Positions 1 through 33,248 of a stretch of DNA of 33,248 bases are shown here, piece by piece (position 1 is the stretch's first letter; each line of letters begins with the position of its first letter). The stretch covers positions 1-33,248 of the forward strand of contig MHDQ01000302.1 of NCBI GenBank assembly GCA_001803565.1. The letters run 5' to 3'. The DNA is from Nitrospinae bacterium RIFCSPLOWO2_12_FULL_45_22. GTDB lineage: Bacteria; 2-12-FULL-45-22. The notes under the pieces were generated by a model. The model worked only from the letters and a program-made list of their open reading frames with translations. It was not told the origin of the DNA and did no database searches. The translations under genes and the position numbers were made by a program.

Positions 1-1
1 A

Positions 2-769
2 GAAGGAAGATATATTTATTGCGTAATAGGGACGGATCAAGAGAGAAACTTTGGCCTTATGGGTATTGGCGGTCGGGGGGACGAGGTATATACCCTTTGT
101 TATCAAGGTCAGGCCGCGGTCATCAGTAATTCTCCTGTCACGCAATATCCTATCTCCCGGGAGAATATCCTGGCCCATCAAAGGGTCATGGAAAGGGTAA
201 TGGGGGATTATACTGTTTTGCCGGTGAGGTTTGGGACCATTGCAGAGAGTAAAGACGGGGTTTCTGCCGAGCAGAGGATCAAAGAGAAGGTTTTACGGGG
301 AAGATATAAGGAATTAGAGGGTCTACTCCAGACAATGGAGAACAAGGTAGAGCTTGGCGTAAAGGCCTTATGGGCTGATATGAGTTTGATCTTTGGGGAA
401 ATCATTCAGGAAAACAAGGAGATTAGAATACTAAAGAAAAAGATAGAAGCCAGACCCCCTCTCCAGACCCGTGATGAGAGAATTGCCCTGGGAGAGATGG
501 TGCAATCCAGATTGGAGGCAAAAAGGGAAAAGGAGGGGAAGGCTCTCTTAACTGCCCTAAAAAAGATAGCAGCCGATTACCGGACCAATAAGCCCCTTGG
601 CGACCGGATGATAATGAATGCTGCCTTCTTAGTAAATACTGATGCCATGGAAGATTTCGATAATCAAGTAAATAAATTAGCGGCTGAAGGTCAGGAGAGA
701 ATAAAGCTTAAGTATGTCGGCCCGGTACCGCCCTGCAATTTTGTGGATTTAACCGTTACCTGGGAATAA
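2..769 (+). CDS. gvpF: Gas vesicle protein GvpF/GvpL family, 5' end cut by window edge
   Basis: The frame is open from the first complete codon at position 2, so the gene starts to the left of the window; only a few residues should be missing, because the reading begins with GRYIYCVIG, which matches the start of the GvpF/L domain in the gene at 5568. GvpF/GvpL proteins (family knowledge) are cytoplasmic accessory and minor gas vesicle proteins that bind GvpA and help start assembly. Visible family features are the early YIYCVIG strand, the segment HQRVMERVMGDYTVLPVRFGT, a long charged helical middle and a C-terminal GPVPPCNFV block, equivalent to GPWPPYSFV in the second copy. gvpG follows after 12 bases, which supports an operon. 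F versus L cannot be decided by eye; F is chosen from the order F-G. Confidence 0.9.
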   Translation, partial: EGRYIYCVIGTDQERNFGLMGIGGRGDEVYTLCYQGQAAVISNSPVTQYPISRENILAHQRVMERVMGDYTVLPVRFGTIAESKDGVSAEQRIKEKVLRGRYKELEGLLQTMENKVELGVKALWADMSLIFGEIIQENKEIRILKKKIEARPPLQTRDERIALGEMVQSRLEAKREKEGKALLTALKKIAADYRTNKPLGDRMIMNAAFLVNTDAMEDFDNQVNKLAAEGQERIKLKYVGPVPPCNFVDLTVTWE

Positions 770-781
770 AAGGAGGAGAAG

Positions 782-1054
782 ATGGCAAACCAAGAAGATA
801 TGGGCTTAGGTTTCCTGGACATATTATTCCCCTTTTTCATTCCTCTAAAGGGGCTGATGTGGATTGGGGGAAAGGTTAAGGAAATGGTAGAAAGGGAAAT
901 GACTGATGAACCCAAAATTCACGAAGAGCTGCTAGAACTCCAGATGCGCCTTGAGATGGATGAGATAACGGAAGAGGAATATGAAAAAAGCGAGGGCAAA
1001 CTAATGGAGAAATTAGAAGAGATCAGGAGATATAAAGAAAAGGAAGGGGGGTGA
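782..1054 (+). CDS. gvpG: Gas vesicle protein GvpG
   Basis: An 90-residue acidic protein with the GvpG layout: a short hydrophobic N-terminus (LDILFPFFIPLKGLMWIGGKV), then a charged helical stretch with EELLELQMRLEMDEITEEEYEKSEGKLMEKLEEI. GvpG is a small accessory protein required for gas vesicle formation and usually sits directly behind gvpF, as here (family knowledge). The start has a strong ribosome binding site (AAGGAGGAG) 3-4 bases before the ATG. The following zinc ribbon gene starts 4 bases after its stop, so the two are almost certainly co-translated. Length agrees with the family (about 80-100 residues). Confidence 0.88.
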   Translation: MANQEDMGLGFLDILFPFFIPLKGLMWIGGKVKEMVEREMTDEPKIHEELLELQMRLEMDEITEEEYEKSEGKLMEKLEEIRRYKEKEGG

Positions 1055-1058
1055 GAAG

Positions 1059-1280
1059 ATGGAGGCAAAGATTAGACCAGCATCAAGAACAGGACCCTTT
1101 AAATGCCTCAGATGCGGGAGTATAACCGCGAGTGGGTTAAAGTATTGCACCCAATGCGGCGAGAAGCTTACTATAGAATGTCCTGGCTGTAACACTACCT
1201 GGCGTTTTTATTCCTATTATCCTTACTGCCCAGAGTGTGGGACAAAGACCAGCCAGAGATACGCTGAGGCTGCTCGCTAG
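1059..1280 (+). CDS. Small double zinc ribbon protein in gas vesicle operon
   Basis: A 73-residue protein made of two zinc ribbons: C16-x2-C19-x10-C30-x2-C33 and C41-x2-C44-x12-C57-x2-C60, with a short basic N-terminus. I recognise no specific family beyond the zinc ribbon fold. It starts 4 bases after gvpG and has a purine-rich ribosome binding site overlapping the gvpG end (AAGGGGGGTGAG). Its place inside the gvp operon, together with the two other zinc-ribbon-bearing genes at 3812 and 4223, argues for a gas vesicle role such as an adaptor or regulatory scaffold; that is inference. Its Cys spacing differs from those two, so it is not an obvious recent copy of them. Confidence 0.8.
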   Translation: MEAKIRPASRTGPFKCLRCGSITASGLKYCTQCGEKLTIECPGCNTTWRFYSYYPYCPECGTKTSQRYAEAAR

Positions 1281-1336
1281 CACGAGAAATAAATAAAAAA
1301 TAAAAAAATGTGGACACGAATTTTATTCGTACTATC

Positions 1337-1362
1337 GAGGGAGCGGATAAATCCGTGCCCTC
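1337..1362 (+). other. Imperfect hairpin upstream of gvpO
   Basis: An 11-base arm GAGGGAGCGGA, a short A/T loop and TCCGTGCCCTC form a stem with two mismatches in the 126-base gap before gvpO. There is no T-run after it, so it is a poor intrinsic terminator. It could be an RNA processing or attenuation structure, or a repeat remnant. Confidence 0.3.
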
Positions 1363-1406
1363 AATATTCTCATAAGCATAAGGGAAAATAACAAGGAGGA
1401 AAGAAG

Positions 1407-1673
1407 ATGGTTTTATCTTTAGATCAATTAATTCTACGGGCCCGGGAACAACTCAACAAAATCACCGGCTTAAAATTGTCCACTACCCTGGGAGTCACCA
1501 GGCATAATGGTACCTGGGTTGTCTCTGTGGAGTTGGTGGAAAAACATTCCATCCCTGATGGAATGGATATCCTGGCAACTTATGAGGTCAATATGGATGA
1601 AGAGGGTACCCTTGTCGATTTTAAGCGTAAAAGGCTCCGGAAACGGATAGATACCGAGGACGCAGAGGCATAG
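1407..1673 (+). CDS. gvpO: Gas vesicle protein GvpO
   Basis: An 88-residue protein matching the GvpO family: an N-terminal helix (LDQLILRAREQLNKITGLKL), a central strand (GTWVVSVELVEKHSIPDGMDILATYEV) and the typical end in which YEV is followed by an acidic turn, DEEGTLVDFKRKRLRKR. GvpO is an accessory protein required for gas vesicle formation; in haloarchaea it also influences gvp expression (family knowledge). Its start has a clear ribosome binding site (AAGGAGGAAAGAAG). The gene sits 126 bases after the zinc ribbon gene and 83 bases before the first ArsA-type ATPase, so it may begin a second transcript segment or simply follow a spacer that contains a hairpin. Confidence 0.82.
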   Translation: MVLSLDQLILRAREQLNKITGLKLSTTLGVTRHNGTWVVSVELVEKHSIPDGMDILATYEVNMDEEGTLVDFKRKRLRKRIDTEDAEA

Positions 1674-1756
1674 CTGAATGTTTGCGCTCATAGAGAATAG
1701 TTATCTGCGTGAATCTGCGTCCTAAATATAATTTAAGAGATAAAGGAACGAGACTA

Positions 1757-2680
1757 ATGCCACATCAAGGGCCAGGCTTTTTAGAAAACCAGGAGCTGCA
1801 ATTGATACTCTTCGGGGGGAAAGGCGGGAGTGGCAAGACCACCTTTGCGGCAGCCACTGCAATATATCGAGCCCAATCCAGCAAAAATAAAAAAATACTG
1901 GCCGTATCTACTGACCCGGCCCATTCCCTGGGGGATAGTTTCGGGGTCTTCATTGGGGACGAGCTTATACCCGTCAACGGTATAGAAAATCTGTGGGGGC
2001 TAGAGATAAATGCCCCGAAATTGCTGGAAGATTTCAAACAGAGACACGAGAAGGCAATCAAGAAACTGGCTGATCGTGGCACTTACTTTGACCAACAGGA
2101 TATAGCCGATTTCTTCTCCCTCTCATTACCCGGACTGGATGAAGTTATGGCCATCATAGAGATTGCCAATATCCTTAAGAATGGACAGTATGATCTGATT
2201 ATACTGGATACGGCTCCTACCGGGCATACCATTAATCTATTGGCCCTGCCCGAACAGATGGAAAAGTGGATCAAGGTCTTCGATCTGATGCAGGAAAAGC
2301 ACCGCTATATGGGGACGCATTTCACCGGTAGGAGGTATGTCAAAGATGATGCCGATGAGTTTATTGAGATGATGACCAGGGATATCGGCAGGGTGAAAAA
2401 CCTTCTTATGGATAAAAAAATAACGGAGTTTGTCCCGGTTACTATTCCAGAACCAATGAGTATATATGAGACCGAACGGCTTTTGGCGGTTTTGAAAGAT
2501 TATAAGATTTCTGTTAAAAGTATTATTGCTAACCGAGTTATTATTGATGAGGGGGTAGATTGTCCTTCCTGTCTGTCCAGAATAAGAGAAAAGGAGAAGT
2601 ATATAAGAGAGATGGAGAGAAGTTCGCTCTTTATAATCTCCTTAAAATGCCTTTATTCCCTGCCGAAGTTAGGGGGATAG
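1757..2680 (+). CDS. ArsA/Get3-family ATPase, first half; C-terminus lost to apparent frameshift
   Basis: P-loop ATPase of the ArsA/Get3 (TRC40) group. Visible motifs: deviant Walker A GGKGGSGKTT (residues about 20-29), switch I STDPAHSLGDSF, switch II DTAPTGHT and a late CPSC pair like the CxxC zinc site of Get3. Family members load and target hydrophobic membrane proteins (Get3) or energise arsenite pumps (ArsA); no arsB, arsR or arsD is nearby, so a gas vesicle assembly role is the better inference. I chose the ATG at 1757 (ribosome binding site AAGGAAC) because the upstream GTG at 1709 lies in a repeat-like tract. The last about 20 residues do not match the family; the expected C-terminal helices continue in the next frame from about 2620 (KFALYNLLKMPLFP...), so this ORF is probably one half of a two-domain protein. 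Confidence 0.8.
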   Translation: MPHQGPGFLENQELQLILFGGKGGSGKTTFAAATAIYRAQSSKNKKILAVSTDPAHSLGDSFGVFIGDELIPVNGIENLWGLEINAPKLLEDFKQRHEKAIKKLADRGTYFDQQDIADFFSLSLPGLDEVMAIIEIANILKNGQYDLIILDTAPTGHTINLLALPEQMEKWIKVFDLMQEKHRYMGTHFTGRRYVKDDADEFIEMMTRDIGRVKNLLMDKKITEFVPVTIPEPMSIYETERLLAVLKDYKISVKSIIANRVIIDEGVDCPSCLSRIREKEKYIREMERSSLFIISLKCLYSLPKLGG

Positions 2681-2730
2681 GGACCCTAAAGAAATTTATT
2701 GAGATATTGCAAGGAAATGGGGAAACATTC

Positions 2731-3756
2731 ATGAGCCCTCGGCTCACAAAGGATGATGAAAATATGTGGGATAGGAATGTACCGCATATCGATAGGCGGG
2801 GTTTTCTAACCCCGCAAAAACCATTTTCAGGAAAAGCCCCCTTAAATCGTGAATTCATCCTTTTTGGGGGCAAAGGCGGGGTAGGCAAGACTTCCCTGGC
2901 TGCCGCTACGGCCTTATGGCTAGCCAGAGAGGAGCGTAGCAAAAAAGTCCTGGCCTTCTCTACCGACCCGCCCATAGGGGATAAGATTACCCCTATAGAA
3001 GAGGTAGACAATCTTTATGCCCTGGAGATAAATGCCGCTAAATTACTGGAGGATTTTAAAGAGGAATACAGAGATGATATAAATGAAATGTTTGATAGGT
3101 TCTTGGCCGGAGGAATAGATGTCAAGTTTGATCGGGAGGTAATGACTGAGCTTATTTCCCTTGCGCCTCCTGGGTTAGATGAGATCATGGCCCTGGATAA
3201 GATTATAGATCTCAGAGATGCCCGGGAATTTGATCTGTTTATCCTGGACTCGGCTGCTACTGGACATCTACTCCGCTTCCTGGAACTGCCTGATCTGATC
3301 CGGGATTGGTTAAAAACCCTCTTCAAGATAATATTGAAATACAAGGGGATGGTACGCCTAACCAAGGTGGCTGAAAATTTGCTAAAACAGTCCAAAAATA
3401 CAAGAAAGATACAGGAAGCGCTTACAGACCCCCTCAGGAGTGAGTTTGTGGCAATAACCATCCCTGAGGCCATGGGTGTGTTGGAGATGGAAAGACTTCT
3501 ATCAGGCCTTAGTAGACTGAAGATACCCTGCCACCATATCATTATCAATATGGTCATTCCCCCAACGGATTGTAGTTTTTGCTCCTTCAAACGGAATGAA
3601 CAACAAAAGTATGTTAAGGCAATAAGAGATAACTTTGCCCGGTATCTGGTTTCCGAAATTCCCTTATTCCCCCATGAAATAAAGGAGAGAGAAAGATTGA
3701 ACGATCTTGCCGCGATGATGTATGATCCGGTCGAGGAGGTAATAAAAAGCGCCTGA
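2731..3756 (+). CDS. ArsA/Get3-family ATPase, second half with degenerate switch motifs
   Basis: Second ArsA/Get3-type domain, about 341 residues from the ATG at 2731 (weak site AAGGAAATGG upstream). The open frame extends left to at least 2560 without a stop and there encodes the missing C-terminus of the previous domain, so the real product may be a tandem protein. Walker A is intact (GGKGGVGKTS, about 46-55) and a CSFC pair is kept near the end. Switch I has lost the AHSLGDSF block (it reads STDPPIGDKI, about ten residues shorter) and switch II reads DSAATGH instead of DTAPTGH, so ATP hydrolysis may be impaired. The N-terminal linker includes a palindromic repeat (2796-2815) translated as RRGFLTPQ. 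The next gene, gvpJ, begins 55 bases downstream. Confidence 0.8.
   Translation: MSPRLTKDDENMWDRNVPHIDRRGFLTPQKPFSGKAPLNREFILFGGKGGVGKTSLAAATALWLAREERSKKVLAFSTDPPIGDKITPIEEVDNLYALEINAAKLLEDFKEEYRDDINEMFDRFLAGGIDVKFDREVMTELISLAPPGLDEIMALDKIIDLRDAREFDLFILDSAATGHLLRFLELPDLIRDWLKTLFKIILKYKGMVRLTKVAENLLKQSKNTRKIQEALTDPLRSEFVAITIPEAMGVLEMERLLSGLSRLKIPCHHIIINMVIPPTDCSFCSFKRNEQQKYVKAIRDNFARYLVSEIPLFPHEIKERERLNDLAAMMYDPVEEVIKSA
2796..2815. repeat. Perfect hairpin repeat translated inside ArsA linker
   Basis: Perfect 8-base stem (GCGGGGTT/AACCCCGC) with a TTCT loop. The surrounding 30 bases recur with one mismatch at 5839-5868 inside the second gvpF/L gene, in the same reading frame, giving DRRGFLTPQK here and DRQGFLTPQK there. 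Confidence 0.85.
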
Positions 3757-3811
3757 AGATAGAGATGTTTATCTATTCAGTGAAATGACTATTCCGATGA
3801 GGTAAGCAAAG

Positions 3812-4180
3812 ATGGTCCTAGAAGCCAGCAGAAACTCCAGCAGTACCTTAGTAGATGTAATAGATAGGATACTGGATAAGGGATTGGTGATCAATGCCGA
3901 TATAACTGTTTCCCTGGCTGGAGTAGAGTTGCTGGGTATCAAGATAAGGGCGGCTCTGGCTTCTTTCGAGACCGCAGCTAGATATGGCTTAGAGTTTCCC
4001 TCGGGGACTAATTATGAAACCTCAGCCTGGCAAGAAGCCCGGATAGGTAAAGAGAATTGTCCGCAGTGTGATAAGAGGACGCCGGTAGAGGAGCTTATTA
4101 GCACCGGCTGCCCCTGGTGTGGATGGATAAGTGCCAAGGCCAAGACCCTGGCCCAAAAAGCCGCCCCATCAATGATGTGA
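3812..4180 (+). CDS. gvpJ: GvpJ-type gas vesicle protein fused to a C-terminal zinc ribbon
   Basis: Residues about 10-67 form a GvpA/GvpJ-type domain: [20 protein letters not shown], then [34 protein letters not shown]. The [17 protein letters not shown] segment is characteristic of GvpJ rather than of the major shell protein GvpA. GvpJ is a minor, nucleation-associated gas vesicle protein (family knowledge). After a linker, residues 83-105 add a zinc ribbon, C83-x2-C86-x13-C100-x2-C103-G-W, which I do not know from GvpJ proteins. The start has a GAGG ribosome binding site 10 bases upstream. The same ribbon pattern occurs twice in the next gene, 42 bases downstream. A basic tail follows the ribbon. 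Confidence 0.85.
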
Positions 4181-4222
4181 GGCAACTTAATTACTGGTCT
4201 GAGAGGTAAAGAAGGTGTCGAA

Positions 4223-4555
4223 ATGGTTTTAGAATTCTTTTCCATCCCAGGAGCCCTTTTAAATGAAATTGATAAATATGCCTGTCAGCAGAGGGAAAGA
4301 GAGGCCAGAAATACCTACTGGATAAGGTGTCCCAATTGCGGAAAGCAGGTAGTAAAAAGGGAATTGATCAAGAAGGGGTGTTATGTATGCAACTGGCAGG
4401 GGACTGAAGATAAAATTAAACCGGCCAATCAAGAAACCAGGGATAGGCCAAATCCTTATAAGACAAATTGTCCCCGCTGCGGAGCCCGGGTGATAACCGA
4501 CCAACTACAAGAAAATGGGTGTTATCTCTGTGGATGGAAAGCTCCAAAGGATTAG
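4223..4555 (+). CDS. Double zinc ribbon protein sharing its ribbon type with the GvpJ tail
   Basis: A 110-residue protein: a short N-terminal helix (residues 1-33), then two ribbons, C36-x2-C39-x13-C53-x2-C56-N-W and C83-x2-C86-x13-C100-x2-C103-G-W. Both share the pattern CPxCG, a basic or polar stretch, a leucine, xxxGCYxC and a final tryptophan with the C-terminal ribbon of GvpJ just upstream. I recognise no named family. The gene has a good ribosome binding site (AAAGAAGG) and sits between gvpJ and the gvpH-type gene, where haloarchaeal clusters carry other small genes. A partner that docks with or replaces the GvpJ ribbon is a reasonable inference, but no function can be assigned from sequence alone. 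Confidence 0.78.
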   Translation: MVLEFFSIPGALLNEIDKYACQQREREARNTYWIRCPNCGKQVVKRELIKKGCYVCNWQGTEDKIKPANQETRDRPNPYKTNCPRCGARVITDQLQENGCYLCGWKAPKD

Positions 4556-4558
4556 AAG

Positions 4559-4628
4559 GATAAATCCAAAGTTCAAAATCCAGATGCCAAAATATTTGAG
4601 CTTTGACATTTGGGCTTTTATTTTTAAG
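4559..4628. repeat. 70-base palindromic repeat, copy A
   Basis: Nearly identical to 5482-5551 (few mismatches) and internally palindromic around an AATATTTGAGC centre, with arms AAATCCAGATGCCAAA and TTTGACATTTGGGCTTTT. It ends about 10 bases before the gvpH-type start at 4639, so it forms the leader of that gene. Confidence 0.85.
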
Positions 4629-4638
4629 GATTAGAAGG

Positions 4639-5148
4639 ATGGATGAGATGGATAGAGAAGAAGGAGAAAAAGAGATAAAAAAATCTGAAGAAGACGAGGA
4701 TCGGGAGCCTGAAGGGATAGCCGGTAATGTGCTTAAGGGATTAGGTGATATTATTCCTGGGCTGGGTGGCTTGATCAAGGGCTTGAAGAAATCGGCGGCC
4801 TTCCAGGATAGGTTGAAAGTGATAGATGCGGAGGTTGAGGCCAGGTTAAAGGGGAAAGGATTGACTGAAAAGGAAGGAGAAATCTACCGATCAAGACCGA
4901 CGGTTGCAACCCCTAAGGAGGTTCCAGTAGAGCTCTTTGATGAAGGAGATTATTGGAGGGTAATCGCGGAATTGCCCGGGATAGAAGAAAAGGATATTAA
5001 GGTTGATCTGGAGGGTGCCAGGGTATTCATATCTGTCAATAGCTCCCAGCGTAAATATCACCGGGAAATCAACCTGGCTTGTACCCCTAAAGGCGATCTC
5101 AAAAAAGTTTATAAAAATGGGATACTAGAGATCACTATAGAAAAATAA
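4639..5148 (+). CDS. gvpH: GvpH-type Hsp20 / alpha-crystallin protein
   Basis: The first about 90 residues are strongly charged, then contain a Gly/Leu-rich amphipathic segment (GIAGNVLKGLGDIIPGLGGLIKGLKKS). Residues about 95-169 form an alpha-crystallin-like domain: ELFDEGDYWRVIAELPGIEEKDIKVDLEGARVFI, ending YKNGILEITIEK. GvpH proteins are Hsp20-like gas vesicle accessory proteins that bind other Gvp proteins (family knowledge). I chose the ATG at 4639, which follows AGAAGG; the upstream ATG at 4603 lies inside the 70-base repeat. gvpK begins 8 bases after the stop. A second, shorter Hsp20 at 9233 shares the YKNG(I/L)LEITI end. Confidence 0.83.
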   Translation: MDEMDREEGEKEIKKSEEDEDREPEGIAGNVLKGLGDIIPGLGGLIKGLKKSAAFQDRLKVIDAEVEARLKGKGLTEKEGEIYRSRPTVATPKEVPVELFDEGDYWRVIAELPGIEEKDIKVDLEGARVFISVNSSQRKYHREINLACTPKGDLKKVYKNGILEITIEK

Positions 5149-5156
5149 CGAAGATT

Positions 5157-5480
5157 ATGCCTATTGATATTGATCAGGATAATTTGCGACATGGGGTCTT
5201 AGGTCTAGTTCTAGCCCTGGTGGAGATAATCAGAGATGCGTTGAGGCTCCAGGCCTTCAGACGCATGGAGGGAGGCAGCTTGACCGAGAAAGAGATTGAA
5301 CGATTAGGAGAGGCCTTGTTGGACCTGGATACCGCCATTGACCAGATCAAAGAAGAGCAAGGGATTACTGAGGCGGTTCAGGGTGTGAGAGATGGCCTGG
5401 ACAGCATTGTAGATGAAGTTATAGACCAGTTTGTTAACCCAGAACGGTGGGAAGAAAAAGCCAGAGAAAAGCGGGCTTGA
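5157..5480 (+). CDS. gvpK: Gas vesicle protein GvpK
   Basis: A 107-residue protein with the GvpK signature: MPIDIDQDNLRHGVLGLVLALVEIIRDALRLQAFRRMEGGSLTEKEIERLGEALLDLDTAIDQIKEEQGI. The phrase LVLxLVEIIRDALRLQAxRRMEGGSL and the alternating hydrophobic/charged helices are typical. GvpK is a conserved accessory protein required for gas vesicle formation, thought to act with GvpF/G/J/L/M in early assembly (family knowledge). It begins 8 bases after the gvpH-type stop with only a weak site (GAAGAT), so translational coupling is likely. A 70-base palindromic repeat begins directly behind its stop. Confidence 0.93.
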   Translation: MPIDIDQDNLRHGVLGLVLALVEIIRDALRLQAFRRMEGGSLTEKEIERLGEALLDLDTAIDQIKEEQGITEAVQGVRDGLDSIVDEVIDQFVNPERWEEKAREKRA

Positions 5481-5481
5481 T

Positions 5482-5551
5482 GATAAATCCAAAGTTCAAA
5501 ATCCAAATGCCAAAATATTTGAGCTTTGACATGTGGGGTTTTTATTTTTAA
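5482..5551. repeat. 70-base palindromic repeat, copy B
   Basis: Second copy of the repeat at 4559-4628. It starts just after the gvpK stop and ends 16 bases before the gvpF/L start at 5568, leaving room only for an AGAAGG ribosome binding site. Confidence 0.85.
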
Positions 5552-5567
5552 AGAAGGGATATTCAGA

Positions 5568-6773
5568 ATGGAGAGGGAAGTATCGCCGCTAAAGGTGTTA
5601 ATAGAGAGAATAATCAAAGATGAGATAGAGGATATGGCTGGGGAGATCAAGTCCCTGGTAAAGCAAACTGTCAAGAGCAGTTTTGTCTCAAAAATTAGAG
5701 AATCAGTGAGAAATGCTATATCAGAGACAATAGAAGAAATATTGCCAGAGACTGGGAAGCCCGGAATTATAACTTGCAGCAATGAAACTCAGTGGGATAA
5801 AGATTTTCCCCATCCATCCTATGAATTGGTACCCGGCGATAGGCAGGGTTTTCTAACCCCGCAAAAAGAATTTGTAACCGTTCACCCACACATTGCCCAC
5901 GATGTCATTCTGAGCGAAAGCGAAGAATCTCTTTCGCCGGAGACCCTTCGCCCCGCTCAGGGTGACAGTCCCAGTGAACGGTTACAAGAATTTAATACCG
6001 GGGATGGCAATAATAGCGGGAGATATATCTATTGTATTGTGGAGAGTAATGATCGGTTAAGCCTTGGCCGGATCGGTATAGGAGGTAATGAGGTGTATAC
6101 TATCCCCTATAAAGACCTGGCTGCCCTAGTCCACAATTGCTCCACCGAACCTTACGCTTCAGAAGATAGTGAAATAGTCAAGGGATGGGTAATGACGCAT
6201 CAAGAAGTCTTGGAAAGGACAGCTCAGAGATTTAGTACCGTGATACCTTTAGGCTTTGACACTATTATCAAAGCTGTAAACGGTCAAACCCCTGAGCAAA
6301 ACCTGATAGAGTGGCTAAAAGGAGATTATGAGAATCTCAAGGTAAAGGTAGCGAGGCTGAAAGGAAAGGAGGAGTATGGGGTACAGATCCTTTGGAACCC
6401 CAAAATTATCGGGCAAAAAATTGCCCAGATCACCCCTGAAATTAAGAAATTAGATGAGGATATAAAATCGAAGCCCAGAGGAATGGCCTATATGTATAAA
6501 CAGAAGCTAGAAGATGCCTTAAAAACTGAGCTAGAAAAGGCGGCTGATCGTTATTTTAAGGAATTTTATGAACAGATTAAGCCCTGGGCAGATGATCTGC
6601 GGGTAGAAAAGACCAAGAAGGCCGAGGAGGGCAAGCATATGCTCATGAATCTCTCCTGCCTGGTGGATAAGGAAAAATATAAAAAGTTGGGTGAAGAACT
6701 GGAGAGGATTAACAATATGGATGGTTTTTTTGTACGCTTTACCGGCCCCTGGCCACCCTATAGCTTTGTCTAG
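5568..6773 (+). CDS. gvpL: GvpF/GvpL-family protein with N-terminal helical extension and repeat-derived linker
   Basis: About 401 residues, clearly longer than usual for the family. Residues 1-63 are a charged helical domain with no recognised family (SPLKVLIERIIKDEIEDMAGEI...VRNAISETIEEILPE). Residues about 85-155 are encoded largely by palindromic repeats (5843-5862 and 5874-5985) and read as low-complexity linker. From about residue 160 comes a normal GvpF/L domain: GRYIYCIVE, HQEVLERTAQRFSTVIPLGFDT, a long helical middle and a GPWPPYSFV end. GvpL binds several Gvp proteins and is a candidate assembly hub (family knowledge). I chose the ATG at 5568 after AAGAAGGG; the ATG at 5532 is inside the upstream repeat. 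gvpM starts 2 bases after the stop. Confidence 0.88.
   Translation: MEREVSPLKVLIERIIKDEIEDMAGEIKSLVKQTVKSSFVSKIRESVRNAISETIEEILPETGKPGIITCSNETQWDKDFPHPSYELVPGDRQGFLTPQKEFVTVHPHIAHDVILSESEESLSPETLRPAQGDSPSERLQEFNTGDGNNSGRYIYCIVESNDRLSLGRIGIGGNEVYTIPYKDLAALVHNCSTEPYASEDSEIVKGWVMTHQEVLERTAQRFSTVIPLGFDTIIKAVNGQTPEQNLIEWLKGDYENLKVKVARLKGKEEYGVQILWNPKIIGQKIAQITPEIKKLDEDIKSKPRGMAYMYKQKLEDALKTELEKAADRYFKEFYEQIKPWADDLRVEKTKKAEEGKHMLMNLSCLVDKEKYKKLGEELERINNMDGFFVRFTGPWPPYSFV
5843..5862. repeat. Hairpin repeat translated inside gvpL, second copy
   Basis: Same hairpin as 2796-2815 with one substitution in the stem (GCAGGGTT/AACCCCGC, TTCT loop). It is read in the same frame as the copy in the ArsA linker, giving GDRQGFLTPQKE. 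Confidence 0.82.
5874..5985. repeat. Nested palindromic element translated inside gvpL
   Basis: Outer perfect 12-base inverted repeats GTAACCGTTCAC (5874-5885) and GTGAACGGTTAC (5974-5985) enclose a second palindrome (5903-5967) with arms TGTCATTCTGAGCG and a diverged partner ending CTCAGGGTGACA. The inner unit resembles a repeat type I recall from many environmental bacterial genomes. The gvpL frame stays open through the whole element. Confidence 0.83.
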
Positions 6774-6775
6774 AA

Positions 6776-7033
6776 ATGGAACCAACCAGAAATACCCATG
6801 CAACTTTAGTAGATTTATTGGACCGCATCCTGGATAAGGGGCTGGTGATACATGCCGATATTATCGTATCAGTGGCAGGAATACCCTTAATCGGGGTTAA
6901 TTTGCGGGCTGCCCTGGCAGGAATGGAAACGATGCTAAGATACGGTGTACTGCAGGCCTGGGATGAAGGCACCAGGGCCTGGGAACGGAGACAGAGAATG
7001 AAAGGAGAAATGGGAGTTTCTTCAGCAGTTTAG
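6776..7033 (+). CDS. gvpM: Gas vesicle protein GvpM (GvpA/J/M family)
   Basis: An 85-residue GvpA-like minor protein. It opens with [57 protein letters not shown]; the MEPT start, the IPLIGVNLRAALAGMETM core and a following W-D pair match GvpM/GvpJ-type minor proteins better than the structural GvpA, which has the [28 protein letters not shown] pattern. Minor A-like proteins are thought to help nucleation and end-cap formation (family knowledge). It starts 2 bases after the gvpL stop, with no separate ribosome binding site, so translation is probably coupled to gvpL. Unlike the gvpJ gene at 3812, it has no zinc ribbon. Confidence 0.88.
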   Translation: MEPTRNTHATLVDLLDRILDKGLVIHADIIVSVAGIPLIGVNLRAALAGMETMLRYGVLQAWDEGTRAWERRQRMKGEMGVSSAV

Positions 7034-7065
7034 CCAAATTAGGCTCATAAAACCATAAAGAGAGG

Positions 7066-7132
7066 TTGTAGTGGCAGAGCTTGCTCTGCTTGGGTGCTTA
7101 TCGGGATGTCGAGCAAGCTCGACCACTACAAA
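7066..7132. repeat. Palindromic element between gvpM and dnaK
   Basis: Arms TTGTAGTGGCAGAGCTTGCT and a matching partner ending CGACCACTACAA; each arm is itself a small palindrome (GCAGAGC-TT-GCTCTGC and GTCGAGCAAGCTCGAC). The last bases sit directly before the AAAGGAAAC ribosome binding site of dnaK. Related half or variant copies occur at 13259-13311 and 15170-15192. Confidence 0.85.
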
Positions 7133-7139
7133 AGGAAAC

Positions 7140-8984
7140 ATGGGTAGAGTAGTAGGGATTGACTTAGGGACTACTAATTCAGTAGTAGCCATTATGGAGA
7201 GGGGAAAGCCTAAGGTTATACCTAATGCTGACGGTAACCCCTTGACTCCATCAGTGGTAGCCTTTACCCCGGATTGGAGACCTCTGGTAGGTCAGTTAGC
7301 TAAGAAACAGGCAACGGTAAATCCCGAAAAAGCCCTCTTTTCTATCAATAAAAGGATGGAGAGAAGTTCCTATGGGGAGAGGAATAATCCTGCTAGTTTT
7401 AACCAGATTATTACTTCTATCAAGAGACGGATGGGCTCTAACTATATAGTAAAGATTGATAACAGGGAATATACCCCCCAGGAGATCTCCAGCATGATCT
7501 TGCAAAAAATAAAGAGGGATGCAGAAGACTATCTGGGCGAAAAAATAGGGAAGGCCGTGATTACTGTGCCTGCTTATTTTAATGATAGCCAGCGCAAGGC
7601 TACTAAAGATGCTGCTACTATTGCTGATCTGGAAGTCATCAGGATTATTAATGAACCAACCGCAGCAGCCCTGGCTTATGGCTTAGACAAAGAAGATATT
7701 CATACCATTTTGGTTTGGGACCTTGGGGGTGGTACCTTTGATGTCTCTATTTTGGAATTAGGAGATGGCTTCTTTGAGGTTAAGGCAGTAAATGGCGATA
7801 CCCACCTGGGTGGGGATGACTATGACCAGCGAATTGTTAATTATTTAGCCGATGTTTGTCAAAAAGAGCAAGATATTGACCTCCGGCAAGATAGGATTAC
7901 CCTTCAGATACTGAAAGAAGTAGCCGAAAAGGCCAAGATTGAGCTCTCCTATGCCCTAACTACCAATATAAGTTTATCTTTGATTTACCAAGATGGTCTT
8001 AAGAACCCGGATATTATCCTGAGGAGGGAAGAGTTTAATGAGCTAACCGAGGATTTAAGAGAGCGAATGATACGACCAACGCAACAGGCCCTGGTTGATG
8101 CCAGGCTTTCTCCTGAGGATATTGATAGGGTGATCCTGGTAGGTGGGGCCACCAGGATGCCAGCGATACAGGAATTGGCTAAGACGCTCCTGGGCAAAGA
8201 GCCCTATAACCATATTGATCCAGACAAGATTGTAGCGCTGGGGGCCGCTATTCAGGCCGGTATTTTAACGGGGGAAGTTAGGAAAGTGACCTTGATAGAT
8301 GTTAATCCTTTATCTTTAGGCATCGAGACTATGGGCGGAGTATTTACCAGGATCATTGAAAGAAATACACCTATTCCTACCTCTCAAAGCCGGGTCTTTA
8401 CTACTGCTCGGGACAATCAAACAGAAGTAGATATCCATGTCTTCCAAGGAGAGCGGGCGATGGTCAGACATAATATGCCCCTGGACAGGTTCCGCCTTAC
8501 CGGTATCGAACCTCAACCCCGAGGCGAAGCCCGCATCGAGGTAATTTTTGATATTGATGTCAATAGTATTGTCCAGGTGTCAGCTATAGACCTTCAGACG
8601 GATAACCAGCAAAAGATAGAGATTAACTCGTTTGGGAGCCTGCTGGAAGAAGGGATAGACCAGATGGTTGAAGAAGCCAGGATATATGCTGAGCAAGATA
8701 GGAGAGAGCGAGAAAAAATAGAGGCAAGTATCCGGGCTAATAGTATGATTTGTGCGGCTGAGCACATGATTAAAGAGGTGGAGGAAAAAATTAGTAACTC
8801 CCTCCGGGAAGGGGTAATCGAGATTGAACAAGCTATACTCCTGGTTAAAGAGGCCCTGGCCAGTAGTAATTACCAGGAAGTAAAATCCCGAACACAAGAA
8901 TTAGAAAGGCTTATTCAGGCCAGGGAGAGAGAAAGGAGGAATAAAAAAAAGGAGATAAAGGAAGAGGAGGCGGTACTAACTTGA
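7140..8984 (+). CDS. dnaK: Hsp70 chaperone DnaK, in the gas vesicle cluster
   Basis: A complete 614-residue Hsp70. Motifs in order: phosphate-1 GIDLGTTNS at the N-terminus, [28 protein letters not shown], phosphate-2 [12 protein letters not shown], adenosine-site [11 protein letters not shown], then a substrate-binding domain ([11 protein letters not shown]...[31 protein letters not shown]) and a charged helical lid. Hsp70 binds unfolded protein under ATP control, with DnaJ and GrpE as partners; neither is in the window. I chose the ATG at 7140 after AAAGGAAAC; upstream in-frame codons come from a palindromic repeat. It follows gvpM and precedes an Hsp20, so it may be a gas-vesicle-dedicated copy, but it could also be the general DnaK. 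A second palindromic element starts at its stop codon. Confidence 0.95.
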
Positions 8985-9125
8985 TATACAGAGCGACATA
9001 ATTATTTGCGCATACCAACATTGCCTGTCATTCCGGGCTTGACCCGGAATCCAGCATCTTTTCTGGATTCCGGCTTTCGCCGGAATGACGACTTATGCGT
9101 ATTTAATTTGGACGCTGTGTATAGT
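8983..9125. repeat. Nested palindromic element behind dnaK
   Basis: Three layers: outer arms TATACAGAGCGAC (8986-8998) and GACGCTGTGTATA (about 9110-9122), middle arms AATTATTTGCGCATA and TATGCGTATTTAATT, and a core palindrome 9027-9089 with GTCATTCCGG...CCGGAATGAC ends. The core resembles a common environmental repeat type. The element begins at the dnaK stop codon and may act as a transcript 3' structure; no T-run follows. Confidence 0.8.
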
Positions 9126-9232
9126 ATAGGAATTTTCATTTTAATAATGCGGTTTTTCACTCCTCGCAACGACAGTATGTATTGAAATGTTAATTTGGCA
9201 ACGATGTACTAGAGACCCAGGAGGATAAGGCA

Positions 9233-9541
9233 ATGGATTTTCTAGGAAGGAGCAAATGGGAGACGTTAGAGGAAAAAATAGTAGATATTGTTGATGGGAA
9301 GAGACGGGTGCTGGTCATTGCTGAGATGCCCGGTGTATCCGAGGAGGAGATCAATATAGATATTGCCGGTGATGTCCTTTTGCTTCTGGCTTCCCATAAG
9401 GATAAGAAGTATTCCAATGAGATATTCCTACCAGCCAGAGTAAAAAGAGAAACTATGAAATATATCTATAAAAACGGCCTCTTAGAGATCACTATAGACA
9501 AAGAACTAGCTCGGAAACCAGGTCAATTAAATTATATTTAG
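9233..9541 (+). CDS. Short Hsp20 / alpha-crystallin protein
   Basis: 102 residues, consisting essentially of an alpha-crystallin domain: RRVLVIAEMPGVSEEEINIDIAGDVLLLLASHKDKKYSNEIFLPARVKRETMKYIYKNGLLEITIDKE. The AEMPGV and NGLLEITI motifs are Hsp20 hallmarks, and the last part parallels the gvpH-type protein at 4639 (YKNGILEITIEK), which suggests the two are paralogues. Hsp20s hold unfolded proteins without ATP and pass them to Hsp70 (family knowledge), so pairing with the dnaK just upstream makes sense. The start follows GAGGATAAGGCA. It is the last gene of the gas vesicle block; a nested repeat begins right at its stop. Confidence 0.85.
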   Translation: MDFLGRSKWETLEEKIVDIVDGKRRVLVIAEMPGVSEEEINIDIAGDVLLLLASHKDKKYSNEIFLPARVKRETMKYIYKNGLLEITIDKELARKPGQLNYI

Positions 9542-9648
9542 GACGCAGATTTCCGCAGACATTTTAGTGAGGAGTAAGCAGTGAGCCGTGAGCAGTAACT
9601 GCTAATTCCTTACTGCTCACTTTACAAAATCTGTGTTCATCTGTGTCC
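9541..9648. repeat. Nested palindromic element closing the gas vesicle block
   Basis: Outer arms GGACGCAGATTTCCGCAGA (9541-9559) and TCTGTGTTCATCTGTGTCC (9630-9648), imperfect inverted repeats; inner arms GTGAGGAGTAAGCAGT (9567-9582) and ATTCCTTACTGCTCAC (9605-9620). The tail of the minus-strand gene at 9755 lies 106 bases further on. The remaining 9649-9754 shows no gene. Confidence 0.8.
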
Positions 9649-9754
9649 AAAATGAAAATCCCTATACTATCAACCTGGACTACTTTCTCCCCCCGCTAGA
9701 TAACAAGCGCCTGGCAGGGTGGGGAAAAAATATCCCGGGGGCGATGCAAGGCTT

Positions 9755-11134
9755 TTATTCCGGGATCCTGGCCAGGATATCTTTATATGCTTTAAGGGAG
9801 TTGATTATTTTGTGGGTCTCATTCAGCCCTTCCAGGAGCAGTTTAGACGACTGGGTAGCACCGGTTATCCCATCTATATCTTCTTTGAGTGTTAATGGCA
9901 GTTTTTGGTTAGCTCGCTGAGTAACCCTCTGGAGGAAGTCCGGGGCGCTTATAAGCTCTCCATATAGATTTATATTTTCGATCAAGATAATGTTTTTTAT
10001 CTCTCCAGTGAGATCAAAGGTATAGACAAAGTGGACATTGGTGCAAACATCACAGAGGACATCTTTGAATACCTCCCGGGCGAGCACCTTCGCCCCAGTC
10101 TTATCCTTACCCAGATATACTGTATCCCCGTCCAGGTTGATCCTTTCAAACTTCTTAACCCCAGGGGCAGCCATCTCGAAATATCTCATTAATATATCCT
10201 CCGGGAGCTCTTCCCGAAAATAACTCTTTACCTTAACCAATACTGAAGCTACATTAGCCAGCGATACCTGATCGCTAATATATCTTATCTTACCTCTTTT
10301 GTTTATAATAAATACCCGGGGCAAATCCTTTACCCCATATAGGCGAGCCACTTCTTTGTTTTGGTCTACCAGGATAGGAAAATTCACATAATATTTTTTC
10401 CTGAATTCATTGACTTCGGCTGGCCTATCCCCCACGGCCACTCGAATCAAATCCACATCCTCCCGCCGGTAGGTACTATAAAGGGATTTCATTATCTCAA
10501 TAATCTGGCGGAGAGTCTCATCATGGATAGAAAGAAAGGTAAGGAGGAGGGTCTTTTTATTCAGTAGGTCTTTGAAGTTAAAAGTTTCTCCCTGACTGGT
10601 CTTGAGAGAGAAATCCGGTGGCCTATTCCATAAGTCTGCCCCAACAATCTCTTTTTCTACAATTATTCTGTCCAGAATAGATTTTAGCTCTTCATAGGTA
10701 GGCAACTTACCCCGGTATCTAATAGTCCCACTCCGGTCTATAATATCCACCAGGGGCACGGTAGCAACAAAATATTTTTTATACACTTCCTTTTTCGGGT
10801 CCGGTAGCATAAAAAACTTGGCCTTAAAGGCCTCTCTAAACTCTGAGGTCTCCTTCTCATCATTACCTATGGCCACCCCAATTACCTGCAAGTCTTTGTA
10901 TTTATGATAGATTTGGTTAACTTCATTAATCAGAGGGACATCTTCCCGACAGGTATGACAATACACATTAAAATGGACCAGCATTATGGCCTTCCCCAGG
11001 TACTGAGAAAGGATAAAGGGCTTCCCGTTAAGGTCTCTTAGGGTAAAATCAGGGGCCTCTGCACCTAACATATCAGCCATTGCTAGCCGCGGAAGAAATA
11101 GGAATATAAGTAATGCCAGCCAACCCTTTTTCAT
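9755..11134 (-). CDS. Secreted redox protein: two thioredoxin-like domains plus FMN-binding-type domain
   Basis: 459 residues from the ATG at 11134. Residues 1-20 are a signal peptide (MKKGWLALLIFLFLPRLAMA), so it acts outside the cytoplasm. Residues about 22-170 form a TlpA/AhpC-like domain (APDFTLRDLNGKPF) with a C59-H-T-C62 redox pair. Residues about 180-330 repeat the fold (PPDFSLKTSQGETF...FPILVDQNKEVARLYGV) but have no active-site cysteines. The C-terminal part has a second pair, CDVC (361-364), and an FMN_bind-like segment ending DGITGATQSS, which fits the ApbE flavinylation motif D-G-x-(S/T)-G-A-(S/T), with T427 as predicted FMN acceptor. It is a single gene divergent from the B12 radical SAM gene. 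The further upstream in-frame ATG at 11230 would spoil the signal peptide. Confidence 0.8.
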   Translation of the reverse strand: MKKGWLALLIFLFLPRLAMADMLGAEAPDFTLRDLNGKPFILSQYLGKAIMLVHFNVYCHTCREDVPLINEVNQIYHKYKDLQVIGVAIGNDEKETSEFREAFKAKFFMLPDPKKEVYKKYFVATVPLVDIIDRSGTIRYRGKLPTYEELKSILDRIIVEKEIVGADLWNRPPDFSLKTSQGETFNFKDLLNKKTLLLTFLSIHDETLRQIIEIMKSLYSTYRREDVDLIRVAVGDRPAEVNEFRKKYYVNFPILVDQNKEVARLYGVKDLPRVFIINKRGKIRYISDQVSLANVASVLVKVKSYFREELPEDILMRYFEMAAPGVKKFERINLDGDTVYLGKDKTGAKVLAREVFKDVLCDVCTNVHFVYTFDLTGEIKNIILIENINLYGELISAPDFLQRVTQRANQKLPLTLKEDIDGITGATQSSKLLLEGLNETHKIINSLKAYKDILARIPE

Positions 11135-11311
11135 AAGCGCTCTCCTTGTTTTAATTTTCCGTGTCCTCTGGAATCTCTGTGGCTTTAGGTATCGTTTTAT
11201 AATCTTAACTGAATAGAAATAAATTGACAAGCAGATTAATCTCTGCTAGATTTATTTCACAAAATTTTAATAATTAAATTTTAATATTTCTTGGATTAAG
11301 GAGGGAAGATC

Positions 11312-12778
11312 ATGAAACTCCTATTCTTGCAGCCCCAATTAGGGGCTTGGTCTACCTGGGGGAAACATCGTGCCCCAAATATCAACCATGCCCAGTTGGC
11401 CGCTTATTTACGGGAAAAGAACCCGGAGATAGAGCTGGCTGTGCTGGACTGCCGGGCCCTGGAATTAGCTGAGGAAGAGATGCTAAATCGGGTGGGGCAA
11501 ATAAAGCCCGATGTCGTGTATCTGGGTGATATCCTCCATACTACCGGCGGGGCGGCCATTATTTACCGCTACAACCAGGCCGCCAAAAAGGTCAAGGAAA
11601 ATTATCCTGCTACCACGATAATTGTTGGTGGGCTTTATTATTCTGCTTTACCAGAGCGGATTCTAACCGAAAACTCAAGTATAGATTATGTTATTTTAGG
11701 AGAAGGGGAGATAACCCTGTCAGAATTGATGAAAGAGCTAACACGAACCAAGCCAGCTTTGGAAAAAGTTAAGGGGTTGGCTTACGGGCATAACCACCAA
11801 ATCTCATTAAACGACCCCCGGCCCCTGATAGAGGATTTGGATAAGTTGCCTTGTCCGGCCTATGATCTGTTTCCTATGGATCAATATGTGGGCTATAGCT
11901 ATTTGAAACCTTATGTGGAGACCTGGAACAGCCGGGGCTGTCCGGCGGGTTGTGCCTTCTGCTACGAATGGTCCCAATTCGATACCCGGAGCAGGAACGA
12001 TTTGAGGAATTACCGGGCCCGCTCGGGAAAACTGGTAGCCCAGGAGATGGAGTTATTAGCAAAAAAATATGGCCTGAAGAACATTGTTATGATGGATGAT
12101 GCCTTCAATGTCCAACGAGATCGGGTCATAGAGTTCTGTCAAGAGATGATTGAGAAGAGATTAGGGACGGACTGGCTAATGCTGGGTCGAGCGCCCAATT
12201 ATGTCAGGGATCAGGACCTCTTTCCCCTGATGAAAGAAGCCGGGGCGGCCTGTTGCTTGGTAGGGCTCGAAGTGGCAACGGATGATGAGCTCAAGGCCCT
12301 GAAGAAGGGGATCACTACCCAACAAGTAGCCGAGACTATCGCTAAGCTCCGCAAGGCCGGTATTGCCAGTGTCCTTACCTGGATGATCGGTTTCTGGGAA
12401 GATAGCGAGGAGGTAATAAAAGAACGGTATCGTTTTGTTGATCAGATTGATCCTGATCTTATGGCCTTACAAGTCCTGAACCCTATGCCCGGCTCCCCTT
12501 TATGGGATGAAGCCTGGAAGAAAGATTTGATAGAGGTAGATGACCTCTCGCAATGGGATTTTCACCGGCCGGTAATGCCCACCAAGTATCTGAGCCGGGA
12601 GAGGTTAGCAGAGCTAGGCGCCTGGACCCTACAGGATTTTTATCAGAAAGAGGGGCGTATTGAAAGGATCTTTAAGAACCCGGACTTTGCCCCTATGGCA
12701 AAAGTCATTTTCCAATCCTATTTGGATAATGCCGCCAATTTCGAAAAGGCCATAAAAGGTGAAGCAGTCTTTGTCTAA
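11312..12778 (+). CDS. B12-binding-domain radical SAM protein
   Basis: 488 residues with the layout of cobalamin-dependent (class B-type) radical SAM enzymes: an N-terminal Rossmann-like domain (residues about 1-150, KLLFLQPQL...KPDVVYLGDIL...IIVGGLYYSALPE...IDYVILGEGE), then the radical SAM core with C210-x3-C214-x2-C217 in SRGCPAGCAFCYEW. Conserved core strands follow (MMDDAFN, LMLGRAPNYV, VGLEVATDDELKALKKGIT, MIGFWEDSEE). Such enzymes do methylations or ring-forming steps on unactivated carbons; the substrate here is unknown, although distant resemblance to BchE-type cyclases is expected of the group. The N-terminal domain lacks the DxHxxG cobalamin motif, so B12 would bind base-off without His, or not at all. 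The start follows AAGGAGGGAAG, divergent from the 9755 gene. Confidence 0.85.
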   Translation: MKLLFLQPQLGAWSTWGKHRAPNINHAQLAAYLREKNPEIELAVLDCRALELAEEEMLNRVGQIKPDVVYLGDILHTTGGAAIIYRYNQAAKKVKENYPATTIIVGGLYYSALPERILTENSSIDYVILGEGEITLSELMKELTRTKPALEKVKGLAYGHNHQISLNDPRPLIEDLDKLPCPAYDLFPMDQYVGYSYLKPYVETWNSRGCPAGCAFCYEWSQFDTRSRNDLRNYRARSGKLVAQEMELLAKKYGLKNIVMMDDAFNVQRDRVIEFCQEMIEKRLGTDWLMLGRAPNYVRDQDLFPLMKEAGAACCLVGLEVATDDELKALKKGITTQQVAETIAKLRKAGIASVLTWMIGFWEDSEEVIKERYRFVDQIDPDLMALQVLNPMPGSPLWDEAWKKDLIEVDDLSQWDFHRPVMPTKYLSRERLAELGAWTLQDFYQKEGRIERIFKNPDFAPMAKVIFQSYLDNAANFEKAIKGEAVFV

Positions 12779-12790
12779 CCCCCTCCCTTT

Positions 12791-13139
12791 TTAACTATAT
12801 CACCGCTGAGAACGCGGAGATAAGACATAAAAGTGAGCTAAAAGTGCAAAACGCAAAGTGTAAAGCTAAGTGCTCTAATCCATAATTACGGTGATGTATT
12901 TGAGAGAAAGTGCTTATGATAAGGAAACCAGGAATACAGGAGAGGTTAACCCCGCTTAGGCGGGGTTAATTTCCTGGCCTCTTGGCTTCCTAATAAAAAA
13001 GAAGGCAAAAAATAGGCATAATACGTAACTGTATTTATGAAATGAAGCACTAAGGAATAATTCCTTAATTTTGCGCTTTTCGCTTTAATCTTTACCTTTT
13101 GTCTCTGTTTTCTCTGCCTGCTCTGCGGTGAATAGTTAT
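12791..13139. repeat. Four- to five-layer nested palindromic element (no gene)
   Basis: This fills most of the 613-base gap between 12778 and 13392. Layers from outside in: TAACTATATCACCGCTGAG (12792-12810) with CTCTGCGGTGAATAGTTA (13121-13138); AAAAGTG...GCAAAACGCAAAG (about 12829-12858) with TTTTGCGCTTTTCGCTTT (about 13069-13086); AGTGCTCTAATCCATAATTA (from 12869 to about 12900) with its partner ending GAAGCACT (about 13021-13051); AGGAAACCAGGAATACAGG (12922-12940) with the partner ending TTGGCTTCCT (12972-12991); and a core hairpin TTAACCCCGC-TTAG-GCGGGGTTAA (12946-12969). It looks like successive insertion of small inverted-repeat elements into one another. Confidence 0.85.
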
Positions 13140-13222
13140 AAGCCCCCCTCTTCTTCAAAAAAATCCCTTGCGGATAAGGCAATACCACAGTATTATTATT
13201 GGTGCCATAGCAGAAGAATTTC

Positions 13223-13343
13223 GTAACTGTTTAGCCACGAAATGACACGAAGGAGAAAGTAGTTGCAGAGCCTTACTCTGCTAAAATGGCAGCGTAAGAC
13301 GCTGCTGCTACCTAGCTTAGCGTCCTTAGTGGCTGAATAGTTA
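13223..13343. repeat. Nested palindromic element just upstream of RNase G
   Basis: Outer imperfect inverted repeats GTAACTGTTTAGCCAC and GTGGCTGAATAGTTAC enclose a second unit (13259-13311) with GTAGTTGCAGAG and ACGCTGCTGCTAC ends, whose arms are themselves small palindromes. The inner unit is related to the element at 7066-7132. The right end lies 49 bases before the chosen RNase G start and so may carry or displace its promoter. Confidence 0.83.
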
Positions 13344-13391
13344 CCAAGACTTTAGTTGGTTAAACAGTTAGAGGATTTATCGGTTACAAAG

Positions 13392-15092
13392 ATGATTAAG
13401 AAGATGCTTATTAATGCCTCTGAGCCAGAAGAGAGCCGGGTAGCGATTATAGAAGATGGTTTATTACAGGAGCTGGATACTGAGGTAGCTACCCGGGAAC
13501 AGATCAGAGGTAATATCTATAAAGGGATTATAACTCATATTCAGCCGGGTCTCCAGGCTGCATTTGTGGATTATGGAGGGAATAAGGCCGGGTTTTTACC
13601 TATGGGCGAGATCCATCCCCAGTTCTATCTTCCGGGGACTACTGCTGATAATGTAGGCCGGCGACCACGGATTCAGGAGCTTATTAAAGAGGGCCAGGAG
13701 ATTCTACTACAAGTAGTTAAGGCAGAGATGGGGAGTAAAGGAGCGGCTTTAACTACTTATGTCTCTCTGCCTGGGAGATACCTGGTACTAATGCCGGGGA
13801 GTGATACCAGTGGTATTTCCCGAAAGATTGAGGATGAAGCCCAGCGTACCAGGTTGCGGGAAATCATGCAGCAACTGAATCCCCCACCCGATATAGGGTT
13901 TATTGTCCGGACGGCTGGATTGGATCGCGCTAAGAATGAACTCTCCCGGGACTTTCATTACCTTTATCGCCTCTGGCAAAATATCTGGGCTGAGTACCAG
14001 AAACAATCTGCCCCATCCCTCATCTATCAAGAAAGGGACTTAATTACCCGGACTATCCGGGACTATTTTACCCCGGATATCCAGGAAATATTGGTAGATA
14101 ACCCAGAGGTTTATAGGCAGGTAAAGAATTTTTTACAGTTGATGATGCCGCGGTACCAAAAGAAGGTTAAGTTATATCACGAAAAACGGCCTCTATTTTC
14201 CAAATATAACCTGGAGGAGCAGATAGAGAGTATTTATCAGCGTAAGGTTCTGTTAAAATCTGGCGGGTCTATAGTTATTGATGTGACCGAAGCCCTGGTG
14301 GCTATTGATGTAAACTCTGGCCGCTACCGACCCCAGAAAGGGATAGAAGAAACGGCCTATAGGACTAACTTAGAGGCCGCTAAAGAGATTGCTCACCAGT
14401 TACGTCTCAGAGATTTAGGGGGTATTATAGTGGTAGACTTTATTGATATGAAGGACCGGGGCCATATGTTAGAAGTAGAGAGAGTATTCAGGCAGGCCGT
14501 AAAACGGGACAAGGCCCGCATCCATGTTTCTAGAATATCCAAATTTGGTCTGTTAGAACTGTCTAGACAACGGCTAAAGACCGGCATCCGAGAAATCAAT
14601 TATTCCCCTTGTAGCCAGTGCAATGGTCTAGGGGTGATAAGAACGCCGGAAGCAGCGGCCTTATCTATTCTCCGGAAAATAAAGGCTAAGGCAGTAAAAG
14701 GGGACCTTATGACCATTAAAGGGGTGCTCAGTACCGACGTGGCTTTTTATCTCCTCAATCAAAAACGGGAAGAGCTCTCTTCCTTAGAAGAGGAGTATGA
14801 CTTGCAAATCCATTTGTCAGGAGACCCTGGGGTCTCAACTCATGAGGTCAGGCTGGAATTTATTAAGCGACCTACCCCCGAAGCAGAAGTACCCTTGTTT
14901 TCCACTGAAAGAGGAGAGACTCCGGAGAGATTCACCCCTGCAGTTGAGTCAGTGCCTTCTGAAGCCCATCTTACTTCATTATCTTCCCCAGAAGAAAGAC
15001 AAGGAGAGACAATTAGTCAAGAAGATGTCACTAAAGAAGAAACCAGAGGCCCTTTGAACCGGCTTTGGTTCTGGCGGGTAAAAAAGGCATGA
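13392..15092 (+). CDS. rng: Ribonuclease G/E family endoribonuclease
   Basis: About 566 residues. The start reads MIKKMLINASEPEESRVAIIEDG, the normal RNase E/G beginning, so I chose the ATG at 13392 over the TTG at 13356. An S1-like RNA-binding domain follows (GNIYKGIITHIQPGLQAAFVDYG). The catalytic domain shows the two Mg-binding regions DVNSGRYRP and IIVVDFIDM and the long TNLEAAKEIAHQLRLRDLGG helix. The zinc-link CSQCNGLG marks the end of the conserved core. The enzyme cleaves single-stranded RNA in rRNA maturation and mRNA decay (family knowledge). The last about 60 residues are acidic and poorly conserved, and there is no long RNase E scaffold tail, so G is the better label. It is convergent with tsaD. 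Confidence 0.93.
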   Translation: MIKKMLINASEPEESRVAIIEDGLLQELDTEVATREQIRGNIYKGIITHIQPGLQAAFVDYGGNKAGFLPMGEIHPQFYLPGTTADNVGRRPRIQELIKEGQEILLQVVKAEMGSKGAALTTYVSLPGRYLVLMPGSDTSGISRKIEDEAQRTRLREIMQQLNPPPDIGFIVRTAGLDRAKNELSRDFHYLYRLWQNIWAEYQKQSAPSLIYQERDLITRTIRDYFTPDIQEILVDNPEVYRQVKNFLQLMMPRYQKKVKLYHEKRPLFSKYNLEEQIESIYQRKVLLKSGGSIVIDVTEALVAIDVNSGRYRPQKGIEETAYRTNLEAAKEIAHQLRLRDLGGIIVVDFIDMKDRGHMLEVERVFRQAVKRDKARIHVSRISKFGLLELSRQRLKTGIREINYSPCSQCNGLGVIRTPEAAALSILRKIKAKAVKGDLMTIKGVLSTDVAFYLLNQKREELSSLEEEYDLQIHLSGDPGVSTHEVRLEFIKRPTPEAEVPLFSTERGETPERFTPAVESVPSEAHLTSLSSPEERQGETISQEDVTKEETRGPLNRLWFWRVKKA

Positions 15093-15169
15093 CCATTTAC
15101 TGCTTACTGCCGTACCCAGGAGGTATGTGCGGTGCCAGCCAGTGCTGCCACTACGGCCTACAATCGGAT

Positions 15170-15192
15170 TTGTAGTGGTCGAGCTTGCTCGA
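15170..15192. repeat. Single arm of the GTAGTGG palindromic element
   Basis: TTGTAGTGGTCGAGCTTGCT with a small internal palindrome, matching one arm of the element at 7066-7132. A CCACTAC at 15149-15155 pairs with its GTAGTGG. It lies between the convergent ends of rng and tsaD, where it could act as a bidirectional transcript end. Confidence 0.65.
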
Positions 15193-15204
15193 TCCTAAAG
15201 CAAA

Positions 15205-16227
15205 CTAGGCTAGAGGGAGGTCTGCTACGGCATCTAGTTCTAAATAAGCAGGCGGAGAGGGGGCTGGTATTCCTTCAAGGCCAAATAGATAATAAGCTGC
15301 ACAGGCAATCATGGCGCCATTGTCAGTACAGAGGTAAGGGCTGGGATAATAGACGCGAACATTTGCCTCCTGGCCCTGAGTGATAAATTCTTTCCGCAAT
15401 AGGCTATTACAGGCAACTCCTCCTACTAATATTATCCTATTACTCCCTGTCTGCCGGGCTGCCTCAAAGGTCTTTGCTACCAATACATCTACGACAGCTT
15501 GTTGGAAACTGGCCGCCACATGAGGGATTATCTCCTGTCCAACAGGCGGACCCTTCTTTTTAAGATAGACCGCTACCGCAGTCTTTAGGCCACTAAAGCT
15601 AAAATCCAGGGACCCTTTATTAAGATAGGGCCGGGGGAAAGGTATAGCCTGAGGGTCTCCTTCCCTGGCGCATTTATCTATAATGGGACCACCTGGATAA
15701 CCCAGGGCCAACATTTTCGCTACTTTGTCAAAGGCCTCTCCGGCAGCATCATCCAACGTGGTGCCTAACTGGCAGAAATCACCATGCCCCCTTATCTGGT
15801 ATAGTTCTGTATGTCCGCCGGAGACAACCAGGGCCAGTAGAGGAAAGGATAGTTCCGGGTATTCCAGAAAGACCGAGTAGATATGACCAGCAAGATGATT
15901 TATGCCTACCAGGGGTTTCTTATGGGCATAGGCAATGGCCTTGGCAGTAGATAGGCCAACCAACAGGGCCCCAATGAGCCCCGGCCCGCGAGTAACGGCT
16001 ATCAAGTCTATTTCTGCCAGGGATATTTCGGCGGCTGACAAGGCCTGGTCAATAACCGGGATGATATTTTCTATATGTTTCCGGCAGGCTAATTCTGGCA
16101 CAACACCGCCATATTTGCTATGCACTTCCAACTGGGAAGCAACTATATTAGATAGTATTTGCCTACCGTCTTTTATTACTGCCGCAGCCGTCTCATCACA
16201 AGAAGTCTCTATCCCTAAAATAAGCAT
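15205..16227 (-). CDS. tsaD: tRNA N6-adenosine threonylcarbamoyltransferase TsaD
   Basis: A full-length 340-residue Kae1/TsaD protein. It transfers the threonylcarbamoyl group to A37 of ANN-decoding tRNAs, working with TsaB and TsaE in bacteria (family knowledge). Visible signatures: N-terminal LILGIETSCDETAAAV, the metal-binding pair in GINHLAGH, VVSGGHTELY, LDDAAGEAFDKVAKMLALGYPGGP and the C-terminal VGGVACNSLLRKEF and YLCTDNGAMIA. The partners tsaB and tsaE are not in the window. It runs opposite to its neighbours and is convergent with rng. The 271 bases upstream hold a tRNA-like fragment and the promoter region shared with the HgdB-like gene. Confidence 0.97.
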   Translation of the reverse strand: MLILGIETSCDETAAAVIKDGRQILSNIVASQLEVHSKYGGVVPELACRKHIENIIPVIDQALSAAEISLAEIDLIAVTRGPGLIGALLVGLSTAKAIAYAHKKPLVGINHLAGHIYSVFLEYPELSFPLLALVVSGGHTELYQIRGHGDFCQLGTTLDDAAGEAFDKVAKMLALGYPGGPIIDKCAREGDPQAIPFPRPYLNKGSLDFSFSGLKTAVAVYLKKKGPPVGQEIIPHVAASFQQAVVDVLVAKTFEAARQTGSNRIILVGGVACNSLLRKEFITQGQEANVRVYYPSPYLCTDNGAMIACAAYYLFGLEGIPAPSPPAYLELDAVADLPLA

Positions 16228-16303
16228 TGCCTAAATATCTGAAGTATCGGTTAATATTTCCTGAATGTCTCATCACGGTTCAAACCCTTAAGTCAATGAC
16301 ATT

Positions 16304-16334
16304 GCCTTGCGGCTACCAATTCCGCCACCCCGGC
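16304..16334 (-). other. tRNA-Leu-like 5' fragment (acceptor strand and D-arm only)
   Basis: Read on the minus strand, 16334 to about 16304 gives GCCGGGGTGGCGGAATTGGT followed by AGCCGC, which looks like the 5' acceptor strand and D-arm (stem GCGG/CCGC) of a class II leucine tRNA. The continuation does not fold as an anticodon arm without a mismatch, and no CCCCGGC partner strand or CCA end follows. A GACTTAAGG segment a few bases on recalls a UAA anticodon loop, separated from the D-arm by a short CAATGTCATT insert. It is probably a tRNA remnant, or chance. Confidence 0.35.
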
Positions 16335-16498
16335 CGCCATTTTTTCCCCTAAATTTATACTACTTTTGATCAATGCGGTCAAGGGTTGGTAACTGGACAG
16401 GTTGATCAAACTATTGCAACGGGCAACAAAAAATGGTATGGTGAAATATGATAGGAGGTTCACTATAAAGTAAAGGAATATAGAGAGGAGAAAGAGCG

Positions 16499-17749
16499 AT
16501 GGATACTATTAAGGCTTCCCTTTATGGCTTTCAGCAGAGATTGAAACACCGCCAGGCCCACACGGCTGATCGGAGTCAACAGATATTTTATGAGGTAATG
16601 CTAAAATACTATCAGATGGTGGATAAAGGCAGAGAAGAGGGTCGGCCTCTGGCCTGGGTGGGCCTGGCCCCTGTAGAGATAGTATATGCCATGGATATTT
16701 TGCCCTTTATGCCAGAATTCCAGTGCATGGTAGTAGCCAGTCAGGGGAATATAGCCGGCTATTTCGATGCCTCAGCGGGTTATGGGTTACCAATAGAGAT
16801 CTGCTCCGTACACCGGGCCATGACTGGTATGGATATCCTACAGGAACTACCTAAGCCAGACTTGATACTAAGCTCTGCCTGTGTGTGTGATTCTACCTTG
16901 AAATTCTATGGTACCCGGACTGAGTATCACCAGGTCCCCTCTTATATGTTAGACCTGCCCCACTGGCGTGATGAAGAGGCTATCCAATACCTTACCAAAG
17001 ACCTGGAGGGTATGGTTCATTTCCTGGAAGAGTTTACCGGCAAAAAGATGGATTATGATCGCCTGAAAGAAATTATGCGCCTGTCAAAAGAGGGTTATGA
17101 CCTGTTTTACGAGATTGGAGAGCTCAGAAAAGCCGCCCCCACACCGCTTCGGGCCCGGGAAGCCTTCAGGAATTTTTCGGTATGGGCCTTTATGTTAGGA
17201 AAGCAGGAGGCAATAGACTATTTCCGGGTCATGCGCGATGAGACCAGGCGAAGGGTAGAGAATAAAGAAGGGGCAGTAGCTGACGAAAAGTATAGGATAG
17301 TATGGCTCTATATCCCGCCCAATTATGCCCTTAGTGTCTTTGACTGGATGGAGACAGAATATGGTGCAACAATACCGATGGATGTCTTTAACTTCCTGGG
17401 AGAATTCGAATGGGATCCAGATAAGCCCCTGGAGACCCTGGCCAGAAAAGCTTATTATTCCTTACTGATACGTCAGCTTGGTGGGCCCATAGAGAATGCT
17501 ACCGATGAAGCGGTAAGGATGGTCAAGGAATATAAGGCCGATGGGGCAGTCTGGTTAACCCAAATTGGCTGTAAGCAAGGATGTGCCGTTATCCGTAGGA
17601 TGAAGGATGTCTTACAGGAAGAGCTTGGGGTACCTTTCCTCAGTATGGATGGAGATGTGATAGACCCCTCAGTCTTACCACCCGATGAGTTAAAATCCAA
17701 ATTGGAAGGGTTTTTTGAAATCCTGGAAGACCGGGTAGCGGTTCATTAA
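16499..17749 (+). CDS. 2-hydroxyacyl-CoA dehydratase (HgdB/BcrB-like) family protein
   Basis: 416 residues of the HgdB/BcrC family fold: an N-terminal region with GRPLAWVGLAPVEIVYAMDILPFMPE (the typical start of this family, normally reading P.E...AAG), a conserved Cys region EICSVHRAM and SSACVCDSTLKFY, and a C-terminal half with IPPNYALSVFDWMETEYGATI and QIGCKQGCAVIRRMKDVLQEELGVPFLSMDGDVIDPS. Family members hold a [4Fe-4S] cluster and are paired subunits of radical dehydratases or benzoyl-CoA reductases, driven by a separate ATP-dependent activator (family knowledge). Here there is no second subunit and no activator, so the substrate is unknown and a non-classical role is likely. The start follows GAGAGGAGAAAGAG. 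The next gene begins 2 bases after the stop. Confidence 0.8.
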   Translation: MDTIKASLYGFQQRLKHRQAHTADRSQQIFYEVMLKYYQMVDKGREEGRPLAWVGLAPVEIVYAMDILPFMPEFQCMVVASQGNIAGYFDASAGYGLPIEICSVHRAMTGMDILQELPKPDLILSSACVCDSTLKFYGTRTEYHQVPSYMLDLPHWRDEEAIQYLTKDLEGMVHFLEEFTGKKMDYDRLKEIMRLSKEGYDLFYEIGELRKAAPTPLRAREAFRNFSVWAFMLGKQEAIDYFRVMRDETRRRVENKEGAVADEKYRIVWLYIPPNYALSVFDWMETEYGATIPMDVFNFLGEFEWDPDKPLETLARKAYYSLLIRQLGGPIENATDEAVRMVKEYKADGAVWLTQIGCKQGCAVIRRMKDVLQEELGVPFLSMDGDVIDPSVLPPDELKSKLEGFFEILEDRVAVH

Positions 17750-17750
17750 T

Positions 17751-18383
17751 TTGGAAGGACATCTAATAGAGATTTATCAGCGCCTACTGGATCATTTCGG
17801 ACCCCAGCACTGGTGGCCAGCGGAATCACCTTTTGAAGTATGTATTGGCGCTATATTAACCCAGAATACCGCCTGGCAAAATGTTGAGAAGGCCATAAAG
17901 AACCTGAAAAATAATGGGCTTTTAAGTCCCCAGGGCCTTAAGGATATCCCGGTAGAAGAATTGGCCAGGCTTATTATACCCGCGGGCTATTTCAATGTTA
18001 AGGCCCGGCGGCTGATGGCCTTTATAGATTTTTTGTGGGCGGAGTTTCAGGGCTCTTTAGAAATCATGTTCTCGCTGGACCTAGCCTCTTTGAGGCCCGA
18101 TCTCCTAACGGTTTCTGGCATCGGCCATGAGACGGCGGACTCTATCCTTCTCTATGCCGGTGGTTACCCCATATTTGTCATAGATGCTTATACTAAGCGG
18201 ATTTTTTCCCGCCACCACCTGGGGCCCGAAGATACTGGCTATCACGAGTGGCAACATTACTTCATGGAAAGGCTTTCCCCAGATACAAAGTTATTTAATG
18301 AATACCATGCCTTATTGGTCCGATTAGGGAAAGAGTATTGCCGGAAAGAACCCCGTTGCTCAGATTGTCCCCTCTCCCGGTGA
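17751..18383 (+). CDS. Endonuclease III-family DNA glycosylase, MagIII-like
   Basis: 210 residues starting at a TTG 2 bases after the previous stop; there is no earlier usable ATG. It has the helix-hairpin-helix GPD fold: FEVCIGAILTQNTAWQNVEKAI, then VSGIGHETADSILLYAGGYPIFVIDAYTKRIF. In endonuclease III the hairpin reads GVGRKTAN with a catalytic lysine; here it is GIGHETAD (Lys to Glu), with the catalytic Asp kept in VIDAYTKR. That pattern resembles the MagIII 3-methyladenine glycosylases, which are monofunctional. The C-terminus has only three cysteines of the iron-sulfur loop (CRKEPRCSDC) and stops before the usual fourth, so the cluster may be incomplete. Its stop overlaps the Mut7-C start by one base. 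Confidence 0.85.
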   Translation: MEGHLIEIYQRLLDHFGPQHWWPAESPFEVCIGAILTQNTAWQNVEKAIKNLKNNGLLSPQGLKDIPVEELARLIIPAGYFNVKARRLMAFIDFLWAEFQGSLEIMFSLDLASLRPDLLTVSGIGHETADSILLYAGGYPIFVIDAYTKRIFSRHHLGPEDTGYHEWQHYFMERLSPDTKLFNEYHALLVRLGKEYCRKEPRCSDCPLSR

Positions 18384-18844
18384 TGAAATTTATTGCTGAT
18401 GCACCCTTAGGAAAATTGGTTAAATGGTTACGAATCTTAGGGTATGATACCCTCTACTTCCGAGAGAAGGGTTTAACGAGACTGATAGAGAGGGCTGAGA
18501 GAGAAGATCGTATAATACTTACCCGGAACCGCCACCTAAAAAGGTTGTCAGAAGGGAAAAAGTCCTTGTTCATTACTCAGAACCAGCCTTCTCTCCAGCT
18601 CAGAGAAGTCATCCAGGCTTATAATATAAAGAAGGGTGAAGAGGCCTTTTCGCGGTGCCTGGTCTGCAATCATCCCTTACAAGAGATAGCCAGGAAAGAA
18701 ATAGAAGGAAAAGTGCCAGAATATGTTTATGATACCCAAAATGATTTCTTTACCTGCCCCCAATGCCACCGGATATACTGGCCAGGTACTCACCTCCAGA
18801 GGATGGAGGAGAAGATTGATACTTTATGTTCAGAGGTGGAGTGA
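18383..18844 (+). CDS. Mut7-C RNase-like (PIN-type) domain protein
   Basis: 153 residues from the ATG at 18383, which overlaps the previous stop by one base. The N-terminus FIADAPLGKLVKWLRILGYDTLYF is the Mut7-C signature, with acidic residues near the start and RIILTRNRHL in the middle. A C-terminal zinc ribbon follows: CLVCNHPL and CPQCHRIYWPGTH. Mut7-C domains belong to the PIN-like nuclease superfamily (family knowledge), and most bacterial members are uncharacterised. The gene lies between a DNA glycosylase and endonuclease Q with one-base overlaps on both sides, so it is co-translated with them; a role in nucleic acid repair or turnover is inferred from this. Confidence 0.88.
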   Translation: MKFIADAPLGKLVKWLRILGYDTLYFREKGLTRLIERAEREDRIILTRNRHLKRLSEGKKSLFITQNQPSLQLREVIQAYNIKKGEEAFSRCLVCNHPLQEIARKEIEGKVPEYVYDTQNDFFTCPQCHRIYWPGTHLQRMEEKIDTLCSEVE

Positions 18845-20109
18845 TGGAATTTATTGCCGATTTTCATATCCATTCCAGATATAGTCGGGCTACCAGCCGG
18901 GAAATGCAGGTAGAAAACCTGGCTGAGACAGCCAGTAAAAAAGGTATTACCCTATTAGGTACGGGCGATTTTACTCATCCTCTCTACCTGGCCGAACTGA
19001 AGGCCAAACTGAAACCGGCTGGCAATGGTCTGTATTCCTTAAATAAAGGGGGGGATGAAACCCGCTTTATCTTGACGAGTGAGGTAAGCAATATCTTTAG
19101 CTTCCGGGGAAAGACCCGCAGGATCCATACCCTTATCTTTGCCCCTAGCCTGGAGGTAGTAGAGAAGATTAATGGGAAGCTGAGCAAATGGGGCCGGCTG
19201 GAGGCGGATGGGAGGCCGATTTTTGGCACCCCGGTAAAGGAGCTGGTAAAATTAGTCCTGGATAGCTCACCGGATTGTTTTCTGGTACCGGCCCATGCCT
19301 GGACGCCCTGGTTTTCTCTGTTTGGGTCTAATTCTGGTTTTGATTCTATAGAAGAATGTTTCCAGGAAGAGGCAAAAAATATCAAGACAATAGAGACGGG
19401 GCTCTCTTCTGACCCAGAAATGAATTGGCGTCTCTCGGCCCTGGATAAGATTATTCTAGTCTCTAACTCCGATGCCCATTCTCCCAATAAGCTTGGCCGG
19501 GAAGCTAATGTCTTTCAGGGGCAGTTGGATTATTATGAGATTATCTCCGCTATGCAGCGCCCAACTGCTAATAAGCCTACCCGCTTCCTCTATACTATAG
19601 AATTTTTCCCTGAAGAAGGTAAATACCATTATGACGGACACCGAAACTGTCAGGTGGTTTTGCCACCAACGCAGAGCCTCAAGCTGGATAATATTTGCCC
19701 TAACTGTAGTCAAAAACTCACTATCGGCGTTATGCATCGCGTAGAAGAACTGGCAGATCGGCCAGCCGGCTTTGTCCCTCCAGGGGCCATCCCCACTAAA
19801 CACCTGGTCCCTTTAGCAGAGATCATTGCCGCAGCCCTGGGGTGTGGGACAGAAACTGCCGCAGTAAAGAAAGAATACGATAGGCTAATTTCTATTGCCG
19901 GGACGGAATTCAATATCTTGTTACGGATGGAGGAGAAGGATCTGGCCCGGTTCACACCCCCCAAGATATTGAACGGGATACTTAATGTCCGACAAGGCAA
20001 GGTAGAAGTATCGCCGGGCTATGATGGCGTATATGGAAAAGTGAGTATTACCACCGAAAAAGCCTCTCCCGGAAAAGGGGAGAAGGCGCAACAGATGAGC
20101 CTGTTTTAG
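18844..20109 (+). CDS. Endonuclease Q-type PHP-domain nuclease (TIGR00375 family)
   Basis: 421 residues from the ATG at 18844. The PHP domain shows the metal ligands FHIHSRYSRATS near the N-terminus, GTGDFTHP, PAHAWTPWFSLFGSNSGFDS and NSDAHSP. A zinc-type region follows (NCQVV...CPNCSQKLTIGV), then a helix-hairpin-type C-terminal part (EYDRLISIAGTEFNILLRMEEKDLARF). Endonuclease Q nicks DNA 5' of hypoxanthine, uracil, xanthine and abasic sites; it is best known from Thermococcales and some bacteria. The protein ends GEKAQQMSLF, a clamp-binding type motif (archaeal EndoQ uses a PCNA motif). It is co-translated with the Mut7-C gene (one-base overlap). The N-terminal extension from 18826 would lack a ribosome binding site. 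Confidence 0.9.
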   Translation: MEFIADFHIHSRYSRATSREMQVENLAETASKKGITLLGTGDFTHPLYLAELKAKLKPAGNGLYSLNKGGDETRFILTSEVSNIFSFRGKTRRIHTLIFAPSLEVVEKINGKLSKWGRLEADGRPIFGTPVKELVKLVLDSSPDCFLVPAHAWTPWFSLFGSNSGFDSIEECFQEEAKNIKTIETGLSSDPEMNWRLSALDKIILVSNSDAHSPNKLGREANVFQGQLDYYEIISAMQRPTANKPTRFLYTIEFFPEEGKYHYDGHRNCQVVLPPTQSLKLDNICPNCSQKLTIGVMHRVEELADRPAGFVPPGAIPTKHLVPLAEIIAAALGCGTETAAVKKEYDRLISIAGTEFNILLRMEEKDLARFTPPKILNGILNVRQGKVEVSPGYDGVYGKVSITTEKASPGKGEKAQQMSLF

Positions 20110-20206
20110 CCATTGCAGCAGATGTAGCGGCAGCACCCAGATGGTACCCCGGTACCCTCTGGGTACTGCAAGTAGAAAAAGTCTAGCCGAGAGGCTTGTT
20201 TTCGCT

Positions 20207-21184
20207 ATGCACCAGCCGATAAGAATCCTGAAAGAAAACCGTATCGGGCAGGTATTGCAACCACCCCTTATCCCTTGCCAGCGGAACATACCAGCGGTCA
20301 ATATCGCCCGTGGATGCAGCTTTTCCTGCGTCTATTGCTATGCCCGGGGGTATAGTAATGCGCCAAGAAAGGATGAGGTATATGTTTATTCTAACCTGGC
20401 AGAAAAACTGATTCAGGAATTAGAAAACCCTCGCCGGCGTAAACCCTGGCCCCGCTATGTATCCCTAAATACCTCCACGGATTCCTTCCAGCCCTATGAA
20501 GAGGTACTAGCTATTTCCTGGCAGGTAATGCAACTTCTTCTGCAACGTAATATTGGGATATCTTTGCTTACTAAAGGAGAGATCCCGCCAGAGTTTATCA
20601 CGTTATTCCAGCGATCCAAAGAGCGGGTAGCAGTAGCTATCGGCCTGGTATCTCTGAGCGAGGCATTTAAGACCAGGTACGAACCTGGAGCTGCCTCCAT
20701 AAACGATCGGTTAGATACCATAGCCCGCTTAACCAGAGCGGGGATAAATGTCCGGGTACGACTGGACCCATTAATACCCGGTATAAATGATACCCCAGCC
20801 GAGATAAGGGATTTGTTCCAGGAATTGAGCTGCCGCGGTGTAAACACTGTGTCAGTAAGCTATCTAATGATGCGCCCCGGGATCATGGGGCAAATAAAAA
20901 GAGAATTACCCGCGGTTCATTACAAGCTTTTAGAGGGGTATTTCCAATACCGCCCCCGGAGCTTTATTGCTGCTTCGCAAAATACCCAACTTATCTCCCC
21001 GGTATTGCGGTTAAGAAGATATGAGGAAATAAAGGCCCTGGCCGCGGAACATCAGTTAAAGGTCTTGATCTGTTCCTGTAAGAACCCTGGATTAGCAGCC
21101 GACCTCTGTAGCCAACCGGAGCAAGAATTCTTATCTGCTACCCGACCCTCTAATAATACCCGGCAACTATCCCTCTTTAAATAG
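20207..21184 (+). CDS. SplB-like radical SAM protein with C-terminal clamp-type motif
   Basis: 325 residues from the ATG at 20207 (MHQPIRILKENRIGQVLQPP). The radical SAM cluster motif is C37-x3-C41-x2-C44 in IARGCSFSCVYCYARGY, followed by SLNTSTDSFQPYEE, ISLLTKGEIPPEF, RVAVAIGLVSLSE and RVRLDPLIPGINDTP, which is the layout of SPL/Rv2578c-type DNA photoproduct-lyase-like proteins. Family knowledge: spore photoproduct lyase repairs a thymine dimer adduct; many relatives have unknown substrates. The protein ends RQLSLFK, a very good match to the bacterial beta-clamp motif QL(S/D)LF. It follows endonuclease Q by 98 bases on the same strand. An earlier ATG at 20141 gives an N-terminus with no family match. 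Confidence 0.83.
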   Translation: MHQPIRILKENRIGQVLQPPLIPCQRNIPAVNIARGCSFSCVYCYARGYSNAPRKDEVYVYSNLAEKLIQELENPRRRKPWPRYVSLNTSTDSFQPYEEVLAISWQVMQLLLQRNIGISLLTKGEIPPEFITLFQRSKERVAVAIGLVSLSEAFKTRYEPGAASINDRLDTIARLTRAGINVRVRLDPLIPGINDTPAEIRDLFQELSCRGVNTVSVSYLMMRPGIMGQIKRELPAVHYKLLEGYFQYRPRSFIAASQNTQLISPVLRLRRYEEIKALAAEHQLKVLICSCKNPGLAADLCSQPEQEFLSATRPSNNTRQLSLFK

Positions 21185-21366
21185 TAAATAATTTGTAGTG
21201 GGTTGAAAAAGGAGACACAAATTATACAAATGGGGGAAAATTTGAATCGAGGGAGACAATAGAGTGAAAAAAGACCGGATAAGAAATGTCATTGGAGAAA
21301 GGTTAAAAAATAAATATTAAGCCATGCTCGCAGGCTATAGGCAAAAATATGTTCAGGAATAAAAAC

Positions 21367-21903
21367 CTATTTCTTGGCTCCTTTATCCGGGCCTTTCCTA
21401 TGCCGGTTTTGACCAGGGGGCCAGTCCTCTGAACCCTTCTTGTGAGGGGCTTTACCGTAGGGGGAGGTAACTGATCCCTCCCATCCCTTTTTACCAATTC
21501 CCTTTATACGGTCTCTGGCATGCTTGGCCCTCTTTACCAAAGGGCCTAACTTCAGGCCATTTTCCTTAGCTATCCTGCCAAAGCCCTTCCCACTTTTGAA
21601 TTCTGCTACTATCTCCTCAAAGGTTTTACCTGTTTCTTTAGCCAGGGCATTGGCAATGAAGATTTGGCCATAGCCAAACCCGGTCTCTTCCCTTTGCCGT
21701 TGAATGTTTTCCCTGTCTATACCGAGTTCTTCTGAAACTATTATGATGATATCTTTCAGATCCTGAGGCCTGCGAGACTCTGCCTTATCCAGAATTCCTA
21801 TTACCGTGTCCAGGCCCTGCTCATGATCTTGAGCCAATATCGGAGAGATACCTAGTGATAATAACAAAAGTAGAAGGATACATGCCCTTAATACCATTTT
21901 CAC
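21367..21903 (-). CDS. Unrecognised secreted protein
   Basis: 178 residues from a GTG at 21903, chosen because GGAGG lies 7 bases before it; the ATG at 21897 is possible, and the ATG at 21933 precedes the ribosome binding site. The N-terminus is a signal peptide (VLRACILLLLLLSLGISPILAQ). The mature part is helical and acidic up to about residue 90, then basic, with a glycine/lysine-rich tail (KGSEDWPPGQNRHRKGPDKGAKK). A segment like IFIANALAKETGKTFEEIVAEFKSGKGFGRIAKENGL suggests a small helical domain seen in hypothetical secreted proteins, but I cannot name a family. It is convergent with the SplB-like gene. It is probably outside the Tad operon, because a 321-base repeat-filled gap lies upstream. 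Confidence 0.72.
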   Translation of the reverse strand: MKMVLRACILLLLLLSLGISPILAQDHEQGLDTVIGILDKAESRRPQDLKDIIIIVSEELGIDRENIQRQREETGFGYGQIFIANALAKETGKTFEEIVAEFKSGKGFGRIAKENGLKLGPLVKRAKHARDRIKGIGKKGWEGSVTSPYGKAPHKKGSEDWPPGQNRHRKGPDKGAKK

Positions 21904-21978
21904 CGTCCAGCCTCCTCCTCTCTTAAAAGACATCTTGTAACGGTTTAGCTAAGTAAAGTCTTCTTAAAAAATGGACCA

Positions 21979-22169
21979 AAAGAAGCGCAAAAAAATAAGA
22001 TGAACCACAAAGTCAAAGAACACAAAAAAACCGTGATCGTTCTACATGTCGGTGTCCGTTATTAACCGTTATTAATTGATGCGGACAGGGACAACGGACA
22101 CGGCATACACGTCCTTCGTGGCTTTGTGGTAAAAAATTTTATCCAAAATTTTCTTGTGCCTTTTTGCGA
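21979..22169. repeat. Nested palindromic element in a 321-base gap (no gene)
   Basis: Outer arms around GAAGCGCAAAAAAATAAGA and TTCTTGTGCCTTTTTGCGAC, middle arms ACCACAAAGTCAAAGAACAC (22014-22033 region) and GTCCTTCGTGGCTTTGTGGT (22110-22130 region), and a core with perfect 9-base arms GTGTCCGTT (22052-22060) and AACGGACAC (22093-22101). The rest of 21904-22224 shows no gene. Confidence 0.78.
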
Positions 22170-22224
22170 CAAAATTGTTACAATTTACCGAATTTGGTGA
22201 TGGTTTAGCCAGATAGAGGATTCA

Positions 22225-22719
22225 TTAGGGGCTTCCTTTGAATAATCTTTTTCGAAAATTTAATATCCCGTCAGCATCCTCTGGCTTTTTTTGTTGGGAA
22301 TTGGCCTCTATGCTTGCTGCTTTCTTATTCGTTGCTAAGTCTTTTTCTTTCGGCATCTCCATTTGCTGGTTAAGGTGTGCTTTTTCCTTCTTGTCAGGAA
22401 CAAGAATATTGACTATTCCAGTTATACCATTACGGTATTCTTCCAATGCGGATAATTTTTCCATAAGATGTTGGTATCGTTCTTGGGCCTCCAGTAATCT
22501 TTCGAGTTTTTCCTTCTTTTCCTCCAGAATAATTTCCAATTCTTTGATTTTGGCCGTTAGATTTTGGATAGCAAGCATGTTTTGTCCCGCTTCTCCATCT
22601 AATTCCGCTTGCTTGGAAGTAATCAATTGAACTACATCATCTAGCTTGGTTCTAACGTCATTCACTGAGTGATAAATGGTATCAAAGATTTCATCTTTTT
22701 TATCTAATTTCTCTATCAT
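22225..22719 (-). CDS. Coiled-coil protein of unknown function
   Basis: 164 residues, no signal peptide. Residues about 5-110 are charged and heptad-like (TKLDDVVQLITSKQAELDGEAGQ...IKELEIILEEKKEKLERLLEAQERYQHLMEKLSALEEYRNGI), indicating a long coiled coil. The C-terminal 50 residues are polar and lysine-rich. I do not recognise a family. The start follows AGGAGGGTTTT. It lies on the Tad strand, 311 bases after the TPR-LytR_C lipoprotein, so it may be the last gene of that unit or independent. The gap upstream contains partial repeat sequences only. Confidence 0.7.
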   Translation of the reverse strand: MIEKLDKKDEIFDTIYHSVNDVRTKLDDVVQLITSKQAELDGEAGQNMLAIQNLTAKIKELEIILEEKKEKLERLLEAQERYQHLMEKLSALEEYRNGITGIVNILVPDKKEKAHLNQQMEMPKEKDLATNKKAASIEANSQQKKPEDADGILNFRKRLFKGSP

Positions 22720-23030
22720 AAAACCCTCCTAGAGTCCTATCTCAGTCCTTTCCAGGGAGAACTTTTATCCGCTGAGGCCAAAATGAGACAAAAAATGCTA
22801 CCGCCTAGAGTTATAGATATCCTTCCTTTCGCCCAAAAAGCAGTTAATACTCTTAGTCAATAAAATTATCTTACTAACTTACCGCAGAGCACACAGATAA
22901 ATGTCACCTTGAGCGAAGCGAATGAGTTAGAGAGAAAGTTACTCTATGGGCCTCTCTACTCTATTTATTTATCGGAAAATATAGCGATTAACATTAGAAA
23001 AAAAACCCCGAAGGATATCCCCTGTCCTGG
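22720..23030. other. Gene-free spacer with partial repeat sequences
   Basis: No gene seen. It contains fragments that look like the repeat families of this window (an ACCGCAGAGCACACAGA stretch, then TGTCACCTTGAGCGAAGCGA near 22907) plus a tract AGAGAGAAAGTTACTCT. I see no clear terminator, although AAAAAAAACCCCG near 23005 lies at the end of the TPR-LytR_C gene. Confidence 0.5.
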
Positions 23031-24542
23031 CTAGGTCCTAGGGGTAAAAATATTTATCAGAGGTAACAGGTCTTCCCCCAGAAGCACTCTTATATGGATA
23101 TCCTTACGATTAGAGAAGGACTCTTGAAGCCCTTGCTCTCCAGGAATATCGTGGTTCATAACAACGGCCTGCTGGCCATAACCTTCTTGATAGAGGATCA
23201 TAGTATTTTTATGGCCAAAATGCTCGGCATTCGTCAACCTCGCTACCCGATACCCCCTGACTTTTAGGTATTCACTTACCCTGGAGGCCATTCTAGCAAG
23301 TCCATTTCCGTTAGATACTTCTACCCGGAATCCCTCCCCCTCTCCTGGTTGGTTAAGAGAAGCCTGCAAAATCGGTTTCTCTTCCTCTTTTTTTAATGGT
23401 TGGATATCTTCCTGAAAGAGATTGGCCAGGGGCAGTAAGTCTCTCCCCAGAAGAACTCTTATATGGATATCCTTACGGTTGGAGGAAGAGATTAAGAGTT
23501 CTTGCTCTCCCGGTATTTCATGGTTCAGAGCAATAGCTTGCTGGCCATAACCTTCTTGATAGAAGATCATAGTATTTTTATGGCCAAAATGCTCGGCATT
23601 CGTCAACCTCGCTACCCGATACCCCCTGACTTTTAGGTATTCACTTATCCTGGAGGCCATTCTAGCAAGTCCATTTCCGTTTGATACTTCCACCCGGAAT
23701 CCCTTCCCCTCTCCTGGTTGGTTAAGAGAAGCCTGCAAAATCGGTTTCTCTTCCTCCCCTGGGGTAAGAAATTCCAGGCGAGAGATATTAGGGGACTCTT
23801 CTATTAAGATGAAATCCGGTTCTTTTAGTTGAATTTCATTGATCGAGAACTCTGTAAGCATCCAGGATTCATCCTCGGCTTTTAGTAAGCCAGGGGCTAC
23901 AGAGATTTTATTTGAGAACGATCTTTCCGGACTAATGTTCCCGTCTGGTTGGGTAAAAACTTTACCCGTAGAAATAGGAGTTTTTGATTCACCTGATAGG
24001 GCATTCGGGCCTGTCCCCAGCTTGCTATAGGTAAAATCTAAATTATTACGGGTTCTTCTATTTTCTTTATCCAGGGATAAGACTTTTTTAAAGTATTTTA
24101 TTGCCTCCTCAAATCTCCCTTGTAAATAATAGGAATAACCCAGGTTATTCAGCACTGATACCCTCTTGGGATCAATATTTAAGACCAGGCGGTATTCCTC
24201 GGCAGATTCTTCGTACATCCCTTTAAGGTCATAGGTGACACCAAGACCATTGTGGGCCTCCAAGAAATCTGGCTTTAAGGCAATAGCCTGGCAAAATTGC
24301 TCCATAGCTCTATCGTATTGCTTCTGGCTGAGATAGTATTTCGCTAGCCTATAAGCAGCTAAGGGATCGTCCGGGCGAGTCCGGACTGACTCAATAAATT
24401 TTTTTACTTCTTTGTTGGTGATCCCATACTCCTGCTTTCCAAAGATATTTATTGGCAGCCAGCTAGTAAAAGTACGGGTAGCACTGCACCCCGCTATGAG
24501 TATGATTACTGTCATCCCCAAGAGATAGATTATCTTGCGCAT
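23031..24542 (-). CDS. TPR lipoprotein with two tandem LytR_C-type domains
   Basis: 503 residues. The N-terminus MRKIIYLLGMTVIILIAGC is a lipoprotein signal with lipobox IAGC. Residues about 55-180 contain three or four TPRs (AAYRLAKYYLSQKQYDRAMEQFCQAIALKPDFLEAHNGLGVTY... and NNLGYSYYLQGRFEEAIKYFKKVLSLD). A spacer of about 75 residues follows, then two LytR_C-type modules (FRVEVSNGNGLARMASRxSEYLKVRGYRVARLTNAEHF), nearly identical and 123 residues apart. TadD-type TPR lipoproteins serve pilus assembly; LytR_C domains are found in cell-envelope proteins (family knowledge). The start follows AGGAGGAGGAAT. It is the fourth gene behind TadC, with TIGR04073 in front by 65 bases. Confidence 0.85.
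   Translation of the reverse strand: MRKIIYLLGMTVIILIAGCSATRTFTSWLPINIFGKQEYGITNKEVKKFIESVRTRPDDPLAAYRLAKYYLSQKQYDRAMEQFCQAIALKPDFLEAHNGLGVTYDLKGMYEESAEEYRLVLNIDPKRVSVLNNLGYSYYLQGRFEEAIKYFKKVLSLDKENRRTRNNLDFTYSKLGTGPNALSGESKTPISTGKVFTQPDGNISPERSFSNKISVAPGLLKAEDESWMLTEFSINEIQLKEPDFILIEESPNISRLEFLTPGEEEKPILQASLNQPGEGKGFRVEVSNGNGLARMASRISEYLKVRGYRVARLTNAEHFGHKNTMIFYQEGYGQQAIALNHEIPGEQELLISSSNRKDIHIRVLLGRDLLPLANLFQEDIQPLKKEEEKPILQASLNQPGEGEGFRVEVSNGNGLARMASRVSEYLKVRGYRVARLTNAEHFGHKNTMILYQEGYGQQAVVMNHDIPGEQGLQESFSNRKDIHIRVLLGEDLLPLINIFTPRT
23047..23758. repeat. Tandem DNA duplication of a 369-base unit inside the TPR-LytR_C gene
   Basis: Two copies of a 369-base unit, in frame (123 codons). The block from about 23140 to 23390 is almost base-for-base the same as 369 bases to the right; for example CTCCTGGTTGGTTAAGAGAA occurs at 23342 and 23711. 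Differences cluster towards the unit ends. Confidence 0.9.
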
Positions 24543-24607
24543 ATTCCTCCTCCTCTTAGGATTAATTAAATAGTAATTACTGATAGTTGACGGGCCTGAA
24601 GGCCCCC

Positions 24608-24949
24608 TTAAAAGGCATACTCGGGATCAATAATAGACTCTTCACAACCCGGGAACGGGGAGGTAAAAACATCATAGACCCCGGCTGCTAAACGATAAAA
24701 CATCCATCCAGTTCCCACAAAGACTCCTGCTAAACCTTGAGCCGTCGTCCCCCAGAAAGTATCCCCATTGCGGGATAAAAGATACATCTGTTTTGGAATT
24801 TCGTAGGGAGAGGAACCAATATTGATCACCCCCCGTCCGAATTTCAGGAAAGGCTTATAGGCCCCAGGCATCTCCTCCTGGGCAAAACTCCTTGACATAA
24901 ACATAAATGGCACGATTAAAACCATGGCTATAATTAATGCCTTCTTCAT
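24608..24949 (-). CDS. TIGR04073-like putative exosortase-associated protein
   Basis: 113 residues from the ATG at 24949 (ribosome binding site GGAGGTATC). A signal peptide runs to about residue 23 (MKKALIIAMVLIVPFMFMSRSFAQ). The mature part has the shape I associate with TIGR04073: KFGRGVINIGSSPYEIPKQMYLLSRNGDTFWGTTAQGLAGVFVGTGWMFYRLAAGVYDVFTSPFP, ending with an IDPEYAF tail. The family is found in genomes with exosortase systems, function unknown (family knowledge). It lies 31 bases behind the membrane protein gene on the same strand. The longer frame from 25060 overlaps that gene and is rejected as a start. No exosortase is in the window. Confidence 0.75.
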   Translation of the reverse strand: MKKALIIAMVLIVPFMFMSRSFAQEEMPGAYKPFLKFGRGVINIGSSPYEIPKQMYLLSRNGDTFWGTTAQGLAGVFVGTGWMFYRLAAGVYDVFTSPFPGCEESIIDPEYAF

Positions 24950-24980
24950 GATACCTCCTTTCCCCTGTTCTATTGGTTGC

Positions 24981-26546
24981 TCACCCTCTGGGGCCTGAGA
25001 AACTCCGGGTAATGGCCTGACCGTTCCTTCTTGCGAAAATAAGGGTGGTACTATCTTCATAAACCTTCTGCCAATCAGAAGACCCTAATAGCATTGTTGC
25101 CAAAGGGTCTTTGGGGGGCCAGATGACCCATTGAACTTTGTATTTTGCTAAGAGAGAACCCCATCCTGACTGAATCAAAGTTATGGATAAATAATCATCC
25201 GCTACCTTCCCAGGGTAGACTTGCGTTCGTCCATCAATAAACACCTGATAGTCAGGATAAAGATGGTAGATCAGGTATCCTCCCCAGTTAAAATGATTAA
25301 ACATATGGCCTGGCAATCCAGCAGATTTGATAAATTCAACCGCCTGAACAGGAAACTCTTTACTACTTACTAAGGTAGGAGAGTTTATCAGAAGAATTGT
25401 TTTGCTAGCGATAAAGATTAGGAGGCCAAGGATCAAGCTTACATTCAGACCAAGGAAAAATGGCCCTGGGCTTTTAAATATGCCTGCGCGGTAGGCGGCC
25501 GGGTGAATAAAACGCTGCCAGGTTGAATGATCAATATGGGCTAAGTGATATCCCAGCATAATACTTACAATAATAGTAAAATAGGTGATATCCCTGCTAT
25601 GCGATAGGGCTTGATGAAGCAGCCCAATAAAGAGGATAATAGTAACAACATTAGGCTTTTTTCTGGATAAGGTAAATGCCAGGATAGACAACATTACCAT
25701 AAACTCAAATAACCTCATAGGCCATATATGGAAATTTGGGGATTGAAGCTCTTCGATCCAGGTAGCGGTCCACCCTGAGGATGCATGGAGGCATAGATTG
25801 AAAATATGGATATAGAGATGGTAAAGGTAAGGATTGACAAGAGGGGTAAGGAGGCAGAGAATATTGATGAGCAGGATTGTCTTCCTACGCCGAAACGGTA
25901 AAGGGACTTCTCCCTTATCCTTGACCAAAAGGGTTTCAAGTGAAAAGAAGGTCAACAGTACTAGTCCTATTACAAAGTAGACATGGCAATTGGCCCATAT
26001 CATTATGAGAAGGGGAAGGAGCCATAAAAGGCTGGGGTGTTTTTTGGCTTCTACCCGGAGGAGGAAAACAAATATGGCGGCGAATAAGAAAGAAAATAGT
26101 TGGGGCCTAAGGGTCCAGGAGGGTGAGGCATAGAAGGCTAGGGTGGTCAAGATAACTGCCAGCCGTAGGCTTCGGGTTTCCCGATAAATGGTAAGGTAAG
26201 CAAAAATACAGGTCAGGGTGATTAAGAGGGCTTGAAGTAAGATTAATCCCTGGCAACCAGTATATTTATCAACCCCATAAAAGATTAATTCCGCTAGCCA
26301 ACTATAGGCCAACCAGGGGTTTTGATTGGTGGTGAAGGAAAAAGTATCGGTAGAAGGTATCCCCTTTTCCAGGATAATCTGGCCAGCCCTCAAATGCCAC
26401 CAGATATCCGGGTCTACTATTGGCTGCCTTATACCCTGATAAAAGATCATCCCTAGCATACAAATAACCAGGACAACCTGGGCGTTTAGCCCCCCCAAAT
26501 AGGGGCTAATTCCTTCTTTGTATTTATCCAGAAAAGATTTATTCAT
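24981..26546 (-). CDS. Polytopic membrane protein, GT-C-like
   Basis: 521 residues with about ten or more hydrophobic segments. The N-terminal loop has VDPDIWWHLRAGQIILEKGIPSTDTFSFTTNQNPWLAYSWLAELIFYG, an acidic first loop of the sort seen in GT-C-type glycosyltransferase-like membrane proteins; WWHL.G is a common motif in such uncharacterised proteins. The C-terminus is a soluble domain (VSSKEFPVQAVEFIKSAGLPGHMFNHFNWGGYLIYHLYPDYQVFIDGRTQVYPG). GT-C enzymes add sugars from lipid donors at the outer face (family knowledge), so glycosylation of the pilus or envelope is an inference only. Its start overlaps the end of the TPR lipoprotein gene by 8 bases, implying translational coupling. Confidence 0.78.
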   Translation of the reverse strand: MNKSFLDKYKEGISPYLGGLNAQVVLVICMLGMIFYQGIRQPIVDPDIWWHLRAGQIILEKGIPSTDTFSFTTNQNPWLAYSWLAELIFYGVDKYTGCQGLILLQALLITLTCIFAYLTIYRETRSLRLAVILTTLAFYASPSWTLRPQLFSFLFAAIFVFLLRVEAKKHPSLLWLLPLLIMIWANCHVYFVIGLVLLTFFSLETLLVKDKGEVPLPFRRRKTILLINILCLLTPLVNPYLYHLYIHIFNLCLHASSGWTATWIEELQSPNFHIWPMRLFEFMVMLSILAFTLSRKKPNVVTIILFIGLLHQALSHSRDITYFTIIVSIMLGYHLAHIDHSTWQRFIHPAAYRAGIFKSPGPFFLGLNVSLILGLLIFIASKTILLINSPTLVSSKEFPVQAVEFIKSAGLPGHMFNHFNWGGYLIYHLYPDYQVFIDGRTQVYPGKVADDYLSITLIQSGWGSLLAKYKVQWVIWPPKDPLATMLLGSSDWQKVYEDSTTLIFARRNGQAITRSFSGPRG

Positions 26547-27495
26547 TAACCCTATCCTGGGACTGTTTTTCTTCCGCTCTTTTAAGGTTCTTATGAGCAG
26601 TCACGTATAAACTAGGTCTTAATTCAAGGGCCTTATTGAAATACCTTATGGCCTCGGGGTATTTTCCCTGCAGATAATAGATGTAGCCGATATTATTATA
26701 GGCTGGAGCTTCTTCCCCCCCCTTCTTGAATTCTTTCAAGGACTCTTCATATCTCCCCATCATGCCGTAAACCAAGCCTAGATTATTGTGGGCCTGGCGA
26801 TAATTCGGATAAAGGCTTAAGGCCGTTCTCAGGGGCTGAACAGCCTGTTCATATTGACCATTTAAGTAATAAGAGTAACCCAGGTTGTTAAGAAGGGATA
26901 TATTTTCCGGATAAATCCCCAATGCTTTTTGATAGCTATCAATGGCTCGCTTATGCTGACCCTTTCGGTTGTATATTACCCCAAGGCTATTGTGAGACCT
27001 CCATAGATTAGGTTGCATAGCTATGGCCTTATTAAAATCCTCCTCTGCTTTTAATAAATCATTTTGCGCCAGCCAGGCCGACCCCCTCCCTTCATGGGCC
27101 AGGGCTTGCTTAGCGTTAAGTTTCAAGGCCTGGTTAAAGACTTCGACCGCCCCTTCAAAATTCTCTGATTTAAGACAAATAACCCCGGTCTTTAGAAGTA
27201 CCCTCTCTTGCTTGGGATCAATGGATAGGGCCTTAACATATTGGTAGAGGGCGGCGCCTAATTCCCCATTTTTGTACAGTAAGTCCCCCTTCTTTTCATA
27301 CTCCGAGGGATTCTTCTTATTTTTCTCCTGGGTAGATTCCATTTCCCAGGCTATACTTTCTCTCTTGGTCTGCAATTTAATAAGTTCTTTTATATCACGA
27401 TTATTGGGGGGGGTATTCTGGGGTGAGATGTGAATGCAAGCTGATCCTCCAATCATTAATATAAGAACCCCGGAAACCCACGATCTAAGGAACAT
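26539..27495 (-). CDS. TPR lipoprotein (TadD-like)
   Basis: 318 residues. The N-terminus MFLRSWVSGVLILMIGGSAC carries a lipobox-like GSAC. A linker and a coiled region (about 35-65) lead into about seven consecutive TPRs up to the C-terminus, for example GDLLYKNGELGAALYQYVKALSIDPK, NNLGYSYYLNGQYEQAVQPLRTALSLYP and NIGYIYYLQGKYPEAIRYFNKALELRP. In Tad loci a TPR lipoprotein, TadD, follows tadBC and supports pilus assembly (family knowledge); position and domain fit, but TPRs diverge too quickly to prove orthology. It starts 57 bases after TadC's stop and overlaps the membrane protein gene by 8 bases. A second TPR lipoprotein sits at 23031. Confidence 0.82.
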   Translation of the reverse strand: MFLRSWVSGVLILMIGGSACIHISPQNTPPNNRDIKELIKLQTKRESIAWEMESTQEKNKKNPSEYEKKGDLLYKNGELGAALYQYVKALSIDPKQERVLLKTGVICLKSENFEGAVEVFNQALKLNAKQALAHEGRGSAWLAQNDLLKAEEDFNKAIAMQPNLWRSHNSLGVIYNRKGQHKRAIDSYQKALGIYPENISLLNNLGYSYYLNGQYEQAVQPLRTALSLYPNYRQAHNNLGLVYGMMGRYEESLKEFKKGGEEAPAYNNIGYIYYLQGKYPEAIRYFNKALELRPSLYVTAHKNLKRAEEKQSQDRVNE

Positions 27496-27552
27496 CTTGT
27501 ACCCTTTCAGCCATTTTAACAGAGATACTTTGACGGTTAGGTTACTTCAGGA

Positions 27553-28533
27553 TTATGGTTGCATAAAGGTTCGAAATACTGCGATGAGAGGGGGCCCTAA
27601 AATAACAATAAATAGACTAGGAAAAATAAAAAGCGCCAGGGGAAAGATGAGCTTTACCGGAATTTTAGCGGCTTTTTCCTCTGCCCTTAGCTGCCTTTTT
27701 GTTCTAAGTACATCGGAATGCACCCTCAAAGATTGGGCAATACTGGTACCAAAGCGATCTGCCTGGATTAACATAGTTACTAATGACTCCACATCTTCCA
27801 CCCCCGTCCTCCAGGCCAGGTTTTTCATAGCATCTTCCCTAAGTTTGCCCGCGCGCAATTCAAGATTAAGTAAATAGAATTCCTCGGCTAGGGGTCTACT
27901 GGTTAATCTTATCTCCTCCCCTACCCGGAGGATGGCAGCATCTAACCCCAGCCCGGCTTCAACACAAACTACCATCAGGTCCAGGGCATCTGGAAAGGCA
28001 TTAGTGACATCCCTTTGGCGCCCTGAAGTTTTCCATTTCAAATAGATAGTTGGCAAATAATAACCCAAAGCTGCCAGAAAAAAGGCAACGAATAAAAGTT
28101 CTTCGGGAGAAATTTTTCCATAGAAGACCTTACTGAATAAAAATAGCCCCGGAAATAACAAGGTTAAGAGGGCCTTAATCCCGTAAAAGATGCCTATTGC
28201 CTCATTTCTCCTAAACCCTGCATTGACCAACCTTTTTCTGGTAATAGACCTTCTCCATTCATCCTTAGGAACGGCTAATTTCCCCAGAGGGGTGAGGATC
28301 TTTTTTACAACTACTGAATCTTCCCGGAGGAAGGCCTTGGCATATGAGGTTCTTGGAGGCGAGGAATTGCTAGAGATGCGCTTCCAGCGCTTGGTTAAAG
28401 GGTCTCTTCTTCCCAGCGTAATAATTAAGAGAAATACCCCCATAAAGCTCAGAAATATTAATATTATAATGGATAGGTAATAATAATCGGTTTCTGACAT
28501 TATACCCTGGACGAAATCTATTAAATTATCCAT
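27553..28533 (-). CDS. tadC: TadC, Flp pilus inner-membrane platform protein
   Basis: 326 residues of the type II secretion GspF-like fold. The N-terminal membrane segment (YYYLSIIILIFLSFMGVFLLIITLG) is followed by a cytoplasmic part and a second hydrophobic pair (LLTLLFPGLFLFSKVF, LLFVAFFLAALGYYLPTIYL). The GspF-type loop reads NAFPDALDLMVVCVEAGLGLDAAILRVGEEI and the second motif VESLVTMLIQADRFGTSIAQSLRVHSDVLRTKRQLRAEEKAAKIPVKLIFPLALFIFPSLFIVILGP. TadB and TadC form the platform driven by CpaF/TadA (family knowledge). It follows tadB by 17 bases and has a GGAGACAAGG ribosome binding site. A TPR lipoprotein gene begins 57 bases downstream. Confidence 0.92.
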   Translation of the reverse strand: MDNLIDFVQGIMSETDYYYLSIIILIFLSFMGVFLLIITLGRRDPLTKRWKRISSNSSPPRTSYAKAFLREDSVVVKKILTPLGKLAVPKDEWRRSITRKRLVNAGFRRNEAIGIFYGIKALLTLLFPGLFLFSKVFYGKISPEELLFVAFFLAALGYYLPTIYLKWKTSGRQRDVTNAFPDALDLMVVCVEAGLGLDAAILRVGEEIRLTSRPLAEEFYLLNLELRAGKLREDAMKNLAWRTGVEDVESLVTMLIQADRFGTSIAQSLRVHSDVLRTKRQLRAEEKAAKIPVKLIFPLALFIFPSLFIVILGPPLIAVFRTFMQP

Positions 28534-28550
28534 CCTTGTCTCCCCAACCC

Positions 28551-29525
28551 TTAAACTTCAATCTTGATGATTCTCCACATAGAGAAAATGCCAAAGCCCA
28601 TAAGGATTAACCCGGTATATATTAAATAAGGCCCAATGGGGTCTTTGAGGAGAGGAGAGGTAAAATCAGGGAAAAGGAAGGACAGGATAGCTGCCAGAAA
28701 AAATGGCAGGAGGGTTAATATCCAACCGGTTAACTTTCCCTGGGCTGCCAGGACCCTTATTTTCCCAAATAGCTTAAACCTCTCCCGGATAACATAGCTG
28801 GTTTTTTCTAATATCTCGGCTAGATTCCCCCCACTTTCTCGCTGAATAATTACCGCAATAGTAAAATATTTCAAATGCATAGAATCCCAGCGGAAGGATA
28901 AATTCTCTAAGGCCTCTTTGACAGAAAGGCCAAAATTAATCTCATCGAAGGTAGTACCAAATTCTGACCCAATCGGGTCCGACATTTCTTCCGCTATCAT
29001 TTGCAAGGCTCGGCTGAAGGCGTGGCCAGACCTCAAGGCTCGGACTATCAAATCCAGGGCATCGGGAAGCTGGGCTTCGAAGCGATTTAACCTCCTCTTT
29101 CTTGCATATAGCAAGTATAAAAAGGGGAGGACCCCAAAACCTAACACTCCTATCCCCTTGAGGATAATCTGTCTTCGGAAAAACCACCAGCCCGCAAGGG
29201 CCCCCACTATACTGAACAGCAAGGATAATACCAGAAATTGGTGAACATTAATATTAGTCCCGGATTGGACTATTAGCCGGTCAAGCCTCCCGATCCTTGG
29301 AATCCTCAACAGTAACCGGTGGATATAAGGCATTCCACTTAAATCACGCCTCCTCAAAATATTAGTACGATTACTCCCCTTTACCCCTCCGGCGGATAGC
29401 AGCCTTAGACGTTTATTGATTTTTTGGCTCCCAGGGTCTCTCAGATTTTTCCAGCTTAGATAAAGCAGATCTATAAGCAAAAAGGCGGCCAAAAACATTA
29501 GCATGGCAATAATATACAAAAGCAT
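28551..29525 (-). CDS. tadB: TadB, Flp pilus inner-membrane platform protein
   Basis: 324 residues, GspF-like. Membrane segments lie at residues 1-20 (LLYIIAMLMFLAAFLLIDLLYL), about 95-140 and about 265-320. The conserved loop is AQLPDALDLIVRALRSGHAFSRALQMIAEEMSDPIGSEF, followed by ALENLSFRWDSMHLKYFTIAVIIQRESGGNLAEILEKTSYVIRERFKLFGKIRVLAAQGKLTGWILTLLPFFLA. These are TadB hallmarks. It partners TadC and the ATPase CpaF at 29641 in pushing Flp pilin out of the inner membrane (family knowledge). The start follows GGAAGGG. A 115-base gap separates it from cpaF and holds an AGCTGAAAGCTGA tract but no clear terminator. Confidence 0.92.
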   Translation of the reverse strand: MLLYIIAMLMFLAAFLLIDLLYLSWKNLRDPGSQKINKRLRLLSAGGVKGSNRTNILRRRDLSGMPYIHRLLLRIPRIGRLDRLIVQSGTNINVHQFLVLSLLFSIVGALAGWWFFRRQIILKGIGVLGFGVLPFLYLLYARKRRLNRFEAQLPDALDLIVRALRSGHAFSRALQMIAEEMSDPIGSEFGTTFDEINFGLSVKEALENLSFRWDSMHLKYFTIAVIIQRESGGNLAEILEKTSYVIRERFKLFGKIRVLAAQGKLTGWILTLLPFFLAAILSFLFPDFTSPLLKDPIGPYLIYTGLILMGFGIFSMWRIIKIEV

Positions 29526-29640
29526 TCTATTACCCTTCCTTTATTAGTAAGCCTTCCATCGTCAGCATCCCCATCACCTAACACCCGATAGCTCTGACCC
29601 ATTTTAGCTGAAAGCTGACGTCAGATAACTGGACGCTTAC

Positions 29641-31014
29641 CTAAAATTTATGTTTATATAATTCATATCCTTCAAAAATTTCCGGATCAATCTTTATTCC
29701 ATAACTCTCCATACGCTGCAAAAATTTTGGTCTTATCCCCGTAGTCCGGAATTGTCCCTGGACAGCTCCATCCGGGGAGATTCCCGTCTGTTGGTAAGAG
29801 AATATCTCTTGCATGGTAATAATATCTCCCTCCATCCCGGTGATTTCCTGGATACTGGTTACTTTTCTATTGCCGTCACTTAGTCTGCTAGTCTGGATTA
29901 CTACCTCCAGGGCGGAGGAGATATATTGCCGTAATGTCTTGGTAGGCAGGTCAAAACCCGACATAGCAACCATGGTCTCCACTCGACTTAAGGCATCCCG
30001 GGCAGCATTAGCATGAATAGTAGTTAATGATCCATCATGCCCAGTATTCATCGCCTGCAACATATCTAATGCCTCAGCACCTCTCACTTCTCCTACAATT
30101 ATCCTATCAGGACGCATCCGGAGGCTATTTATGACCAGATCGTGTTGGGTGACCGCCCCTTTCCCTTCGATATTGGGCGGCCTTGTCTCTAAGCGCACCA
30201 CATGCTCTTGTTGGAGCTGGATCTCAGCGCTATCTTCAATTGTAACTATTCTCTCATCCGAAGGGATAAAATTTGATAGGACATTCAATAAGGTGGTTTT
30301 ACCTGATCCTGTGCCACCAGAAATAAGGATATTGAGCCGGGACCGTACCATCCCTTTCAGTAACTCGGCCATAGCCGGGGTAATACTTTTGAGCTCTATC
30401 AAGTCGTTCATTTTAAGGGGGTCCCGGGCAAACTTCCTGATAGATAGAATAGGACCGTCCAGGGCCAGAGGCGGTATGATGGCATTCACCCTGGAGCCAT
30501 CAGCTAAACGGGCATCTACCATAGGGCAGGATTCGTCCACCCGCCTGCCTATGGTTGATACAATCTTATCAATGATCTTCATCAGGTGGGAATCGTCCTT
30601 AAATCTACTATCAGTTACTTCAAGTTTGCCAAATCTCTCTACATAGACCTGATTGTAAGTATTAACCAGAATATCAGAGATAGTGGGATCTTGCAGTAAA
30701 GGTTCTAAGGGGCCCAGGCCCATTACTTCATGCTGGACTTCTCGAATGATCTTCTCCCTTTCCAGAAGACTAAGGGGGGTGGTTTCTTCCCATAAGATCC
30801 GTTCTACTAAATCCTTTATCTCTCTTAACAACTGAGCTTCATCAATGGTATCTATCAAGGATAGGTCTATCATATCAAGTAGTTTATGGTGAATCCGGGA
30901 CTTCATCTCCTGATAAGTAGAATCCGCTACCGGTTTGAGGGGTTTCTTTCTTAGCATAAGGGTATTAGATGACAAGCTGTTAATATTCCCTAAACGCTCT
31001 TTTAAGGCCACCAT
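29641..31014 (-). CDS. cpaF: CpaF/TadA pilus secretion ATPase
   Basis: 457 residues of the VirB11/GspE-type ATPase family. Walker A is [12 protein letters not shown], followed by the Asp box [12 protein letters not shown], an aspartate/glutamate switch [40 protein letters not shown] (Walker B region and His box) and the N-terminal domain [32 protein letters not shown] typical of CpaF. The enzyme powers Flp pilus assembly (family knowledge). Its start overlaps the cpaE stop (TAATG), so the two are translationally coupled. The N-terminal 40 residues are variable. It lies in the usual cpaE-cpaF-tadB-tadC order. Confidence 0.95.
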
Positions 31015-32225
31015 TATTCTCTTCCTCCTCTTTCTTTAGAATGGACAGAAAATCCTCCGAAAAGCCGCCATGTACTTTTCTTCTTTCTCTTTACCTGGGA
31101 GATTATTTCCCCAGTTGTAATAAAGCTTTTCGAGATCTCGTCTTTGGCATTACTATCAACCAGCGGGACCCCCTGGTTAATGGACAACTCTACCCGGGCA
31201 AAGTTATTAGGAATCTTATAGTCGAATTTATGATTCAAGGTCTTTTCTACCTCGTTAAGAGAAAAACCACTATCTTTCTGGTAGCGATTTAACAATAGTT
31301 TAATCTTTTCTGGGCTGTAACAGAGACGATCGAAGAGAAAAAGATATTTCTTGGTATTATGCAGGGCGGGGATAGTGAGTTGGGTTACCAGTATTATCTC
31401 ATCCGATAAATCGAGGGCTTTGATAGTTAATTCGCTCAAATATCTATCGGTATCAATTATAATATAGTCGAAACTTGTCTTACAGAGTCTTAAAATCTTT
31501 TCCACATGAGATGGCGGAATAAGCTCAGAATCCTCTACTTCTTGCGAGGTACCTAGTAGATAAAGACCAGAGGAGTGTCTCGCCAGCCCAGTCTCTAAAA
31601 ATGTCTGATCAACCCTTTCTATATCCCTAACAAAATCCCAGAGGGTGGTTATCGGGTTTAGGTCTAAGAAGAGGTGTAAATGACCAAACTGAATATTTAG
31701 GTCCAAGAGGACAATCTTTTTGTTCTCTTCCAGTAAGAGCATACTCTTGGCCAGGTTCACAGAAATAGTAGTCGAACCGGCACCTCCGGAACAGCCTATC
31801 ACAGATATAATTTTCCCCTGGGTTCCTTTGCTCTCAAGCTGGCTCTCTTTGGTCTCTCGCACCCGCTCAATAGCAGCCCTCAGCTCTTCTGCTTTAATAG
31901 GTAGGGAGAGGAAATCTTTGGCCCCGATCTTCAGGGCAGCCCGTAAGGTTTGAGGGTCTTGATTGGTGGAGATAAAAAAGAGAGAAATTCCAGGTTCTTT
32001 CTTGAGGATATTCTCAGCCATCTCCATCTCCCTCTGCATATCAACCTCACCTAAGTGCAAGAGCAAGATATCAGGAGAAAATTTTTGGATAATAGGAAGG
32101 GACCCCTGGACATGGGAGCGATGGAGGGAAAAATCTACCCCCCCTATCTCCTCCAGAAGCCATTTCGTGCTGGCTAGAAGCTCAGCATCCGGGCTTAAAA
32201 GCAGCAGCTTTAAACTCTCTCCCAT
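31014..32225 (-). CDS. cpaE: CpaE/TadZ-type pilus localisation ATPase
   Basis: 403 residues. Residues about 1-120 form a response-receiver-like domain without the usual phospho-acceptor pattern ([21 protein letters not shown]...[12 protein letters not shown]...[36 protein letters not shown]). Residues about 137-400 are a ParA/MinD-type domain, [24 protein letters not shown], in which the deviant Walker A loop has Ser for the usual second Lys, as is common in CpaE/TadZ. Later motifs are [20 protein letters not shown] and [11 protein letters not shown]. CpaE/TadZ places the pilus machine in the cell (family knowledge). The stop overlaps the cpaF start. The C-terminal 20 residues are basic. Confidence 0.92.
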
Positions 32226-32243
32226 TATCTCCTCCCCTTGTAG

Positions 32244-32729
32244 TTATAGCCACCCCGCGGGGACAGCCCCCAGGCTTTCCCGCGGTAGGGTAGTAGAAAA
32301 ACCAGGGAGCGGTATCTCTACCGGAATACCAAAAAAGCCGGATACTACGGATTTAAATTTATAGTTGATTATACTAACCCGAACATAACGGACATTCGCA
32401 TAGGTATTTGTACTACCATAACTACTATTCAGGTAATCAACCGCTACATTTGCTGGAGTCAGCTTGGGCTGGATCAGACTTCTATTATTAATGTTATCTA
32501 TAATATCGTCTACTGTTGCAGGCTTATAAGCGCCCCCTTCAAAGCCCGCTACTATCGCCTCCCGGGTGCCCCACCGGGTGGCCTCGACAATCGTACCCCA
32601 GGTATAAAGGGCCCGGCCGAATTCCATCACCCCCAGGACTATGGGTAAAAAGGTTAACAGCAGCACTAGAGGGAATTCTACCAGGGTTTGTCCTTCCTGC
32701 GAACACTTTCTTCTCGTCCTATTCCTCAT
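32244..32729 (-). CDS. TadE-type pseudopilin, second copy
   Basis: 161 residues from the ATG at 32729, with the ribosome binding site GGAG 9 bases upstream. The N-terminus has a basic stretch (MRNRTRRKCSQEG), a class-III-like cleavage context G-QTLVE (Glu at +5) and a hydrophobic helix (FPLVLLLTFLPIVLGVMEFGRALYTW). The remainder is a globular TadE-like domain (EATRWGTREAI...NVAVDYLNSSYGSTNTYANVRYVRVSIINYKF). TadE/TadF pseudopilins are processed by the prepilin peptidase TadV and aid pilus assembly (family knowledge). It sits 18 bases in front of cpaE. It differs from the neighbour at 32821 in the globular part. Confidence 0.87.
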   Translation of the reverse strand: MRNRTRRKCSQEGQTLVEFPLVLLLTFLPIVLGVMEFGRALYTWGTIVEATRWGTREAIVAGFEGGAYKPATVDDIIDNINNRSLIQPKLTPANVAVDYLNSSYGSTNTYANVRYVRVSIINYKFKSVVSGFFGIPVEIPLPGFSTTLPRESLGAVPAGWL

Positions 32730-32820
32730 CGTTAGATACTCCTTTATTTTCGTTCTACGTTCTATGTTGAGAGCAAACGTAGAGAACACCAGAAGGTTCT
32801 AACCCTTTACCCTTATCTTA

Positions 32821-33237
32821 TTAAGGTGAAAATAGATAAGGCATGGTTATTTCCGGGCTTAAATTGACCGTAAAGGGAATAATGCCCGGGACCAGGGACT
32901 GGAATTGATACCCCTGGATCCTCACGGTTATATACTGAGGTATAGCACCGGTATAAACGATTGCTACCTTACCGGTCGTCAACCCGGATAGCAGGGGAGC
33001 CCCCGTTCCAGTGCTATTGCCGTAAACCACTAAATTCTTGGCATTTGCGATTTCCCCTGGCAAATTTGATTGTTTGATAATATAGCGGCCCCCATCCCGG
33101 ATGGTCTTAGCCAGGGTATTGTATTGATAGAAGGCCCGGCCAAATTCTGTAATACCAAAGACCATCAGCAGTAATACGATCAGGACGATGGCCATTTCGA
33201 TAGTGCTGACCCCGCGATTATTCTTTAGCCTTCCCAT
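32821..33237 (-). CDS. TadE-type pseudopilin, first copy
   Basis: 138 residues from the ATG at 33237, near the right edge. MGRLKNNRG is followed by the prepilin-like site G-VSTIE (Glu at +5) and a long hydrophobic helix (MAIVLIVLLLMVFGITEFGRAFYQYNTL). The C-terminal domain is short (TGKVAIVYTGAIPQYITVRIQGYQFQSLVPGI). It is a TadE-like minor pseudopilin of the Flp pilus system, as above, and is separated from the second copy by 91 bases. Nothing else can be said of its upstream region, because the window ends 11 bases before its start; Flp, CpaB, CpaC and TadV are expected beyond but not seen. Confidence 0.86.
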   Translation of the reverse strand: MGRLKNNRGVSTIEMAIVLIVLLLMVFGITEFGRAFYQYNTLAKTIRDGGRYIIKQSNLPGEIANAKNLVVYGNSTGTGAPLLSGLTTGKVAIVYTGAIPQYITVRIQGYQFQSLVPGIIPFTVNLSPEITMPYLFSP

Positions 33238-33248
33238 ACCGCCGATGG

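What the first reader, a model, noticed from the sequence alone, without database searches (positions are those of the whole stretch)
3812..4555. GvpJ with a zinc ribbon tail, next to a protein built from the same ribbon twice
The GvpJ-type protein carries C83-x2-C86-x13-C100-x2-C103-G-W. The next gene holds two ribbons with the identical spacing (C36/39/53/56 and C83/86/100/103), each followed by W. I know no GvpJ with such a tail. This suggests a gas-vesicle-specific metal-binding module that may link the nucleation protein to a soluble partner, or sense zinc or redox state. Fusion plus adjacent free copies is the classic sign of interacting parts.
Basis: partly seen in the sequence, partly recalled or inferred. 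Interest (0 to 1): 0.8.

Follow-up and report, generated by a model that had tools for sequence, protein, structure and literature searches.

The report
Gas-vesicle protein with zinc-ribbon tail
A protein thought to help start gas-vesicle assembly carries a small, probably zinc-binding tail that also occurs on its partner proteins and as a free double copy; this module turns up almost only in gas-vesicle gene clusters, in many phyla of bacteria and archaea, and I found no description of it.

Summary
GvpJ (3812-4180) ends in CX2CX13CX2C-GW, and the next gene (4223-4555) has the same ribbon twice. The tail is not rare: it is standard in a GvpJ clade found in about 17 named phyla of bacteria and archaea (unbiased samples: 8 of 36 and 8 of 16 gvp-positive genomes). 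Beyond the finding, the same ribbon ends 27 of 60 GvpM homologues (GvpA-like part, GRAM/PH-like repeats, ribbon) and sits on a GvpH in one archaeal cluster. Haloarchaeal GvpJ nests inside the ribbon clade without the ribbon. In Halobacterium that C-terminal half binds GvpG, GvpH, GvpL and GvpM fragments, and all but its last residues are essential. Best reading: a metal-stapled docking module through which GvpJ, GvpM and a soluble double-ribbon adaptor join the assembly complex. Zinc binding, partner and redox role are untested. No held paper contains both 'gas vesicle' and 'zinc ribbon'.

The parts
3812..4018 (+). GvpJ, gas-vesicle (GvpA/J/M) shell-type domain, residues 1-69
   Evidence: PF00741 E 3.8e-17; halo_gas_GvpJ over residues 9-69, 96.6 bits; lies in the GvpJ clade of the tree
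4049..4138 (+). C-terminal ribbon of GvpJ, CX2CX13CX2C-GW (C83, C86, C100, C103)
   Evidence: profile match 59.1 bits, E 2.1e-15; cysteines invariant in 40 aligned GvpJ; predicted beta hairpin and helix, pLDDT 73-75
4139..4180 (+). Short variable C-terminal tail after the ribbon, part predicted helical (residues 108-117), and stop codon
4223..4555 (+). Free double-ribbon protein (110 aa): predicted N-terminal helix 14-28, two ribbons, basic (net charge about +6)
   Evidence: model with ribbons at pLDDT 80-92; homologues in 22 of the 80 fetched loci
4319..4408 (+). First ribbon of the free protein (C36/39/53/56)
   Evidence: Profile E 7.5e-16; PF24441 DUF7560 5.3e-8 and PF17848 Zn_ribbon_ACC 2e-6, both over cut-off
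4460..4549 (+). Second ribbon of the free protein (C83/86/100/103)
   Evidence: Profile E 1.1e-15
4642..5148 (+). GvpH-like small heat-shock protein; in relative L131 this protein itself carries the ribbon
   Evidence: PF00011 HSP20 7.2e-5; L131:993-1478 has a ribbon before its HSP20 domain
6776..7033 (+). GvpM, short form without ribbon (in 27 of 60 relatives it ends in the same ribbon)
   Evidence: PF00741 5.7e-18, halo_gas_GvpM 100.6 bits
59..9541 (+). The gvp cluster context: gvpF/L (59), gvpG (782), small double zinc ribbon (about 1059), gvpO (1407), ArsA/GET3 ATPase in two frames (1709, 2560), gvpJ, double ribbon, gvpH, gvpK (5157), gvpF/L (5526), gvpM, dnaK (7071), hsp20 (9233)
   Evidence: gvpA not found in the genome, and the contig begins inside the cluster

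Best explanation
A dedicated metal-stapled docking module of one large lineage of gas-vesicle systems. Shown by sequence: the AccD-like CX2CX13CX2C ribbon is the standard C-terminus of a GvpJ clade, recurs on GvpM, once on GvpH, and as a free double-ribbon protein usually encoded directly after gvpJ, and its strong matches fall almost only in gvp clusters. Inferred: four cysteines hold one Zn2+ and make a small rigid knob joined by a linker to GvpJ's shell-type domain. Inferred: the knob faces the cytoplasm at the nascent vesicle (tip or nucleus) and binds the accessory complex, as the C-terminal half of Halobacterium GvpJ is known to bind GvpG, GvpH, GvpL and fragments of GvpM and GvpA. Inferred: the free double-ribbon protein is a soluble bivalent adaptor or competitor that uses the same contact surface and ties GvpJ, GvpM and GvpH (or two complexes) together. 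The ribbon thus most likely serves assembly and recruitment rather than catalysis or signalling.
For: Specificity: 27 of 27 matches with E<=1e-5 in 12 whole genomes lie inside the gvp cluster. Of 48 further genomes only two match strongly, both on long GvpM; the other 26 gvp-positive and 20 gvp-negative genomes give nothing better than half-length matches at E 0.001. In 344 archaeal genomes every match above 31 bits but one lies with gvp genes, and the 25-28-bit matches are unrelated ribbons. In 400 Chloroflexota-group genomes all ten matches of 47 bits or more lie in gvp clusters or, for the GvpM copy, beside dnaK. Recurrence on interacting partners: GvpJ (79 of 83 GvpJ-type ORFs with exact spacing, two more with 14), GvpM (27 of 60), GvpH (L131), free double ribbons in 22 of 80 loci, 15 of 18 scorable ones with no gvp gene between. 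All four cysteines, the second knuckle CPxCGW (W nearly so) and linker W73 are invariant or nearly so from bacteria to archaea. Published: Halobacterium J47-114 binds GvpG, GvpH, GvpL and fragments of GvpM and GvpA (PMC8716928); only 5 C-terminal residues can be removed, and residues 81-114 are cluster-specific (PMC9501494); GvpJ and GvpS stay in purified vesicles after urea and may sit at the tips (PMC11445434).
Against: No metal, binding or phenotype data exist. The free protein is absent from most clusters with ribbon-GvpJ (present in 18 of 65 scorable loci), and the window's own GvpM has no ribbon, so neither is an obligate partner. Haloarchaea build gas vesicles with a GvpJ that lacks the ribbon and canonical bacterial GvpJ lacks it too, so the ribbon is not needed for vesicles as such. 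GvpJ and free ribbons are only about 37% identical, so a shared contact surface is not proven. The shell part of the GvpJ model has no confidence and no complex was modelled. One archaeal ribbon (G595:C258) has only a DnaK gene, and no gvp gene, within the 3-kb stretch read.
Confidence: 0.5

Rival explanations
1. Passive stabiliser: the zinc ribbon only folds, solubilises or caps the hydrophobic GvpJ/GvpM before assembly and has no specific partner; the free copies are duplicated spare domains.
For: The tail has diverged freely elsewhere (acidic tail in haloarchaea, other tails in canonical GvpJ) without loss of vesicles; the ribbon is patchy on GvpM.
Against: High conservation of the second knuckle CPWCGW-SAK across phyla and the restriction of free double copies to gvp clusters suggest a specific contact; the Halobacterium C-terminal half does bind partners.
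Confidence: 0.22
2. Redox or metal sensor: the CXXC knuckles release zinc or iron on oxidation or starvation and gate vesicle assembly.
For: CXXC knuckles can be redox-active (established knowledge); many hosts of the module belong to anaerobic lineages (organism names).
Against: All four cysteines are retained in GvpJ of the aerobes Natronococcus, Natrinema and Streptomyces; no sensor or regulator gene was seen to recur in the clusters, though this was not searched for specifically; most such ribbons are structural.
Confidence: 0.12
3. Nucleic-acid contact: the AccD/ribosomal-type zinc ribbon binds RNA or DNA (for example its own gvp mRNA), tying nucleation to translation.
For: Best structural neighbours are the AccD zinc ribbon (1.7 A over 32 positions) and ribosomal zinc proteins; the free protein is basic (+6; family ribbons on average +3 and +2).
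Against: The GvpJ ribbon is neutral on average (-0.14); no fold match is significant; fusion to shell-type proteins does not suggest nucleic-acid binding.
Confidence: 0.08

Closest known systems
Haloarchaeal GvpJ (NF046090, Halobacterium pNRC200)
   Same: Same GvpJ lineage: shared motif SFETAAxYGLEFPxGT, nests inside the ribbon clade in the tree; its C-terminal half is the accessory-protein binding half (PMC8716928)
   Different: No ribbon; the Halobacterium protein has no cysteine at all; hydrophilic, often long acidic tail instead; the window protein misses the model's cut-off (96.6 of 125 bits)
Canonical bacterial GvpJ/GvpA paralogues of gvp-positive genomes in the sample round Desulfoluna
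   Same: PF00741 fold family, accessory shell paralogue
   Different: Separate branch (NLADLLERILDKGIVIAGDI...), no ribbon, and no ribbon anywhere in those genomes
AccD zinc ribbon (PF17848 Zn_ribbon_ACC)
   Same: Two CXXC knuckles on a beta hairpin; free protein over the Pfam cut-off; 1.7 A over 32 positions to 2f9i_B
   Different: Module on gas-vesicle proteins, not on a carboxyltransferase; overall Foldseek match not significant
DUF7560 (PF24441), family of unknown function
   Same: First ribbon of the free protein scores 32.9 bits over the 27-bit cut-off
   Different: GvpJ tail scores 16.8, below cut-off
Sequenced gvp clusters of Hakubella (PMC7325909) and the clusters cloned from Desulfobacterium vacuolatum and Methanosarcina vacuolata (PMC10344784)
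   Same: Hakubella (L005) has ribbon-GvpJ, ribbon-GvpM and a free double ribbon
   Different: The passages read do not mention the ribbon; whether the two cloned clusters carry it could not be checked here

Membership tests
Gas vesicle A/J/M family (PF00741) | Gas_vesicle domain over Pfam gathering score | tested here: met
   62.6 bits against 25
GvpJ (as against GvpA and GvpM) | Groups with characterised GvpJ and not with GvpM or GvpA in a tree; SFETAAxYGLEFP motif | tested here: met
   GvpM clade separate with SH-aLRT 100; Halobacterium GvpJ nests with the ribbon forms; 61 columns only, so deep forks are weak
NCBIfam halo_gas_GvpJ NF046090 | Score over curated cut-off 125 | tested here: not met
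   96.6 bits; all 33 aligned members match the model at E 0.001 or better
Zinc ribbon | Two CXXC knuckles in register on a beta hairpin | tested here: met
   Invariant cysteines; strand-strand-helix predicted in all three ribbons, pLDDT 73-92
Zinc ribbon | Binds one zinc per ribbon | not testable with these tools
   Needs metal analysis; iron (rubredoxin-like knuckles) is not excluded
Zn_ribbon_ACC PF17848 | Score over Pfam cut-off | tested here: inconclusive
   Free protein 28.3 against 24.5 bits (met); GvpJ tail not listed at E 0.1
DUF7560 PF24441 | Score over Pfam cut-off | tested here: inconclusive
   Free protein 32.9 against 27 (met); GvpJ tail 16.8 (not met)
Gas-vesicle-specific ribbon module (proposed here) | Strong profile matches only in gvp loci | tested here: met
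   one exception without a gvp neighbour within the 3 kb read, beside dnaK

The most novel reading that the evidence does not exclude
A metal-ribbon docking code dedicated to one organelle: GvpJ, GvpM and sometimes GvpH carry interchangeable ribbons that bind each other or one common receptor through the conserved second knuckle, and a soluble bivalent double-ribbon protein crosslinks them to set where and how many gas vesicles nucleate. Halophilic archaea would have replaced the zinc code by acidic tails.
Probability: 0.25. Interest if true: 0.78.

Novelty: new variant of a known kind. Interest (0 to 1): 0.58.

Why it matters
How gas vesicles nucleate and how GvpJ and GvpM act there is open. 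A discrete 30-residue module, present on two shell-type proteins and as free copies, gives a testable handle: mutate four cysteines, tag one domain, fish for partners. It also shows that a large GvpJ lineage differs from the Bacillus, cyanobacterial and Halobacterium models, which may bear on the choice of clusters for acoustic reporters, where most heterologous clusters fail and metal supply or a missing ribbon adaptor could be one reason (inference).

Tried and rejected
Rarity of the fusion: rejected, it is widespread. Chance CXXC spacing: rejected. Known described family: no Pfam, NCBIfam or PHROGs model names it and no held paper has 'gas vesicle' with 'zinc ribbon' (the library is open-access only). 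Obligate pairing of GvpJ ribbon and free double ribbon: rejected (18 of 65 loci). Mutual exclusion of free ribbon and GvpM ribbon: not seen, loci with both, either or neither occur. Fold search: nothing significant; AccD ribbon only as local match, VIA-align at most Z 2.5 to ribosomal zinc proteins. Phylum search round the window's own genome: only two genomes held.

Full report
OBSERVATION. Both proteins are at the stated coordinates with the stated spacing. GvpJ has only four cysteines, all in the ribbon. The neighbour has nine, eight of them in two ribbons. Families: PF00741 for the first and zinc-ribbon families for the second. The window is a whole contig, G000:C302, that starts inside a gvp cluster: gvpF/L, gvpG, a small double zinc ribbon, gvpO, ArsA/GET3 ATPase, gvpJ, double ribbon, gvpH-like Hsp20, gvpK, gvpF/L, gvpM, dnaK, hsp20. 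No gvpA was found in the 85%-complete genome; since the contig begins inside the cluster, it is probably missing from the assembly (inference).

HOW COMMON. A scan of the genome collection with GvpJ gave 259 relatives, and the best 80 loci match over most of its length at 64-83% identity. Of 83 GvpJ-type ORFs there, 79 have the exact CX2CX13CX2C and two more have 14 between; the other two are one truncated ORF and one without a ribbon. They come from about 17 named phyla, mostly metagenome-assembled genomes whose labels may be wrong in places. Because some search peptides came from the ribbon, I also took samples that do not depend on it. In 395 genomes of the phylum of Desulfoluna, 36 have gas-vesicle proteins and 8 have a GvpJ match running through the ribbon; two more have a ribbon on GvpM only. 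In 398 genomes of the phylum of Pelotomaculum, 16 have gas-vesicle proteins and 8 have ribbon-GvpJ. The split is clean: either 61-75% identity through the ribbon, or a match that ends before it (residues 60-84).

A 30-column profile of 20 ribbons (A1) was run on whole genomes. In 12 genomes, 27 matches have E<=1e-5, all inside the interval of the gvp locus (coordinates compared), and the next best is E 0.004 over 12 positions. In 48 genomes chosen for lacking ribbon-GvpJ, only two match strongly, both on long GvpM; the other 26 gvp-positive and 20 gvp-negative genomes give nothing better than half-length matches at E 0.001. In 344 archaeal genomes the matches above 31 bits lie with gvp genes, except one beside a dnaK gene without a gvp gene within the 3 kb read. 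The 25-28-bit matches are unrelated small zinc proteins. In 400 Chloroflexota-group genomes all ten matches of 47 bits or more fall in gvp clusters or, for the GvpM copy, beside dnaK. The 28 archaeal genomes whose GvpJ passes the haloarchaeal cut-off have no ribbon match: where GvpJ lacks the ribbon, the whole module is gone.

WHERE ELSE THE RIBBON SITS. On GvpM: 27 of 60 homologues are 241-411 aa and read GvpA-like domain, one or two GRAM/bacterial-PH-like repeats, ribbon near the very end. On GvpH: L131 has a ribbon before the HSP20 domain. Free: double-ribbon ORFs in 22 of 80 loci; of 18 scorable ones, 15 follow gvpJ with no gvp gene between, and three come after gvpM. The window's own GvpM is the short form. 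GvpJ and GvpM ribbons are 48% identical, GvpJ and free ribbons 36-38%, the two free ribbons 42%. The GvpJ ribbon is neutral, the free ones are basic.

EVOLUTION. A tree of the 60-residue shell domain (132 rows, few columns, so deep forks are weak) puts GvpM in one starred clade (100) and canonical bacterial GvpJ and GvpA elsewhere. Haloarchaeal GvpJ, ribbonless, forms a starred clade (95) nested among ribbon-GvpJ with a Streptomyces ribbon form beside it (88). The simplest reading is that the ribbon was lost or replaced in the ancestor of haloarchaeal GvpJ. The best-studied GvpJ would then be a derived form, which would explain why the ribbon went unnoticed (inference).

STRUCTURE. AlphaFold2 gives strand-strand-helix for each ribbon (GvpJ pLDDT 73-75; free protein 80-92) and no confidence in the shell part alone. 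Foldseek has no significant hit; locally the AccD zinc ribbon superposes at 1.7 A over 32 positions.

MECHANISM. In Halobacterium GvpJ, which lacks cysteine, fragment 47-114 binds GvpG, GvpH and GvpL and fragments of GvpM and GvpA (PMC8716928). Only five C-terminal residues can be removed, and residues 81-114 are cluster-specific (PMC9501494). GvpJ and GvpS remain with purified vesicles after 6 M urea and are proposed for the tips (PMC11445434). The ribbon occupies that same C-terminal position, and the proteins that carry ribbons (J, M, H) are among those that contact each other in Halobacterium. I therefore infer a metal-stapled docking knob, with the double-ribbon protein as a bivalent soluble adaptor. 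Metal, partner and effect are unshown.

LITERATURE. No held paper contains both 'gas vesicle' and 'zinc ribbon'. Six papers hold 'GvpJ' and 'zinc', and the gas-vesicle review among them has no 'ribbon' or 'cysteine'. The library is open access only, so a description elsewhere is possible.

VERDICT. A real, specific and apparently unnamed module of a large gas-vesicle lineage: a new variant of a known kind.

Noticed in passing
L011:8985-10091, L013:6380-7462, L005:5467-6204 and other long GvpM: Many GvpM homologues carry one or two GRAM/Vps36/bacterial-PH-like repeats (YLTNKRL motif) between the GvpA-like domain and the ribbon; possible lipid- or protein-binding domains on a gas-vesicle protein. 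One paper search found no mention.
   Followed up: partly
window 1059-1280: A small second zinc protein (Pfam DZR double zinc ribbon, E 1.4e-8) lies between gvpG and gvpO; close homologues with a WR(F/Y) motif occur in 13 of the fetched gvp loci.
   Followed up: partly
window 1709-3756: The ArsA/GET3-type ATPase is one ORF of about 650 aa in many relatives, but here it is split over two frames with the switch near 2620, by tblastn; a sequencing or assembly error, a pseudogene or a frameshift.
   Followed up: partly
L182:7001-9568, L183:7001-9594, L185:7001-9561: Plasmids of Natronococcus occultus, Natrinema zhouii and Streptomyces sp. SGAir0924 carry reduced clusters (ribbon-GvpJ, GvpK, GvpL, GvpM-like) with no gvpA, F, G or N annotated nearby; a gas-vesicle accessory set without shell protein may do something else.
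   Followed up: no
L007:1610-2047, L014:1610-2050, L016:1636-2130, L017:5602-5988, L024:6340-6840: Stand-alone DnaJ-type CXXCXGXG zinc domains (PF00684, tested on L007) without a J domain in gvp clusters, some of which also encode DnaK; suggests a dedicated Hsp70 branch for gas vesicles.
   Followed up: no
L006:4434, L008:406, L017:4794, L022:5179, L028:4987: Proteins of about 200-250 aa with a GvpG-like match between the ArsA-type ATPase and gvpJ, possibly a second, longer GvpG paralogue.
   Followed up: no
L135:1456-2194: Two tandem ribbon-GvpJ genes in one archaeal cluster (G744).
   Followed up: no
L204:1357-1446 (minus strand): A GvpM-type ribbon on a 70-aa open frame beside a DnaK gene with no other gvp gene within the 3 kb read; the only strong ribbon match without a gvp neighbour, possibly a decayed GvpM.
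   Followed up: partly
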